Source: Shimia aestuarii
Lineage (GTDB): Bacteria; Pseudomonadota; Alphaproteobacteria; Rhodobacterales; Rhodobacteraceae
Direction: 5' to 3'
DNA: 64,000 nt
NCBI RefSeq assembly: GCF_022814865.1
Contig: NZ_JAKVRD010000002.1
Coordinates: 248,001-312,000 of the forward strand
The position numbers were made by a program, and so were the translations under genes. Of this stretch, positions 1 to 64,000 are shown piece after piece. The notes under the pieces were generated by a model. That model was not told the origin of the DNA and searched no databases. It saw only the letters and a list, made by a program, of their open reading frames with translations. Numbering within the stretch: position 1 is the stretch's first letter; every line of letters begins with the position of its first letter.

Positions 1-1
1 T

Positions 2-133
2 CAGGATCTCGTGCCGCATGGCGACCGGAGCTATCATGGCATCGACATGATCCACCCGTCGGTCAAGGCATCGCGCGAGATTGGCCAGCGCGTGGCCGAG
101 TTGATCCGGCAAGAGGACGCGGCGCGCGACTGA
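2..133 (+). CDS. SGNH/GDSL-type hydrolase, C-terminal end only
   Basis: Only the last 43 codons are in the window, and the gene enters from the left edge. The visible tail contains a GIDMIHPS segment, which resembles the conserved DxxH block (catalytic Asp and His) near the C-terminus of SGNH/GDSL esterases and lipases. It is followed by a short amphipathic helix, as is usual in that fold. The family assignment is inference from one block. The gene ends 27 bp before a strong hairpin and is convergent with rpsO. Confidence 0.5.
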   Translation, partial: QDLVPHGDRSYHGIDMIHPSVKASREIGQRVAELIRQEDAARD

Positions 134-159
134 CACATCGTTGAAAGCGGCGAAACGAA

Positions 160-186
160 AAACGCCCGCCGGAGGGGCGGGCGTTT
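160..186. terminator. Bidirectional hairpin terminator
   Basis: An 11-bp perfect stem (160-170 with 176-186) closes a 5-nt loop. It is AT at the base, with an A run on the left flank and TTT on the right, so it can act for the incoming plus-strand gene and for rpsO on the minus strand. Confidence 0.8.
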
Positions 187-209
187 GAAAGCTCTGTAAG
201 CCTTGGGGC

Positions 210-479
210 TTAGCGGCGCAGGCCAAGACGCTTGATGAGGTCTTGGTAGCGGGCTTCTTCCTTGCCCTTGAGATAGTCGAGCAGCTTACGGCGCTGAGCA
301 ACCATCTTGAGGAGGCCACGGCGACCGTGGTTGTCCTTCTTGTGGGTCTTGAAGTGCTCGGTCAGGGTCGAGATGCGCGAGGACAGGATGGCAATCTGGA
401 CCTCGGGGGAACCGGTGTCGCCCTCCTTGGTCGCGAATTCCTGCATCACGCGGGCTTTTTCTTCAGCAGTAATCGACAT
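210..479 (-). CDS. rpsO: 30S ribosomal protein S15
   Basis: This 89-aa protein has the full length of S15, including the [11 protein letters not shown] and [12 protein letters not shown] segments that contact 16S rRNA and help assemble the platform of the small subunit. The ATG at 479 is preceded by a strong AAAGGAG Shine-Dalgarno. In many alphaproteobacteria rbfA-truB-rpsO-pnp are contiguous. Here a DUF1643 gene and an RTX-protein gene lie between truB and rpsO, and pnp is not downstream. Confidence 0.98.
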
Positions 480-648
480 CGGGGTCTCCTTTAAGATTAA
501 GGGTTAAGGGCACGAGCCGGGATGTCGTCCAGCAAGGTCCATGGAGAAATCCGCCCCGGATTCGGGACAGATGCGGGCGTATAGGCGGAATCGCTGCGAA
601 AGAAAAGGAAAAACAAGCCCGCGCCTTTGCCACATGGGGGCGGGAAGA
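480..648. other. Intergenic region, rpsO leader
   Basis: This 169-bp gap lies between the RTX-protein stop and rpsO and holds no ORF. A short inverted repeat (548-553 with 557-562, AATCCG/CGGATT) lies about 70 bp upstream of the rpsO start. It could be the end of the RTX transcript or part of an rpsO leader, since S15 autoregulation through leader structures is known in other bacteria. The sequence alone does not decide. Confidence 0.35.
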
Positions 649-1662
649 TCAGAAACGTAGGAACTCTGCCGCGCCGGGGCTCCCCTGTGGCAAGAGCGTG
701 ATATCTGCCGGAACGAGATCGCCGCCGCCATGCACCGTCGCCACAAGCGCGCCGTTGACATAGACCGCGCCGGTGCCGGGGGTGTCTGTGCCGGTGCGGA
801 TTTCGACCTCCGGGTCCGTGCCGCCGATATCTTCGTAGAGAAGGACAAGGCTATCTTCCGCGTGGTTGTAATCCATGATCGTGGTTTCGGCACTGCCTTC
901 TTCCCATTGCGAGAGCAGGAAGCTGTCCATTCCGTCGCCGCCATCGGCATAGTCGCCAGCACCGGCAAGGATGACATCGTCGCCATCGCCACCGTTGAGG
1001 AAATCGACCGCGCCTTCGTCGCCGGTTCCGTCGACAAGGTCGTTGCCGTCACCGCCAAAGAGCACGTCCGCGCCGGCCCCACCGATGAGCGTGTCGTCCT
1101 CTTCGCGCCCATGCAGAACATCATCGCCTGCACCGCCATCAAGCGCGTCGTGGCCGAAGCCGCCGATCAGGGAATCCTCTCCCGCGCCGCCATCGAGCAG
1201 GTCATCACCGGAATGACCAAAGAGCGTATCCGCGCCATCCTCGCCCTCAAGGTGATCAGTCCCGGCTTCGCCATGAAGGAGGTCGTCGCCGCCGCCGCCC
1301 ATCAGGCTATCATCGCCCTCGTCGCCATAGAGGTGATCCTCGCCCAACATACCCGCGAGCGTGTCATCACCCTTGTCGCCATTGATCTGATCGTCCCCAT
1401 CGCCGCCCGTGATCGTCTCGTCGCCCTCCTCTCCGGCGATGATCTGATCCTCGGCAAGCGGATCCTCTTCGGGGAGGTCTGTTTCGATTGGCTCAGACAC
1501 GGAGTCGAGCAGGCTCGTCTCGTCGCCGGGGTCCACCTCGGCGGTGTCCTCTTCGGGGAGTGCGGCCTCATCGGCCTCGTCCCCGCCATCGTCAAAGTCA
1601 AATGTCATGATGGCCGCCGTTCCGGCAGCCATGATCCCGATCAGGCCCGCAAGCATAAACAT
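649..1662 (-). CDS. RTX-type calcium-binding repeat protein
   Basis: This 337-aa acidic protein starts with a hydrophobic segment (about residues 1-20, signal peptide or anchor). A very acidic linker follows, then from about residue 75 to 250 a run of glycine/aspartate nonapeptides of the GGxGxDxLx type found in hemolysin-type calcium-binding (RTX) proteins. Such repeats fold into a Ca2+-loaded parallel beta roll outside the cytoplasm. No protease or lipase domain is recognisable, so the enzymatic role, if any, is unknown. The ORF is open from a GTG at 1677, but the ATG at 1662 has a well-spaced GGAG and is preferred. A CtrA-type box lies 75-89 bp upstream. Confidence 0.85.
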   Translation of the reverse strand: MFMLAGLIGIMAAGTAAIMTFDFDDGGDEADEAALPEEDTAEVDPGDETSLLDSVSEPIETDLPEEDPLAEDQIIAGEEGDETITGGDGDDQINGDKGDDTLAGMLGEDHLYGDEGDDSLMGGGGDDLLHGEAGTDHLEGEDGADTLFGHSGDDLLDGGAGEDSLIGGFGHDALDGGAGDDVLHGREEDDTLIGGAGADVLFGGDGNDLVDGTGDEGAVDFLNGGDGDDVILAGAGDYADGGDGMDSFLLSQWEEGSAETTIMDYNHAEDSLVLLYEDIGGTDPEVEIRTGTDTPGTGAVYVNGALVATVHGGGDLVPADITLLPQGSPGAAEFLRF

Positions 1663-1736
1663 CGCAAAACTCCACACTGCCCCACGCGATTGGGCCAGAT
1701 TCCGCGCGCTGCGTAAATTACTTTTGAAAACAATGG

Positions 1737-1751
1737 TTAACGTGCCGTTAA
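1737..1751. promoter_or_regulatory. CtrA-type binding site
   Basis: The plus strand reads TTAA-N7-TTAA, within the stricter form TTAAC-N5-GTTAAC. CtrA, the alphaproteobacterial cell-cycle/motility response regulator, recognises TTAA-N7-TTAA, and the N5 form is the one reported for roseobacters. The site lies in the 100-bp gap upstream of the RTX-protein gene and downstream of the DUF1643 stop, so the RTX gene is the natural target. The match to the consensus is seen directly; binding is inferred. Confidence 0.6.
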
Positions 1752-1762
1752 CGGGGACACTC

Positions 1763-2275
1763 TTAGGCGAGATCCCAGGGTGTCGGCTGGGTCGCGTAGG
1801 CGATGTAGAGCGGGTGGCGCGGATGTCCTGCCTTGGTCACACCGAGGCAATGGATCGGCCGCCCCGTCGCGCGCAGCACGTCGCGCATTGCTACGCCTTG
1901 TCCGAGGTGATCCCCATGCGCCCCCCACCCGGCGACGATCACATCGGCCCAGTCGCAGGCCTCGGCCACCGCGCGGTCGTTCTCTGGGCCTTGCGGCGCA
2001 GGATGGGCGCGTAGTTTCTTCGGGTCCGTCTCGCGCAGGGCGAAAATATTCACCGCGCGAAAGCCGCCAAAGCCAAGCGCCCGCGCACGGCGCTCGCAGC
2101 GTTCGATCGTCGGATCGTTCTGCGCTTCGGTCGCCTTGGAAGGGTTCAGCATGATGAAGGCCACGCGCTTGCCTTCCGGATCCCAGACGCGGGTCAGGTC
2201 ATAGCGATAGGTTTCGCAGTCCGAATAGCGCGCTTCGGAGGCAGCATCGTCTTTCTGAAAGCGCCGGGTGATCAC
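1763..2275 (-). CDS. DUF1643 domain protein
   Basis: This 170-aa protein matches the DUF1643 family, a small soluble family of unknown function, with blocks such as [37 protein letters not shown] and IVAGWGAHG. The chosen start is a GTG at 2275 that overlaps the truB stop as GTGA. Reading further upstream would run into truB in another frame and adds no family-like residues. Translation is therefore probably coupled to truB. A role in RNA metabolism can only be guessed from the neighbour. Confidence 0.8.
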
Positions 2276-3177
2276 AGCACGAAAACGCGGCTCGGGTGTA
2301 GCTCTCCGGCTTTGAAGGTGCCGATGGCGACGGGCGTACCCTCGAACGAGGCCCAGCATTCTTCGCCGTATTCCACGTCATGCGCGATCACCATGCCGGG
2401 GTTGCCGTTCTTGAGGCGCACCGCGCCTTCGGGGGTGCATTTGACTTCGGGCAGGTCAGCCAGCGCGGCTTCGAGGGGGCGGATATAGGGATCGAGGTCG
2501 GGCGTCTTGGCCTTGGCGTCGATCTCCTCGATGCTGATCCCGTCGGTGGCCTCAAACGGCCCGGACCAGACCCGGCGCAATTCGCGCACATGGCCGAAAC
2601 AGCCGAGCGCCGCGCCAAGATCGCGCGCGATGGAGCGCACGTAGCCGCCCTTGCCGCAGGTCAGTTCGAGCGTAACGTGATCGGCATCTTCACGGTCGAG
2701 CATCACCAGCGACTCGACCCAGAGCGGGCGGGCGGCGATCTCCACATCCTCGCCATCGCGGGCGAGCTTGTAGGCGCGCTGCCCGTCGATTTTCACCGCG
2801 CTGAACTTGGGCGGGACTTGTTCGATATCGCCGACGAACTGGCCGAGCGCGGATTTGATTTCGTCATCCGTGGGGCGCGCATCGCTTGTCGCGATCACCT
2901 CGCCCTCGGCATCGTCCGTGTTCGTCGCCTGCCCGAGTCGCACGGTGAACTCGTAGCATTTGAGATCGTCGGTGATGTAGGGGACGGTCTTGGTCGCCTC
3001 GCCAAGCGCCACGGCAAGAACGCCGGTCGCCTCCGGGTCGAGCGTGCCTGCATGGCCCGCCTTCTTCGCATCGAGCGCCCAGCGCACCTTGTTGACGACA
3101 GAGGTCGATGTCATGCCCGCCGGTTTATCGACGACGAGCCAGCCGGAGATATCACGCCCCTTGCGTTTGCGTCCCAT
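2272..3177 (-). CDS. truB: tRNA pseudouridine(55) synthase
   Basis: TruB isomerises U55 in the T loop of tRNAs. The 301-aa protein has the N-terminal [13 protein letters not shown] block, the [13 protein letters not shown] block carrying the catalytic Asp, and the Lys/Gly-rich C-terminal RNA-binding region (PUA-like). The start ATG at 3177 has an AGGGA upstream. The stop overlaps the DUF1643 start by 4 nt. rbfA lies 113 bp upstream in the same direction, the usual order in alphaproteobacteria, but truB has its own candidate promoter. Confidence 0.97.
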
Positions 3178-3206
3178 GATCTTTTGTCCCTGAATATGAG
3201 GCCGCG

Positions 3207-3235
3207 GGACTAGCCCAAGCGCTCTACGCTGTCAA
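3207..3235 (-). promoter_or_regulatory. Candidate truB promoter
   Basis: Reading the minus strand, a perfect TTGACA -35 (3230-3235) is followed by a 17-bp spacer and a TAGTCC -10 (3207-3212, weak match). It lies about 30 bp upstream of the truB ATG and just downstream of a GCGCTCT/AGAGCGC hairpin at 3250-3266, so truB may be expressed separately from rbfA. Confidence 0.45.
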
Positions 3236-3290
3236 TTTGTACAGACGCGGCGCTCTGCGAGAGCGCTTATTATTGAACTAAGAGCAGGCG

Positions 3291-3701
3291 TTACTCTTCC
3301 TCGTCCCCATGTTCGACATCGTGGCGCACGCGTGCGTCGTTGAGCATGCGGCGGGTGTCGTCCATCTGGTCGAAGGTCTGGTCGAGTTGGAAGCGCAGGT
3401 CCGGCGTGTATTTGAGGCCGGTCTTCTTGCCGATGGCACGGCGCAGCTCGCCCTTGTTGCGGGCCAGAAGCTTGAGCACCTCGTCTTGCCCCCTACCGCC
3501 AAGCGGCAGGACATAGGCCGTCGCGATCTTGAGGTCGGGCGAGGTGCGGACCTCGCCGACGGTGATCGACATGCGGTTCAGGTCCGGATCATGCACGTCA
3601 CCTTGCGCCAGCACCTCTGCAAGGGTGCGGCGGATCAATTCGCCAACGCGAAGCTGACGCTGCGAGGGGCCGGGGCCATCGTGGAACTTGTTCTTTGCCA
3701 T
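3291..3701 (-). CDS. rbfA: 30S ribosome-binding factor A
   Basis: RbfA is a KH-fold factor that binds pre-30S subunits during 16S rRNA 5' end maturation and cold adaptation. The 136-aa protein shows the typical [16 protein letters not shown] start, the [14 protein letters not shown] core strand and the [14 protein letters not shown] helix region. The ATG at 3701 is preferred over an in-frame GTG at 3710 because the family starts there. It is divergent from dapB. Confidence 0.95.
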
Positions 3702-3788
3702 GCGCCCCACTTATGGGTTTCGCAAGGCTTTGCCAAGCGTCGAACCATTCGCTAAACGGGTCGAAAGAGCGTCAAAAGTCGCACTGAT

Positions 3789-3821
3789 GCGATACAGACG
3801 TCATACCGACGCGATACAGAC
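3789..3821 (+). repeat. Three 11-bp phased direct repeats
   Basis: Three head-to-tail 11-bp units (GCGATACAGAC, GTCATACCGAC, GCGATACAGAC) end 14 bp before the dapB ATG, directly against its AGAGGA Shine-Dalgarno. The consensus GCGATACCGAC recurs in the sulP upstream region (18888-18920) with the same 11-bp period and the same orientation relative to the downstream gene. The function is unknown. Confidence 0.75.
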
Positions 3822-3835
3822 AGAGGAATTTCGCC

Positions 3836-4645
3836 ATGTCAGACCTTCCGGGAATCGTCATCACCGGGGCCTCGGGCCGCATGGGCCAGATGCTTATCCG
3901 CACTGTGATCGAGAGCGACAAGGCGCGGCTTGTCGGCGCGGTCGAGCGGGAAGGCCATGAGTGGATCGGTAAAGATATCGGCGAAGCCATGGGCGGCGCA
4001 GCGCTTGGCGTGACGGTGACGGATGAGCCGCTCGAGGCCTTTGCCAAGGCGCAGGCGGTGATCGACTTTACCGCGCCTGCGGCGACCCTCGAGTTTGCCA
4101 AGCTCGCCGCACAGGCCCGTGCCGTGCATGTCATCGGCACCACCGGCATGACCGACGAAGATATTGCCCAGCTTGCGCCTTGTGCGCGCCACGCGGTGAT
4201 CGTGCGGGCGGGGAACATGTCTCTCGGGGTTAACTTATTGGTTCAATTGACGAAAAAGGTCGCGGCGGCGCTTGATGAGGATTTCGATATCGAGGTGATC
4301 GAGGCGCACCATCACCACAAGGTCGACGCCCCGTCGGGCACAGCATTGATGCTTGGCGAGGCAGCGGCGGAGGGGCGTGGTGTCGATCTGGACGAGGTCT
4401 CTGACCGGGGGCGCGACGGGATCACCGGCGCGCGCAAGCGGGGCGATATCGGGTTCACGGCTATTCGCGGTGGCGACATTGTGGGCGAGCATGACGTGCT
4501 ATTCGCGGCGGCGGGTGAGCGGATCACCCTGCGGCACGTGGCGACGGACCGCGCGATCTTTGCTCGTGGCGCGCTCAAGGCGGCGCTTTGGGGGCAGGAT
4601 CAGAAGCCCGGCGAATACGATATGATGGACGTGCTCGGCCTCTGA
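3836..4645 (+). CDS. dapB: 4-hydroxy-tetrahydrodipicolinate reductase
   Basis: DapB reduces 4-hydroxy-tetrahydrodipicolinate with NAD(P)H in the diaminopimelate/lysine pathway. The 269-aa protein has the N-terminal nucleotide-binding GASGRMGQM loop and the catalytic [15 protein letters not shown] signature with the His/Lys pair. Length and order are standard. A lysine-catabolic gene pair sits far away at 30-33 kb and is unrelated in operon terms. Confidence 0.98.
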
Positions 4646-4652
4646 TCCCCGA

Positions 4653-4862
4653 TCAGAAGTCGATCGCGATTCCCTTTTTCTCCCAATCGCCATAGCGCAC
4701 AGGCTCCGGCCCGTCGCGTCCGCCAAGTTCGGTCGGCATGTCCTTGGCCGCGGCATTCTTGCGCCGCTCCTCGGCTTCGGCCAATGCGCGCAGGGCTGCC
4801 GGGGGCAGGTCGCGCTTGTCTTCGGTGGGCTCGTCCGGGCGGGTTTCGGGAGACTCGGTCAT
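4653..4862 (-). CDS. DUF1674 / SDHAF4-like protein
   Basis: This is a 69-aa protein whose C-terminal third (GGRDGPEPVRYGDWEKKGIAIDF region) is the DUF1674 signature. In eukaryotes the family (SDHAF4/Sdh8) binds the flavinylated succinate dehydrogenase A subunit during complex II assembly. The bacterial role is taken by analogy. The N-terminal half is charged and low complexity. The ATG at 4862 was chosen because upstream in-frame sequence is an arginine-rich shadow of the opposite strand. It lies 7 bp from, and convergent with, dapB. Confidence 0.85.
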   Translation of the reverse strand: MTESPETRPDEPTEDKRDLPPAALRALAEAEERRKNAAAKDMPTELGGRDGPEPVRYGDWEKKGIAIDF

Positions 4863-4936
4863 CGGGGTTCCTTTCGCTCTGCCCCCTTGATATACGCGCC
4901 CGTCCCCCATGGACAAGCGACCAAAGGAGCGTCCCC

Positions 4937-6205
4937 ATGTCCCAGACCGGTGTTCAGGCCCGCCGCAGCGCGGTTTACCTTCTCGACAAGGTGATCGGTG
5001 AGGGACGACTGATGTCCGAACTGATTGGCGCGGGCGCGCTCGACAAGCTTGAGCCGGAAGACCGTGCACGGGCACAACGCCTTGCCCTCGAGACATTGCG
5101 CGGGATGGAGCGAGCGGACCGTATCCTGCAGAAACACCTGGCGAAATACCCGCCCCTGACCGTGCGCAACGCGCTGCGCCTTGCGACGGTGGAGCTTTGC
5201 GCAGGCGGCGCTGCGCATGGCGTCGTGAACGCGGCGGTCGAGATCGTGGGGCGCAACAAACGCACGGCCTCGATGAAGGGGTTGGTCAATGCCGTTCTGC
5301 GCAAGGTCGCGGCGGATGGACAGGATATCTGGCCGACGCTGCGTGTGCCGCGCCTGCCAAAATGGCTTCGTGGGCCGTTGGTCGAAGCCTACTCGCCCGA
5401 GATTGTCGCGGCGATGGAAGCAGCGCATTTCGAAGGCGCGCCGCTTGATCTCACAGCAAAGGGCGATCAGGGCGCGCTGCAACGGTCGCTTGGCGGGGAG
5501 CTTTTGCCGACAGGGTCTGTGCGTCTGAGTGAGGCGGGGCAGGTGACGCAACTTCCGGGTTACAAGCGCGGAAGTTGGTGGGTGCAGGATGCGGCGGCGG
5601 CCCTTCCGGTGCAGGTTCTTGCGCCGAAAGAGGGCGAGCGCGTGCTCGATCTTTGCGCCGCGCCGGGCGGCAAGACGATGCAGATCGCCGCGAAGGGCGC
5701 CGAGGTCACGGCAGTGGATGATTCCGAGGCACGGATGAAACGCCTTCGCGAAAATCTCAAGCGCACACGCCTCAAGGCCGAGACGGTTGTTGGTGATGTG
5801 ATGGAACAGGAGGGGCAGTGGGACGCTGTGCTTCTTGATGCGCCCTGCTCGGCGACGGGTACGATCCGGCGGCACCCGGACCTTCCCTTTGCCAAGGATG
5901 GTAGCGACATCGGGAGCTTAATCGGGTTGCAGGCCGAGATGCTTGACCATGCGCTTGGGCTTGTGAAGCCGGGTGGGCGGCTTGTCTTCTGCACCTGTTC
6001 GCTTTTGCCTGACGAGGGGGAATGCCATATCGACGATATTCTTGCACAAAGAGACGATGTGACGGTGGACCGGAGCGCGCTTGACCTGCCCGGGATCGAC
6101 CCGGCTTGGATCACTGAAGAGGGCGGTTTGCGCCTGCGCCCTGACCATTGGGCCGACAAGGGCGGTATGGACGGGTTTTACGTCGCCTGCCTGCGCAAGG
6201 CGTAA
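4937..6205 (+). CDS. rsmB: 16S rRNA (cytosine-5) methyltransferase, RsmB family
   Basis: This 422-aa protein has an N-terminal NusB-like RNA-binding domain (about residues 5-140) followed by a RsmB/NOP2 SAM-dependent methyltransferase domain. The SAM loop LDLCAAPGGKT, the motif IV DAPCSATG (Cys304) and the motif VI TCSLLPDEGE (Cys354) are present, giving the two-cysteine mechanism of m5C RNA methyltransferases. The start at 4937 has AAAGGAG 8-9 bp upstream, and the open frame extends further back only as antisense of the DUF1674 gene. C967 of 16S rRNA is the expected target by homology. Confidence 0.92.
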   Translation: MSQTGVQARRSAVYLLDKVIGEGRLMSELIGAGALDKLEPEDRARAQRLALETLRGMERADRILQKHLAKYPPLTVRNALRLATVELCAGGAAHGVVNAAVEIVGRNKRTASMKGLVNAVLRKVAADGQDIWPTLRVPRLPKWLRGPLVEAYSPEIVAAMEAAHFEGAPLDLTAKGDQGALQRSLGGELLPTGSVRLSEAGQVTQLPGYKRGSWWVQDAAAALPVQVLAPKEGERVLDLCAAPGGKTMQIAAKGAEVTAVDDSEARMKRLRENLKRTRLKAETVVGDVMEQEGQWDAVLLDAPCSATGTIRRHPDLPFAKDGSDIGSLIGLQAEMLDHALGLVKPGGRLVFCTCSLLPDEGECHIDDILAQRDDVTVDRSALDLPGIDPAWITEEGGLRLRPDHWADKGGMDGFYVACLRKA

Positions 6206-6305
6206 CTGCGCCAAAGCCTGCCCGCGCGGATTCAATCGGTGACTTCCCGCCCCCTTGGCGGTATATTCGCGGAAAACGCCAACAGGCGGGCAGAGGCAGA
6301 CAAGG

Positions 6306-8051
6306 ATGAGCAATCCCGACGGGTATTCGGCGCGGTGGACGCGTTTCATGCACCGTGTGCATGCGCGAATCAGTGCGCGTGCACGTCCGGCGACCGGCTT
6401 TACCTCCATGCCTGAACCGCGCACCATCGGCAGTTTCGCGAAAGGGCGGCAGCTTTCGGCCGGAAATTATCAGTTTGCAGGCCATCTCGCCACGACGCCC
6501 GGCACGCCGATCTGGGAAGTCGAGATCAATGATCCGGTGTTTTGGCAGGATGTGCATGGCTGTGCCTGGCTTGACGATCTCGCGGCGGTTGGTGACGCGC
6601 CAGCGCGCAAGGCCGCGCAGGAGTGGGTTTGGCTCTGGATCGACCAATATGGGCGTGGCGCTGGACCAGGGTGGACGCCAGACCTGACCGGGCGGCGGCT
6701 CATCCGCTGGATCAACCATGCTCTCTTGCTGTTGCGTGGGCAGGAACGGGACGCCTCGGAGTCCTTCTATCGCTCGCTTGGGCAGCAGACGATTTTCCTT
6801 TCCCGACGCTGGCATAAGACCCAAGCTGGTCTGCCACGGTTCGAGGCATTGACCGGGATGATCTATGCCGGGTTGGCGCTCGAAGGGATGGAAGAACATG
6901 TCGCGCCTGCCTGTCGCGGGCTGGAACGCGAATGCGCGCAGCAGGTCAACGATGAGGGCGGTATTCCAACCCGCAATCCAGAAGAGCTTCTTGAGGTCTT
7001 TACGCTTCTGACATGGGCGGCAGCGGCGTTGACCGAGGCGGGGCACACGCCCGGCCCGGCGCATGTTGGTGCCATTGAGCGGATCGCCCCAACACTGCGT
7101 ACCCTGCGCCACACTGATGGCGGCCTGGCGCGATTTCATGGGGGCGGCCGGGGGCTTGAAGGGCGGCTTGACCATGCTTTGGCCGAGAGCAAGATCCGCA
7201 CGCGTCAGAATGACGGGCTTGCCATGGGATTTGCCCGCCTGTCCTCGGGCCGCACCAGTATCATCATAGACGCGAGCGTACCGCCGAAGGGCCCGGCATC
7301 GGTCAATGCCCATGCCTCGACACTGGCTTTCGAGATGACGAGCGGGCGACGGCCCGTCATTGTCAACTGTGGGTCTGGCGCGAGTTTCGGTGCAGAATGG
7401 CGACGGGCCGGCCGGGCCACGCCGTCGCATTCGGCGCTCTCGCTCGATGGGTTCTCAAGCGCGCGGCTTGGTCATGGCGGGCGTGGCGGTTGGCGTGAAG
7501 AGCAACTTGTCGACGCACCGACCGATGTGCCGATCCAGTTGAGTCAGGCACCGGACGGCATTCGGTTTCAAGGTGGGCACAATGGATTCCTTGCCACCCA
7601 TGGCCTCACTCATGCGCGGACGCTCGAACTTGCCTTTGAGGGGCGCGGCATGGTGGGAGAGGATTTGCTTGTGGCGCTTGAAGATGATGCCAAGCGCGCC
7701 TTCGACAACGCGCTCGACGCCCACAGCCTTCAGGGAATCCCCTACCAAATTCGATTTCACCTGCACCCCGAGACGGATTCCACCATCGACATGGGCGGCG
7801 CGGCGGTGTCGATCGCTCTCAAGAGTGGCGAGATATGGGTCTTCCGGCACGATGCGGCGGCGAATCTGACCCTCGAACCGAGTGTTTACCTCGAAAAAAC
7901 ACGTCTCAAGCCCCGCGCGACAAAACAAATCGTTCTATCCGGCGTCGCAATGGAGTATGCGACCCGCATCCGGTGGTCGCTGGCCAAGGCGCAGGATTCT
8001 GCGGTGGCCATTCGCGATTTGAACCGTGATGAGCTGGATTTGACAAACTGA
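6306..8051 (+). CDS. Heparinase II/III family protein
   Basis: This 581-aa protein has an alpha-helical N-terminal half and a beta-rich C-terminal half with [19 protein letters not shown]-like and GHNGF segments, the layout of heparinase II/III-type polysaccharide lyases. No signal peptide is visible: the N-terminus is polar and arginine-rich. The protein therefore looks cytoplasmic unless exported another way. The start ATG at 6306 (MSNPDGYS) follows ACAAGG. It sits 22 bp before purH in the same direction and may be cotranscribed. The substrate is unknown. Confidence 0.8.
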
Positions 8052-8073
8052 CCCCATAGGGACCCCGAAAAAT

Positions 8074-9663
8074 ATGACCGACCTGCACCCCGTCCGCCGT
8101 GCCCTCCTTTCTGTTTCCGACAAGACCGGCCTGATCGAGCTTGCCACCGCGCTGGCCGCGCGCGGCGTTGAACTGCTCTCGACCGGCGGCAGCGCCAAGG
8201 CGATGCGTGACGCGGGTCTGGTGGTGAAGGATGTGTCAGACGTGACCGGCTTTCCAGAGATGATGGACGGTCGCGTGAAGACGCTGCACCCGAAGGTGCA
8301 TGGAGGGCTTCTGGCCCTGCGGGACAACGACGCGCACGTGGCGGCCATGGACGCGCACGGTATCGGCGCCATCGACCTTCTTGTGGTGAACCTCTACCCG
8401 TTCGAGGAAACCGTCGCCAAAGGCGCGGATTATGACACCTGCATCGAGAACATTGACATTGGCGGCCCGGCCATGATCCGCGCGGCGGCGAAGAACCACG
8501 GCTTCGTCAATGTGGTGGTCGATGTTGAGGATTACGACGAACTTCTCTCGGAACTTGAAGCCAATGACGGTCAGACCTCTTATGGGTTCCGTCAGCGCCT
8601 GGCACAGATCGCCTATGCGCGCACCGGGGCATATGACGCGGCTGTGTCGACATGGATGGCTGAACAACTCGCGCTTGAAGCACCGCGCCGACGCGCCTTT
8701 GCCGGTGAGGTCAAACAGACCCTGCGCTATGGCGAGAACAGCCATCAGAAAGCGGCGTTCTACACGGATGGATCGAACCGTCCGGGGGTGGCCACAGCGG
8801 TTCAGCTTCAAGGCAAAGAACTCAGCTACAACAACATCAACGATACCGATGCGGCGTTTGAGCTGGTGGCGGAGTTTGATCCGGCCAATGGCCCGGCCTG
8901 TGCGATCATCAAGCACGCGAACCCCTGTGGCGTTGCGGTTGGTGCGACGCTGACCGAAGCCTACCAGAAGGCCTTTGATTGCGACCGCACCTCGGCCTTT
9001 GGCGGGATTGTCGCGCTGAACCAACCGCTTGATGCAGAGACCGCGAAGAAGATCGTTGAGATCTTTACCGAGGTCGTCATCGCACCGGGTGCGTCGGAAG
9101 ACGCCAAAGAGATCTTCTCGGGCAAGAAGAACCTGCGCCTCCTGCTGACCGATGGTCTTCCCGATCCGCGCAAACCGATCACGGCTTATAAACAGGTCGC
9201 AGGCGGTCTTCTCGTGCAGGACAAGGATGTCGGTTATGTCGGCATGGATGATCTCAAGGTGGTGACGGAAAAAGCCCCGAGTGAGCAGGAAATGGCCGAT
9301 CTTCTCTTTGCCTGGAAAGTCGCCAAGCACGTGAAGTCCAACGCCATCGTTTACGTCAAGGACGGTGCGACCGTGGGCGTCGGCGCGGGCCAGATGAGCC
9401 GCCTCGACAGTGCCAATGTCGCCGCCGCCAAGGCAGAGCGGATGGCTGCCGAGCTTGGCATGGACGAAAGCCCGGCCAAGGGGTCGGCCGTGGCGTCGGA
9501 TGCGTTCTTCCCTTTCGCGGATGGTCTTCTCGAAGCTGCGGCTGCGGGCGGCAAATGCGTGATTCAACCGGGCGGCTCGATGCGCGACGATGAGGTCATC
9601 AAGGCCGCCAACGAGGCGGGCCTTGCCATGGTGTTCACTGGAATGCGCCACTTCCGCCACTAA
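8074..9663 (+). CDS. purH: Bifunctional AICAR transformylase/IMP cyclohydrolase
   Basis: PurH performs the last two steps of IMP synthesis. The 529-aa protein contains the N-terminal MGS-like cyclohydrolase domain ([31 protein letters not shown]) and the C-terminal AICARFT domain ([45 protein letters not shown]). Length and motif order are normal. Confidence 0.98.
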
Positions 9664-9775
9664 GGCGGAGCCATAGAAAGCCCCGCGTTCGGTCTGCGCG
9701 ATGCAGGGCAGTATCAATCGCCAATGTCTTGAAAGAACAAGACCTTGGCGAAATCGCAGACAAGGAGGGGCAGGG

Positions 9776-10246
9776 ATGCGTCTTGTGTTTTGGGCCGGGT
9801 TTTGGGCCTTCATCACGGATCAGGCGAGCAAGTATCTCGTGGTTCACTACCTGAACCTGCGCGACATTCACGTGATCGAAGTCGCGCCTCCTTACCTGCG
9901 TTTCGTCATGGGATGGAACGAAGGGGTGAATTTTGGACTGTTTGCAAGTGGTTCGGAGGCGGCACGCTGGCTTCTGATCGCTATCGCGCTCGCCGTGGTG
10001 GCCTTTGTGCTTGGCTGGGTGCGACGAGATCCGCCGGGGCGCGGCGGGCTAGTCGCGGCAGGGTTGCTTGTTGGAGGCGCGTTGGCCAATGTTGTGGACC
10101 GTCTGCTCTATGGTGCGGTGGCGGATTTCCTCAACATGTCTTGTTGTGGGATCAACAATCCATTCGCTTTCAATCTCGCCGATGTTTGGATCTTCATGGG
10201 GGCTTTCGGTCTCGTGATCCTTGGTGGTACAAAAAAGCCCTCGTGA
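9776..10246 (+). CDS. lspA: Lipoprotein signal peptidase
   Basis: LspA is the inner-membrane aspartyl protease that cleaves prolipoproteins after lipidation. The 156-aa protein has four predicted membrane segments, the DQASKY block and the two catalytic Asp motifs (NVVDR and VADFLN). The ATG at 9776 follows AAGGAGGGGCAGGG; the longer open frame upstream is unlike LspA. The next gene encodes a lipoprotein, a natural substrate. Confidence 0.95.
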   Translation: MRLVFWAGFWAFITDQASKYLVVHYLNLRDIHVIEVAPPYLRFVMGWNEGVNFGLFASGSEAARWLLIAIALAVVAFVLGWVRRDPPGRGGLVAAGLLVGGALANVVDRLLYGAVADFLNMSCCGINNPFAFNLADVWIFMGAFGLVILGGTKKPS

Positions 10247-10297
10247 CCTCGCGGCCTGGATGGGCTAAAAGCGGGGCGAAGAAGCAGGAGTAAGACG

Positions 10298-10810
10298 ATG
10301 CGCATCATGCGTGTAGCGATGATCGGATGTGTTTTGGCGCTCGCCGCGTGCAGCAGCGACGACGGCGTCCGCGTCCTGAGTTCGAACGGCGATGGCCCTG
10401 ACGAGTTCCGTATTCTACCTGCCAAACCGCTCAGTGAGCCGAAAAGCTATACTTCGCTCCCCGAGCCAACTCCGGGTGGCAAAAACCTGACGGACGTGGA
10501 TCCGAAGGGGGATGCGGTGGCTGCGCTTGGCGGACGTCGCAACGCGGTCCATAGCGATACGATCGCGCGCTCGGATTCGGCGCTGGTCAACTACACTGGC
10601 CGCAACGGGCGCACCGAAGACATTCGCGGCACGCTTGCCTCTGAGGATGAGGAGTTCCGCAAGCGCCGTGGCCGCTTTGCGAATATCAAGATCGTCAAGC
10701 AAGACCGCTACAATGATGTCTATGACCGCTACCAGCTCGACCAATACCAAGAGCAGTATCGCTGGCGTCGTGGTGGTGCGACCACCCCAGCGGCTCCGCC
10801 GCGTCAGTAA
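10298..10810 (+). CDS. DUF3035 lipoprotein
   Basis: This 170-aa protein has a short signal peptide ending in a lipobox (LAAC, Cys19) and belongs to the DUF3035 family common in Rhodobacterales. The mature part is polar with a charged DRYNDVYDRYQLDQY stretch near the C-terminus and no enzymatic motif. It lies between lspA and two M16 peptidase genes on the same strand, suggesting a shared envelope role. A GGAG precedes the ATG. Confidence 0.85.
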   Translation: MRIMRVAMIGCVLALAACSSDDGVRVLSSNGDGPDEFRILPAKPLSEPKSYTSLPEPTPGGKNLTDVDPKGDAVAALGGRRNAVHSDTIARSDSALVNYTGRNGRTEDIRGTLASEDEEFRKRRGRFANIKIVKQDRYNDVYDRYQLDQYQEQYRWRRGGATTPAAPPRQ

Positions 10811-10841
10811 CTTCGCCTGACATCGTGACAAGATCGTGAGC

Positions 10842-10864
10842 CCCCCTTGAAGCTTCGGAGGGGG
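10842..10864 (+). terminator. Weak hairpin after the DUF3035 gene
   Basis: A C-rich/G-rich stem (10842-10847 with 10859-10864) encloses a GAAGCTTC palindrome. There is no U tract, so this may be an attenuating or RNA-protecting structure rather than a terminator before the M16 genes. Confidence 0.3.
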
Positions 10865-10908
10865 AGCGTAACTATCTGCCAAGACTACTCGTTACAGGGA
10901 GACATCGA

Positions 10909-12252
10909 ATGATGCGTTTTCTCGCCGGCGTCGCGGCGTGCGCCATGGCTGCATTGCCTCTTCGTGCGGAAGAACAGGTCACCGATTTCCGCCTTGAGAA
11001 CGGTATGCAGGTTGTCGTGATTGAAGATCACCGCGCGCCGGTTGTGATGCACATGGTCTGGTATCGGGCCGGGGCGGCGGATGAAACGCCGGGCGTCTCC
11101 GGCGTGGCGCATTTCCTCGAGCACCTTCTCTTCAAAGGAACAGAGACGCTTGAACCAGGCGAGTTTTCGGCCACGGTTGCCGCAAATGGCGGGCGCGACA
11201 ACGCGTTTACGAGCTATGACTACACTGCCTATTTCCAACGGATCGCCGCTGATCGGCTTGAGCTCATGATGAAGATGGAGAGCGACCGGATGGTCAACCT
11301 CCAACTGGACGAAGAGGATATTCTGACCGAGCGTGAGGTGATTATCGAAGAGCGCAATCAACGGGTCGAAAATAGCCCTGCCGCCCTCATGAGAGAACAG
11401 CTCGACGCGGCGCAGTATCTAAATCATCGCTATGGCGTGCCGATCATCGGCTGGCGTCATGAGATGGAGACCCTCTCGCTCGAGGATGCCCTTGCTTACT
11501 ACGAGAAGTTCTACGCACCCAATAACGCGATTCTCGTCGTGGCAGGCGATGTTGACCCGGACGAGGTTCATGCGCTGGCCAAGACGTACTATGGCGTCCT
11601 ACCGCCGAACCCCGACCTTGGAGAGCGGGTGCGCCCCGTTGAACCACCGCAAACCGCCGCCCGGCGGATGGTCTTTGAAGACCCGCGTGTGGCACAAGAC
11701 TATGTGCGCCGCTCTTACCTAGCGCCAGAGCGTGATCCCGGCGCGCAGGAGACGGCCGCGGCGCTGACAATCCTTGCCGAAATCCTTGGCGGCGGCACGA
11801 CGTCGTTTTTTGCAGAGAAGCTTCAATTTGACGAACAGCTCGCGGTCTATACCGGTGCTTGGTATGGCGGCACGTCACTTGACGATACGACATTCGACCT
11901 CATCGTTGTTCCGAAGGATGGTATCGGTCTTGATGAAGCAGAAGAGGCGATGGATCGCACGCTTCGTGACTTCATGGAGACGGGGGTCGACCCCGAACAG
12001 CTTGACCGGATCAAGATGCAATTGCGGGCATCGCAGATCTATGCCCGCGATGACGTGGAGAGCATTGCCAACCGCTATGGCCGGGCGCTCACCTCGGGCC
12101 TGACGATTGCCGATGTGAAGGCGTGGCCGGAAATTCTTGAAGCGGTGACAGAGGAAGACATCCTGCAAGCCGCGGAAATGGTCTTTGCCCTCGATAACTC
12201 GGTGACTGGCTGGTTGCGTGCGCCGCAAGCTGCGATGGAGGTGAACCAATGA
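10909..12252 (+). CDS. M16 family zinc peptidase, catalytic member
   Basis: This 447-aa protein has a signal peptide (about residues 1-20) and the inverted zinc motif HFLEH (His68, Glu71, His72), with the distal Glu in ILTEREVIIEER. The fold is that of pitrilysin/processing-peptidase-like M16 enzymes, which cut short unstructured peptides. It is probably periplasmic. The stop overlaps the next M16 gene start as ATGA, so the two are coupled and probably form a heterodimer. Confidence 0.93.
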   Translation: MMRFLAGVAACAMAALPLRAEEQVTDFRLENGMQVVVIEDHRAPVVMHMVWYRAGAADETPGVSGVAHFLEHLLFKGTETLEPGEFSATVAANGGRDNAFTSYDYTAYFQRIAADRLELMMKMESDRMVNLQLDEEDILTEREVIIEERNQRVENSPAALMREQLDAAQYLNHRYGVPIIGWRHEMETLSLEDALAYYEKFYAPNNAILVVAGDVDPDEVHALAKTYYGVLPPNPDLGERVRPVEPPQTAARRMVFEDPRVAQDYVRRSYLAPERDPGAQETAAALTILAEILGGGTTSFFAEKLQFDEQLAVYTGAWYGGTSLDDTTFDLIVVPKDGIGLDEAEEAMDRTLRDFMETGVDPEQLDRIKMQLRASQIYARDDVESIANRYGRALTSGLTIADVKAWPEILEAVTEEDILQAAEMVFALDNSVTGWLRAPQAAMEVNQ

Positions 12253-13547
12253 TTCGTGTGGTTCTGACGTGTGTCCTGTTCTTTGTGGCGCTTCCGTTGC
12301 GCGCAGAGGTCGACATCAAGGAAGTGACATCGCCGGGCGGGATCAAGGCTTGGCTTGTCGAGGAACCTTCGATTCCCTTTGTCGCGCTTGAACTGCGCTT
12401 TAAGGGCGGGGCGTCATTGGATGCACCCGGCAAGCGCGGTGCGACGAACCTGATGATGGGTCTTCTCGAAGAAGGCGCGGGCGAGCTCGACGCGCGCGGT
12501 TTTGCGCGCGCAGCGGAATCTTTGGCCGCGAGCTTTAGCTATACTGCGGGCGATGATGCTGTATCCGTATCCGCGCGGTTCCTCACCGAGAACCGGGACA
12601 AGGCGGTTGATCTTCTACGTCTGTCGCTTGTGGACCCCACCTTTCCTGAGCAGGCGGTTGAGCGCGTGCGCGGGCAGGTGCTTTCGGGGTTGCGCAGCGA
12701 TATGAAAGACCCGAACGCCATTGCAGGCCGGGCCTTCAAGGCGATGGCCTTTGGCGATCATCCTTATGGGACGCCCTATGAAGGCAGTTTGGAGAGCGTG
12801 TCTGCCCTGACGCGCGATGATCTCGTCGCGGCGCACAAGGCGGTTCTTGCACGTGACCGCCTCTATGTCTCTGCGGTGGGTGATATCACCGCTGAAGACC
12901 TTGGCGTCTTACTTGATACGTTGCTCGGCGACCTGCCCGAGACGGGCGCGCCCATGCCGGGGCCTGCGGAACTGCGCCTTGAGGGCGGTGTCGAGGTCGT
13001 GGAGTTCGATACGCCACAATCTGTCGCCCATTTCGGCCAGAAGGGGCTTGAGCGCGACGACGAGGACTTCTTTGCGGCCTATGTCATGAACGTGATCCTC
13101 GGCGGGGGCGGGTTCGAAAGCCGTCTGATGACCGAGGTGCGCGAGAAACGTGGCCTGACCTATGGTGTCTATTCCTACCTTGTCCCGAAAGACCACGCGG
13201 CGCTCTATCTCGGGAGCGTGGCCTCGGCCAATGACCGTATCGCCGAGGCGATTTCCGTGATCCGGGCCGAGTGGGAGCGTCTGGTCGAAGATGGTGTGAC
13301 GCAGGATGAGCTCGATAAGGCCAAGGCCCTGCTAACCGGGGCTTATCCGCTTCGGTTTGACGGCAATGGTGCGATCGCGCGGATCATGGTGGGCATGCAG
13401 CTAGATGATTTGCCCATCGATTACATCAAGACGCGCAACGACAAAGTCAACGCGGTGACGCGTGAGGATGTGAACCGCGTCGCGCGCGAACTGCTCGACC
13501 CGGAAGGGCTGCAATTCGTCGTTGCGGGCAAGCCCGAAGGCCTTTGA
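12249..13547 (+). CDS. M16 family peptidase, non-catalytic partner
   Basis: This 432-aa secreted M16-fold protein has a signal peptide of about 19 residues. The HXXEH zinc motif is absent: the equivalent region reads GKRGATNLMMGLLEEG. The REKRGLTYGVYS block, which carries the Arg/Tyr pair used for substrate binding in M16 partner subunits, is present. This matches the known active/inactive subunit pairs of M16B peptidases rather than a decayed gene. Confidence 0.9.
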   Translation: MIRVVLTCVLFFVALPLRAEVDIKEVTSPGGIKAWLVEEPSIPFVALELRFKGGASLDAPGKRGATNLMMGLLEEGAGELDARGFARAAESLAASFSYTAGDDAVSVSARFLTENRDKAVDLLRLSLVDPTFPEQAVERVRGQVLSGLRSDMKDPNAIAGRAFKAMAFGDHPYGTPYEGSLESVSALTRDDLVAAHKAVLARDRLYVSAVGDITAEDLGVLLDTLLGDLPETGAPMPGPAELRLEGGVEVVEFDTPQSVAHFGQKGLERDDEDFFAAYVMNVILGGGGFESRLMTEVREKRGLTYGVYSYLVPKDHAALYLGSVASANDRIAEAISVIRAEWERLVEDGVTQDELDKAKALLTGAYPLRFDGNGAIARIMVGMQLDDLPIDYIKTRNDKVNAVTREDVNRVARELLDPEGLQFVVAGKPEGL

Positions 13548-13553
13548 TCCCGC

Positions 13554-15896
13554 TCATTCGCCGTAGGGGATCCAGATGTTCTTGACCTCGGTCGCGGCCT
13601 CGAGGAACGCGCGCGTGTGATCCTCGGACCAGTCCCGCGCTTTGGCATTGTTGACCCATGTGCGCTTGAGGTTGCCCGAGCTTTCGCGCTCGATCTCGGC
13701 GGAGAGGTCGCAGGACGAGAAGGACCACACAGCGTCGATATCAAGATGCCCGGCCATCGGCGTGGCAAGGTCTTTGTGTGCGCCTGTGAGGATGTTCACG
13801 ACACCGCCCGGCACGTCCGAGGTCTCCAGCACCTGATAGAAATCCGTCGCGGCAAGAGGGAACGGCTCGGACGCAGCGAGGATGATACGGTTGCCCATGG
13901 CGATGGCGGGGGCCATGACCGAGACGAGGCCGAGAAGCGGCGCCTCGTCAGGGCAGAGCGCGGCGATGACGCCCGTTGGTTCCTTTTGGGCGAGCGCGAC
14001 ACCGCGGATCGGGACGCCATGCACCTGCCCGTCGTATTTGTCGGCCCATGCAGCGGCCGTAAAGAGCCGGCGGATCGCGGTTTCGACCTCTTTGCCGCCA
14101 GAACGCCCGCCTGTCATGGCATTGATACGATGCGCGAATTCGCTTTCCCGGGCCGAGAGGTTTTCGGCGATATAGTAGAGCACTTGCGCGCGCTGATGGC
14201 CGGACATGCTGGACCAGGCCTTGGCGCCGCGCGCCGCTTCGACCGCGTTGCGCAGATCCTTGCGGTTGGCAAGCGGTGCTTGGCCCAAGAGATTGCCATT
14301 GCGGCCATAGACGGCACGGGAATAGCCGCCATCGGGCCGCGCCTGCTTGCCACCAATGTAGAGCTTCGTCGTGCGGTCGAGCGCATCCTCCGGTGCACCC
14401 TTGCCCTTGAACCCTTCGACCGGGGCCAAAGGCTTGGTGGTCTTGCCAATGGGTCGTGTATAGGCCGAAAGCCCCTCCCAGCCGCCTTCACGGCCATAAC
14501 CGCTCTCGCGCACACCGCCGAACCCGGCGGCGGCGTCGAACATGTTGCTCCCGTTGATCCAGACCACCCCGGCGGCCAGTTGCGGCGCGACTCCGAGCGC
14601 GAGGTTGATATTCTCGCTCCAGACAGACGCGGCAAGGCCATAGCGGGTATTGTTGGCAAGCGCGACGGCTTCAGCAGGCGTTCGGAAGGTCGCGGAGACG
14701 AGGACCGGGCCAAAAATCTCTTCCTGCATGAGCGGCGAGGAGGGGGAGAGGCCGGTGATGAGGGTCGGCGGGTAGAAATGCCCCTCGACCGGCATCTCGA
14801 CCTCGGCGCGGTAGGTCTCGCCTTCGCGACACCCCGCGACAAGTTCGGTCACTTTCGCCAGTTGCGTCGCGTCGATCACCGCGCCGACGTCGATGCATTT
14901 GTCGAGCGGGTTGCCGAGGCGCAGGCGGTCCATGCGGGCTTTGAGCTTGCGATGAAAGCGGTCCGCGATGCCTTCTTGCACGAGAAGGCGAGACCCGGCG
15001 CAGCAGACCTCGCCCTGATTGAACCAGATCGCATCGACAAGCCCCTCGATGGCCGAGTCGATATCAGCGTCGTCAAAGACGATGAAAGGGGATTTGCCGC
15101 CAAGCTCGAGCGTGAGCGCCTTGCCGGATCCGGCGGTCGCGGCGCGGATTTTGCGGCCAACCTCGGTCGACCCTGTGAAGGCGATCTTGTCGATCCCGTC
15201 ATGTGTGACGATCCTTTCGCCCACCACGCCATCGCCGGTGACGATATTGACAACGCCGGCGGGAAGGCCCGCCTGTTGGCAGATATCGGCAAAGAGAAGC
15301 GCGGTCAGGGAGGTTTGCTCGGCTGGTTTCAAGACGACCGTGTTGCCCATTGCGAGAGCCGGGGCGATCTTCCACGCGAGCATCAGGAGCGGGAAGTTCC
15401 ACGGGATGATCTGACCACAAACGCCAAGTGCCTCGCGCCCGGGCAATTCGCTCTCCATCAGCTCGGCCATGCCCGCGTGATAGTAGAAGTGACGTTGGGC
15501 AAGCGGCACGTCGATGTCACGGCTCTCGCGGATTGGTTTGCCGTTGTCGAGGGTCTCCAGAACGGCAAAGAGACGGGCATGTTTCTGCAAGAGACGGGCG
15601 ATGGCGTAGAGGTGCCGCGCGCGCCCGTGACCTCCGAGTCCCGCCCATTTGCGCTGTGCCTTACGGGCGGCGGTGACGGCGGCGTCCACGTCCTCTGCCG
15701 TCGCTTGCGAGAGTTTGGCCAGCGTTTCGCCATTGGCGGGGTTGAGGGAGGGGAAATCGTCTTTTGGCTCGGTCCAGCCGCCATTGATGAAATGGCCAAA
15801 CCGCGCGCCCTGATCGACGACCCAGGCCAGAGCATCGCCCGCGCTTTCGGGGGCCGGGCCGTAGTCCATGGATTGGAAAATATCTTTGACGGTCAT
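13554..15896 (-). CDS. ALDH16-type double-domain aldehyde dehydrogenase
   Basis: This 780-aa protein oxidises an aldehyde with NAD+. The first domain (about 1-480) is a complete ALDH with ELGGKSP (Glu264) and GEVCCAGSR (catalytic Cys298). The second domain (about 500-780) repeats the N-terminal ALDH fold but lacks the Glu and Cys active-site blocks and stops early. That is the architecture of the ALDH16 family, in which bacterial members keep the active Cys in domain 1. It lies 20 bp downstream of deoC, whose product acetaldehyde is a plausible substrate. It converges with the M16 pair at a 6-bp gap. Confidence 0.88.
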   Translation of the reverse strand: MTVKDIFQSMDYGPAPESAGDALAWVVDQGARFGHFINGGWTEPKDDFPSLNPANGETLAKLSQATAEDVDAAVTAARKAQRKWAGLGGHGRARHLYAIARLLQKHARLFAVLETLDNGKPIRESRDIDVPLAQRHFYYHAGMAELMESELPGREALGVCGQIIPWNFPLLMLAWKIAPALAMGNTVVLKPAEQTSLTALLFADICQQAGLPAGVVNIVTGDGVVGERIVTHDGIDKIAFTGSTEVGRKIRAATAGSGKALTLELGGKSPFIVFDDADIDSAIEGLVDAIWFNQGEVCCAGSRLLVQEGIADRFHRKLKARMDRLRLGNPLDKCIDVGAVIDATQLAKVTELVAGCREGETYRAEVEMPVEGHFYPPTLITGLSPSSPLMQEEIFGPVLVSATFRTPAEAVALANNTRYGLAASVWSENINLALGVAPQLAAGVVWINGSNMFDAAAGFGGVRESGYGREGGWEGLSAYTRPIGKTTKPLAPVEGFKGKGAPEDALDRTTKLYIGGKQARPDGGYSRAVYGRNGNLLGQAPLANRKDLRNAVEAARGAKAWSSMSGHQRAQVLYYIAENLSARESEFAHRINAMTGGRSGGKEVETAIRRLFTAAAWADKYDGQVHGVPIRGVALAQKEPTGVIAALCPDEAPLLGLVSVMAPAIAMGNRIILAASEPFPLAATDFYQVLETSDVPGGVVNILTGAHKDLATPMAGHLDIDAVWSFSSCDLSAEIERESSGNLKRTWVNNAKARDWSEDHTRAFLEAATEVKNIWIPYGE

Positions 15897-15916
15897 GGTC
15901 TTGTCTCCGGTCGCCG

Positions 15917-16897
15917 TTACCCTATCGGGTGGCGATAGCTGGCCGAGTAGTGGCCGGTGACGTGGTGTTCGAGTTGGCGTTCGATGTCGCCGAGAAGCGA
16001 GGACGCGCCGAAGCGGAACAGGTCCGGCTGAAGCCAGCGGTGGCCCAGCTCTTCCTTGATGAGCGACAGGTAGATGAGTGCGTCCTTAGCCTTGGATATC
16101 CCGCCTGCCGGTTTGTAGCCAACGCGGTGCCCGGTGTGTTCGTAGTAGTCGCGGATGGCGCGGATCATCACGAGCGAGACGGGCAGCGTCGCGTTGACGC
16201 TTTCCTTGCCGGTCGAGGTCTTGATGAAATCCGCCCCGGCCATCATGCAGACCAGCGAGGCGCGCGCGACGTTGCGCAGGGAGCCAAGCTCGCCCGTGGC
16301 GAGGATGGCCTTCACATGGGCATCGCCACAGGCCGCGCGGAAGGCGCACATCTCGTCATAAAGCGCCTGCCAGTCGCCGGTGAGGACATGGCGGCGAGAG
16401 ATAACGATGTCGATCTCGGCGGCGCCGGCCTCGACGCTGGCCTCGATCTCGGAAAGGCGGAGGTTGAAGGGAGAAAGCCCGGCGGGAAACCCTGTCGAAA
16501 CGGCGGCAACTGGGATGCCAGAGCCATGCAGCGCGGCGACGGCCGGGGCGATCATCTCGTGATAGACACAGACCGCGCCGACGGTGAGCCCTTCCATGCC
16601 GAGCGCGGCGAGGAGGTCGGGGCGCACGGGTTGGCGGGCCTTGGCAGATAGGCGCGCGACGCGCCCGGGTGTGTCATCCCCGGACAGAGTTGTGAGGTCG
16701 ATGCAGCTTATCGCCTTGCAGAGCCATGCGGCCTGATACTCTTTCTTGACCGAGCGGCGGCCCGGCAGGGTCGCGACGCGGCGCTCGATGGCGGAGGTAT
16801 TGGCCTGCGCACGGCGCACCCAGTCGAGATCGAGCGGCATGCCCCCATTGCGCGTCTCGAGCGTTTGGGGGAGCTGATGAATGGTGTCGGAAAGCAT
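15917..16897 (-). CDS. deoC: Deoxyribose-phosphate aldolase
   Basis: DeoC splits 2-deoxyribose-5-phosphate into glyceraldehyde-3-phosphate and acetaldehyde. The 326-aa protein is of the longer DeoC type, with the Schiff-base lysine in FIKTSTGK (Lys226), the STGFPAG block and the VGYKPAGGI block with the second lysine. The ATG at 16897 (MLSDTIHQ) has an AGGGGAC upstream; an earlier in-frame start at 16951 has none. It is first in a deoC-aldehyde dehydrogenase unit. No deoA or deoD is visible here. Confidence 0.95.
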   Translation of the reverse strand: MLSDTIHQLPQTLETRNGGMPLDLDWVRRAQANTSAIERRVATLPGRRSVKKEYQAAWLCKAISCIDLTTLSGDDTPGRVARLSAKARQPVRPDLLAALGMEGLTVGAVCVYHEMIAPAVAALHGSGIPVAAVSTGFPAGLSPFNLRLSEIEASVEAGAAEIDIVISRRHVLTGDWQALYDEMCAFRAACGDAHVKAILATGELGSLRNVARASLVCMMAGADFIKTSTGKESVNATLPVSLVMIRAIRDYYEHTGHRVGYKPAGGISKAKDALIYLSLIKEELGHRWLQPDLFRFGASSLLGDIERQLEHHVTGHYSASYRHPIG

Positions 16898-16990
16898 GGT
16901 GTCCCCTGTTCGGATCGCCGTCAGGGTGTCATGCCATGCGGGGCTTGGCAAGATTGGTCAGGGCCCGTGCAACGCCGGGTAAAGCTCGGA

Positions 16991-18736
16991 TCAGGCGGCG
17001 TTTTCGTTCGGGGTCAGGGCCACCATTGCATCATATTGCGAAAGGAAGACCCGGCCCGTCAGATCATTGATGAAATGGCTGCGCTGGAGGCGATCCATGA
17101 CCGGGCCTTTGACCTCGGAGAGGTGCAGCGTGATGCCGATTTCGTGCAAGCGGCGGTTGGCTTCTTCGAGGCTTTCAAGAGCGCTCATGTCGATCTCGTT
17201 CACGGCGGAGCACATCAGAACCACATGGCGTATGTCGTTGTCTCCGACGACCCGGTCATAGAGGTAATCCTCGAGATAACGGGCATTGGCGAAATAGAGG
17301 CTTTCGTCGATGCGCAGGGTCACAAGCGATGGGTCGGTCTGCACGTCGTGGCGCAGGATGTTGCGGAAATGCTGGGTGCCGGGGACGAGGCCGACTTCGG
17401 CCACGTGGGGGCGGGAGGTCTTGTAGAGAAAGAGGCCGATGGAGATCAGCACACCTGCGGACACCCCGACCTCGACGCCGAAGCCGAGGGTCAGAAGGAT
17501 CGTGGCGGCGACGGCGGAGAAGTCGACGCGCGAATAGTGCCAGGTGCGCTTGAGGATCGAGAAGTCGACGAGGCTCAGGACGGCGACGATGATCGTGGCG
17601 GCGAGGGTGGCCTTGGGCAGGAAGAAGAGAAGCGGCGTCAGCAGAAGCGCGGCTAGCGCGATGCCGACAGCGGTAAAGGCTCCGGCGGCGGGGGTTTCGG
17701 CCCCGGCGTCGAAGTTCACGACCGAGCGGGCAAAACCGCCTGTCACCGGATAACCCCCTGAAATTGCTGCGGCAATGTTGGCGGTGCCGAGGCCGACGAG
17801 TTCCTGATCGGGGATGATGCGCTGGCGCTTCTTGGCGGCGAGCGTTTGTGCGACGGAGACGGATTCGACAAAGCCGATGATCGAGATCAGCAGCGCGGAG
17901 ACGAAAAGGGAGGACCAGATTTCGCCGGAAAAGCTCGGCAGGGAAAGCGGCGGCAGGCCCATCGGCACCTCGCCAACGATGCGGACGCCGTGGTTTTGGA
18001 GGCCAAAGAGCCATGTGACGAGGGTTGTCACGGCGACGGCGCCAACGGGGCCTGCCTTGGCGAGGATATCGGCCATGCGGGGCTTGAGGCCAGCGTCGAG
18101 CAGGAGCGGCTTGAGCCCCTTGCGCACCCAGAACAGGAAGCCCGTCGCCATGATGCCGATCACCAGCGTGATGAGGTTGGTTTCCGGCAGGTGGGCAAGG
18201 ATCGAGCCAAGCAGAGTTGGTAGGTTGTGGCCATGCGCATCGACACCGAGGAGGTGCTTCAACTGGGACGTGGCGATGAGGACACCAGAGGCCGTGATGA
18301 ACCCGGCGATCACCGGGTGCGAGAGGAAATTCGCAATGAAACCAAGGCGAAAGACCCCCATGAGTGTGAGCATCAGGCCGGAGATAAAGGCCAGCGTGAT
18401 GGCGGCGGCGGCGTATTCGGCGGTGCCTTGGAGGGCGAGGTTGCCGACGGCGGCGGCGGTCATCAGGGAGACCACGGCGACCGGCCCGACGGCCAGCGCG
18501 CGGGACGTGCCGAAGACGGCGTAGGCGACGAGCGGCAGGATCGAGGCATAGAGGCCCATCTCGGGCGGGAGGCCGGCGAGGAGGGCGTAGGCGAGGGACT
18601 GCGGAATGAGCATGATCGTGACGATGACGGCGGCCACGAGATCGGAAGTCAGCGTGTCGCGGTCGTAGCTCTTGCCCCATTGCAGGATCGGCAGGTTGCG
18701 CTCGAGCGTGGCACGGGTCGGTCTGGGCAGGCGCAT
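16991..18736 (-). CDS. SulP family anion transporter with STAS domain
   Basis: This 581-aa inner-membrane protein has the SulP signature region (QSLAYALLAGLPPEMGLYAS), about 10-12 hydrophobic segments, and a C-terminal cytoplasmic STAS domain (from about residue 440, with VVLMCSAVNEIDMSALESLEE). SulP proteins move sulfate, bicarbonate or related anions. The ATG at 18736 has AAAGGACCAAGAG upstream. The promoter carries a BigR/SqrR-like operator and the neighbours are sulfide genes. A sulfur oxyanion substrate is therefore likely, but direction and specificity are inferred. Confidence 0.9.
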   Translation of the reverse strand: MRLPRPTRATLERNLPILQWGKSYDRDTLTSDLVAAVIVTIMLIPQSLAYALLAGLPPEMGLYASILPLVAYAVFGTSRALAVGPVAVVSLMTAAAVGNLALQGTAEYAAAAITLAFISGLMLTLMGVFRLGFIANFLSHPVIAGFITASGVLIATSQLKHLLGVDAHGHNLPTLLGSILAHLPETNLITLVIGIMATGFLFWVRKGLKPLLLDAGLKPRMADILAKAGPVGAVAVTTLVTWLFGLQNHGVRIVGEVPMGLPPLSLPSFSGEIWSSLFVSALLISIIGFVESVSVAQTLAAKKRQRIIPDQELVGLGTANIAAAISGGYPVTGGFARSVVNFDAGAETPAAGAFTAVGIALAALLLTPLLFFLPKATLAATIIVAVLSLVDFSILKRTWHYSRVDFSAVAATILLTLGFGVEVGVSAGVLISIGLFLYKTSRPHVAEVGLVPGTQHFRNILRHDVQTDPSLVTLRIDESLYFANARYLEDYLYDRVVGDNDIRHVVLMCSAVNEIDMSALESLEEANRRLHEIGITLHLSEVKGPVMDRLQRSHFINDLTGRVFLSQYDAMVALTPNENAA

Positions 18737-18763
18737 CTCTTGGTCCTTTCGCGTATCCCACTT

Positions 18764-18791
18764 CATATATTCAAACTGGTGAATAAGTGAA
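18764..18791 (-). promoter_or_regulatory. sulP promoter with BigR/SqrR-type operator
   Basis: On the minus strand a TTCACT -35 (18786-18791) and a TATATG -10 (18764-18769) are separated by 16 bp. A perfect ATTC-N8-GAAT inverted repeat occupies 18769-18784, covering the spacer and the edge of the -10. ATTC-N8-GAAT is the recognition pattern known for the persulfide-sensing ArsR-family repressors SqrR/BigR. Its position suits repression that is lifted by sulfide. Confidence 0.65.
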
Positions 18792-18887
18792 GGGGGTATT
18801 ACCCCACTGTGCCGGAGGGTTGCCGGAAATCCGCACGAATCGGGCCAAACAAGGTGTAGCGCACTGTGGTTAATGGCGAAAACGCGG

Positions 18888-18920
18888 GTCGGTATCGCGT
18901 CGGTATCACGTCGGTATTGC
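18888..18920 (-). repeat. Three 11-bp phased direct repeats
   Basis: The plus strand shows three contiguous 11-bp units (GTCGGTATCGC, GTCGGTATCAC, GTCGGTATTGC). On the sulP coding strand the unit reads GCGATACCGAC, the same consensus as the repeats in front of dapB. The array ends about 150 bp upstream of the sulP ATG. Confidence 0.75.
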
Positions 18921-19004
18921 GTAGGTGCCCCGCGCGAAAATCGCAGGTGTGAACGGGGCGCACGATGGTGAACGGGGCGTGCGCGGTTAACGAAAGGTGA
19001 AGAG

Positions 19005-19028
19005 CCAAGGGCCTTCGAAAGCCCTTGG
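19005..19028 (-). terminator. Hairpin downstream of the DUF442-SQR gene
   Basis: An 8-bp stem CCAAGGGC/GCCCTTGG (19005-19012 with 19021-19028) has an 8-nt loop and begins 36 bp after the SQR stop on the minus strand. The downstream T tract is poor, so this is a moderate-strength or processing hairpin. Confidence 0.55.
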
Positions 19029-19063
19029 AGACGAGGTTTCGAAATCGCGTGGGAAGTGGTCGG

Positions 19064-20737
19064 TCAGCTTGCCGAGATCTTTTCGGGTTTGGCCATCCAT
19101 TCCTTGCCGCGCAACATCGCCTTCCAATAGACGGGCGGCAGGATCTGTTCCTTGAGGATCCAAGCGGCGCGGGTCGGTTTGGTGCCGTCGATCATCCACT
19201 TCGGCAGGGTCGGCAGCAGCACGCCACCATAGCCGAATTCCGCTAGAAGTATCTTGCCGCGTTCGACGGTCAGCGGGCAGGAGCCGTAGCCGTTGTAGAT
19301 CGCGGTGGGCGATTTTCCGTCGATATCATCGACGAGGTTTTCGGCCACGATCGGCGCCTGCATCCGCGCGGCGGCGGCGGTCTTGGCGTTGGGGGCGTTC
19401 ATCACGTCCCCGAGCGACCAGATATTGTCATACTCTGCATGGCGCAGTGTCGCCTGATCCACATCGACCCAGCCCGCGGCATCGGCCAAGGGCGAGACGC
19501 GGATGAAGTCCGGCGCGGTCTGTGGCGGGGTGACGTGCATCATGTCGAACTCGGTCATGAGGGTTTCCGGCTCGGCATCGGGGCGGTTGATGGTGAAGGT
19601 CGCCGTCTTGGCGGACCCGTCCACGGCGGTCAGGTTGTGGAAGTAGTTCACCGTCGCGCCGTAGCGGTCGATGTATTTCTCGAGGGCGGGCACGTAGTCC
19701 TTCACCCCGAAGAGGACGCCGCCTGCGTTCATGAATTGCACATCGACAGAGCCGAGGCGGCCCATGCGCTCCCAGTTGTTGGCGGAGAGGTAGAGCGCCT
19801 TTTGCGGGGCACCGGCGCATTTGATCGGCATGGGCGGCTGGGTAAAGAGGGCGCGCCCGCCTTTGAAGCCGCGCACCAGTTCCCAAGTGTAGGGGGCGAG
19901 GTCATAGCGGTAGTTCGAGGTCACGCCGTTCTTGCCGAGCGTTTCGACGAGGCCCTCGACGGCGCCCCAGTCGAGCTTCAGCCCCGGGCAGACGACGAGG
20001 CGTTTGTATTTCACCACGCGGCAGCCATCGAGGACGACGGCGTTGTCCTTGGGTTCAAACGCGGCGACGGCGGATTTGAGCCAATGCACCCCTTTGGGGA
20101 TCAGAGAGCCCATGGTCTTCGCGGTGGTTTCGGCGTCGAAGATGCCGCCGCCGACCATGGTCCAGCCGGGTTGGTAGTAATGCGTGCCTGCCGGGTCGAT
20201 CACGGCGATCTCGAGGCCCGAGCGGCGCGCCTTGAGCGAAGAGGCCACGGCAATGCCCGCCGCGCCACCGCCAACGATCACCACATCATAGGACGCATCG
20301 CCCGTATCGGTCGGGGTCTTGCCGCCATTGACGATGCGGCGCACGACGCCCGCCATGTCATAGCCTGCGGATTTGGTCGCGGCGAGGATGTCGGCGGTCG
20401 GTGTGTCGGCGGCCTTGGAGAGCGACCAGAGCGTCGCGCAGCGCGTGCCGGTGCGGCAATAGGCGAGGACAGGACCGGGAAGCTCCATCAGGGCGGTGCC
20501 GAAATCGGCGGCATCTGCGTCGGTGACCTTGCCGGAGACGACAGGCAGGTAGCGACAGGTCAGCCCTTCTTCGCGGGCGACGCGCTCGATCTCGTCAAAG
20601 GCGGGTTGGTCGGCGCCTTCGCCATCGGGGCGGTTACAGATGATGGCACGAAAGCCCTTTGCGGCGATGGTGCGCACGTCCTCGGCGGTAATCTGCGGCG
20701 CGACCGAGATTTGGTCGGTGATCTTCTTGGCGTCCAT
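19064..20737 (-). CDS. DUF442 sulfurtransferase-like / type II sulfide:quinone oxidoreductase fusion
   Basis: This 557-aa protein has an N-terminal DUF442 domain (about 1-115) with a CRTGTR loop (94-99), a six-residue rhodanese-like active site. A linker leads to an FAD-dependent oxidoreductase (about 150-557) with GGGAAG at 156-161. The blocks PIKCAGAPQK (Cys307) and GYGSCPL (Cys487) match the two redox cysteines of type II sulfide:quinone oxidoreductases, the group that includes mitochondrial SQOR. The likely role is membrane-associated oxidation of H2S to persulfide with electrons to quinone, with the DUF442 part moving or releasing sulfane sulfur. The ATG at 20737 begins the DUF442 domain; the upstream in-frame extension is non-homologous. 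Confidence 0.9.
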   Translation of the reverse strand: MDAKKITDQISVAPQITAEDVRTIAAKGFRAIICNRPDGEGADQPAFDEIERVAREEGLTCRYLPVVSGKVTDADAADFGTALMELPGPVLAYCRTGTRCATLWSLSKAADTPTADILAATKSAGYDMAGVVRRIVNGGKTPTDTGDASYDVVIVGGGAAGIAVASSLKARRSGLEIAVIDPAGTHYYQPGWTMVGGGIFDAETTAKTMGSLIPKGVHWLKSAVAAFEPKDNAVVLDGCRVVKYKRLVVCPGLKLDWGAVEGLVETLGKNGVTSNYRYDLAPYTWELVRGFKGGRALFTQPPMPIKCAGAPQKALYLSANNWERMGRLGSVDVQFMNAGGVLFGVKDYVPALEKYIDRYGATVNYFHNLTAVDGSAKTATFTINRPDAEPETLMTEFDMMHVTPPQTAPDFIRVSPLADAAGWVDVDQATLRHAEYDNIWSLGDVMNAPNAKTAAAARMQAPIVAENLVDDIDGKSPTAIYNGYGSCPLTVERGKILLAEFGYGGVLLPTLPKWMIDGTKPTRAAWILKEQILPPVYWKAMLRGKEWMAKPEKISAS

Positions 20738-20766
20738 GGGGCGGTCCTTCGGTATCGTGAGGGGCG

Positions 20767-20979
20767 TCAGCGGCGGCAGGTCGAGAGGCCGAGCACCCGG
20801 TAGAGCGGGCAGAACTTGAAGGCCGATGTCCCCGCAAGGACGAGGCCGACGAGGGCGAGGCCATATTTTATCATATCGTTTTGCCACAAGGCAGCCTCAA
20901 AGGCGAAGGGCAGGATGATGAGCGCCGCGCCGAGGATCAGGCGGATGAGGCGGTCGAGATTGCCGACATTGTGGGTCAT
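20767..20979 (-). CDS. DUF2892 small membrane protein
   Basis: This 70-aa protein starts [13 protein letters not shown], the DUF2892 signature. It has two hydrophobic segments and the C-terminal CPLYRVLG motif with a conserved Cys. DUF2892 domains occur with rhodanese and sulfide-oxidation genes and as the tail of some rhodaneses. The start at 20979 has a GGAGCC upstream; the longer frame is not conserved-looking. It lies 29 bp ahead of the DUF442-SQR gene in one transcription unit. Confidence 0.88.
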
Positions 20980-21019
20980 GGATGGCTCCGATTCCGGTCT
21001 GTGCGTGCCGTGTATTTTG

Positions 21020-21042
21020 TTCATATATTCAATATCGCGCAT
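21020..21042 (-). promoter_or_regulatory. Candidate DUF2892-SQR promoter/operator
   Basis: A 13-bp block TTCATATATTCAA (plus strand 21020-21032) is identical to 18762-18774 in the sulP promoter and includes the TATATG -10 on the minus strand. The ATTC at 21027-21030 is followed after 8 bp by GCAT, one mismatch from the ATTC-N8-GAAT operator. A -35 element is not convincing. Confidence 0.5.
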
Positions 21043-21150
21043 TCATGGAAGGATTTACGGGGCGAAGCGACGGAGGCGCGTGGTCGCAGGGCCGTTGACA
21101 ATCCCTCGTCTCAAGGGTTGGGTCAGGGCCTTGAAGGACAGGAGGGCGCG

Positions 21151-24100
21151 ATGAGTGGGGCTTGGGAATTCTGGATCGACCGGGGCGGCACGTTTACGGA
21201 TATCGTCGCCCGCAGGCCTGATGGGGGTGTGGCGACGCACAAGCTCTTGTCGGAGAACCCCGAACGCTATCGCGACGCCGCCGTGCAGGGCATCCGCGAG
21301 ATCATGGGCGTGGACGAGGATTTCCCGGATGGCAGTATCCGCGCGGTGAAGATGGGCACGACCGTGGCGACCAACGCGCTTCTTGAGCGCAAGGGCGAGC
21401 GCGTTCTTTTGGTCATCACCAAGGGATTCCGCGATCTTCTCGAGATCGGGTATCAGGCGCGGCCAAGGCTCTTTGATCTCGAGATCAAGCGCCCGGACCT
21501 CCTTTATGAGCGGGTCGTGGAGATGGATGAGCGGCTCGATGCGGAGGGGGCGGTGTTGCGCCCGCTCGACGAGGCGGCGCTGCGCGCAGAGATGCAGGCC
21601 GGGTTTGACGCCGGCATTCGCGCGGTGGCGATTGCCGGGCTGCATGGCTATCTCAACCCGGTGCACGAGGCGCGCGCGGCGGAAATCGCCCGCGAGATCG
21701 GATTTACGCAGGTCTCGGCCAGTGCCGAGGTCTCGCGGCTGGCGAAGCTCGTGGGGCGCGGCGATACCACGGTGGTTGATGCCTACCTGTCGCCGATCCT
21801 GCGCCGCTATGTCGAGCAGGTTGCCGGGGCGCTCGATATGGGGCGGGCCTGTGAGCGGTTGTTGTTCATGCAATCCAACGGCGGGTTGACGGATGCGAGC
21901 CTGTTTCACGGGCGCGATGCGATCCTGTCGGGGCCAGCAGGCGGCATTGTCGGGATGGTCAAGACGGCAGAGGCGGCGGGGTTTGACCGCCTTATCGGCT
22001 TTGACATGGGCGGCACCTCGACGGATGTCAGCCATTATGCCGGGGAATACGAGCGCAGTTTCGAGACCGAAGTCGCGGGCGTGCGGATGCGCGCACCGAT
22101 GATGGATATTCACACGGTCGCCGCCGGGGGCGGGTCGATCTGTTCCTTCCGCGACGGCCGTTATCAGGTGGGCCCCGAAAGCGCGGGCGCCGATCCGGGG
22201 CCGGCTTGCTATCGCCGGGGCGGGCCGCTCACAGTGACCGATTGCAATGTCATGCTTGGTAAGCTCAACCCCGATCACTTCCCGCAGGTCTTTGGCCCCG
22301 AGGGGGATCAACCGCTCGACGCAGAGGTCGTGCGGGAGAAGTTTGCAGCGCTGGCAGCAGAAATCGCCGAGGCGACAGGGCAGGAGGCGCAAAGCCCCGA
22401 GGCGGTCGCCGAGGGGTTCCTGCGCATTGCGGTCGACAACATGGCCAACGCGATCAAGAAGATCAGCGTGCAGCGCGGCCATGACGTCACGCGCTATACG
22501 CTCCAGTGTTTCGGCGGTGCAGGCGGGCAGCATGCTTGTCTCGTGGCGGATGCCTTGGGCATGACACGGGTGTTCGTACATCCGCATGCGGGCGTTCTTT
22601 CGGCCTATGGTATGGGGCTTGCCGAAATTCGTGCCATGCGGGAAGTGCAGTTCGATGCGCCTGTCGCTGACGAGGCGGCGGCCCTGTCGGCCCTTGCGGA
22701 GCTTATTGCGGCGGCGGAAGACGAGGTGCGCAGCCAAGGCGTCCGAGAGGTCCGCACCGAGGCCCGGGCGCATCTGCGCTATGAAGGCTCACACCAAGCG
22801 CTTGAAGTGGCGCACGGCAGCGCCGAGGAGATGCGCGCAGCCTTCGAGGCGGCGCACCAACAGCGGTTCGGCTTTATCTCGCCCGAGCGCGGTTTGATGG
22901 TCGAGATGCTCTCGGTCGAAGCGATTGGCGAAACGGGCGAGGCACCGGGCATCGTCGATCATGCGGGCGATGGCCGCGCGATCGCGCATATTCCAGTGCA
23001 CCTTGAAGAGGCGCGGCGCGATGTGCCGCTTTATGATCGCGCGACGCTTGGCACCGGCGTGAAAGTCGAGGGCCCGGCGGTTATCACCGAGGCTACCGGC
23101 ACCAACATGATCGAGCCGGGCTGGCGCGCCGAGGTGGACGGTTTTGGCAATCTCGTTCTCGAACGGGTGACGGAGAAGGCGCGCGCAAGGGCGGCGGGGA
23201 CCGAGGCTGATCCGGTCCTGCTTGAAGTGTTCAACAACCTCTTCATGTCGGTTGCGGACCAGATGGGCGCGACACTCGCCAACACGTCCTGGTCGGTGAA
23301 CATCAAGGAACGGCTTGATTTCTCTTGTGCGATCTTCGACACGGCAGGCGATCTTGTCGCCAATGCACCGCATGTGCCGGTGCATCTTGGCTCTATGTCG
23401 GATTCCATTCGCACGGTGATGCGCGAGAACCCGGACGTGGCCGAGGGCGACGCCTTCATGCTCAATTCGCCCTATAACGGTGGCACGCATCTGCCGGATG
23501 TGACGGTCGTGACGCCGGTGTTCCATGGTGGCGAGGTGGTGTTTTGGCTCGGCTCGCGCGGGCATCATGCGGATATCGGCGGGCGCACGCCGGGATCTGG
23601 GCCGCCGGATTCCAAGCATATCGAGGAAGAGGGCGTGTTGATCGACAATGTGCGCCTCGTCGAAGCGGGCCATTTTCAGGAAGCGCGGGCGCGCGAGGTC
23701 CTGGCCAGCGGTCGGTATCCGGCGCGCAACCCGGATCAGAATATGGCCGACCTCAAGGCGCAGGTGGCGGCGAACGAGACCGGGCGGCGCGAACTGCTCA
23801 AGGTGGTGGGGCAATACGGGCTCGACGTGGTGCAGGCCTATATGGGCCATGTGCAGGACAATGCCGAAGAATCCGTGCGCCGTGTTGTGGACCGGCTTGG
23901 TGACGGGGCGTTTTCCTACGAGATGGACAATGGGGCGCGGATCGAGGTGCGGGTGTCCGTGGACCGGGACGCGCGCGAGGCGGTGATCGACTTCACCGGG
24001 ACCAGCGCACAGCAAGAGGGCAACTATAACGCGCCGCTGTCGATCTGTCGGGCAGTGGTGCTCTATGTGTTCCGCACCATGGTGGGGGCCGAGATCCCGC

Positions 24101-24723
24101 TCAACGAGGGCTGTCTCAAGCCGCTGCGGATCACCGTGCCGGAAGGGTCGATGCTCAACCCCGGCTATCCGGCGGCGGTCATCGCGGGAAACACGGAGGT
24201 CAGCCAGGCGACTTGTAACGCGCTTTATGGGGCGCTTGGGGTGATGGCGTGTAGTCAGGCGACGATGAACAATTTCATCTGGGGCAATGACGACTTTCAG
24301 AACTACGAGACCATTGCGGGCGGCACAGGCGCAGGGCCGGGATTCCGGGGCTGCGACGCGGTGCAAAGCCACATGACCAACACGCGGATGACCGACCCGG
24401 AAATCCTCGAGAAACGCTTTCCGGTGCGGCTCGAAACCTTCCGAATTCGACCCGAGTCCGGCGGAAAAGGGCAGTGGGATGGCGGCAATGGCGCGCTTCG
24501 GACCATGCGCTTCCTCGTACCGGTGACGGTCACGACGCTGACCTCGCACCGCCGGGTGCCACCGTTTGGCGGCGATGGCGGTGGGGCCGGGGCCGTGGGC
24601 GAGAACTGGGCCGAGATGCCGGATGGAACGCGCAAGGATTTGCCGGGCAATGCCGAGATCGACCTGCCCGCGGGCAGCGTCTTTGGCATGGCCACACCGG
24701 GCGGCGGCGGTTGGGGGAGGTAA
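21151..24723 (+). CDS. 5-oxoprolinase (fused hydantoinase A/B type)
   Basis: This 1190-aa protein hydrolyses 5-oxo-L-proline to glutamate with ATP, by homology. The N-terminal hydantoinase A part (about 1-680) has the ATP-binding [10 protein letters not shown] loop, [15 protein letters not shown] and [12 protein letters not shown]. The C-terminal hydantoinase B part (about 690-1190) has NVKERLDFS-like and [15 protein letters not shown] blocks. A single fused chain of about 1200 aa is the form of ATP-dependent 5-oxoprolinase (OPLAH type), rather than split hydantoinase. The ATG at 21151 follows AGGAGGGCGCG. It is divergent from the sulfide operon. Confidence 0.9.
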
Positions 24724-24728
24724 GCGGA

Positions 24729-24797
24729 GCGCGCCCGAGGGCGCGCGCAGGATGAGCGCCTTGCGGCGCAGATGCGAGGCGCTGCCAAAGGCAGCGC
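24729..24797. repeat. Intergenic hairpin element, bidirectional terminator
   Basis: Between two convergent genes lie a GCGCGCCC/GGGCGCGC hairpin (24729-24746), the block AGGATGAGCGCCTT (24749-24762) and a GCGCTGCC/GGCAGCGC hairpin with an AAA loop (24779-24797). The AGGATnnGCGCCTT block after a G+C hairpin recurs at 32851-32884. Confidence 0.6.
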
Positions 24798-24806
24798 GCC
24801 TTTGGA

Positions 24807-26159
24807 TCACGCGGCGGAGAAGCCTGCGTCGAGGGCGGAGAGGATCGTGTCGATCTCGCCTTCTGAAATGGTCAGGGGCGGTGACATCAGGATGTTGTGC
24901 ATGCCGAGCCGCACCATGGCGCCCGCCTCGTAGGCGGTTTGATGGATGCGGGCCATGGTTGCGCCGTCCATCGGGGTCTTGGCGGGTTTGTCCGAGACGA
25001 TCTCGATCCCGGTCATCAGCCCGTGGCCACCGCGCACATCGCCGATGATGTCGTGTTTTTCGGCGAGTTTCAGCACGCCTTCGTAAAGCTGGGTGCCGCG
25101 GGCGGCGGCGTTGCTCTTGAGGTCGAGGCGCTTGGTCTCAGCGAGGGTGGCGATCACGGCGGCGGCGCCGACCGGGTGGGCCGAATAGGTGTAGCCGTGA
25201 TAGATGCCCGCTTCGCCGCTATTGTCCTTTTCAAAGACTTCGGCCACGGCCTCGCTGATGAGGCAGGCGCCGACGGGGAAGTAGCCCGAGGTGATGCCCT
25301 TGGCGGTTGTCATCAGGTCGGGTTTGACGCCCCAGTGGCGCGCGCCGGACCAGTCGCCTGTGCGGCCAAAGCCGGTGATGACCTCGTCGGAGATCATCAG
25401 GATGCCGTGGCGGTCGCAGATTTCGCGCATCAGGCCCATGAAGGAGGCGTCGGGCACGATCACGCCGCCTGCGCCCTGAATCGGTTCCATGATGAAGGCG
25501 GCGATGGTGTTCGCGCCTTGGAAGGCGATTTCGTCCTCAAAGGCGGCGGCGATGTTCTGGGCGAGTTGTGCCGGATCGGTCTCGTTGTAAGGATTGCGGT
25601 AGGTGTAGGGCGAAGGCAGGTGGAAACAGCCCGGCAGGAGCGGTTCGTAGTTGATGCGGAAGCGGTTGTTGCCGTTCACGGAGGCACCGCCGAAATGGGT
25701 GCCGTGATAGCCCTTCTTGAGCGAGATGAATTTCGTCCGGGTCGGCTCCCCGCGCAGGCGGTGATACTGGCGCGCGAGGCGCAGGGCGGTTTCGACGCTG
25801 TCGCTGCCGCCGGAGGTAAAGAAGACCCGGCCCATGCCGTCCTCGGCAAAGAATTCGCGCACCGCATAAGAAGCCTCGATCGCGGGCGGGTTCGAGGTGC
25901 CTGCGAAGGCGGAGTAATAGGGCAGGTCGTAGAGCTGTTTCGCAATCGCCTCTTTCACCACGTCGTTGGAATAGCCGAGGTTCACGCACCAGAGGCCACC
26001 CACGGCGTCGACCGTGCTATGGCCGTCGATGTCGGTGATCGAGACACCGGAGGCACCGGTGATGATTTTTGGCGTGTTGGATTGTAGGTCGCCGGGGGCG
26101 CCCATCGGGTGCCAGAGGTGGCGGGCATTGTTTTCCTTGAGGAAGTTTTCGTCTTTCAT
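24807..26159 (-). CDS. Class III aminotransferase (omega-amino acid:pyruvate type)
   Basis: This 450-aa PLP enzyme has a SGGSDSVETALRLARQYH cofactor-phosphate block, ISDEVITGFGRTG, and the PLP lysine in TTAKGITSGY (Lys287). It is most like omega-amino acid:pyruvate or taurine:pyruvate transaminases. The amino donor cannot be told from sequence. The ATG at 26159 (MKDENFL) is preferred; an earlier start at 26210 would run through a palindromic candidate operator. Confidence 0.87.
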   Translation of the reverse strand: MKDENFLKENNARHLWHPMGAPGDLQSNTPKIITGASGVSITDIDGHSTVDAVGGLWCVNLGYSNDVVKEAIAKQLYDLPYYSAFAGTSNPPAIEASYAVREFFAEDGMGRVFFTSGGSDSVETALRLARQYHRLRGEPTRTKFISLKKGYHGTHFGGASVNGNNRFRINYEPLLPGCFHLPSPYTYRNPYNETDPAQLAQNIAAAFEDEIAFQGANTIAAFIMEPIQGAGGVIVPDASFMGLMREICDRHGILMISDEVITGFGRTGDWSGARHWGVKPDLMTTAKGITSGYFPVGACLISEAVAEVFEKDNSGEAGIYHGYTYSAHPVGAAAVIATLAETKRLDLKSNAAARGTQLYEGVLKLAEKHDIIGDVRGGHGLMTGIEIVSDKPAKTPMDGATMARIHQTAYEAGAMVRLGMHNILMSPPLTISEGEIDTILSALDAGFSAA

Positions 26160-26190
26160 GGCGTGTCCTGACTCTCGGCCCTGATTCTCG

Positions 26191-26214
26191 GGATTTGTGA
26201 ATTTGATCAAATCC
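26191..26214. promoter_or_regulatory. Palindromic operator candidate upstream of the aminotransferase
   Basis: A perfect 12-bp palindrome ATTTGATCAAAT (26201-26212) lies 41 bp upstream of the aminotransferase ATG, overlapping a second inverted repeat GGATTTG/CAAATCC (26191-26197 with 26208-26214). It is not an FNR box, which needs TTGAT-N4-ATCAA. The regulator is unknown. Confidence 0.4.
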
Positions 26215-26316
26215 TACGCCTCTTGTTTGCCCTGTCCAGAGTGAAGGCGAAAACGCTGCGAAAACGGCGCGGATCGCTGTGGCAGAATCGGGAGTACGCG
26301 TGCTAGGTTTTGGGTT

Positions 26317-28188
26317 ATGCCTCAACCAGACCCCAAGATAAGCGAAAACCGCCCGGTAATTCGGCAATTGGACGATGCTGCGATCAATCGGATCGCGGCG
26401 GGCGAAGTCGTGGAGCGTCCGGCCTCTGCGGTCAAGGAACTTGTGGAGAATGCGCTCGACGCAGGCGCGCGGCGGATCGAGGTCGCCTATGGCGATGGTG
26501 GCAAGACATTGATCCGGGTGACGGATGACGGTTGCGGCATCGCGCCGGGGGATTTGCCGCTGGCGCTTGCGCGCCATGCCACGTCGAAGATCGACGGCAG
26601 CGACCTTCTTGATATTCACACCTTCGGGTTCCGGGGAGAGGCCTTGCCGTCGCTTGGCGCGGTGGGGCGGCTTAGGATCACCTCGCGGGCTGCGGGCGAG
26701 GACGCCGCCGAGATCGTGGTCGAAGGCGGCCGCATGGGGGCGGTGAAACCGGCGGCGTTGAGCAAGGGCACGCGGGTCGAGTTGCGGGATCTGTTTTATG
26801 CGACGCCCGCGCGGCTCAAGTTCATGCGCTCGGACCGGGCCGAGGCGCAGGCGATCACGGATGTGGTCAAGCGGCTGGCCATGGCAGAGCCGTTCGTGGG
26901 CTTCACGTTGCGCGATGTGACGGGCGGCGGGGAGGGGCGCGTGACCTTCCGCACGGAGCCAGAAAGCGGCGATCTTTTCGACGCGCTACACGGGCGGCTT
27001 GCAGGCATCATTGGCAAAGAGTTCGCAGAAAACGCGCTCCGGATTGATGCCGAGCGCGAGGGGCTGCACCTTGTGGGCTATGCCGCCCTGCCGACCTATT
27101 CGCGGGGATCGGCGGTCGCACAGTATCTTTTCGTCAACGGGCGGCCTGTGAAGGACAAGCTTCTCGTTGGGGCGCTTCGGGGGGCGTATTTCGATTTCCT
27201 CAGCCGCGACCGGCATCCGGCGGCGGCGTTGTTCATTGATTGCGATCCGCATCTTGTCGATGTGAACGTGCATCCGGCGAAATCGGAGGTGCGGTTCCGC
27301 GATCCGGGGATGGCGCGGGGGCTGATCGTGTCGGCGCTACGCCATGCGTTGGCGGAGGCGGGGCACCGGGCCTCGACCACCGTGGCGGGCGCGACGCTCG
27401 GGGCGTTCCGGCCCGAACCTATGGGAGATAGCACCGCGCGGGTCTATCAGATGGATCGCCCGTCGCTTGGCGCGCGCACGACAGCCTATGCAGCGCAGGC
27501 GCCGCACGCCACGCCGGGCTTTGCCGAGTTTTCGGACGCCTATAGCGCGCGGGTCGAGCCGGTTGTCGAAGAGACGGCGCCGGAGGAGGGCGCACCCCGG
27601 CTCGAGGCGCTGCCGCTAGGGGCGGCGCGGGCGCAGGTGCATGAGAATTACATCGTCGCCCAGACAGAGACGGGCATGGTCCTTGTCGATCAGCACGCGG
27701 CGCATGAACGGCTTGTCTATGAAAAGCTCAAGGCCCAGATGGCCGAGAACGGGGTTGCGGCGCAGGCGTTGCTCATCCCCGAGATTGTCGAATTGTCCGA
27801 GGGCGATTGCGCGCGGCTCCTCGCGGTGGCGGAGGAGTTGACGACGCTTGGCCTCACCATTGAGCCGTTTGGCGGCGGGGCGGTCGCGGTGCGCGAGACC
27901 CCGGCGATTCTTGGTGAGGTCAATGCGCGGGCGATGGTGCTCGATATTCTTGACGAGTTGGACGATCAGGGCGAGAGCCTGTTGGTGCGGGCCAAGATCG
28001 AGGCAATCCTGAGCCGGGTGGCCTGTCACGGGTCGATCCGGTCGGGGCGGCGGATGCGGGCGGACGAGATGAACGCCCTTCTGCGCGAGATGGAAGCGAC
28101 GCCGCATTCTGGCCAGTGCAACCATGGGCGGCCGACCTATGTCGAGTTGAAACTAAGCGATATCGAGAGGCTATTCGGGCGGACATGA
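26317..28188 (+). CDS. mutL: DNA mismatch repair protein MutL
   Basis: This 623-aa protein has the GHKL ATPase motifs [17 protein letters not shown] and [10 protein letters not shown], and a C-terminal endonuclease domain with DQHA-X2-E-X4-E (from Asp458), ACHGSIR and CNHGRPT. It is therefore the nicking form of MutL found in bacteria without MutH. It works with MutS to direct strand removal. The stop overlaps the rmuC start as ATGA. Confidence 0.97.
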
Positions 28189-29336
28189 TCCAGGTCGGTG
28201 AGTATCTTTTGGGGCCGGTGGAAGTGGTCGGTCTGGGCGCAGTGGCGCTTGTGATCCTGTTGTTGATCCTCGCGATCCGGGCGGCGGGGCGGTCGGCGCG
28301 AGTTGCCGAGCCGCTTGCGCATCAGATCGGGGCGTTGGGGCAGCGGGTCGAAACCCTCTCGGCGGGGCAGCAGCAGTTGTCGGGGGGGCTCACCCATGTG
28401 GCCGAGTCGCAGGCTGCGGCGCAGGCGAACCTCTTGCAGCACATGGAAAAGCGGCTTCAGCAGGTGAACCAGCAGATGACCGAGAACCTGCAAGGCTCGT
28501 CCCGGCGTACGGCGCATAGCTTGGGCGAGTTGCAGGAGCGGCTTAAGACCATCGACAAGGCGCAGGAAAACATCACCAAGCTCTCGGGCGATGTGCTGTC
28601 GTTGCAGGATATCCTGTCGAACAAGCAGACGCGCGGGGCGTTCGGGGAGATTCAGCTCAACGACATTGTCGGCAAGGCGCTCCCGAAGGATTCCTATGCG
28701 CTTCAGCAGACGCTTTCGAACGGGAAGCGGGCGGATTGCCTGATCCATCTGCCGAATCCGCCGGGGCCGATTGTCATCGACTCAAAATTCCCGCTCGAAC
28801 CTTATGAGGCCTTGCGCCGGGCCGAGACGCAGGGGCAGCTGAACGAGGCGGCGCGGATGCTTCGGACGGCGGTGCGAGCGCATATCAAGGCGATCTCGGA
28901 GAAATATATCCTTGAGGGCGAGACGGCGGATGGGGCGTTGATGTTCCTGCCATCAGAGGCCGTCTATGCCGAGCTACACGCGAATTTCCCCGAGCTTGTG
29001 CGCGAGGGGTTTGCGGCGCGGGTCTGGATCGTGTCGCCGACGACCTGCATGGCGACACTGAACACGATGCGCGCGATCCTCAAGGACGCACGGATGCGGG
29101 AACAGGCGGGCGCGATCCGGCGCGAGCTTGGCCTGCTTTATGCGGATGTGGAGCGGCTTGGGACGCGGGTCGAGAACCTTGATCGGCATTTCGGACAGGC
29201 GGCGAAGGACCTCTCGGACATCAAGATCAGCGCCGACAAGGCGGGCCGTCGGGCACGGCGTCTCGACAATTTCGACTTTGAGGAACTGGCGCCCGAAAGC
29301 GAAGAAGCGATCCCGCTTGCCAAGCCCGAAGGCTAA
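28185..29336 (+). CDS. rmuC: RmuC family DNA recombination protein
   Basis: This 383-aa protein has an N-terminal membrane segment (about residues 10-30), a Gln-rich coiled-coil region (about 45-150) and the RmuC nuclease-like domain ([35 protein letters not shown]). RmuC limits inversion at short repeats in E. coli; the biochemical activity is poorly known. Translational coupling to mutL by ATGA overlap links it to DNA repair here. Confidence 0.92.
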
Positions 29337-29437
29337 AGGCGACTCCGAACGTTCAGAAGTGTGCTATCCTGCCCGCCAGTGCGGGACGAGGATATGAGGT
29401 TACCCTGAAAACACATTAAGAACGGGAAGGACGGGAC

Positions 29438-29803
29438 ATGCGCGGAGTCTCACTTTGGTTTTTCGGGCTGGCGGTTGTCAGCGCACTCTGTGGCATGGTG
29501 TGGGGCATCCAGATGTCTGCCAGCCACAATCATTCATTGTCCCCGGCTCATGCTCATCTCAATCTCATCGGTTGGGCCGGGTTTGCGATTATCGGGATCT
29601 ATTATCACCTCATCCCCTCGGCGGCGGAGTCGATCATGGCGAAGGTGCATTTCGCGGTGGCGGCGGTGGGGCTTGTCCTCATTGTGCCGGGCATTGTTCA
29701 GGCGCTGCGCCAGACGGGTGAGACGCTTGCCAAGGCCGGCTCGATCCTGACGCTTTTGGGGATGGTGATCTTTGCACTCACCGTCTGGCGCAACCGGGGT
29801 TGA
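29438..29803 (+). CDS. Small His-rich membrane protein, oxidase-subunit-I-like
   Basis: This 121-aa protein has four predicted membrane helices. Conserved-looking histidines lie in SHNHSLSPAHAHLNLIGW (about residues 29-46), in IIGIYYHLIP, and in KVHF. The HxHLNLxGW pattern resembles pieces of heme-copper oxidase or NorB subunit I and related families, and similar small proteins are sometimes labelled that way. The protein is far too short to be an oxidase. Heme or metal binding is a guess. AAGGACGGGAC precedes the ATG. Confidence 0.7.
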   Translation: MRGVSLWFFGLAVVSALCGMVWGIQMSASHNHSLSPAHAHLNLIGWAGFAIIGIYYHLIPSAAESIMAKVHFAVAAVGLVLIVPGIVQALRQTGETLAKAGSILTLLGMVIFALTVWRNRG

Positions 29804-29903
29804 GAAAGACTGCACCGCGATGAATTGATTTGCGTAAGATCAAGGACCGGGTGCATGATAGCCGGGCAAGATGCGGACCAGGACAATGTCAGGAGGCGCC
29901 GAA

Positions 29904-30230
29904 ATGCTCGAGATTACACCGTGGAAAGTTGCCCAAGTGGTGCTTATGGGGCGCGAATTGGACCGCGCCGAAGGCGAGTTGCGCGCGTTCATTGAACGTC
30001 TGAACGAGGATGAACAGGCGAGCCTTGTCGCTGTGATGTGGATCGGGCGCGAAAGTTTTACGGCCGATGAGCTTGGCGAGGCGATTGCCACGGCCAAGGC
30101 CGAGGCGACGGCGCCAACAGCGGATTACCTGCTCGGTTCGCCGCATATGTCGGATCACCTTGAGAACGGCATGGATGAGCTTGGCATGTCGCTTGCCGAC
30201 GAGGAAGACGACCTCGTGCGCGGCGGATAA
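29904..30230 (+). CDS. DUF3775 protein
   Basis: This 108-aa acidic soluble protein (EITPWKVAQVVLMGRELDRAE, VAVMWIGRESF) is of the DUF3775 family of unknown function. The ATG at 29904 has GGAGG 9 bp upstream and is preferred over the in-frame start at 29871. It is followed by a clear terminator hairpin. Confidence 0.85.
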   Translation: MLEITPWKVAQVVLMGRELDRAEGELRAFIERLNEDEQASLVAVMWIGRESFTADELGEAIATAKAEATAPTADYLLGSPHMSDHLENGMDELGMSLADEEDDLVRGG

Positions 30231-30258
30231 GCAGCGATCTTCCGGAATTGAAAAAGAG

Positions 30259-30285
30259 ACGGCGGAGGCGACAAACCTCCGCCGT
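30259..30285. terminator. Bidirectional terminator
   Basis: A 10-bp stem ACGGCGGAGG/CCTCCGCCGT (30259-30268 with 30276-30285) has a 7-nt loop, an A run on the left and TTCTTC on the right. It separates the convergent DUF3775 and saccharopine dehydrogenase genes. Confidence 0.75.
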
Positions 30286-30297
30286 TCTTCGTATGTA

Positions 30298-31440
30298 TCA
30301 GGCCAGATGGTCCACGATCTCGAGGTGCTGAGCCAGTGTGTCGATCTCGCTAAGCCAACGGGTGAACAGCTTGGGATCGCTTGGTGCGGCGGAGACGCCC
30401 GCGGGGATCTCGCGGTTCAGCACGGATTCGACGGCGAGAGAGACCGGGATCGAGACGAGGCGCGACATGGCGGTGCCGCGGTCGTCGCCCCAAGCGTCCA
30501 TGACATAGGTCTTGTGCCAGACCTCGGCCCCGTCCTTCTCGGCGGTGAGGCCGACGCAGAGCACGACGCGGTCCGCTTCGCCTTCGTCATAGGCGTTTTC
30601 GTCCCAGAACTGGTCCGACATGTCCTTGAGCCGCGCTTCGCCCTCGGGTCCGGAGAGGGTTTCGATTTCCTTGAACACGTGGTCCCAGGCCTCGGTCCAG
30701 CCGTTGAGGCGCAGGGTGCCGCGCACGAACTGCTTCACCGACCAGTCGGGATCGAACTTGTAATCCTCCATGAAGGGGATCGAGTCGCGGTTCGGGTAGA
30801 CCTCGAAGCTTTCCGGGGTCGGTAGCGGCGCGTCGTAGGAGGAGATCGCATCCCAAGGGCGGGCCACGTCGAGCGGCGCGAAATCACGGATCGAGCGGGA
30901 GGGCGAGCGCAAGGCCTTCAAGACGCCGAGCGGCGACCAGCTAAACTTGTAGCGGAAGGGGTTCGGCTCTTTCGGGATGCCGCCGCAATAGGAGATGAAG
31001 GAGAGCGTATTCCCCGCATCATAGGCCTTTGAGGCGCGATAATCGGCGATCAGCGCATGGGCCATCAGGTGGTCGATGCCCGGATCGAGGCCCACCTCGT
31101 TGACGCAGGCGACACCGGCGGCGCGGGCCTTGTCGTCAAGCGCCTTCATCTCGGGCGCGATATAGGAGGAGGAGACGAAATGTGCCTCTTTGGAAATGCA
31201 GAGCTCAGCGAGTGGCACATGCCAGTCGCCGGGCAGCATGGAGACCACCACATCGCCCTTGGCCAGTTCGGTGCCGAGCGTGTCGATGTCGAAGGCTTTG
31301 ATCTTGTCGGTCAGGTCGCCCACGGCCTCGCGGGCCTTGTCGGTCGTCCGGTTCCAGACGGTGATCTCGTGGCCTGCCTCGAGCAGGCGGCGCAGGCCGG
31401 GAATGGCGGAGAGGCCGGTGCCACACCAGTGAATCGTCAT
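30298..31440 (-). CDS. Saccharopine dehydrogenase, glutamate-forming (SDH/LYS9-like)
   Basis: This 380-aa NAD(P)-binding protein starts with a Rossmann-like segment (GTGLSAIPGLRRLLEAGHEITVWNR) and has the LYS9-type blocks VNEVGLDPGIDHLMAH and ISYCGGIPKEPNPFRYKFSWSP-like region. In the catabolic direction it converts saccharopine to glutamate and aminoadipate semialdehyde. It is the last gene of a three-gene minus-strand unit with the SemiSWEET-like gene and the lysine-ketoglutarate reductase gene. A carboxynorspermidine synthase role is the main alternative and is made less likely by the partner gene. Confidence 0.85.
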   Translation of the reverse strand: MTIHWCGTGLSAIPGLRRLLEAGHEITVWNRTTDKAREAVGDLTDKIKAFDIDTLGTELAKGDVVVSMLPGDWHVPLAELCISKEAHFVSSSYIAPEMKALDDKARAAGVACVNEVGLDPGIDHLMAHALIADYRASKAYDAGNTLSFISYCGGIPKEPNPFRYKFSWSPLGVLKALRSPSRSIRDFAPLDVARPWDAISSYDAPLPTPESFEVYPNRDSIPFMEDYKFDPDWSVKQFVRGTLRLNGWTEAWDHVFKEIETLSGPEGEARLKDMSDQFWDENAYDEGEADRVVLCVGLTAEKDGAEVWHKTYVMDAWGDDRGTAMSRLVSIPVSLAVESVLNREIPAGVSAAPSDPKLFTRWLSEIDTLAQHLEIVDHLA

Positions 31441-31453
31441 CGTTTGGGTCCTT

Positions 31454-31714
31454 TCATCCGTATTTCAGTTTTGCGGTGACGATGGCAATCATCACCAAGG
31501 TGCCGACGGTGTTGGCGAGGATAATGGGCCAGTCCATCAGCAGAAGGCCATAGGCCAGCCATAGCATCACGTTCACGAGGAACAGGCCATTGGCGAGGAG
31601 CGACAGGTCGCGGGTATCGCCGGTGCGCCAGACGCGCACCGCTTGCGGTGCCCAACTGATCGCGCCCAGCACGGCGGCGGCGTAGCCGATCACCGGGGTC
31701 AATGTCGCCGACAT
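31454..31714 (-). CDS. SemiSWEET-like PQ-loop transporter
   Basis: This 86-aa protein has three membrane helices and a PQ-loop motif (SWAPQAVRVWRTGDT). It is the size of bacterial SemiSWEETs, which dimerise to move small sugars. It lies 13 bp after the start of the downstream gene and 4 bp from the upstream one, so it is an integral part of the lysine-degradation unit. Substrate may be lysine-related or unrelated; sugar transport is only the family default. Confidence 0.82.
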   Translation of the reverse strand: MSATLTPVIGYAAAVLGAISWAPQAVRVWRTGDTRDLSLLANGLFLVNVMLWLAYGLLLMDWPIILANTVGTLVMIAIVTAKLKYG

Positions 31715-31717
31715 GGG

Positions 31718-32773
31718 TCAGACCTTTGCCACATGGGTTTGGAAATCGGCCTCGGCGCGGGTCCAGACGCCACCCGAGAGGTCATCCACCGAGAGCAAGG
31801 TCGGCAGAAGCTGGGCGGCGTAGTCCTCGGAGGATTCCAGCGGCAGGAGAGAGGGCAGGTTGTCGATCGCCATCACATCGAGCGGCGGATTCTCGTGGAC
31901 GCGCAGGGCCGGGGCATCCCATGTGGTCGCCTCCGCATAGACTGGGACGGGGTTATAGTCGCTGTCGGGATCGCAGGCGACATCGCCGATGGCCGAGAGG
32001 GTGCGGGGGGCGGACTTGGCGCTTGCAGGGACGAACACAGGCGTGCCGGGGCGCGCGAAGATGCAGTTCATGAAGATGTCATGGTCGAGAAGCTCTGGGA
32101 AAGGGCCGCCCGAGGCGGTTTCGGCCATGTCCCATTTGGTCACCGAGATGCCCATGGTCTCGAGCATGTCAGAGGCCCCGGTGCCGACCCGGCCCAGAGC
32201 GCCGATGACGATCGCCGTCGGCATGTCGCGGTCGAGCGTGTCGAGTCCGGCGCCGATATCGTCAAGCATGGCGTCCTTGTTGGGATAGCTCGAAACCGGG
32301 CCGCAAAGGCCGCCCGCCTGCTGTTCTATCCAGGCCTTGAGGGTCACGGCGGCGCCGGCATAGCCCGCCCAATAGCCGAAGGCGGCGACGCGGCGGCCGT
32401 CCTCGTCGACGAGATACTCGAGGTCATAGAGGGTGCCGCCCCCGGCCTTGAAGCGGCGCAGGAGGGCAGCGCCGGAGTGTTGGCCCTTGTAGGCGTGGCC
32501 GAACATGATGTGGCGATGCGGCAGGGGCGTGCCGTCTTCGGGGAGTTCCTTCAGGCCGAAAATGATCGCGTCCTGCGGGGCGGTGGGCCAGCTGTTCTCG
32601 GGTGCGATGTCGCAGCCCGCGGCGCGGTAGCCGTCAATCGGGATCGCGCGCACCGAGCTTTCCTCGACTGTGACGCGGATGCCCTTGTCCAGAAGCGCTT
32701 TTGCGCCCTCCGGTGTCAGCCCGACGCGGTCTTCGTTTGGCCTCTGTTCGGCCCGCACCCAGAGATGTGTCAT
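31718..32773 (-). CDS. Lysine-ketoglutarate reductase / saccharopine dehydrogenase (LYS1-like)
   Basis: This 351-aa protein resembles the L-lysine-forming saccharopine dehydrogenase (LYS1/LKR) family, with WVRAEQRPNEDRVGLTP at the N-terminus, FGHAYKGQHSG, and a dinucleotide loop in VIGALGRVGTGA. With the LYS9-like gene downstream it makes the saccharopine route for lysine degradation: lysine plus 2-oxoglutarate to saccharopine. The ATG at 32773 has GAGGGAAC upstream; the longer frame runs through an intergenic repeat. Confidence 0.87.
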   Translation of the reverse strand: MTHLWVRAEQRPNEDRVGLTPEGAKALLDKGIRVTVEESSVRAIPIDGYRAAGCDIAPENSWPTAPQDAIIFGLKELPEDGTPLPHRHIMFGHAYKGQHSGAALLRRFKAGGGTLYDLEYLVDEDGRRVAAFGYWAGYAGAAVTLKAWIEQQAGGLCGPVSSYPNKDAMLDDIGAGLDTLDRDMPTAIVIGALGRVGTGASDMLETMGISVTKWDMAETASGGPFPELLDHDIFMNCIFARPGTPVFVPASAKSAPRTLSAIGDVACDPDSDYNPVPVYAEATTWDAPALRVHENPPLDVMAIDNLPSLLPLESSEDYAAQLLPTLLSVDDLSGGVWTRAEADFQTHVAKV

Positions 32774-32850
32774 GTCCGTTCCCTCGCTTTTGTCCGAATG
32801 GTAAATCAGCCCTCGCGGGGAATGACAAGCGGTTGGCGTGATCCAGCGGC

Positions 32851-32963
32851 GCGCCGCCGGGGCGGCGCACAGGATATGCGCCTTTGGCGCGGGGGAGGGG
32901 CCAGCCCCTCTTGGCCGCAGGGCGGCCAATTCACCCCGGGATATTGTGAGCAATAGGAAGAGT
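32851..32963. repeat. Composite intergenic hairpin element
   Basis: Left module: hairpin GCGCCGCC/GGCGGCGC (32851-32868) and AGGATATGCGCCTT (32871-32884), shared with 24739-24762. Right module: GCCCCTCTTG, an 8-bp hairpin stem TTGGCCGC/GCGGCCAA (32911-32918 with 32922-32929), then CAATTCACCCCGGGATATT (32927-32945). The right module is shared with 50529-50593, with a different stem sequence. Confidence 0.75.
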
Positions 32964-32974
32964 GGGGTGGGGGG

Positions 32975-35020
32975 TTAGCGGCGGCCTTCGCGCAGCCAGC
33001 CAAGCAGGATCAGGGAGGCGGACATGAGCAGCGTGAGCCAAGGTGGCAGGAGCGCCGTGCGGGCGATGTCGAGGGTTTCAAAGGCGCCGCGTGGCGTTAT
33101 CCCCATCCAGCCGCGCCCGGCGGCGGGGCGGCCTTCGCGCACGGCGCGCAGGGTCGGCAGGCCGTCTTCGAGCGCGAAGCTGCCGCCTTGGCGGGTCTCG
33201 ATCAAAGGAGCGAGCACCGTGTCGGTGGCGATGGTGCGTTCGAATTCGCGTGGGGCGGCGGGGCCGAGGCCGATCACCGCTTCATGGTCGTCATTGGCGA
33301 GGCGGTAGAGGCCGATCTCGGGGCCGGTGTAGCGGGTTTCGAACTGACCGGGGCGTGTCTCCTGCATGGGGCGTGTCTCTGTCGTGCCGGAGGGGGTCGT
33401 GATGGTCACGTCGCCCACGGTGTCGGAGAGGGAGCGGCGGATGATGCGCATGGTGCGGCCCGTGGCCTCGGCCCAGAGCGCCTCTTCCTCGAGGTCGGGT
33501 TCTCCCATCATCCAATGGGCGAGACGGCGCAGCAATTCGAGCTGTGGCCCGCCGCCCTCATAGCCGCGTGCCCAGAGCCAGGCGTGGTCGGAGGCGAGAA
33601 GCGCGACACGGCCTTCGCCAACCCGTTCGAGGACGAGGAGCGGCAGGTCGTCATGGCCGGTCATCAGCACGTTGCCCGCGCCCGGATCAACCTCGATCTG
33701 GCGCAGCCAGCGGCCCCAGTCGCCGTCCTGTGGCAGGTCGTTTGTCACCGGGTGGCGCGCGCCGAGATCGGAGACCTTGGGCGCAAAGGGCGCGTCGATC
33801 ACCCGCGCGGTGGGGCGGGCAGGGAGCACCTCGCCGAGAGGTGAGCGGAAGATGGAGTCGGCGCTCGCAAAGTCTGGCCCGGCGGCGACCAGCACCGCGC
33901 CGCCGGTCTGGACATACATCGCCACGTTCTCGAGGTAGAGCGAGGGCAGGATGCCGCGACGTTGGTAGCGGTCGAAGATGATGAGGTCGAAATCCTCGAT
34001 CTTGTCCATGAACAGTTCGCGCGTCGGAAAGGCGATGAGCGAGAGTTCGGAGACCGGCACGCCGTCCTGTTTTTCAGGTGGGCGCAGGATGGTGAAATGC
34101 ACGAGGTCCACGGAGGCGTCGGATTTCAGAAGGTTGCGCCATGTGCGGCCGCCGGGATGCGGCTCGCCCGAGACAAGCAGGACGCGCAGGCGGTCGCGCA
34201 CGCCGTTGATTTGCACCACGGCGCTATTGTTGCGGTCGGTGAGTTCGCCGGGGGCGGTCGGCACGGTGATCTGGATCACGTTGCGCCCGCCATGGGTCAG
34301 AGTCAGGGGCAGTTCGGCGGTGACGCCGACACGCAGGTCGAACCGCTGTGGCGGCGCGCCGTCGATGGAAATCTCGAGCGGGGCGGTGCCGGTCTCGGAG
34401 GCAGGCACGGCGCCACTATCCTCGATGCGCAGTGTCAGGCGGATTTCCTCGTCGAGGATAGCGAAGGCGGGGGCGCCGGTGACGGTCAGGCGGCGATCCC
34501 AGTCGGTTTCGCGTCCGGTATGGAGGAGGTGCAGGGGCGCTGGAAGGTCGGGCGCGCGGGTCATGTCGTGCACATGGCCATCGCTCAGGGCGAAGATACC
34601 AGCAATGCGGGCGCGAGGTTCTTCGGCCAGAGCTTCGGAGAGCGCGGTCATCATCTCGGTGCCGGCGTTCTCTGCGCCGTCGGGCACTGTGATGCGGCGC
34701 AGCTCGGTATTGGGGCGGGCGGTGATGCGGGCGGCCAGCGCCTCGGCGGCGGTTTCGGTTGTGGCGGCACGATCGGCGAGGCGTTGGCTCGCGCTTTGGT
34801 CCTCGAGCATGAGGACGATATCGCTCAGGGGCGCGCGGTTCTCGCGTTGCAGCACCGGGCCTGCGAGCGCGGCGAGGATGACCAGCGCGGCGAGGCCCCG
34901 GAAGGCCCAACCGGAGAGGCGGCGCCAGAAGGCCCAACCGACAAAGACCAACGCCAGCGCGGCGAGAAGCCCAAGTGCCCAGAGGGGCAGGAGGGGATCG
35001 AAGAGCACGTGTCCGGTCAT
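32975..35020 (-). CDS. Large membrane protein with glutamine-amidotransferase-like region
   Basis: This 681-aa protein has two N-terminal membrane helices (about residues 8-60), a long extracytoplasmic part with a flavodoxin/class I amidotransferase-like fold segment (FDLIIFDRYQRRGILPSLYLENVAMYV region, about 340-380), and a C-terminal membrane helix. No catalytic Cys-His-Glu triad is evident. It is the last gene of the moxR-DUF58-DUF4159 operon, joined by an ATGA overlap. The precise function of this family is not established. Confidence 0.75.
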   Translation of the reverse strand: MTGHVLFDPLLPLWALGLLAALALVFVGWAFWRRLSGWAFRGLAALVILAALAGPVLQRENRAPLSDIVLMLEDQSASQRLADRAATTETAAEALAARITARPNTELRRITVPDGAENAGTEMMTALSEALAEEPRARIAGIFALSDGHVHDMTRAPDLPAPLHLLHTGRETDWDRRLTVTGAPAFAILDEEIRLTLRIEDSGAVPASETGTAPLEISIDGAPPQRFDLRVGVTAELPLTLTHGGRNVIQITVPTAPGELTDRNNSAVVQINGVRDRLRVLLVSGEPHPGGRTWRNLLKSDASVDLVHFTILRPPEKQDGVPVSELSLIAFPTRELFMDKIEDFDLIIFDRYQRRGILPSLYLENVAMYVQTGGAVLVAAGPDFASADSIFRSPLGEVLPARPTARVIDAPFAPKVSDLGARHPVTNDLPQDGDWGRWLRQIEVDPGAGNVLMTGHDDLPLLVLERVGEGRVALLASDHAWLWARGYEGGGPQLELLRRLAHWMMGEPDLEEEALWAEATGRTMRIIRRSLSDTVGDVTITTPSGTTETRPMQETRPGQFETRYTGPEIGLYRLANDDHEAVIGLGPAAPREFERTIATDTVLAPLIETRQGGSFALEDGLPTLRAVREGRPAAGRGWMGITPRGAFETLDIARTALLPPWLTLLMSASLILLGWLREGRR

Positions 35021-37767
35021 TGGCCGAGCCTGTCGAGAAGGGCGGGGACATGGACCTGATCGGATTTATAGTTGCCGGTCAGCACATGCATCACGAGGTT
35101 GACGCCGAAGCGGTAGGCCAATTCGCGCTGGCGTTCGCCGCTGCGGCCCCGGCCCACGGGGTAGAGCGCGTTGCCGTTGCGATCCATGGCCCAAGCGGCG
35201 GCCCAGTCGTTGCCGCCGATGACCACAGGCGTCACACCATCGTTGAGGTTGCGGAAGGGCATGCCTTCGATCTTTTCGGCATCGGCGGGGGCGGCTTCGA
35301 CCCAGACATCACGGCTCGTATAGCGGCCGGGGAAGTCCTGAAGGAGGTAGAAGGTCCGGGTCAGCACGTGGTCGCCAGGCACGGGTTCGAGTGGCGGGAT
35401 GTCGAGCGGCGCGGCGAGGCGTTGGAGCTTGCGCCCATTGGGGCTTGCCGAGCCAAAGCGGGCAACATCGGCGTCGCGGGTGTCAAACAGGATCATGCCA
35501 CCCGCGCGCAGGTAAGCGTTGAGCTTGGCATAGGCTTCGTCGGAGGGGATCGGCTGGTCCGGGGTGATGGGCCAGTAGAGGAGCGGGTAGAGGGCGATCT
35601 CGTCGGTTTCGAGGTTGATCGCGGCAGGCTCGGTCGGCTCCACCGAGGTTCGGAAGAAGAGGGTTTCCGACAGGCCGAGGAGGCCCGCATGGGCGGTGTC
35701 GTCGATCCGGGCGGTGCCGGTCAGGACATGGGCGAGCACCACTTCGCGGGTATCGGCAATGGCGCGGCGTTCGTCGGCACGCGCCTCGGGAATGGGCAGG
35801 GCGAGCAGCAGGACAATGCTTGTCGCCGCGCGCGCGCCACGCAGGCGACCGGAGACGGCGAGAGAGGCAAGAATGTCGAGCAGCAATAACGCCAGAGCGC
35901 CGGCAAGGAGCGGCCCGGCGAGGGGGCGTTCGGGCGCGGCTTCGAAGCCGGTGATGACGGTGCCTGCGGGCCAGTTCGCGGGGAGGAGCTCGGTCTCGGT
36001 GGCGATCACGTTGCGGGCGACAAGCCGGGCGCCGGAGCGGTAAAGGCCGGGGCGGAGCGCCGGGCCGAGGGGGGCGGTCGCAAGGTCTTCGCCGGAGACG
36101 CCCACGAGGGTGGGGTCGTCCTGTAGGCGGCCAAAGCCATCGAGGACGCGCACGGGCTGCCATGTGGTGCCGGCGAGGCGCTCTTCGTCGGAGAGTGTCG
36201 TCGCGCTCAGGATGGCGAGGCGGTCGAGCATGCGCACGAAGAGGCCGGAAAGCGGCAGGCCGGACCATTCGGCATTGGCGGTCACGTGGAAGAGAACGAC
36301 CTGCCCTTCGCCGAGGCGCTTGCGGGTGACGAGGGGCGTGCCGTCTGAGAGCTCGGCGATGACGCGGGAGGCGAGGTTGGGGTCGGGCTGGGCCATGACC
36401 TGTGCCTCGATGCGAACCTCGTCAGGGACGGGGAGGCCGTGGAACGGGCTTTCGGCAGGGAAGGGGGCGAGAGCCTTCGGCTCGCCCCAGCTCATGGCGC
36501 CACCAACGCTACGGCCTCCGGCGCGCAGGCGCACGGGCAGGAGCGGGTCTTCGGAGGTGCCGCCCGCGCTGGCTGCGGCGAGGCGCGGTCCGGCAAAACG
36601 CAGCAGAAGGCCGCCCTCGGCGATCCAGTCGGAGAGATCGGCGGTTTCTCCGTCCGAGAGTGTCGCCACGTCGGCCAACACGATCACATCCGGGTTCGCG
36701 GGCAGGACATCGGAGAGCGCGCCTTCGAGGATGTCGGCATTGGGGCTCAAGGCTTGGCGCAGGTAGTGCAGCGGCGACAGGAGTTCGAGCCCTTCGCGGG
36801 ATTCGCGTCCGGCGATCAGGGCGACTTCGCGGCGGCGCAGGGAGTCATCAGAGAGGGAAACGGCGGCGGCGGAGCGTTGGCCCGCGATCTCAAACCGGGA
36901 GATTCGCGCCCGCAATTCGGCAGGCAGGGAGAGGTCGGTTGATGCGGTGGCATCGCCGGGTGCGAAGGAGAGCGGCGCGGTGGCAAGGACACGGGCGGCG
37001 CCGGAGGGATCGAGGCCGTGGGCTTCGACGGTGATATCGCGCGCGAGGGGCGTGGCGGCGCGGCGGGCCTCGATGGTCAGGATACCTTCGGAGACCTCGG
37101 TCGGGGCGAGGGCGAGAGCCGCGCGGCTGCCTTCGACGATCTCGACCCGGCCCTTGTCTTCGAGCGCGGCAAGGAGCGTGCGACGTTCGGAGTTCTCAAG
37201 ACCGTCGGACATCCAGAGCGTATCGAAATCGGTGTCGGGAAGGGCGTCGGCGAGGGTTGTGAGGGTGTCGGGCAGGGGTTGCCATGGGGATGGTGAAATC
37301 CCTGCGAGCTGTGCCTGCCACGTGGCTGCGGGCTGGAAGCGTGGGGTCTCGGCAGAGGTCAGTTGCACCAGCGCAACCTCGCGGCCCGCGCGGTGAGCTT
37401 CGTCGAGGCGGGTGTCGAGCATGGCCATTTGCGCACGCCAGTTCGACGCCGCGCCCCAGCCGCCGTCGAGCAGGACCAAGAGGCGGTCTTGGCGGGCGGT
37501 GTCGGTTTGCTCGGGGTTGAGGACAGGGCCAGCGAGCCCAAGGATGAGCGCGGCAATGGCAAGTGCACGCAAGAGCAAGAGCCACCACGGGGTGCGGTCG
37601 GTGACGGTATCCTCATCCGTGAGGCCGATGAGAAGCGCGACGCCGGGAAAGCGGCGCACGATCGGCGCGGGCGGGATGGCGCGCAGGAGAATCCACAAAA
37701 CAGGCAGCGCCAGCAGTGCATAGAGCAGCCAGGGTGTCGTGAAGCCTATGGAAAGCGCCCCCATCAT
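35017..37767 (-). CDS. BatA-like / DUF4159 membrane protein
   Basis: This 916-aa protein has an N-terminal aerotolerance-regulator (BatA) double-helix region (TPWLLYALLALPVLWILLRAI), a von Willebrand-like and periplasmic middle, another membrane segment near residue 640, and a C-terminal DUF4159 domain (about 670-916; LYPLLYWPITPDQP, GGMILFDTRDAD). The architecture is typical of alphaproteobacterial MoxR-linked gene clusters. It overlaps both neighbours by 4 nt. It is probably part of an envelope complex handled by the MoxR ATPase. Confidence 0.8.
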   Translation of the reverse strand: MMGALSIGFTTPWLLYALLALPVLWILLRAIPPAPIVRRFPGVALLIGLTDEDTVTDRTPWWLLLLRALAIAALILGLAGPVLNPEQTDTARQDRLLVLLDGGWGAASNWRAQMAMLDTRLDEAHRAGREVALVQLTSAETPRFQPAATWQAQLAGISPSPWQPLPDTLTTLADALPDTDFDTLWMSDGLENSERRTLLAALEDKGRVEIVEGSRAALALAPTEVSEGILTIEARRAATPLARDITVEAHGLDPSGAARVLATAPLSFAPGDATASTDLSLPAELRARISRFEIAGQRSAAAVSLSDDSLRRREVALIAGRESREGLELLSPLHYLRQALSPNADILEGALSDVLPANPDVIVLADVATLSDGETADLSDWIAEGGLLLRFAGPRLAAASAGGTSEDPLLPVRLRAGGRSVGGAMSWGEPKALAPFPAESPFHGLPVPDEVRIEAQVMAQPDPNLASRVIAELSDGTPLVTRKRLGEGQVVLFHVTANAEWSGLPLSGLFVRMLDRLAILSATTLSDEERLAGTTWQPVRVLDGFGRLQDDPTLVGVSGEDLATAPLGPALRPGLYRSGARLVARNVIATETELLPANWPAGTVITGFEAAPERPLAGPLLAGALALLLLDILASLAVSGRLRGARAATSIVLLLALPIPEARADERRAIADTREVVLAHVLTGTARIDDTAHAGLLGLSETLFFRTSVEPTEPAAINLETDEIALYPLLYWPITPDQPIPSDEAYAKLNAYLRAGGMILFDTRDADVARFGSASPNGRKLQRLAAPLDIPPLEPVPGDHVLTRTFYLLQDFPGRYTSRDVWVEAAPADAEKIEGMPFRNLNDGVTPVVIGGNDWAAAWAMDRNGNALYPVGRGRSGERQRELAYRFGVNLVMHVLTGNYKSDQVHVPALLDRLGQ

Positions 37768-38636
37768 GGGCGACGTTCCAGCGCACGATAGAGCCAGAGA
37801 AGCGCCGATTGCGCCGATTGCGTCGTGTCATGCGGCGCGAATTGCCAGCCCGTTGTTGCCGCAAGCGCCTTGAGCCGGGCGCGGCGTTCGATCAGCCGCT
37901 CCATGTAGCGGTCGCGCAGGTCGGAGGCCTTGCGGGTCTCGTGGCTGAGGCTTGCGCCCATACTCTCGAAGACGGCGCGACCGTGGAAGGGAAAGCTCTC
38001 TTCGGCGGGGTCGAGCACCTGCATCATGACGCCGCGAATGCCCCGGTCGGCGGCTTTGAAGAGGGCGGCCTCGACGGCGTCGAAATCGCCAAGGAAATCC
38101 GAAATAAAGAGCGCGCGGGCATGAGGCAGCATGGCGCGAGCTTCGGGAGTTCCGAAATCCTCTCCGCTTGGCCCGAGAAGCATCTCGGTCAGGCGCAGAA
38201 TCTGGCCTTCGCCCCGGCGCGGGGGCAGGGCGGTGCCTGTGAGGCCGACGCGTTCTCCGGCACGGATCAGGAGGATCGCCACCGCAAGCGCGAGGGTGCG
38301 GGCGCGGTCGCCTTTGGTCATGCCTGTCTTGAGGCTGGTGAAGTCCATCGAGGCAGAGCGGTCCACCCAGAGCATCACCGATTGCGCCACCTGCCATTCA
38401 CGCTGACGCACGAATTGCGCGTCTGAGCGCGCCGAGCGGCGCCAGTCAATCATGCGCAGGGAATCACCGGGTTGGATCGGGCGGTACTGCCAGAAATCAT
38501 CTCCCAAACCTGCGCGCCGCCGCCCGTGTTCACCCAAGAGCACCGTCCCGGCGAGGTGTTCGGCCTCGGCAAGGAGCGGCGGCAGGCGGGCGGCCTCGGT
38601 CTCGGCGCGCGTGCGAAGATGGGCGGTGTCCGTCAC
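37764..38636 (-). CDS. DUF58 protein
   Basis: This 290-aa soluble protein has the DUF58 signature GDSLRMIDWRRSARSD, followed by a von Willebrand A-like fold with LWVDRSASM (MIDAS-like DxSxS). The GTG start at 38636 overlaps the moxR stop as GTGA. DUF58 proteins are standard partners of MoxR ATPases, probably as adaptors in metal- or cofactor-dependent assembly. Confidence 0.88.
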   Translation of the reverse strand: MTDTAHLRTRAETEAARLPPLLAEAEHLAGTVLLGEHGRRRAGLGDDFWQYRPIQPGDSLRMIDWRRSARSDAQFVRQREWQVAQSVMLWVDRSASMDFTSLKTGMTKGDRARTLALAVAILLIRAGERVGLTGTALPPRRGEGQILRLTEMLLGPSGEDFGTPEARAMLPHARALFISDFLGDFDAVEAALFKAADRGIRGVMMQVLDPAEESFPFHGRAVFESMGASLSHETRKASDLRDRYMERLIERRARLKALAATTGWQFAPHDTTQSAQSALLWLYRALERRP

Positions 38637-39640
38637 GCGGCGGCTCCGATCCCGTCCATCCCGGCGAGGGTCTCGGCGATCAGGTCGGACACGGTCTCGC
38701 CACGGGCGCGGGCCGCGAAAGTCAGCGCCATGCGGTGCGACAGGACCGGCACAGCCATCGCGGTCACGTCTTCGGCGGAGGGCACGAGGCGGCCATGCAG
38801 GAGCGCCTGCGCGCGCACCGTCAGCATCAGGGCCTGTGCGGCGCGGGGACCGGGCCCCCATGCAACGGTCTCGCGCACGGCTTCGGAGGCGGAGGGATCT
38901 TCGGGCCGGAAAGCGCGCACGAGGTCGAGGATCATTTCCACCACGCTTTCGCCGACGGGCATGCGTCGCAGAAGAGTCTGGGCGGCGATGAGGTCGGCGG
39001 CGGTAAAGACGGCGTGCGCTTCTTCCTCTTCGACGCCTGTCGTCGCGAGGAGAATGTCGCGTTCGGTGTCGCGGTCGGGATAGGGCACGTCGATCTGCAC
39101 GAGGAAGCGGTCAAGCTGGGCCTCGGGGAGGGGGTAGGTGCCTTCCTGTTCGATGGGGTTCTGCGTTGCAAGCACGTGGAAGGGCGCATCGAGGGGGCGA
39201 TCCTCACCCGCGACGGTTACCTTTTTCTCCTGCATCGCTTGAAGGAGGGCGGATTGGGTTCGGGGGCTGGCGCGGTTGATCTCGTCCGCCATCAGGAGCT
39301 GACAGAAGATCGGGCCGGGGACAAAACGAAACTCGCGCGTGCCGCCCTTGCCTTTCTCGAGCACCTCGGAGCCGAGAATGTCGGCAGGCATGAGATCGGG
39401 CGTGAACTGCACCCGGTTGCCATTGAGGCCCATCACGGTCGAAAGGGTTTCGACAAGCCGCGTCTTACCAAGGCCGGGAAGGCCGATCAGCAGGGCATGT
39501 CCCCCGCACAGAAGCGCCGAAAGCGTCAGGTCGACGACGCGCTCTTGACCGATGAACCGCTTGGTGATGGCGGTTTTGGCGGCTGCGAGCTGCCCGGTCA
39601 GCGCCTCGATATCCGCGACAAGATCGGCGTCTTGGGCCAT
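38633..39640 (-). CDS. MoxR family AAA+ ATPase
   Basis: This 335-aa ATPase has Walker A GLPGLGKTRL, Walker B LLMADEINR, sensor 1 ATQNPIEQEG and the MoxR lid region. The ATG at 39640 follows GGAGGACTTGTC. It heads a four-gene operon. MoxR proteins act as chaperone-like motors for assembly of metalloenzymes or envelope complexes; the client here is unknown. Confidence 0.93.
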   Translation of the reverse strand: MAQDADLVADIEALTGQLAAAKTAITKRFIGQERVVDLTLSALLCGGHALLIGLPGLGKTRLVETLSTVMGLNGNRVQFTPDLMPADILGSEVLEKGKGGTREFRFVPGPIFCQLLMADEINRASPRTQSALLQAMQEKKVTVAGEDRPLDAPFHVLATQNPIEQEGTYPLPEAQLDRFLVQIDVPYPDRDTERDILLATTGVEEEEAHAVFTAADLIAAQTLLRRMPVGESVVEMILDLVRAFRPEDPSASEAVRETVAWGPGPRAAQALMLTVRAQALLHGRLVPSAEDVTAMAVPVLSHRMALTFAARARGETVSDLIAETLAGMDGIGAAA

Positions 39641-39654
39641 GACAAGTCCTCCGC

Positions 39655-39669
39655 TAGGTTTATATCCTA
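39655..39669. promoter_or_regulatory. Inverted repeat in the moxR/DUF1285 divergent promoter
   Basis: TAGG-N7-CCTA sits centrally in the 56-bp gap between the divergent moxR and DUF1285 starts, over an AT-rich core that could serve as a -10 for either gene. It is a candidate shared operator; no regulator is suggested. Confidence 0.3.
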
Positions 39670-39696
39670 AGAGAAACCATATCGCGGGGAACGGAA

Positions 39697-40293
39697 ATGG
39701 CAAAAGCAATGAGCGGACAAATTCCCGTGACATCCTCGTTTGAGGGGATCGCGGAGGCGGCGCGTGATGCGGGAAAAGGCAAGACGCTCCCGCCTGTGCA
39801 TCTCTGGAATCCGCCGCTTTCGGGCGATATCGACATTCGGATCGCCAAAGACGGGCGTTGGTATCACGAAGGTGGCGAAATCCGGCGCGCACCGCTGGTG
39901 CGGGTGTTCTCGACGATTCTCAAACGGGAAGGCGACGAGACCTTTCTTGTCACGCCGGTTGAGAAATGGCGGATCACGGTCGAGGACGCGGCCTTTGTCG
40001 CCGTCGATGTCGAGGCCGAGGGGCGCGGAGAGACTCAAGTCTTGCGGTTTGTGACCAATGTCGGCGACGTCGTCGAGGCTGGTGCGGAGACCCCCATCCG
40101 CGTTGAGGGTGGAGAGGAAGATCCAGCGCCTTATGTCATGGTGCGCGGTGGGCTTGAGGCGCGGATCGACCGCAAGAGTTTCTATCGCATGGTTGAGATG
40201 GGCGAGGAGGCCGAGATCGATGGTGCGCGCCATTTTGGCATCTGGTCGGGCGGCACGTTCTTTCCGCTTATCGCGGCTGAGGCGTTGGACTAG
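39697..40293 (+). CDS. DUF1285 protein
   Basis: This 198-aa soluble protein of the DUF1285 family has PPVHLWNPPLSGDIDIRIAKDGRWYHEGGEI, the usual family opening, and GGLEARIDRKSFYRMVEMGE. The function is unknown; it is often located near moxR. The stop TAG overlaps the stop of the convergent EamA gene by 4 nt (CTAG). Confidence 0.88.
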   Translation: MAKAMSGQIPVTSSFEGIAEAARDAGKGKTLPPVHLWNPPLSGDIDIRIAKDGRWYHEGGEIRRAPLVRVFSTILKREGDETFLVTPVEKWRITVEDAAFVAVDVEAEGRGETQVLRFVTNVGDVVEAGAETPIRVEGGEEDPAPYVMVRGGLEARIDRKSFYRMVEMGEEAEIDGARHFGIWSGGTFFPLIAAEALD

Positions 40294-41231
40294 GCCGCGA
40301 CGCGGCGGGTCTCGCCGCGCTGGGCGATGATGACACCGAGGATGACGATGCCTGCGCCACAGGCCTTGGTCCAGTTCCAGCCGTCCCCGAGCGCGAGCAT
40401 CAAGAGCATGACGTAGAACGGCGCGACGTTGATATGAAACGAGGCGACGGCGATGCCGAGGCGACCGACCGAGGCGATCCACATCACCTGACTGAGTGCG
40501 CCGGCGGCGAGGGCATAGATCGCAAGCATGGTGATTTGGTGGGTGTCGATCACCGCGCGGGGCAGCACGTCTGTACCGATCGCATAGGCGACGAGGAAGA
40601 TCGTCGCGTTGAAGACGAGCCCACCTGCAAGCGTGATCGTCGTGCGTCCGACCGGGGAAAGGTCGGAGAAGTCGCGCACGGTAAAGTGGCTTCCGAGCGC
40701 GAAGAGGAAACAGGACCCGAGCGCCGCGAGGACGCCCGCGCCGAGGGTTTCAACGCCTGTGCCGCCTGTGGCGATCACGCCGCCCGCGACGGAGGCGATC
40801 ATGCCAAGAACGAAGGCCGTGTTGAGGCGTCGCCCACCGCTCCACATTTCGATCAGGGTTGCGGCGATGGGGGTGCCTGTGGCGATGATGGCGACGGTGA
40901 CGGCGTCGGTCAGGGATTGCGCGAGCAGGAGGAGGTAGGTGCCGAGGCCAAAGGTCAGCCCGCCAATGAGCGTGCCGCGCCCCCAACGCGCCGAGGCAAC
41001 GGCGCGGGGGCCATCAACGAGGAGCCAAAGCACCATCAGCATCGTCACAGCGAGCGCGAAACGTGCGGTGATGAGGGCCAGTGTCGGCCATGTTGCAAGC
41101 AGCACCTCTGCCGCCGGGAAACCACAGGCCCAGGCGAACATCGAGGCCACGCCAAGGGCGTTTCCGGACAGAGTCCGGCGGGTACCGCCGACCGCAATAG
41201 GCCGCACGGGATTGGGGCTTGTCGAGGACAT
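40290..41231 (-). CDS. EamA/DMT family exporter
   Basis: This 313-aa inner-membrane protein has about ten hydrophobic helices in two EamA repeats (N half with ALGVASMFAWACGFPAAEVLL; C half with YALAAGALSQVMW). It belongs to the drug/metabolite transporter superfamily; the substrate is unknown. The ATG at 41231 has GGAGAGG upstream. Confidence 0.88.
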   Translation of the reverse strand: MSSTSPNPVRPIAVGGTRRTLSGNALGVASMFAWACGFPAAEVLLATWPTLALITARFALAVTMLMVLWLLVDGPRAVASARWGRGTLIGGLTFGLGTYLLLLAQSLTDAVTVAIIATGTPIAATLIEMWSGGRRLNTAFVLGMIASVAGGVIATGGTGVETLGAGVLAALGSCFLFALGSHFTVRDFSDLSPVGRTTITLAGGLVFNATIFLVAYAIGTDVLPRAVIDTHQITMLAIYALAAGALSQVMWIASVGRLGIAVASFHINVAPFYVMLLMLALGDGWNWTKACGAGIVILGVIIAQRGETRRVAA

Positions 41232-41337
41232 GCCACACCTCTCCTGCAAGGTCGAAACTGATTTTGAAACGTCTCCCGGAAATACGGGCCGACCCCTCGT
41301 CCCTCGCGTGATTCGGGCGCGGTTTCTTGTTCATTTT

Positions 41338-41350
41338 CGACAGTGTGTCG
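41338..41350. promoter_or_regulatory. Small inverted repeat between EamA and hyi-like genes
   Basis: CGACA-GTG-TGTCG flanked by TTTT on both sides lies in the 165-bp divergent intergenic region. It is a possible operator; the evidence is the symmetry and location only. Confidence 0.25.
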
Positions 41351-41396
41351 TTTTCGGACCTTGTCTTGGGTGCGGGTCGAGGCAAGGGTGAGAGTC

Positions 41397-42158
41397 ATGA
41401 TCCGCTCTGCCGCCAATATCAGCATGCTGTTTGATGAGATGCCGTTTCTCGAAAGGTTCACGGCTGCGAAGGCGGCGGGGTTCGATGCGGTCGAGATCTT
41501 GTTTCCCTATGAGACGCCGATCGAAAGGCCTTGCGCCGCGAAGGCGGCGGCGGGGCTACCTGTCGTGCTGATCAACACGCCGCCGACGGACTGGGCCGCA
41601 GGCGCGCGGGGATGGGCCGCCGTGCCGCGGCAGGAGCGGCGGTTCCGCGAGGATTTCGAGCAGGCGCTTCGCTATGCGCGGGCGCTTGATGCGGGGATCA
41701 TTCACGTGATGTCAGGCGTTGCCGAGGGCGACGCGGCGCGCGCCACTCTGGTTGAGAACCTGCGCTGGGCCACGGCAATGGCACCGGAGCAGAGGCTCAG
41801 CATCGAACCGCTCAACCCGGTGAGTATGCCGGGGTATTTCCTCAACGACTATGCGCTTGCGGTCGAGGTTATCGATGCGGTGGGGGCGGAAAACCTGACC
41901 CTGCAATACGATGCGTTTCATGCGCAGATGTTGACCGGGGATGCGCTTGCCGTGTGGCGCGCGTATGGGGCGCGGGCCGGGCATGTGCAGGTCTCTGATG
42001 TGCCGGGGCGCGTTGCGCCGGGGCTTGGTGGTGCGGTCGATTTCGACGCGCTTTTCGCGGCGTTGCGGGGGGATGGGTATGATGGGTACGTCAGCGCAGA
42101 ATATCTTCCGGGCAAGGCGGGCACCGTGGCAGAGCTTGGCTGGATGAGCCGTTTTTAG
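41397..42158 (+). CDS. Hydroxypyruvate isomerase family protein
   Basis: This 253-aa TIM-barrel protein of the Hyi/xylose-isomerase-like family has SAANISMLFDEMPFLERF, AVEILFPYE, SIEPLNPVSMPGYFL and QYDAFHAQ. The metal-binding Glu and Asp/His positions of the family appear intact. Hydroxypyruvate/tartronate semialdehyde interconversion is the family default; substrates vary. The start at 41397 is chosen by homology. The gene overlaps the convergent CDF gene stop by 4 nt. Confidence 0.85.
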   Translation: MIRSAANISMLFDEMPFLERFTAAKAAGFDAVEILFPYETPIERPCAAKAAAGLPVVLINTPPTDWAAGARGWAAVPRQERRFREDFEQALRYARALDAGIIHVMSGVAEGDAARATLVENLRWATAMAPEQRLSIEPLNPVSMPGYFLNDYALAVEVIDAVGAENLTLQYDAFHAQMLTGDALAVWRAYGARAGHVQVSDVPGRVAPGLGGAVDFDALFAALRGDGYDGYVSAEYLPGKAGTVAELGWMSRF

Positions 42159-43060
42159 TGGCCGATCCGCGCAGCGTCGGCACAGCTTTCCTCGGCGGTC
42201 TCCATCTCGATCATGCCGTGGTGGATGCCGAAACGATCAGAGAGCATCTGGCGCAGGGCCGCGCGCAATTCGGCGGGGGCTTTGCTGCCGTCAATCACCA
42301 CATGGGCGTCGAGCGAGACCTCGTGTTCCTGCATGCGCCAGAGATGGACGTGGTGGATTGAGGCGACGCCGGGCATGCCTTCAAGCGCGGCGAGCACCTC
42401 TTCAAGGGGCGGATCATCAGGGCTTGCCAGCATGAGGATGCGGATCACGGGGCGCAGGCCGGTGGCGGAATGCCAGAGGATATAGCCCGCGATGACGAGC
42501 GTCAGGATCGGGTCGATCAGGCGCCAATCGTAGAGCAGGATCAAGACCCCTGCGACGATCACGGCGATGGAGCCGAGTGCGTCGGCGATATTGTGCAGAA
42601 AGGCGGCGCGCATGTTCACGCTGTCGCGTGACAGGCGCATGATGAGAAGCGCGGTGACGGCATCGACGACGAAGGCGATCCCGGCGACGATGACGACGAT
42701 CCAGCCCTCGACTTCGACCGGGTTGAACAGGCGGCCGATGCCTTCTGAGACAAGATAGAGCGCGATGACGATCAGTGTCGTGTAGTTCACCAGCGCCGCC
42801 ACGACCTCGGCACGACCATAGCCAAAGGTCATGTCGGCATCGGCAGGGCGCCGTGCGATCCGGCGGGCGAAAAAGGCGATGATGAGGGAGAGGGCGTCGG
42901 AGAGGTTGTGGATCGCATCGGCGATCATGGCGAGCGAGCCAGAGATCACTCCGGCGACGATCTGCGCCAGCGTCAGCGCGACATTGACAATCACAGCCCA
43001 GAGGACGCGTGTGTCTCCGGTATCGGGTAGGGCGTGGTGGTGGTGGTGATCGTGGGGCAT
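42155..43060 (-). CDS. Cation diffusion facilitator (CDF) metal exporter
   Basis: This 301-aa protein has a His-rich N-terminus (PHDHHHHH), six membrane helices and the two metal-site blocks HNLSDALSL and HNIADALGS, which place zinc-type ligands (H/D) in helices II and V. The C-terminal cytoplasmic domain is present (HHVHLWRMQEHEVSLDAHVV). It probably exports Zn2+ or Co2+. The ATG at 43060 has GGAGT upstream. Confidence 0.93.
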   Translation of the reverse strand: MPHDHHHHHALPDTGDTRVLWAVIVNVALTLAQIVAGVISGSLAMIADAIHNLSDALSLIIAFFARRIARRPADADMTFGYGRAEVVAALVNYTTLIVIALYLVSEGIGRLFNPVEVEGWIVVIVAGIAFVVDAVTALLIMRLSRDSVNMRAAFLHNIADALGSIAVIVAGVLILLYDWRLIDPILTLVIAGYILWHSATGLRPVIRILMLASPDDPPLEEVLAALEGMPGVASIHHVHLWRMQEHEVSLDAHVVIDGSKAPAELRAALRQMLSDRFGIHHGMIEMETAEESCADAARIGH

Positions 43061-43211
43061 CGGCACTCCTTGGACAGAGGGTGCGCCATGGGTGTGAGGG
43101 AGACAAGGGGCTGTGCGCTTAGGTCGCTTGTGCAGGCGTGCACAGGGGGGTGCGCGTTGCGGTGGGCAGGGGAAAGAGGGACATAGCGGCAAAACATTCC
43201 GGAGATCTTAT

Positions 43212-43442
43212 ATGTTCCCACCACGCTTTCAGCCGTTTCTCTTTGCCTTCTTCATGTCGGGTATGATGTCCTTCCTGATCATCGGTATCTCGACCCTTCG
43301 ACTTGCCGGGTTCGTCGAAGGGTTCTTTGGCCTATGGGTCAGTGGCTGGCTCTCAGCCTGGGTCGTGGCGTTTCCGATCGTGCTTTTCGTGGCGCCGCTG
43401 GCGCGCAGGATCACGATGCGTCTTGTGAAACAGCCTGCCTAG
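43212..43442 (+). CDS. DUF2798 small membrane protein
   Basis: This 76-aa protein has two membrane helices, with a MFPPRFQPFLFAFFMSGMMS start and VAFPIVLFVAPLARR, typical of DUF2798. The function is unknown. The ATG at 43212 has CCGGAG 9 bp upstream. The stop shares CTAG with the polA stop on the other strand. Confidence 0.85.
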   Translation: MFPPRFQPFLFAFFMSGMMSFLIIGISTLRLAGFVEGFFGLWVSGWLSAWVVAFPIVLFVAPLARRITMRLVKQPA

Positions 43443-46258
43443 TGCGCCTCGGCCCAGTTGGCGCCTTGCCCAGCGTCAACGATGAGCGGCACGTTCAGTT
43501 TCACCACCGGCTCGGCCGCGCCCTGCATGATGTCGCGAGCGACCGCGATTGTCTCGTCCACGGCGCTGTCTTCGACCTCGAAGATGAGTTCATCGTGCAC
43601 CTGTAGGAGCATCTTGGCGGGCAGGTCGGCAATCGCCTCGGGCATGCGGATCATGGCGCGGCGAATGATGTCAGCGGCAGTCCCCTGAATCGGTGCGTTG
43701 ATCGCGGCGCGGTTGGCAAAACCCGCGCGGGGCCCTTTGGCGTTGATCTCGGGCATATGAATTTTGCGACCAAATAGAGTTTGGACGTATTCGTGCTCTT
43801 TCGCAAACGCCTTGGTGTCGTCCATGTAGGCGCGGATACCGGGGAAGCGTTCGAAGTAGCGGTTGATGAAGTCCTGCGCCTCGCCACGTGGGATGCGCAG
43901 GTTGCGGGCGAGGCCAAAGCCGGAGATGCCGTAGATCACGCCGAAGTTGATCGCCTTGGCGCGGCGGCGCACTTCGGGGGTCATCTCGTCCAGCGGCACG
44001 TCGAACATTTCGGACGCGGTCATGGCGTGAATGTCGAGCCCGTCATGGAACGCCTGTTTCAGGGCGTCGATATCGGCGATATGGGCGAGGATGCGCAGTT
44101 CGATCTGGCTATAGTCGAGCGCGATCAGGGTTTTGCCCTCTTCCGCCACGAACGCCTCGCGGATGCGGCGGCCCTCTTCGCTGCGCACGGGGATGTTTTG
44201 CAGGTTGGGATCGGTCGAGGCAAGGCGGCCGGTATTGGCGCCGGTCTGCACGTAGGAGGTATGGACGCGGCCCGTCTCGGGGTTGATGTGGTCCTGTAGC
44301 GCGTCGGTATAGGTCGATTTCAGTTTCGAAAGCTGCCGCCAGTCGAGGATGCGGGCGGGCAGGTCATGTTCCGTCGCGAGGTCTTCGAGGACATCGGCGG
44401 GGGTCGAATACTTGCCGGTCTTGCCTTTCTTGCCGCCGGGCAGGGCCATCTTGTCGAAGAGGATTTCGCCGACCTGCGCGGGAGAGCCGACATTGAAGCT
44501 TTCACCCGCCAACTCGTGAATCTCGGCCTCGAGGCCGGCCATCTTCTGGGCGAAGGCGTTGGACATGCGGCTTAGCGTGTCGCGGTCGACCTTGACGCCG
44601 TGGCGTTCCATCTGGGCCAGCACGGGCGAGAGCGGGCGTTCGAGGGTCTCGTAGACCGTCGTCACCTGTTTCTGGTGCAGTTGCGGTTTGAAGAGTTGCC
44701 AGAGGCGGAGCGTGATGTCGGCATCCTCGGCGGCATATTTCACCGCCTCGTCGAGCGGCACCTTGTCGAAGGTGATCGCGGATTTGCCGGAGCCGAGCAG
44801 GGATTTGATCGGGATCGGCGTATGCGCGAGGTAGCGTTCGGCGAGCGTATCCATGCCGTGTCCATGCAGGCCCGCATGAAGCGCGTAGCTCAGGAGCATC
44901 GTGTCGTCGATCGGCGCGACGGTGATGCCGTAGCGCGAGAGGATCTTGGCGTCATACTTGGCGTTCTGGAAGATCTTCAGGATCGCGGGGCTTTCCAGCA
45001 CGGGCTTGAGCGCGTCGATCACCTCGTTCAGGGGCAATTGCCCCTCGGCCAACTCGTCGCTGGCAAAGAGATCGTCCGTCCCGGCCTCTTTCTTGTGGCC
45101 GACGGGGATATAGCAGGCCTCGCCCGGCTCGACGGACAGGCAGATGCCGACGAGATCGACGACCATTTCGTCAAGCCCGGTGGTCTCGGTATCGACGGCG
45201 ATATAGCCCCGCGCATGGGCCTTGGCGATCCACGCATCAAGGGCGGCGCGGTCCTTGACCCATTCATAGGCCTCCACGTCAAACGGCTTGTCCTCGGGCG
45301 CATCCGCGGCGCCGCCTTGTGCGGGACCGGTGGCGGCGGGGGCTTCGGGGATGACAGGGGCCTCGACGCCGAGATTGTCGGCGACGCGCTTGGAAAGGGT
45401 GCGGAACTCCATCTCGGAGAGGAATCCAAGGAGGGTCTCGGGTTCCGGGTCGCGCACCTCGAGATCCTCGATGGTGAAGTCGAGCGTCATGTCGCAGTCG
45501 AGCTGCACCAGCCGTTTCGACATCTCGATCTGCTCGCGTTTCTCGATCAGGGTCTGGCGGCGCTTGGGTTGCTTGATCTCTTCGGCGCGGTCGAGAAGCT
45601 CTTCGAGAGAGCCGAATTCATTGATGAGAAGCGCGGCGGTCTTGACGCCGATGCCGGGCGCGCCGGGGACGTTGTCGACGCTATCGCCTGCGAGCGCCTG
45701 CACATCGACGACGCGGTTCGGGCCGACGCCGAATTTCTCTTCGACGCCTTCGCTATCAATGCGTTTGTTTTTCATTGCGTCGAGCATTTCGACACCGCCG
45801 CCGACAAGCTGCATCAAGTCCTTGTCCGATGAGATGATGGTCACGCGACCCCCGGCCTCGCGGGCGCGGCACGCGAGCGTCGCGATGATGTCGTCGGCCT
45901 CGAAGCCTTCGACTTCCTTACAGGCGATGTTGAACGCTTCGGTCGCTTTGCGGGTCAGGGGGAATTGCGGCACGAGGTCTTCGGGTGCGGGCGGGCGATT
46001 GGCCTTATACAGATCGTAGAGATCGTTGCGGAAGCTCTTGCCGGAATGGTCGAAGATCACGGCGACATGTGTCGGCGCGTCGGGGCCGGTATTGGCCTCA
46101 ACATAGCGGTAGAGCATGTTGCAGAAGCCCGCGACCGCCCCAATGGGAAGCCCGTCGGATTTGCGCGTCAGTGGCGGCAGGGCATGATAGGCGCGGAAGA
46201 TGAAGGCCGAGCCGTCGATCAGGTGCAAATGGCAGCCCTTGCCGAATCCGGTGTCCAT
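43439..46258 (-). CDS. polA: DNA polymerase I
   Basis: This 939-aa protein has all three domains: 5'-3' exonuclease (LIDGSAFIFRAYHALPP at the N-terminus), 3'-5' proofreading exonuclease with VDTETTGLDE, NAKYDAKIL and YAAEDADITLR (DEDD residues kept), and the polymerase with motif A LDYSQIELRILAH, RRRAKAINFGVIYG and motif C QVHDELIFEV. It functions in repair and Okazaki-fragment maturation. Confidence 0.98.
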   Translation of the reverse strand: MDTGFGKGCHLHLIDGSAFIFRAYHALPPLTRKSDGLPIGAVAGFCNMLYRYVEANTGPDAPTHVAVIFDHSGKSFRNDLYDLYKANRPPAPEDLVPQFPLTRKATEAFNIACKEVEGFEADDIIATLACRAREAGGRVTIISSDKDLMQLVGGGVEMLDAMKNKRIDSEGVEEKFGVGPNRVVDVQALAGDSVDNVPGAPGIGVKTAALLINEFGSLEELLDRAEEIKQPKRRQTLIEKREQIEMSKRLVQLDCDMTLDFTIEDLEVRDPEPETLLGFLSEMEFRTLSKRVADNLGVEAPVIPEAPAATGPAQGGAADAPEDKPFDVEAYEWVKDRAALDAWIAKAHARGYIAVDTETTGLDEMVVDLVGICLSVEPGEACYIPVGHKKEAGTDDLFASDELAEGQLPLNEVIDALKPVLESPAILKIFQNAKYDAKILSRYGITVAPIDDTMLLSYALHAGLHGHGMDTLAERYLAHTPIPIKSLLGSGKSAITFDKVPLDEAVKYAAEDADITLRLWQLFKPQLHQKQVTTVYETLERPLSPVLAQMERHGVKVDRDTLSRMSNAFAQKMAGLEAEIHELAGESFNVGSPAQVGEILFDKMALPGGKKGKTGKYSTPADVLEDLATEHDLPARILDWRQLSKLKSTYTDALQDHINPETGRVHTSYVQTGANTGRLASTDPNLQNIPVRSEEGRRIREAFVAEEGKTLIALDYSQIELRILAHIADIDALKQAFHDGLDIHAMTASEMFDVPLDEMTPEVRRRAKAINFGVIYGISGFGLARNLRIPRGEAQDFINRYFERFPGIRAYMDDTKAFAKEHEYVQTLFGRKIHMPEINAKGPRAGFANRAAINAPIQGTAADIIRRAMIRMPEAIADLPAKMLLQVHDELIFEVEDSAVDETIAVARDIMQGAAEPVVKLNVPLIVDAGQGANWAEAH

Positions 46259-46457
46259 GTCGCGCTCCCTTGGTGTCTTGCTATGGCCCTTGTTGTGCCA
46301 TGCGGGGCAGGGGCGCGCCAGATGGAAATCGGGGCAGCAGGCGCATGGGCGGGGATCGGCGGGAAAGGGGCAAATGGTGGCAGGCAGGGAGAAAGCGGTT
46401 CACGCGGGGGGCGGCAAGGGGTAGAAGGCGCTGCAAAGAGAGATGGAGCCGTCCGAT

Positions 46458-47978
46458 ATGACCACACCGAAACCTGTCGTGCTTTGTATTCTCGACGGCT
46501 GGGGACTTAGCGAGACCACGAAGGCGAACGCGCCTGCACTGGCCAACACCCCGGTCTTCGATACGATGATGGCAGAGTGTCCCAATGCGACGTTGATCAC
46601 GCACGGGCCGGATGTGGGCCTGCCGAGCGGGCAGATGGGCAATTCAGAAGTTGGCCACACGAACATCGGCGCGGGCCGCGTGGTGGCGATGGACCTTGGG
46701 CAGATTGATCTTGCGATCGAGGATGGGTCGTTCTTCGAGAACGCGGCGATCAAGGATTTCTGCGAGACGCTCAAGGCGAGCGGCGGCACGGCGCATTTCA
46801 TGGGCATGATCTCGGATGGTGGCGTGCATGGCCATATCGAGCATATCCTCGCGGCGATGAAAGCAGTGACAGACGCGGGCGTGCCGGTTGCTCTGCACGC
46901 GATCACGGATGGGCGCGATGTGGCGCCGAAATCGGCCTATACCTATCTTGAGACGATGGCCGAGCGGATGCCGGAGGGGGCAAAGATCGTCACGATTTCG
47001 GGTCGCTACTTTGCGATGGACCGCGACAACCGCTGGGGCCGGGTCTCGGAAGCCTATAACGCCTGGGTCAAGGGTGAGGGCAACCATGCGGCGACGGCGG
47101 TCACGGCGGTCAGCAATGCGTATAACCGCTCGGAAAGCGATGAGTTCATCACGCCGACAGTGATCGGCGACTATGCCGGGGCACTGGATGGGGATGGGTT
47201 CTTCTGTCTCAATTTCCGGGCCGACCGGGCGCGGGAAATCCTTGCCGCGATCGGGCAGCCGGATTTCGACGGGTTCGACACTGGCAAGCGCCCGAATTGG
47301 GCCGCGCTTCTGGGTATGGTGGATTACTCGGAGGAGCACAGCACCTACATGACCACCGCCTACCCGAAACAGGAGATCGTCAACACGCTTGGCGAATGGG
47401 TGGCGAAGAAGGGGCTACGTCAGTTCCACCTTGCCGAGACGGAGAAATATCCGCACGTCACTTTTTTCCTCAACGGCGGCAAGGAAGACCCGGAGCCGGG
47501 CGAAGATCGCTATATGGCGGCCTCGCCCAAGGTTGCGACCTATGACCTTCAGCCGGAGATGTCGGCAGAAGAAGTCACCGAGCATTTCGTGGGCGCGATC
47601 GAAGAGGGCTATGACCTTATCGTGACCAACTATGCCAACCCGGATATGGTCGGCCATACCGGCGACCTCAAGGCGGCGATGGCGGCGTGCGAAGCCGTGG
47701 ATCAAGGGCTTGGCAAGGTGCGCGCGGCGCTTGAAAAGGCGGGCGGTGCGATGATCGTGACCGCCGATCACGGCAATTGCGAAACCATGGTGGACCCGGT
47801 GACGGGTGGGCCGCACACGGCGCATACGACGAACCCCGTGCCGGTGATCCTCGTGGGAGGGCCGGAAGGCGCGACCTTGCGCAAGGGGCGGCTTGCGGAC
47901 CTCGCGCCGTCGCTGCTTGACCTGATGGGGATCGACAAGCCCGCGGAGATGACCGGGGAGAGCCTGATCCTGCGATGA
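46458..47978 (+). CDS. gpmI: 2,3-bisphosphoglycerate-independent phosphoglycerate mutase
   Basis: GpmI interconverts 3- and 2-phosphoglycerate with a Mn2+ phosphoserine mechanism. The 506-aa protein has CILDGWG (metal Asp), QMGNSEVGHTNIGAG (active Ser), TADHGNCE and HTTNPVP. The ATG at 46458 with GGAG nine bases upstream gives the family-typical N-terminus; an ATG at 46443 is possible. The stop overlaps the next gene as ATGA. Confidence 0.96.
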   Translation: MTTPKPVVLCILDGWGLSETTKANAPALANTPVFDTMMAECPNATLITHGPDVGLPSGQMGNSEVGHTNIGAGRVVAMDLGQIDLAIEDGSFFENAAIKDFCETLKASGGTAHFMGMISDGGVHGHIEHILAAMKAVTDAGVPVALHAITDGRDVAPKSAYTYLETMAERMPEGAKIVTISGRYFAMDRDNRWGRVSEAYNAWVKGEGNHAATAVTAVSNAYNRSESDEFITPTVIGDYAGALDGDGFFCLNFRADRAREILAAIGQPDFDGFDTGKRPNWAALLGMVDYSEEHSTYMTTAYPKQEIVNTLGEWVAKKGLRQFHLAETEKYPHVTFFLNGGKEDPEPGEDRYMAASPKVATYDLQPEMSAEEVTEHFVGAIEEGYDLIVTNYANPDMVGHTGDLKAAMAACEAVDQGLGKVRAALEKAGGAMIVTADHGNCETMVDPVTGGPHTAHTTNPVPVILVGGPEGATLRKGRLADLAPSLLDLMGIDKPAEMTGESLILR

Positions 47979-49135
47979 AACATCTCGCCGCCGCAGCTCT
48001 GATCGCCTTCGGGTTTGCAGGCTCTGCCACGGCAGAGGGTGGGGCGAGTCCGGCAGACGCAGCACGGGCGGCCGCGCAGAAGATCGAGACCGCATCGCTT
48101 GCCTTGCAAGAGGCGGGGGATGCGCGCGATCGGGTCGCAGCCCTGACCGAGACGGTGCAGGGGTTCGAGGCCGGGTTGCAGGCAATGCGCGAAGGGTTGC
48201 GCCGGGCGGCGGCACGCGAGGCCCGGCTGCGTCGTGATCTCAAGCGCCGCGAGGGGGAGACGGCGCGTCTTCTTGGTGTGCTGCAATCGGTCGGGCGTGG
48301 CATGGGGCCGGGCGGTGGTCCGGTCATGCTTCTCCATCCGGATGGTCCGACAGGAACGGCACGGGCGGGAATGATCCTTGCCGATGTGACCCCGGCGCTC
48401 GAGGCAGGGGCGGCGCGCATTCGGGCTGACCTCGAAGAGATCGAGATCCTGCGCGCCTTGCAGGAAGACGCTGCGGAGGCCCTGCAGGATGGCCTGAGCG
48501 GTATTCAGACAGCGCGCACCGAGCTTTCGCAGGCCATCGCGGATCGCACTGATCTGCCACAGCGCTTTGCCGATGATCCGGTCAAAATCGCGCTTCTCAT
48601 TGCATCGACGGAAACGCTCAACGGTTTTGCCAGCGGTCTCGTCGATATTCAGGAAACCGGAGAGAGCGCCGTGGTGCTTCCCGATCTGGATGCCCGCAAG
48701 GGCGAGCTTCCCTTGCCGGCGGAGGCGCAGGTGCTGCGCCGCGCGGGCGAAGCGGATGCGGCGGGCGTGCGCCGTCCGGGGCTTGTGCTCGCGACACGGC
48801 CCAGTGCGCTCGTGGTATCGCCGACTGCGGCGACGATCCGCTATCGCGGGCCGCTTCTCGACTATGGCAACGTGGTGATCCTCGAAGCGGAGCCGGGGCT
48901 GTTGTTCGTGCTTGCGGGCATGGAGGCGGTCTATGGCAATGCCGGTCAGGTGATCCCCGAGGGCACGCCCGTGGGTCTTATGGGCGGAAATGACCCGGAA
49001 ATCGGGGCAATCCTTTCACAGGTCAGTGATGGCTCTGGTCAAGAACGGACAGAAACGCTCTATATAGAAGTCAGACAAGGCAAGACCACCGTGGACCCGG
49101 AAACGTGGTTCCGGACAGACAAGGATGAACTATAG
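47975..49135 (+). CDS. EnvC-like murein hydrolase activator (degenerate LytM)
   Basis: This 386-aa secreted protein has a signal peptide of about 20 residues, a long coiled coil (about 25-230) and a C-terminal LytM/M23 domain (about 280-380). The zinc ligands of active M23 enzymes are missing: the final HLHFE-type block reads TLYIEVRQG. It therefore fits EnvC-type activators that switch on amidases at the septum. gpmI-envC-ctpA is a common alphaproteobacterial order. Confidence 0.88.
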   Translation: MKHLAAAALIAFGFAGSATAEGGASPADAARAAAQKIETASLALQEAGDARDRVAALTETVQGFEAGLQAMREGLRRAAAREARLRRDLKRREGETARLLGVLQSVGRGMGPGGGPVMLLHPDGPTGTARAGMILADVTPALEAGAARIRADLEEIEILRALQEDAAEALQDGLSGIQTARTELSQAIADRTDLPQRFADDPVKIALLIASTETLNGFASGLVDIQETGESAVVLPDLDARKGELPLPAEAQVLRRAGEADAAGVRRPGLVLATRPSALVVSPTAATIRYRGPLLDYGNVVILEAEPGLLFVLAGMEAVYGNAGQVIPEGTPVGLMGGNDPEIGAILSQVSDGSGQERTETLYIEVRQGKTTVDPETWFRTDKDEL

Positions 49136-50473
49136 ATGAAGAAATTTGTCATTGCCGCGCTGGGTGGCACTCTCACGGGCGCGCTCTTTGCCATGCAGGT
49201 GGCCGGGCCGCTTCTTGCGCAGGAGAGCGCGAAGACCAGCAACGTCTATGAGCAGCTTGACCTGTTCGGCGATATTTTCGAGCGCATCCGTGCGCAGTAT
49301 GTGGAAGAGGTCGATGAGGCAGACCTGATCGAAGCGGCGATCAACGGCATGCTGACCTCGCTTGATCCGCATTCCTCCTACCTGTCGCCGGAAGATGCCG
49401 CGGATATGCGGGTGCAAACCCGTGGCGAGTTCGGCGGGCTTGGCATTGAGGTCACGCAGGAAGACGGGTTCGTGAAGGTCGTCTCTCCGATTGATGGCAC
49501 CCCGGCGGATGCCGCGGGGATCGAGGCGGGAGATTTCATCACCCATGTGGATGGGGAAAGCGTTTTGGGGATGAACCTTGACGAGGCCGTCGAGTTGATG
49601 CGTGGCCCGGTGGGATCGGAGATCGTCATCACCGTTGTGCGCGAAGGCGAGGCAGAGCCGTTCGATGTGTCGATCATCCGCGACACGATCAAGCTGACCG
49701 CTGTGCGGTCGCGCACCGAGGGCGATTCGGTGGTGCTTCGGATTACCACCTTCAACGACCAGACCACGCCGAACCTCGAGTCGGGCTTTGCCGAACAGGT
49801 CGAGGCGCTTGGTGGGATGGACAACGTCAACGGCATTGTGCTCGACCTTCGCAACAACCCCGGTGGTTTGCTGACCGAGGCGATCAAGGTCTCGGATGCC
49901 TTCCTCGAGAAGGGCGAGATCGTGTCGACCCGTGGTCGCAACCCCGCCGATGGCGACCGGTTCAACGCGACGCCGGGCGATCTTTCGGATGGCAAGCCGA
50001 TCGTGGTTCTCATCAATGGCGGTTCGGCCTCGGCCTCGGAGATCGTTGCCGGTGCGCTTCAGGATCATCGTCGTGCGATCGTGGTCGGGACGAAATCTTT
50101 CGGCAAGGGCTCGGTCCAGACGGTGATGCCGCTTCGGGGTGATGGGGCGATGCGCCTGACCACGGCGCGCTATTACACGCCTTCGGGCCGGTCGATCCAG
50201 GCGCTTGGCGTGTCGCCCGATATCGTCGTTGCGCAGCCGCGCCGCAAGGACGCGAGCGAGGAAGAAGAGGACACGACCAAGCGGCGTTTCCGGTCGGAAG
50301 CGGACCTGCGGGGCAGCCTCGACAATGACAGCCTGACCGAAGATCAAATTCGCCAGATCGAGGCCGACCGCGCCAAGGCCGAGAAGGCCGCGAAGCTGCG
50401 CGAAGAGGACTATCAGCTCGCCTATGCGATCGACATCCTCAAAGGTCTTTCGAAGCTCGGCCCGGAGCAGTAA
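49136..50473 (+). CDS. ctpA: S41 carboxyl-terminal processing protease
   Basis: This 445-aa periplasmic serine protease has a signal peptide, a PDZ domain (about 90-170; [20 protein letters not shown]) and the S41 core with [15 protein letters not shown] (Ser nucleophile) and [11 protein letters not shown] (catalytic Lys). It cuts C-terminal tails of envelope proteins, and in several bacteria controls peptidoglycan hydrolases, consistent with the adjacent envC-like gene. Its ATG directly follows the previous stop. Confidence 0.95.
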
Positions 50474-50495
50474 GCCCCGGCCAAATTACAGGGAG

Positions 50496-50519
50496 AGGGC
50501 GGGGATTTCCCCGCCCTTT
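50496..50519 (+). terminator. Terminator after ctpA
   Basis: A G+C stem (50496-50504 with 50509-50517) with a 4-nt ATTT loop is followed by TTT about 25 bp after the ctpA stop. This is a standard intrinsic terminator for the gpmI-envC-ctpA unit. Confidence 0.75.
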
Positions 50520-50528
50520 TCATATGGT

Positions 50529-50601
50529 GCAGGGGCGCTGCCCCTCTTGCCTGCCACGGCAGGCAATTCACCCCGGGATATTTTTGGCAAGAGAAAGAGA
50601 G
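50529..50601. repeat. Intergenic hairpin element (right module)
   Basis: GCCCCTCTTG is followed by a hairpin TTGCCTGCC/GGCAGGCAA (50547-50566), CAATTCACCCCGGGATATT (50564-50582) and an A/G-rich tail. Flanks are identical or nearly so to 32904-32963, while the stem sequence differs with pairing preserved. Confidence 0.75.
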
Positions 50602-50675
50602 CGTGGCGGAAAGGCGAATTGCCTGACGGGCGCGGCTTGGGTAGGTGTTGGGTTGTGCCAAGCCGGAGATGTGCC

Positions 50676-51158
50676 ATGACCCCTGAAGAGATCGCCAAAC
50701 TGCCCTATCGCCGCAACGTGGGCGTGATGCTCGTCAATGCCGAGGGGCATGCCTTTGTCGGCCAGCGGCTCGATAGCGAGGTACCGGCCTGGCAAATGCC
50801 GCAGGGTGGGATCGATAAGGGCGAAAGCCCGAAGGAGGCGGCGCTGCGCGAGTTGGAGGAAGAGACCGGGGTGTCGGCGTCGTTGGTCACGGTTGAAGGG
50901 GAAACCGAGGGGTGGATTTCCTATGACCTGCCTGCCGATATCGTGCCGCGCATCTGGAAGGGGCGCTACAAGGGGCAGGAGCAGAAATGGTTCTTGCTGC
51001 GCTTTCACGGGACGGATCAGGACGTCAATATCGAGGTCGAGCATCCCGAGTTCTCGGAGTGGCGCTGGCTCCCGGTGGACGAGTTGATCGACAATATCGT
51101 GCCGTTCAAACGTGGCGTCTATGAGCAGGTCGTGGCGGCCTTTGCAGGCCGCCTCTAG
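50676..51158 (+). CDS. rppH: RNA pyrophosphohydrolase (Nudix)
   Basis: RppH removes pyrophosphate from 5'-triphosphate (or diphosphate) mRNA ends to start decay; related enzymes hydrolyse diadenosine polyphosphates. The 160-aa protein has [26 protein letters not shown] and a perfect Nudix box [22 protein letters not shown]-type. The ATG at 50676 follows GGAGATGTGCC. The stop lies 3 bp from the convergent DUF934 stop. Confidence 0.95.
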
Positions 51159-51161
51159 GTT

Positions 51162-51575
51162 TTACGCCGCAAAGAGCCGGGTCTGGTAGCACGTGTCATG
51201 CGGCACCGCGAGCCATTGCGCCTCGGGGTTGCGGGCGGCCTGTGCGGCGGAAATCTCCACATCATCAAAGCCCGCGCGCAGGGCGGCGCGGAATTGATCG
51301 ACAAGGACATGGCCGCGGGCGCGGACATGCCCTTTGAAGCCGAGCGTGCGCAGGGCGGCGGCGTGGGAAAAGCCGCGCCCATCTGCTGAGCTTGCGAAGG
51401 GGATGACCACAAGCGCGAGCGTCGAGAGATGGGGCGCGAGAGCGGACGGGTTGGCATCGACAGGCAACAGCACTGCGCCGCCGCCTGTATACTCCTCAAG
51501 CGTCGGGATGTTCGTTCCGGCAAAGCGGTCTTCGACAAAGCCTTCGCGGGTGATGATCTGGGTCGTCTCGGTCAT
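51162..51575 (-). CDS. DUF934 protein of the cys operon
   Basis: This 137-aa protein of the DUF934 family (GRGFSHAAALRTLGFKGHVRARG, VLVDQFRAALRAGFDDVE) is found almost only beside sulfite reductase and cysH genes, with an accessory role not biochemically defined. The start at 51575 overlaps the cysH stop as ATGA, so it is the last gene of the sulfate-assimilation operon. Confidence 0.9.
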   Translation of the reverse strand: MTETTQIITREGFVEDRFAGTNIPTLEEYTGGGAVLLPVDANPSALAPHLSTLALVVIPFASSADGRGFSHAAALRTLGFKGHVRARGHVLVDQFRAALRAGFDDVEISAAQAARNPEAQWLAVPHDTCYQTRLFAA

Positions 51576-52297
51576 CCGGCTTTCCTTTCGATACGTCCGT
51601 CCGGGGTGATGTGAATGCCGCATTCCTGGCGGTCTTCCTGACGCCAGCGCCCGGCGCGGGAGTCTTCGCCCGGTGCCACGGGAGTGGTGCAGGGGGCGCA
51701 GCCGATGGAGGGGAAGCCCTTGGCGACAAGCGGGTGACGCGGCAGGTCGTGGCGGTCGAGATAGGCGGCGATGTCCGCCGGGGTCCAAGCCGCGAGCGGG
51801 TTCACCTTGATCAGACCGTCTGTATCCACCTCGAAGGCGCGCATGGCGGCGCGCTGGCCGGTCTGGAACCGTTTGCGGCCAGAGATCGACGCGGTGAAAG
51901 GGCCGAGCGCGTCGCGCAGCGGTACGACCTTGCGCAGGTCGCAGCAGGCGGTGCTATCGCTCTTGTTGAGCGTACCGTCAGGATCGGCCGCGGCGACGGC
52001 TTCCGGCGCTGGGGTGATCCGGCGCACATCCGTCAGGCCGAGATGCTCGGAGAGATCTTGTTGATAGGCGATGGTCTCGGGGAAGAGCATCAGCGTATCG
52101 AGCATCAGGACCGGCACGGAAGGGTCGAGTGCGGACAGCATGTGCAAGAGCACAGCGGAATCCGCCCCGAAGGAGGACACCATTGCGATCTCTCCGTCGA
52201 AGCGATCCAGCGCCACGGCGAGGATCGTTTCGGCAGAGGCGTCACCAAAGCGCGTGTTGAGCCGCGCGGTGGGCAGGGCGTCATGCGGCCTTGGCAT
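51572..52297 (-). CDS. cysH: Adenylyl-sulfate (APS/PAPS) reductase
   Basis: CysH reduces activated sulfate to sulfite. The 241-aa protein has the PP-loop-like SSFGADSAVLLHML, the cysteine pair TACCDLRK and CAPC that bind a [4Fe-4S] cluster, and the catalytic ECGIH near the C-terminus. The cluster cysteines favour APS as substrate. The ATG at 52297 has GGAG 6 bp upstream and overlaps the sulfite reductase end by 17 nt. Confidence 0.93.
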   Translation of the reverse strand: MPRPHDALPTARLNTRFGDASAETILAVALDRFDGEIAMVSSFGADSAVLLHMLSALDPSVPVLMLDTLMLFPETIAYQQDLSEHLGLTDVRRITPAPEAVAAADPDGTLNKSDSTACCDLRKVVPLRDALGPFTASISGRKRFQTGQRAAMRAFEVDTDGLIKVNPLAAWTPADIAAYLDRHDLPRHPLVAKGFPSIGCAPCTTPVAPGEDSRAGRWRQEDRQECGIHITPDGRIERKAG

Positions 52298-53936
52298 GTG
52301 CATCTCCATAAAGGGCGTCCTTAAACGGTGCGAGACCGAGACGGCGGTAAGCAGCGAGGAAGGTTTCCTCGGGCGAGAGGCGCTGGTCGAGATAGGCCTC
52401 GATCAGGCGCTCTACGGCGGGCACGATCTCGTCATAGGCAAATCCGGGGCCGGTGCGCGTTCCGACGGCGGCCTCTTCGGTTCCGTCTCCACCGAGCGTG
52501 ATCTGGTAGTTCTCCACGCCGGCCCGGTCGAGGCCGAGAATGCCGATATGTCCGACATGGTGATGGCCACAGGCGTTGATGCAGCCCGAGATCTTGATTT
52601 TGAGCGGGCCGATATCATGCTGGGCGTCGAGGTCGGAAAAGGCCTCGCCGATTTGCTGGGCGATGGGGATCGAGCGCGCGGTTGCGAGCGCGCAGTAATC
52701 CATGCCCGGGCAGGCGATGATATCCGAGATCAGCCCGACATTGGCCGTCGCCAGTCCTGCGGCGCGCAGGGCGTCATAGACGGCGGGCAGGTCGGCGCGG
52801 TGCACATGTGGCAGGATCACGTTTTGCTCGTGGCTGATGCGCAATTCGTCATAGCCGTAGGCTTCAGCGATATCCGCCAGCGCGCGCATCTGGTCCGAGG
52901 TCGCATCGCCAGGCGTGCCGCCGATGGGTTTGATCGAAACCGTGACGCTCGCATGATCGGCGCGCGCGTGGTCGCGGGCGTTGGTGTCTAGGAAGGCGCG
53001 CAAAGCGGGCGATTGCGCTTTGTTAGGGTCGAAATCAGTGTCTTTGAACGCCGGTGTCACAAAGCTCGCGCGGACGTTGGCAACGACCTCGGGGTTGAGG
53101 TCGGGCAGCAGGCGCTTTTGGGTTGCGAACTCGGTCTCGATCCGGGACTTCAGCTCTTCCAACCCGGTCTCGTGGACGAGGATCTTGATCCGCGCTTTAT
53201 ACTTGTTATCGCGGCGGCCCGAGAGGTTATAGACTTTCAGGATCGCCTCGAGATAGGCGAAGAGATCGGCGCGCGGCAGGAACTCGCGCACCACTTTGCC
53301 GATCATCGGCGTGCGGCCAAGGCCACCGCCAATCACGATCTGATAGCCGACTTCGCCATCTTGTTCGCGCACGCGGATGCCGATGTCGTGAAAGCGGATC
53401 ACGGCGCGGTCTTCCTCGGTGCCGGTCACGGCGAGTTTGAATTTGCGCGGGAGATAGGCGAACTCCGGGTGATCGGTCGACCATTGGCGGATCAGCTCGG
53501 CGGTGATGCGCGGATCTTCGACCTCGTCCGGCGTCGCGCCGGCGAAGTGATCGGCGGTCACGTTGCGAATGCAGTTCCCCGAGGTTTGGATCGCGTGCAT
53601 ATTCACATCGGCCAGCGCGTCGAGCATGTCCGGCACATCCGAAAGCTTGGGCCAGTTGAACTGAATGTTCTGGCGGGTGGTGAAGTGGCCATAGCCCTTG
53701 TCCCAACGATCTGCGATCTCGGCGAGCTTGCGCATTTGCGCCGAACGCAGGGAGCCATAGGGGATCGCCACACGCAGCATGTAAGCGTGAAGCTGCAGGT
53801 AGAGGCCGTTCATCAGGCGCAGCGGTTTGAATTCATCCTCGGTCAGAGAGCCATCGATGCGGCGCTCGACCTGATCGCGGAACTCGGCGACGCGGGCGCG
53901 CAGGAAATTGCGGTCGAAATCGGTATAGATATACAT
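52281..53936 (-). CDS. cysI: Siroheme nitrite/sulfite reductase
   Basis: This 551-aa hemoprotein has TRQNIQFNW, the first siroheme half TSGNCIRNV, and the siroheme-[4Fe-4S] cysteines in CPGMDYC and CINACGHHH. It reduces sulfite to sulfide with six electrons. In this operon (siroheme synthase, cysH, DUF934) sulfite is the expected substrate. No cysJ flavoprotein is visible, so ferredoxin or another donor is likely. The start overlaps the DUF2849 stop by one base (TGATG). Confidence 0.93.
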   Translation of the reverse strand: MYIYTDFDRNFLRARVAEFRDQVERRIDGSLTEDEFKPLRLMNGLYLQLHAYMLRVAIPYGSLRSAQMRKLAEIADRWDKGYGHFTTRQNIQFNWPKLSDVPDMLDALADVNMHAIQTSGNCIRNVTADHFAGATPDEVEDPRITAELIRQWSTDHPEFAYLPRKFKLAVTGTEEDRAVIRFHDIGIRVREQDGEVGYQIVIGGGLGRTPMIGKVVREFLPRADLFAYLEAILKVYNLSGRRDNKYKARIKILVHETGLEELKSRIETEFATQKRLLPDLNPEVVANVRASFVTPAFKDTDFDPNKAQSPALRAFLDTNARDHARADHASVTVSIKPIGGTPGDATSDQMRALADIAEAYGYDELRISHEQNVILPHVHRADLPAVYDALRAAGLATANVGLISDIIACPGMDYCALATARSIPIAQQIGEAFSDLDAQHDIGPLKIKISGCINACGHHHVGHIGILGLDRAGVENYQITLGGDGTEEAAVGTRTGPGFAYDEIVPAVERLIEAYLDQRLSPEETFLAAYRRLGLAPFKDALYGDAHAKAA

Positions 53937-54229
53937 CAGTCTGCCTGCTTTCCGTGGAAGTAGTTGGAGGGGCCGCGGGTGCGGAATTCCTCGCGGAAGT
54001 GGGTTGGGATCGGGCGGCCGTCGACAAGCGCGGCGTCAGCGAGATAGACGCCAACGGTCAGGTGGGGTTCCTGCGAGGCACGCTCGAGAAGCGCGTTGGC
54101 CTCCTCCTCTGTCGTGGCGACTGCGGCATCCGTGTGTTCACGGCTCCAGCCGGGATCGGTGAAGTAGATCACGTCCCCTTCGATCAGGTGATTTGTGGTG
54201 GCGACTTTGGGGCTAAAGGGACGGGGCAT
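53936..54229 (-). CDS. DUF2849 protein
   Basis: This 97-aa soluble protein (NHLIEGDVIYFT, VGVYLADAALVDGRPIPTHFREEFR) is of the DUF2849 family, a regular member of alphaproteobacterial cys operons, of unknown role. Both ends are coupled by TGATG overlaps to the cysG-like gene and cysI. Confidence 0.9.
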   Translation of the reverse strand: MPRPFSPKVATTNHLIEGDVIYFTDPGWSREHTDAAVATTEEEANALLERASQEPHLTVGVYLADAALVDGRPIPTHFREEFRTRGPSNYFHGKQAD

Positions 54230-55293
54230 CAGAGGGCCTCCTTCAAAGCGATGGCGGTGGCGTCGCGCGGGGCGAGACCGAGCATGAGAACCGCAGGGCC
54301 GGTCACGGCGTCGAGTGCTTCGGGCAGCGACAGGAGCGTCGTCGGCAGGATGCGTTGATCCGGGCGCGAGGCGTTCTCGACGATGGTCACAGGTGTTGCG
54401 TCTTCGGCGCCGTGCATGAGCAGTCGGCCCCGGAGGTAGGTGGCGGCGGATTTGCCCATGTAGATTGCGGCAACGGCGCCGGGTTCGGCCAGCGTGCGCC
54501 AGTCCTGATCCGCATATCCCTCGGTGTCATGACCGGTGATGATGCGCAGACCGGTGTTGCGTCCGCGTTTGGTCAGGCTTGCCTTGAGGGTTGCAGCGGC
54601 GGCGACAGAGGCCGTGATGCCGGGGGTGATGGTAAACGCGATGCCCGCGGCGTCGAGCGCGTCCATCTCTTCGTCGAGGCGGCCGAAGATGCCGCTATCG
54701 CCGGACTTGAGGCGCACGACACGCGCGTTCTTGCCGCGGGCGACAAGGAGGGCGTTGATGTCCTCTTGTTTCCACGAGGGGCCAAAGGCGGTCTTGCCGG
54801 TCTCGATGATCTCGGCCGCCGGGTTGGCGAGCGCGATGATCGGCGCGGGCACGAGGCGGTCATGAATGACGACCTCGGCTTCGCTCAGGAGCGTATGGGC
54901 GCGCATGGTCAGCAGTTCGGGATCACCGGGGCCAGCGCCGATGAAGAAGACATGGCCCTGTTTGGCGTTCTGCTCGGTGCCCTGCGTGACGTCCGTGCCG
55001 ATCCCGGCATCTGCGCCAATGCGTGCAGCGGCAGCGTCTCCGGCGGGATTGCCGGTTGCAAGGATCAGCCCGGCGGCCCGATTTGCGTCGGCGCGGGTCA
55101 GGGCGCGGGGGATATGCGACAGCGCACCTGCCTCGGCCCAAGCGACGATCTGCGGTGCCGGGTTGGGGCCGAAGACGCGCAGGCGCGGACCGGTGCCGAC
55201 ACGACCGCGCAGCGCCTTGACGGCACAGTCACCGGCCCCGGCAACGAGGATGGTCTGACCGGGGATGCCGGTGCGGTTCTGGGACTCGGTCAT
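54229..55293 (-). CDS. cysG: Siroheme synthase with reduced N-terminal module (CysG-like)
   Basis: This 354-aa protein has a complete uroporphyrinogen-III C-methyltransferase domain (about 110-354) with GAGPGDPELLT, RLKSGDSGIFGR and TPGITASVAAAA. The N-terminal part (about 12-108) keeps a Rossmann start (LVAGAGDCAVKALRG). It lacks most of the Met8/CysG central dimerisation and chelatase region, so the chain is about 100 residues shorter than classic CysG (about 460). Methylation is secure; dehydrogenase/ferrochelatase activity is doubtful. Confidence 0.9.
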   Translation of the reverse strand: MTESQNRTGIPGQTILVAGAGDCAVKALRGRVGTGPRLRVFGPNPAPQIVAWAEAGALSHIPRALTRADANRAAGLILATGNPAGDAAAARIGADAGIGTDVTQGTEQNAKQGHVFFIGAGPGDPELLTMRAHTLLSEAEVVIHDRLVPAPIIALANPAAEIIETGKTAFGPSWKQEDINALLVARGKNARVVRLKSGDSGIFGRLDEEMDALDAAGIAFTITPGITASVAAAATLKASLTKRGRNTGLRIITGHDTEGYADQDWRTLAEPGAVAAIYMGKSAATYLRGRLLMHGAEDATPVTIVENASRPDQRILPTTLLSLPEALDAVTGPAVLMLGLAPRDATAIALKEAL

Positions 55294-55355
55294 GGCGGGC
55301 TCCGTGGGTTGAGAATTGGAAATTCGCTCGCTTTGAAGGAAAATGTGGACGGATG

Positions 55356-55377
55356 TTCCGGATTTGCAATTCCGGAT
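55356..55377. promoter_or_regulatory. Direct repeat in the cys/lrp intergenic region
   Basis: TTCCGGAT occurs at 55356-55363 and 55370-55377, 14 bp apart, between the divergent cysG and Lrp-type genes. It is a candidate binding site for the Lrp-type regulator, since these proteins often use several phased half-sites. Confidence 0.4.
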
Positions 55378-55387
55378 CCTGCTGGTA

Positions 55388-55430
55388 TGAACAGTATTCC
55401 AAATGCCGCCTCGAGGCGGAGTGCTGTTCA
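55388..55430 (+). promoter_or_regulatory. Nested dyad upstream of the Lrp-type gene
   Basis: The outer inverted repeat TGAACAG/CTGTTCA (55388-55394 with 55424-55430) encloses a perfect palindrome CCGCCTCGAGGCGG (55406-55419). The structure ends against the AGGGGG Shine-Dalgarno of the regulator gene, so it could be a DNA operator or a leader RNA hairpin. Confidence 0.45.
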
Positions 55431-55439
55431 GGGGGTGCC

Positions 55440-55910
55440 ATGAGCCGGGGAACGCCAGACATCGACGATGACGACCGGAAAATCCTGCGCGAAGTGCAAA
55501 AGGATACCAACCGCTCGCTCGAGCGAATCGCGACGAAGGTCGGATTGTCCAAAACCACCGTTTGGAACCGGCTTCAGCGGATGATGCAGAACGGCACGAT
55601 CCTGCGCCAGGCGGCGATCTTGGACCCGCGGAAAATCGGGCTTCGGGAAACGTTTTTCGTCAGTATCCGAACCTCGGCACATGACGCGGCGTGGCTTGAT
55701 GCGTTCCGCGCTGCAATCGAAGAAATGCCCGAAATTACAGAGGCTCACAGGCTTGCCGGGACGACGGATTACATCCTCAAGGTGCAGGTCGAATCCACCG
55801 AGGCGTTCGATGCGTTTTACAAGACCTTGGTGTCGCGCGTGGCGATCTATGACGTGTCCTCGAGCCTGTCGATGGAAGAGATGAAGCACGCGCTCGAACT
55901 CAAGGTCTGA
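55440..55910 (+). CDS. Lrp/AsnC family transcriptional regulator
   Basis: This 156-aa protein has an N-terminal HTH (DRKILREVQKDTNRSLERIATKVGLSKTTVWNRL region, residues about 10-50) and a C-terminal RAM ligand-binding domain (AHRLAGTTDYILKVQV). The ATG at 55440 follows AGGGGGTGCC. It is transcribed away from the sulfate-assimilation operon, which suggests it controls that operon. Confidence 0.93.
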   Translation: MSRGTPDIDDDDRKILREVQKDTNRSLERIATKVGLSKTTVWNRLQRMMQNGTILRQAAILDPRKIGLRETFFVSIRTSAHDAAWLDAFRAAIEEMPEITEAHRLAGTTDYILKVQVESTEAFDAFYKTLVSRVAIYDVSSSLSMEEMKHALELKV

Positions 55911-55933
55911 GCCGCGCGGCGCGCCTTTTGGAA

Positions 55934-58900
55934 TCAATGAAAATCCCGGCTCGGGAAGAGGCGTTTGGCCTGTTCGCGGGGGTGTCTTGCGGTGGGTTTC
56001 TGGCGCGGTCTCGGGGCGTCATCGGCCTGCGGCTGGGTCAGGCCGATTGCGTCATCGAGCGGGTGGCCAAGCTCGGACAATTTGCGGGATAAATCCTCGA
56101 TATGGTCGGCGATGAGATGCACGACGATGCCTTCGCGTTCGAGATGTCCCGTCACGCGCAGGAGCCGTCCGCCCATGACGCTGCGGCGGAAACGCTCGTA
56201 AACCTTGGGCCAGACCACGACATTGGAGACGCCGGTTTCATCCTCGAGCGTGAGGAAGATCACGCCCGAGGCCGTGCCGGGGCGTTGCCGGGTGATGACG
56301 AGGCCGCAGACCGTGGTGCGCCTGAGCGGTGCGGTGGGCAGGCGATCATGCGGCGTCAGGCCCGGAATCGAAGGGCGCAAAAGCTCCATCGGGTGGGCGC
56401 GCAGCGTGAGGCGCAGGGCGACATAATCCTCGACCACCTCTTCGCCCAGATGCATGCCGGGCAGGTGCATGTCCGGCTCGTGGATGCCCTCGCCATCCAT
56501 CGGATCGGAGAAGAGCGGCAGCGGTTTCGGGGCGCGGATCGCACGCACCTGCCAGAGTGCGTCGCGCCGGGTCAGGCCCATGCCGATGAAGGCATCGGCC
56601 TCGGCCAGACGTTCGAGGACGGAGGGCGATACGCCCGCGCGTAGCCAGACGCTCTCGGGGTCTTGATAGCCATTGCCGCGCGCTGCGCTGATCCATCTGG
56701 CGTCTTCTTCGCGAAAGCCCTTGATCTGGCGAAAGCCGAGCCGGAGGACGAGTGCGCCATCGGCGCGGCGTTCGAGGGCATTGTCCCAGTCGGAGCGGTT
56801 GACGCAGACGGGACGCACCTCGACTCCGTGGTCACGCAGGTCGCGCACGATCTGGGCCGGGGCATAAAAACCCATCGGCTGGGAGTTCAGCAGGGCGCAG
56901 GCAAAGATCGCCGGGTGATGGCATTTGAGCCATGAGGAGACATAGGTCAGCATGGCAAAGGCGGCGGCATGGCTTTCGGGAAAGCCGTAATCGGCAAAAC
57001 CTTCGATCTGGGAAAAGCAGGCCTCGGCCACGTCCCTTGCATAGCCGTTGTCCATCATGCCCCGCACGAAACGGTCGCGGTGTTCGCCGATGGTTCCCAT
57101 GCGCCGGAACGAGGCCAGAGAGCGGCGCAGCTTGTCGGCCTCTTCTGCGGTATAACCCGCGCCCACGACAGCGATCTGCATCGCTTGTTCCTGAAACAGG
57201 GGCACGCCGAGGGTCTTGCGCGTCACCTCTTCGAGGGCGGGGCCAAAGGGCTCGGGCGCCTCGAGCCCCTGTCGTCGGCGGATATAGGGTTTGACCATGC
57301 CGCCTTGGATCGGGCCGGGGCGGACGATGGCGACCTCGATCACGAGGTCATAGAAGGTCGCGGGTTTCATGCGGGGCAGGAAATTCATCTGGGCCCGACT
57401 TTCGACCTGAAACACGCCCACGGCGTCGGCGCGTTGCAGCATGTCATAGGTCGCCTTGTCCTCTTGCGGCACGGTGTCGATGGAGAGGGCGGTCTGTTCA
57501 TGCTCGGCCAAAAGCGCAAAGCTCTTGCGCAGGCAGGTCAGCATCCCGAGCGAGAGGATGTCGACCTTGAGGATGCCGAGGGCGTCGATATCGTCCTTGT
57601 CCCATTCGATCACGGTGCGCCCCTCCATCGCGGCGTTCTCGATCGGGCAAAGCTCGTCGAGCCGTCCGCGGGTGATGATGAAGCCGCCGACATGCTGGCT
57701 CAGGTGGCGGGGAAAGCCGATGATCTCGCCGATGAGGGCGATGGTCTGGGCAAGGCGTTTGTCCTTGGGGTCGAGGCCAAGTTCCTTGGCGCGCTGCATG
57801 TCGGCCCCCGAGTTCGTCAGCCCCCAGATATCCGCCGAGAGACGGGCGGTGAGGTCTTGCGAGAGGCCCATGACCTTGCCAACCTCGCGGATCGCGGCGC
57901 GGGTGCGAAAATGGATCACCGTGGCGCAAAGTCCGGCGCGTTCGCGACCATATTTCTCGTAAATCCACTGGATCACCTCTTCGCGGCGTTCATGTTCGAA
58001 ATCCACGTCGATATCGGGCGGCTCTCCCCGGTGGCGGGAGATGAAACGCTCGAAAACCATGCCGATTACGTCGGGGCCGACATCGGTAATGCCGAGGAGG
58101 TAGCAGAGGATGGAATTGGCCGCAGAGCCGCGCCCCTGACAGAGGATGCCGCGCGCGCGGGCCTCGGCCACGATGTCATGGACGGTGAGGAAATAGGGGG
58201 CGTAGCCAAGCTCCGCGACGAGGTTTAGTTCCTTCGTCATCAAGGCGTGGACCCGCGCCGAAGCCCCGTCCGGGTAGCGTCGCCGCAGCCCCTCGCCGGT
58301 CAGCCGCTCGAGCCGGGCCTGTGGGGTTTCGCCCTCGGACATCTCGTCGGGATATTCATAGCTCAATTCCGAGAGGTCAAAGCCACAGCGCGCCGCGATC
58401 TCAAGGCTGCGCCGGAGGGCGGCCGGGTGGCGATGGTAGAGGCGGGTCATGTCGGGCGCGCCCTTGAGGCGGCGTTCGGCATTGGGCAGGGCGCGCGTGC
58501 CGATGCGGTCGATGGTCAGCCCCTCACGCAGGCAGGTCAGCACATCGGCGAGCTTGCGGCGCTTGCCGTGATGCATCAGCACGTCGCCCACGGCCACCAT
58601 TGGTGTCGAACAGCGCAAGGCGAGGGCAGCACAGGCATCGAACCACGCCTGATCCGAGCCGTCATAGCGCGGAGGGGCCCCAAGAAAGACCTGACCCGGA
58701 TAGCGCCGTTGCAGCCGCTCGAGCGGGGCGCGGGCCTCGCGCAGCCTGCGCGGTGGCAGGGCGATCAGGATCATCCCGGCACAGCCCGCCTCAAGATCGG
58801 CAAGGTCGAGGTGGCACTCGGCCTTTTCCGCCCGCCGCTTGCCAAGGGTCAGGAGGCGCGAGAGGCGATGATAAGCGGCGCGGTCCGTGGGCAGGGCGAT

Positions 58901-59239
58901 CCACTCCACTGAGCAATCGTGCAGGGCAAGACGCGCGCCGACAATGAGTTTCGGCAGGCGGGGCGTGGCCGGGGCGGGCAGGTCTTGCGGTTGCCCGAAG
59001 GACTGGCGCGAGGAGGGGTCGATCTGATGCGAGGAGCGCACGCGCAAGGATTCGGCGGCCTCGTCGCGCAGGGTCTTGAGCGCGGAATAGGCCCGCACCA
59101 CCCCGGCCAGCGAATTGCGGTCGGTGATGGCAATCGCCTCAAGTCCGAGTTCCGCCGCGCGCAGCACCAGTTCCTCGGGATGGGATGCGCCGGTGAGGAA
59201 GGTGAAATTCGAGGTGATGCAAAGCTCGGCATAGCTCAT
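55934..59239 (-). CDS. dnaE2: Error-prone DNA polymerase III alpha subunit
   Basis: This 1101-aa C-family polymerase has an N-terminal PHP domain (ELCITSNFTFLTGASHPEE), the catalytic aspartates in PPDIDVDFEHERR, the HVGGFIIT region, and a C-terminal OB-fold (TVCGLVITRQRPGTASGVIFLTLEDE). It is shorter than replicative DnaE (about 1160) and lacks its C-terminal tail. DnaE2 performs SOS translesion synthesis with ImuA and ImuB. The start at 59239 overlaps the imuB stop as ATGA. Confidence 0.96.
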   Translation of the reverse strand: MSYAELCITSNFTFLTGASHPEELVLRAAELGLEAIAITDRNSLAGVVRAYSALKTLRDEAAESLRVRSSHQIDPSSRQSFGQPQDLPAPATPRLPKLIVGARLALHDCSVEWIALPTDRAAYHRLSRLLTLGKRRAEKAECHLDLADLEAGCAGMILIALPPRRLREARAPLERLQRRYPGQVFLGAPPRYDGSDQAWFDACAALALRCSTPMVAVGDVLMHHGKRRKLADVLTCLREGLTIDRIGTRALPNAERRLKGAPDMTRLYHRHPAALRRSLEIAARCGFDLSELSYEYPDEMSEGETPQARLERLTGEGLRRRYPDGASARVHALMTKELNLVAELGYAPYFLTVHDIVAEARARGILCQGRGSAANSILCYLLGITDVGPDVIGMVFERFISRHRGEPPDIDVDFEHERREEVIQWIYEKYGRERAGLCATVIHFRTRAAIREVGKVMGLSQDLTARLSADIWGLTNSGADMQRAKELGLDPKDKRLAQTIALIGEIIGFPRHLSQHVGGFIITRGRLDELCPIENAAMEGRTVIEWDKDDIDALGILKVDILSLGMLTCLRKSFALLAEHEQTALSIDTVPQEDKATYDMLQRADAVGVFQVESRAQMNFLPRMKPATFYDLVIEVAIVRPGPIQGGMVKPYIRRRQGLEAPEPFGPALEEVTRKTLGVPLFQEQAMQIAVVGAGYTAEEADKLRRSLASFRRMGTIGEHRDRFVRGMMDNGYARDVAEACFSQIEGFADYGFPESHAAAFAMLTYVSSWLKCHHPAIFACALLNSQPMGFYAPAQIVRDLRDHGVEVRPVCVNRSDWDNALERRADGALVLRLGFRQIKGFREEDARWISAARGNGYQDPESVWLRAGVSPSVLERLAEADAFIGMGLTRRDALWQVRAIRAPKPLPLFSDPMDGEGIHEPDMHLPGMHLGEEVVEDYVALRLTLRAHPMELLRPSIPGLTPHDRLPTAPLRRTTVCGLVITRQRPGTASGVIFLTLEDETGVSNVVVWPKVYERFRRSVMGGRLLRVTGHLEREGIVVHLIADHIEDLSRKLSELGHPLDDAIGLTQPQADDAPRPRQKPTARHPREQAKRLFPSRDFH

Positions 59240-60690
59240 GCGAATTCCCCCTGCACAAACCAGCCGGGGTTCTGCGGCGTGTAGAAGAGCCAGAGGCGAC
59301 GGCCCTCGCGCGTGTCGATCTTCCAGTAATCGCGCAGCCCCGAGCGCCACGCCTCGTCCGACATCCACCATTCGGGCGCGATCCGTTCCGGCCCGATGGC
59401 GCGCCCCGTGGTGAGCGTCATGCGCCGCCAGCGAAACCGCGCGGGTGGGCGGGGGCCGGTGGCGGCAATCGCTTCCGGGGGAAAGTGGCGCAAGGGGCGT
59501 GGACGCGGTGCGGACCAGCCGTTTTGTGGCGCGCTGAAGGCGGCGGGGGCGATGGAGAAGGCGCGCTCGGGGATGTGGCTATCGGCGGGGAGGTAGCGTT
59601 GGATATTCTCCAGCCCGATGCGGGTTCCGATCCGCGTGATGAGATCGTTGAGTTGGTCAGGGGCGGCTTGGGCGCTGCCGATCTGCTGCACGGCGAGGGG
59701 TTCGACCTGCGTCGCCTCGAGGCGGATCTGGTCAATGCCAAAGCCCGCGTCGACCGCGTCCACGCCACGCCGGAACAGGGGCAATATCCGGTTTGGATCG
59801 CGCATCGGGGCGGCGAGGTGCAGTTCGACCTGCTGGCTCCCCTGATCGACGCGGCGCAGGGTCAGGCAGAGTTGGCGCGCGCCGGTCTCCTGGGCCATGA
59901 GCTTGTCGCAGAGCGGGGCGAGCAGGCGGGCGCAGACCCCCATGACATCTTCGGCAAGGCCGATCGGTTCGGGCAGGCTCATGCGGACGGCGTAATGCGG
60001 CGGCTCTTTCTCGGGGGTAACGGGTTCGGGGAGGAGCCCTGTCGCCTGGTCCAGCCGCTCCATCAGGGCCGGACCAAAGCGCCGCGCGAGCGGGGCGCGG
60101 GCGGCGGTGGTCAGGTCGCCGATGCGGCGCAGGCCGAGGCGTTGCAGGCCGGTCACCGTTTTGTCGTCAAGGCGCAGGGCGGCGACGGGCAGGTCTTCGA
60201 GCCTGTTCTGCCCCGTGCCGAAATGCGCGAATGCCCATGCTGCGCCACGGTTGTCTGCGATCCCGAGGCGCAGGGTCAGCCCCGCACGGGTGGCGCGTGC
60301 CTGCATATCCGCGAGCATCTCCTCCTCGCCGCCCCAAAGATGGGTCGCGCCGGTGACGTCGAGGGCCAATCCGTCCACCCCTTCATGTCCGACCCATGGG
60401 CAATAGCGCAGCGCCCATCGGCGCAGGGCGGTGAGGAACTGCGCGTCGAGGTCGGGGCGCGCCGGTTGGCTTAGCAGGTCGGGACAGAAGGCGCGGGCAT
60501 CGGCAAGGCTCATGCCGCGGGCAAGGTCGAGCCGTTCCGCCGCTGCGTTGAGGCAATAGAGACGGTCCGTATTGCTTTCCCTCAGGGTGAGGACGAAGGG
60601 GCCATCAACCGGGCGGGCGCGCAGAACCCGGTCGCTCGCCAGCCGGGGAAACCACATGCAGACGATGCGTTTCCTGATCCCATCGAACAT
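59236..60690 (-). CDS. imuB: ImuB, Y-family polymerase-like SOS protein
   Basis: This 484-aa protein of the DinP-like fold (CMWFPRLASDRVLR at the N-terminus, helix-hairpin-helix near LQRLGLRRIGDLTTA) belongs to the group lacking the acidic polymerase triad, and it acts as the beta-clamp adaptor of the mutasome. The start at 60690 has GGAG 6 bp upstream; 60657 or 60702 are alternatives. It overlaps imuA by 86 nt. Confidence 0.92.
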   Translation of the reverse strand: MFDGIRKRIVCMWFPRLASDRVLRARPVDGPFVLTLRESNTDRLYCLNAAAERLDLARGMSLADARAFCPDLLSQPARPDLDAQFLTALRRWALRYCPWVGHEGVDGLALDVTGATHLWGGEEEMLADMQARATRAGLTLRLGIADNRGAAWAFAHFGTGQNRLEDLPVAALRLDDKTVTGLQRLGLRRIGDLTTAARAPLARRFGPALMERLDQATGLLPEPVTPEKEPPHYAVRMSLPEPIGLAEDVMGVCARLLAPLCDKLMAQETGARQLCLTLRRVDQGSQQVELHLAAPMRDPNRILPLFRRGVDAVDAGFGIDQIRLEATQVEPLAVQQIGSAQAAPDQLNDLITRIGTRIGLENIQRYLPADSHIPERAFSIAPAAFSAPQNGWSAPRPRPLRHFPPEAIAATGPRPPARFRWRRMTLTTGRAIGPERIAPEWWMSDEAWRSGLRDYWKIDTREGRRLWLFYTPQNPGWFVQGEFA

Positions 60691-61183
60691 TCCAGGCTCC
60701 ATTTGTTCCCGATTTGTTCTTAATAATTTCCCAGCGCATCAGAGTCGAGTCTTCCCTGTGCGGATCGAAGCTCGGTGTCGCCTTCCAGCGGGTTTCGGAG
60801 GCGTTCGAACCCATGCCTTCGGGGATCAGGCAAAGCCCCGTGGCCCCGCCTGCTTTGGCCGCCAGTTGCAGCCGCCGTCCTTCGCGCAGGTCCAATGGCC
60901 GGGTGATCTCGATCACAACAAAGGGCAGCGCGCCGTCCTTTAGCGCCTCTTCTGCGACGGCGAGGCCATCGGTTTGATCCTTGGGGCGGGCAAGGAGCAG
61001 GCGGGAGGGGGCGAGGAAAGGCATCAGGCCGAGCGGGTGCAGAGTCTCGGGCAGCCAGCTCTCGCGGATCCAAAGCACCGTCCCGCGCGCGGCAATCGCC
61101 GCAAAGCTCACCGCCGCCGCGCCGCAGACCTCATGGACGCGGGCAGGACGGAGGGGAAAGGCACTGTTCAGATCGACTCGCAT
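60605..61183 (-). CDS. imuA: ImuA, RecA-like SOS mutagenesis protein
   Basis: This 192-aa protein related to RecA/SulA-like ImuA proteins (RPARVHEVCGAAAVSFAA, LWIRESW, LLARPKDQTDGL, WEIIKNKSGTNGAWNVRW near the C-terminus). It forms a mutasome with ImuB and DnaE2. The ATG at 61183 is chosen because the LexA box ends 6 bp upstream and an earlier start at 61252 would read through it. The Shine-Dalgarno is poor. Confidence 0.88.
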   Translation of the reverse strand: MRVDLNSAFPLRPARVHEVCGAAAVSFAAIAARGTVLWIRESWLPETLHPLGLMPFLAPSRLLLARPKDQTDGLAVAEEALKDGALPFVVIEITRPLDLREGRRLQLAAKAGGATGLCLIPEGMGSNASETRWKATPSFDPHREDSTLMRWEIIKNKSGTNGAWNVRWDQETHRLHVVSPAGERPGSARPPG

Positions 61184-61189
61184 GGGCAA

Positions 61190-61204
61190 GAACGTAGAGC
61201 GAAC
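61190..61204 (-). promoter_or_regulatory. LexA SOS box of imuA-imuB-dnaE2
   Basis: The minus strand reads GTTC-N7-GTTC exactly, the alphaproteobacterial LexA recognition sequence. It lies immediately upstream of imuA, which is the best-known LexA target cassette in this class. Confidence 0.88.
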
Positions 61205-61277
61205 ACGGAAAAATTCCAATGACGGCACGAGACCCGTATGGACCGGTCGCAATTGTTTCAGAATGTCGAGGGAAGTT

Positions 61278-61353
<76 letters not shown>

Positions 61354-61384
61354 AAACTTGCAGGCCTATTGGCCTGTGCGCGCT

Positions 61385-61413
61385 TCTTTAGGCGTATGTC
61401 GGAGCGGGATCAA
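61385..61413 (-). promoter_or_regulatory. Candidate tRNA-Ala promoter
   Basis: On the minus strand TTGATC (61408-61413), a 17-bp spacer and TAAAGA (61385-61390) are followed by a GC-rich discriminator. The start would be about 25 nt before the tRNA, leaving a CAGGCC/GGCCTG hairpin (61361-61376) in the leader. Confidence 0.45.
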
Positions 61414-61431
61414 GCGAAAAAACCCGCTCCG
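61400..61431 (-). terminator. Hairpin downstream of the FYDLN gene
   Basis: A 9-bp stem CGGAGCGGG/CCCGCTCCG (61400-61408 with 61423-61431) has a T-rich loop on the minus strand. It lies between the FYDLN stop and the tRNA and overlaps the candidate tRNA -35, so it may end the FYDLN transcript just before tRNA transcription begins. Confidence 0.55.
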
Positions 61432-61495
61432 AAAAATTTAAAGCGCCGTGCATGTTTCGCCTTTATCCGGTGTTCCGGCACAAAGGCGAAATGCG

Positions 61496-61822
61496 TTAGC
61501 TGTCGTCGTCTTCGGAGGCGACGTCGGCGATTTCGTCGAGAGAGACGTTATCGTCATCATCGTCATCGTCGAGCACGTCATCACCGAGATCGAGATCAAC
61601 CGAGTCGTCATCCTCGAGCACTTCGGCATCCTCAGCGGTGGCCGCTTTGGCCTTGAGGGTTGCGGCGTCTTCGGAGTCGGCCTCGATCATCCGGCTTTTG
61701 CCGGCTTCGATTTCAACCTTCTCGCCGGTGTAGGGCGACACGATCGGGTCTTTGTTCAGGTCGTAAAAGCGTTTACCAGTGGTCGGGCATACGCGCTTAA
61801 CGCCCCATTCTTCCTTGGGCAT
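61496..61822 (-). CDS. FYDLN-acid family protein (TIGR02300)
   Basis: This 108-aa protein has an N-terminal zinc-ribbon-like or structural region with GTKRVCP-type and GKRFYDLNKDPIVSPYTG blocks (residues 7-31) and a C-terminal half that is almost all Asp/Glu. The family is restricted to alphaproteobacteria and has no assigned function. Confidence 0.92.
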   Translation of the reverse strand: MPKEEWGVKRVCPTTGKRFYDLNKDPIVSPYTGEKVEIEAGKSRMIEADSEDAATLKAKAATAEDAEVLEDDDSVDLDLGDDVLDDDDDDDNVSLDEIADVASEDDDS

Positions 61823-61930
61823 GGGATATCCCCTTCAGTATCTCATAGTCTTGTCGACGGTTCGGGCCACCTGCCATAACAATCGCGGCGTGTCAAAGGG
61901 TATAAGCGTGCGAATCTTCAGGGAGCGTAT

Positions 61931-62623
61931 ATGACGCAACATTTCCTACCCGGACTACCGGATATCCCGGTGGTTATGCGTCGGTCGTCGCGCGCGCGGC
62001 GCATTTCTCTTCGGGTGTCGCGGCTGGATGGTCGGGTAACGTTGACTTTGCCGAAGGGCGTGCGCGAACGCGAGGGGCTCGAGTTCGTGCTCGAGAAGGC
62101 GAATTGGCTGCGCAAACAGCTTGCGGATCGCCCGGATCAGGTCCGGGTCGGGCTTGGCAGCGAGGTGCTGCTCGAGGGGCGGCGGTTGCAGGTCGTGGCC
62201 GGTACGGGGCGACAGGTCCGCGTTTCGGGCGGAGAGATTGCGGTGCCGGGCGATCCGGCTCGTGTCGGTGCGCGGGTGCAGGGTTTTCTCAAGGAGCAGG
62301 CGCGCGCGCGGCTCGTGGCGGCGTCGGATCGCTATGCAGCCCGTCTTGGGCGGCCCTATGCGCGGCTGACTTTGCGCGATACGCGGTCGCGCTGGGGGTC
62401 GTGTTCATCCAAGGGGGCGCTGATGTATAGTTGGCGACTGATCATGGCTCCGGCTTCGGTCCTCGAATATGTTGCTGGCCACGAGGTCGCGCATTTGCAG
62501 GAGATGAACCACAGTGATCGCTTTTGGGATCTGGTGGAAGAGATCCATGGCCCCTATGCCGCGCCGCGCCGATGGCTGCGCGATCATGGTGAAGAATTGC
62601 ATCGGTATCGTTTTGCAGATTGA
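61931..62623 (+). CDS. YgjP-type (DUF45/M48-like) metal-dependent hydrolase
   Basis: This 230-aa protein has the zinc motif GHEVAHLQEMNH (HExxH) and the preceding RWGSCSSKGALMYSWRL block that defines the YgjP/SprT-like family. It is a predicted zinc peptidase with unknown substrate. AGGGAG lies 8 bp before the ATG. Confidence 0.9.
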   Translation: MTQHFLPGLPDIPVVMRRSSRARRISLRVSRLDGRVTLTLPKGVREREGLEFVLEKANWLRKQLADRPDQVRVGLGSEVLLEGRRLQVVAGTGRQVRVSGGEIAVPGDPARVGARVQGFLKEQARARLVAASDRYAARLGRPYARLTLRDTRSRWGSCSSKGALMYSWRLIMAPASVLEYVAGHEVAHLQEMNHSDRFWDLVEEIHGPYAAPRRWLRDHGEELHRYRFAD

Positions 62624-62636
62624 CCAGATTGTATTT

Positions 62637-62646
62637 TGTGATCACA
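62637..62646. promoter_or_regulatory. Palindrome at the GntR gene start
   Basis: A perfect 10-bp palindrome TGTGATCACA in an AT-rich stretch lies 8 bp before the ATG of the GntR gene. The position suggests autoregulation by the GntR protein; the regulator is inferred. Confidence 0.4.
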
Positions 62647-62654
62647 TTTAAATC

Positions 62655-63305
62655 ATGCTGACCCAGTCCCGCTCTCAAGATATCTCAAGCTCGGCCCATG
62701 ACAGGGTCTACCGACGTTTGCGCACCCGGATCATGCATGGCGAGATCGGCCCCGGCGAGGCGCTTACACTGCGCGGGATCGGGCGAGAATACGAGGTCTC
62801 CATGACGCCTGCGCGCGAAGCGGTGCGGCGGCTGGTGGCAGAGGGGGCATTGTTCCTGTCAAGTTCGGGGCGTGTCTCGACGCCGGAACTGACCAGTGAG
62901 CGGATCGAGGAACTGGCCGCGCTGCGGGCGTTGATCGAGGTGGAGCTTGCGAGCCGGGCGTTGCCACGGGCGCATATGGCGCTGATAGAACGGCTTCAGA
63001 CGATCAACGGCAATGTTGCCAAGGCGGTCGAGAACCGCGATGCCGTGAGCTATATCCGGCGCAACCTTGAATTCCACCGCACGCTCTATTTGCGGGCGCA
63101 GGCGCCAGCGATGCTCGCCATGGCGGAAACGGTCTGGCTTCAGCTTGGGCCGACGATGCGGGCGCTCTACGGTAAGCTCCGCAAAACAGAGCCGCCGCAC
63201 TATCATCGGCTCATCATTGCGGCGTTGCGCGCCGGCGACGAGCCGGGCTTGCGGCTTGCGGTGCGGTCGGACGTGACGCAGGGCCTGAAGCTTTTGGCGC
63301 GATAG
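62655..63305 (+). CDS. GntR family regulator (FCD domain)
   Basis: This 216-aa protein has a winged HTH (about 15-75; DRVYRRLRTRIMHGEIGPGEALT, SMTPAREAVRRL) and an FCD-type all-helical effector domain (RALIEVELASRAL, NLEFHRTLYLRA). No Shine-Dalgarno is visible before the ATG, so the message may be leaderless. The target is unknown. It converges with accA at a 10-bp gap. Confidence 0.92.
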   Translation: MLTQSRSQDISSSAHDRVYRRLRTRIMHGEIGPGEALTLRGIGREYEVSMTPAREAVRRLVAEGALFLSSSGRVSTPELTSERIEELAALRALIEVELASRALPRAHMALIERLQTINGNVAKAVENRDAVSYIRRNLEFHRTLYLRAQAPAMLAMAETVWLQLGPTMRALYGKLRKTEPPHYHRLIIAALRAGDEPGLRLAVRSDVTQGLKLLAR

Positions 63306-63315
63306 GCCTGCCGAC

Positions 63316-64000
<685 letters not shown>

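Follow-up and report, generated by a model that had tools for sequence, protein, structure and literature searches.

A SqrR/BigR-type operator inside the predicted sulP promoter of Shimia aestuarii points to persulfide control of a SulP transporter beside a sulfide-oxidase operon

How heterotrophic marine bacteria that detoxify sulfide dispose of sulfite is, to our knowledge, not settled. The default annotation of SulP proteins is usually sulfate permease, and the sulfite exporter of the bigR operon is of the TauE type. In that operon, the exporter is encoded together with a persulfide-type repressor of the ArsR family and a BLH-type sulfur transferase/dioxygenase (PMC5823870). The site deduced for SqrR of R. 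capsulatus is ATTC-N8-GAAT (PMC9774250). In Methylophaga thiooxydans, sulP is found with sqr (sqrB) and pdo in the mto clusters and is annotated as a sulfate/sulfite permease; the SulP protein was higher on DMS and the transcript higher on methanol, so that the two data sets disagree (PMC6548844). SulP has also been proposed as a sulfate exporter in sulfur oxidisers (PMC9796809, PMC10952691). Together with the Methylophaga clusters, these proposals correct the original prediction for the present locus, which had considered export an assignment not generally made for SulP. The export idea is already known for sulfate, and no statement on the control of sulP by a persulfide-sensing repressor was found in the literature covered, which leaves out most subscription papers.

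The sulP gene studied here lies at 16991-18736 on the minus strand of a 64,000-nt stretch of S. aestuarii DNA (the window) and encodes, according to Pfam and TIGRFAM, a SulP/SLC26 anion transporter of 581 amino acids with a STAS domain. A SqrR/BigR-type operator, ATTC-ACCAGTTT-GAAT, is located on the same strand at 18769-18784, a palindrome that reads ATTCAAACTGGTGAAT on the plus strand; the assignment is based on its exact match and its retention in relatives. The motif scan and the sequence bear out the original prediction on both the exact ATTC-N8-GAAT at this position and its placement in the spacer of the sulP promoter. On the sulP strand, the layout is TTCACT-T-ATTC-ACCAGTTT-GAA-TATATG, with the predicted -35 hexamer TTCACT at 18791-18786 (18786-18791 in window order, minus strand), assigned from the sequence, and the predicted -10 hexamer TATATG at 18769-18764 (18764-18769, minus strand), assigned from the sequence and an alignment. 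The 16-nt spacer consists of a T followed by ATTC-ACCAGTTT-GAA and is wholly filled by the palindrome, the T of GAAT being base 1 of the -10 hexamer. Such an overlap with a promoter, here a predicted one, is expected of a repressor site. Aligned relatives have TT(T/C)AC(T/A)-like hexamers where the -35 sits, and their -10 is mostly TATATA. Because the longest sulP ORF would start at ATG 18766, inside the -10 hexamer, the working start is very likely ATG 18736, behind AAGGA. Downstream on the same strand, deoC-like and aldehyde dehydrogenase genes (13554-16951) follow sulP at about 40-90 nt, depending on the start.

Along the minus strand, sulP is preceded by a gene for a YgaP-like transmembrane protein of the DUF2892 type (YgaP-TM, 20767-20979; PF11127, 1.5e-21), the first gene of its operon, then by a fusion of a BLH phosphatase-like sulfurtransferase (TIGR01244) with a type III sulfide:quinone reductase-like protein (BLH-SQR, 19064-20737; Pfam and NCBIfam), and then by 327 nt to which no gene is assigned. 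The fusion protein matches PF04273 at 7.9e-27 and scores 131.7 bits against TIGR01244, over the cut-off, and 187.7 bits against NF049943, below the cut-off of 525. The original prediction had placed sulP next to a sulfide oxidase, which is confirmed, and a matching site with one mismatch, ATGC-GCGATATT-GAAT, is found ahead of the YgaP-TM/BLH-SQR operon at 21027-21042 on the minus strand. The 3' flank of this second operator, GAATATATGAA, is identical to that of the sulP site, and its -35, TCCATG, is weak. Because one-mismatch sites are common by chance, the second operator draws its weight from relatives: among 24 relatives in which nothing crowds the region upstream of BLH-SQR, 15 have an exact site within 320 nt (0-1 at other gaps), and where the gene directly follows another ORF there is none in 39 cases, including the window's own copy behind YgaP-TM. 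A cruder count, over the 200 nt upstream of ORFs that do not follow another, gave sites for BLH/SQR (5/15), PmpA-like (1/6) and ArsR (2/9) genes and none for PDO (0/18), CRP (0/8), YgaP-TM (0/3) or PmpB-like (0/2) genes; all other ORFs gave 10/173, of which at least eight are sites of sulP, SQR or ArsR genes that were reached from a divergently oriented ORF.

The match at sulP is by itself at chance level and proves nothing; it is its conservation that lets us treat the site as real. The bare motif is expected 0.99 times per 64-kb window, and 68 of 100 shuffles contain at least one. In the 3.97-Mb genome, we found 30 exact copies, of which 29 were placed (14 inside and 15 between ORFs) and one, on contig C42, was left unplaced. 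One-mismatch sites in the window fall below expectation (11 against 20.5). To assess conservation, we sought SulP orthologues in 147 related genomes, which gave 83 further orthologue rows with identities from about 45% upwards. Of these, 80 loci in 78 genomes were retrieved together with as much as 5 kb of preceding sequence, making 81 with the window; G050 and G071 give two loci each, one of the latter (L128) being a broken copy. The three rows left aside were G045, truncated at the start of its contig, G113, whose gene is in two parts, and G092, at 45%. Genes were called by a simple script instead of a trained gene finder.

Of the 81 loci, 29 have an exact site no more than 120 nt from sulP. 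Dinucleotide shuffling gave a mean of 0.17 such loci and a maximum of 2, changing the gap to any other length from 0 to 20 gave 0-4, and replacing the half-site by another palindromic one while keeping the gap gave no more than 4. Among the 32 closest loci, that is, the window and the 31 best-scoring ones (L055-L085), 29 carry the motif ahead of sulP, 22-82 nt before the aligned start, and in the three exceptions (L066, L080 and L083) sulP lies 9-50 nt behind the sulfide:quinone reductase (BLH-SQR) gene. The sulP gene is seemingly the first of its transcription unit in 45 of the 81 loci, 28 with the site and 17 without, and all 17 fall outside the 32 closest. The scan of relatives suggested in the original prediction found the motif conserved in the closest relatives, and its absence ahead of orthologues, which was to count against the operator, is seen in farther ones. 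In the 28 aligned leader sites, the eight inner bases differ, and the spacing of a TT(T/C)AC(T/A)-like -35 and of TATAT is constant; the invariance of ATTC and GAAT follows from how these sites were selected. A second set from named genomes, of the same family and not identical with the first, comprised 80 loci, six of which were dropped as duplicates sharing the same 100 nt upstream; among the remaining 74, which may still include near-identical species, 14 have the site near the sulP start, against 0-4 at other gaps. The genera with the site include Maliponia, Pelagimonas, Salipiger, Puniceibacterium and Primorskyibacter. In twenty SulP paralogues, the stretch from 400 nt before the start to 60 nt beyond it contained no exact site, and the preceding 4-5 kb contained no sulfide genes. 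The conservation thus exceeds chance and is confined to Shimia and near genera, and the orthologue counts represent related lineages, not independent events. One locus on a contig labelled Flavobacteriia (L271, JAHBAN010000063.1) has a 77% identical sulP with the operator and is probably from a mislabelled or contaminated bin.

When the 155 loci of both sets were pooled, the presence of an own site was found to depend on what precedes sulP. When less than 90 nt separates sulP from the end of a preceding BLH/SQR or PDO gene, none of 70 loci has a site; at 90-139 nt one of nine does, and at 140 nt or more 18 of 25 do. Where none of these genes was seen upstream, 24 of 51 loci have one. Overall, sulP follows BLH/SQR/PDO genes closely in 70 loci, has its own site in 43 and has neither in 42, so that it is either behind sulfide genes or under its own operator in 113 of 155. 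In wider relatives, the genes ahead of sulP are, in varying completeness, those for a CRP/Fnr-type regulator, YgaP-TM, two YeeE/YedE-like halves, an MBL-fold protein that is close to the dioxygenase part of Blh, and BLH or BLH-SQR; in several of these relatives a SqrR-type ArsR gene stands beside the set. In other genomes, sulP comes after PDO and BLH/SQR genes, and these are often preceded by PmpA/PmpB-like genes. Within the genus, 13 of 24 relatives keep sulP and the operator and lack the BLH-SQR fusion (at a cut-off of E 1e-150), and SulP therefore probably serves something downstream of persulfide in general. A CRP/Fnr-type regulator and PDO are both found upstream of sulP in 13 of the 74 named loci (for example L270, L295, L305 and L323), none of which has a SqrR-type site near sulP; the operon of these 13 loci may be under different control.

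Elsewhere in the genome, the operator accompanies other sulfur genes. The extended form ATTC-N8-GAATATA occurs exactly four times: ahead of sulP; on contig C5, 54 nt from a second YgaP-like gene (L146:5562-5789), with the extended side facing away from that gene; in the soxA-soxB gap on C8; and on C12 ahead of a gene of the TsoY family. The sox cluster (L135:3047-12672 on C8), which has soxR at its head and in which SoxB, SoxX, SoxC and SoxZ were confirmed by model, has one exact site 83 nt upstream of soxX and another in the gap from soxA to soxB, ahead of soxB. Other exact sites precede genes for a rhodanese, a SoxH-like metallohydrolase, and another metallohydrolase with a thioredoxin-like gene; further intergenic ones stand by genes with no known sulfur link, such as an aminotransferase gene and a rubrerythrin/VIT gene. 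The small rhodanese gene (L139:16700-17059 on C7) is preceded at 72 nt by its exact site. Of 22 rhodanese matches, the 11 with at least 44% identity all share the site, and the 11 with 43% or lower all lack it. A rhodanese is also a SqrR target in R. capsulatus (PMC9995734). The TsoY-family gene (NF047644; L144:4810-6036, equal to C12:66812-68035) has an exact site 45 nt ahead, and its orthologues have one within 200 nt in 21 of 25 cases, often two, against 0-2 at other gaps. The pattern of sites points to a role of this gene in the persulfide response. The literature searched gave no known function for the TsoY family, and a listing of selenoproteins, in its available part, names TsoY without a function.

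The genome encodes two ArsR proteins of the SqrR/BigR type that have both sensor cysteines, an orphan on contig C23 (G000:C23:23808-24206) and the SoxR of the sox cluster on C8. The orphan was recognised by both cysteines and a SqrR-like recognition helix; aligned with SqrR, it pairs ILCHL with IMCYL and LFCG with QFCS, and RQAAVSQ is common to both. The recognition helix of SqrR is shared by the orphan and SoxR alike. Because neither protein reaches the cut-off of the BigR equivalog NF040642 (107.7 bits for the orphan and 93.3 for SoxR, against 155), the name goes no further than "SqrR/BigR-type". The BigR/SqrR-type operator originally predicted is supported as a SqrR-type site, and the genome has a regulator of the right kind, to which the BigR label in the strict sense does not apply. 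Close relatives of the orphan, taken as matches of 143.8 bits or more (the next lower one has 128.6), are found in 37 genomes; G008 is among them at 65% identity, and G030 (67%) and G052 (65%), with lower scores, are not counted. Such a regulator is present for 26 of the 28 relatives' loci with a sulP site and for 10 of the 52 without, an association whose Fisher value ignores shared ancestry and is not to be taken as a probability. In five of these 10 loci sulP lies behind BLH-SQR, and in the other five (G029, G051, G055, G062 and G068) it is otherwise placed and still has no exact site, which counts against the proposed control.

It could be argued that the palindrome is a chance match, as one is expected per window and the 30 genomic copies are no excess over that rate. 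This reading, which we regard as vanishingly improbable, is contradicted by the conservation among orthologues, by the gap, shuffle and paralogue controls, and by the sites at the BLH-SQR, TsoY and rhodanese genes. A different possibility is that the operator is real and that SoxR acts on it, which would place sulP in the Sox regulon and make it answer to thiosulfate or sulfane sulfur. Both cysteines are present in SoxR, its score against R. capsulatus SqrR is slightly higher than that of the orphan (128.9 against 114.3 bits), and exact sites lie ahead of soxX and soxB in its own cluster; moreover, G020 and G021, the two site-bearing exceptions above, show only a SoxR-like match. However, these two assemblies are incomplete (93% and 88%), and in seven site-bearing genomes (G004, G010, G014, G015, G017, G022 and G024) the orphan type is the only match at E 1e-12 or better, which makes SoxR less likely as the sole regulator. 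We consider control by SoxR quite improbable. Because the orphan type goes with the sulP site in 26 of 28 loci and is the sole match in those seven genomes, the orphan SqrR/BigR-type ArsR is most likely the acting repressor, with crosstalk from SoxR possible.

What SulP carries, and in which direction, has to be judged from the protein and its neighbours. PF00916 (6.1e-105) and PF01740 (1e-16) are its only Pfam matches, and it scores 462.2 bits against TIGR00815, "sulfate permease" (cut-off 380.45). The best sequence match among PDB entries is AtSULTR4;1 at 320.1 bits, an H+/sulfate symporter. Among 138 SulP orthologues, the residues corresponding to its Gln112, Glu347 and Arg393 never vary and that corresponding to Tyr116 is kept in 137, with one gap. 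These features fit import coupled to H+ and under genuine persulfide control, the cargo being sulfate, bicarbonate or another anion of this kind that would be useful in sulfide oxidation. The conserved proton-symport residues fit uptake as well as efflux, however, and a need for sulfate uptake under sulfide would be hard to explain, least of all in seawater. The scores against the bicarbonate transporter BicA (NF050096; 113.7 bits, cut-off 880) and the C4-dicarboxylate transporter DauA (177.1 bits, equivalog cut-off 614) are far too low for either assignment. Import is also disfavoured by two loci in which a TauE/SafE gene takes a corresponding place: in G123 (L233), the genes for ArsR, YgaP-TM, PmpA, PmpB and PDO are followed by TauE/SafE where sulP would stand, and in G121 (L236) TauE lies between ArsR and BLH-SQR. 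We therefore judge import unlikely. SulP is itself no member of the TauE/SafE family, as PF01925 is not matched, although it may work like TauE. In a search with one TauE protein as the query, by which other TauE subfamilies may be missed, four of the 147 genomes contained this subfamily, at five places in total, and each place had PDO or BLH-SQR genes no more than 1.1 kb away. Three of these genomes have no SulP match above 31% identity (none in G123, 26% in G101 and 31% in G128), and in G121 the TauE and SulP genes are at separate loci. A TauE of that subfamily is absent from 18 of 20 fetched PDO or BLH-SQR loci without an adjoining sulP; one of the 20 (L234) has no labelled genes, and the absence of sulP and TauE beside SQR there is taken from search coordinates. 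With five places, a small sample, and two of 20 sulP-less loci, TauE of this subfamily does not look like a general substitute for SulP.

If SulP is an exporter, its cargo might be sulfate or thiosulfate instead of sulfite. Thiosulfate can form from sulfite and persulfide, and the pocket of SulP is SULTR-like. Sulfate export by SulP also has the earlier proposals in sulfur oxidisers on its side (PMC9796809, PMC10952691). Against this, sulfite is the cytoplasmic product of persulfide dioxygenase, and a few loci have in a like place TauE/SafE, which Pfam annotates as a sulfite exporter. Seawater contains about 28 mM sulfate, and export against it appears unlikely. Ser392, a sulfate ligand in AtSULTR4;1, is replaced by Ala in 99 of 138 orthologues and kept as Ser in 38, and the Ser390 position is Gly in all 138. 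Sulfate or thiosulfate as the exported anion is, in our assessment, rather unlikely. In favour of sulfite, the genome encodes the SoxC sulfite dehydrogenase. The dioxygenase genes of this genome lie elsewhere, away from BLH-SQR. The PDO locus (C3:86111; L228) has no exact operator, and its one-mismatch sites are inside ORFs only. Because of this, and because the PDO genes of R. capsulatus are reportedly not under SqrR (PMC9995734), SulP and PDO need not be induced together, a point against sulfite as the cargo.

The reading that we prefer is a sulP under persulfide control whose product exports an oxidised sulfur anion, sulfite being the likeliest, and we give this explanation as a whole a probability of about 0.6. 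The orphan persulfide-sensing repressor would bind the operator over the -35 and -10 elements and keep sulP off. Once sulfide is oxidised to persulfides, a sulfur bridge would form between the two conserved cysteines and the repressor would be released, so that sulP would be switched on together with the YgaP-TM/BLH-SQR operon, the TsoY-family gene and the rhodanese gene. SulP would then move an oxidised sulfur anion out of the cytoplasm; the cargo could be sulfite from persulfide dioxygenase, which would be passed to the periplasmic Sox sulfite dehydrogenase or escape into the medium. Symport being reversible, it could run outward with near-zero sulfite outside and seawater slightly more alkaline than the cytoplasm. 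The parts of this explanation differ in strength. Persulfide control of sulP is, from the conserved sites and the candidate regulator, highly probable, and the release of the repressor by persulfide is presumed by analogy with SqrR/BigR homologues. The gene context slightly favours export by SulP and makes sulfite as the main cargo a tentative choice, a little short of even odds. As a more speculative generalisation, in Rhodobacteraceae and some other Alphaproteobacteria a SULTR-like SulP may have taken over from TauE/SafE the role of dedicated sulfite exporter in the persulfide-dioxygenase pathway and may be kept in the persulfide regulon through a PDO/SQR operon or, in Shimia and near relatives, through its own SqrR-type operator. 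If so, this SulP clade would be an outward-working member of a family known for uptake, tied by a conserved persulfide-type operator to the task of sulfite disposal. The same operator would also bring the TsoY family into the persulfide response.

Compared with the SqrR regulon of R. capsulatus, the present system shares the operator, a two-cysteine repressor, and sqr and rhodanese targets (PMC9774250, PMC9995734). It differs in that sulP and the TsoY-family gene carry the operator and that the regulator is encoded on another contig, not beside its targets; sulP may nonetheless be on the R. capsulatus target list. With the bigR operon of Xylella fastidiosa and Agrobacterium tumefaciens, it has in common a persulfide-type ArsR and a BLH-type protein (PMC5823870), whereas here SulP stands in place of the sulfite exporter, BLH is fused to SQR, the dioxygenase genes are elsewhere and the BigR model cut-off is not reached. 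The mto clusters of Methylophaga thiooxydans resemble it in the grouping of sulP with sqrB and pdo, and their co-regulation is called unclear, with no repressor named in the text available (PMC6548844). AtSULTR4;1 (SLC26) is the closest solved relative by sequence and has the pocket residues common to SulP, but it is a vacuolar plant H+/sulfate symporter, from which the SulP orthologues depart at Ser390 and, in most cases, at Ser392.
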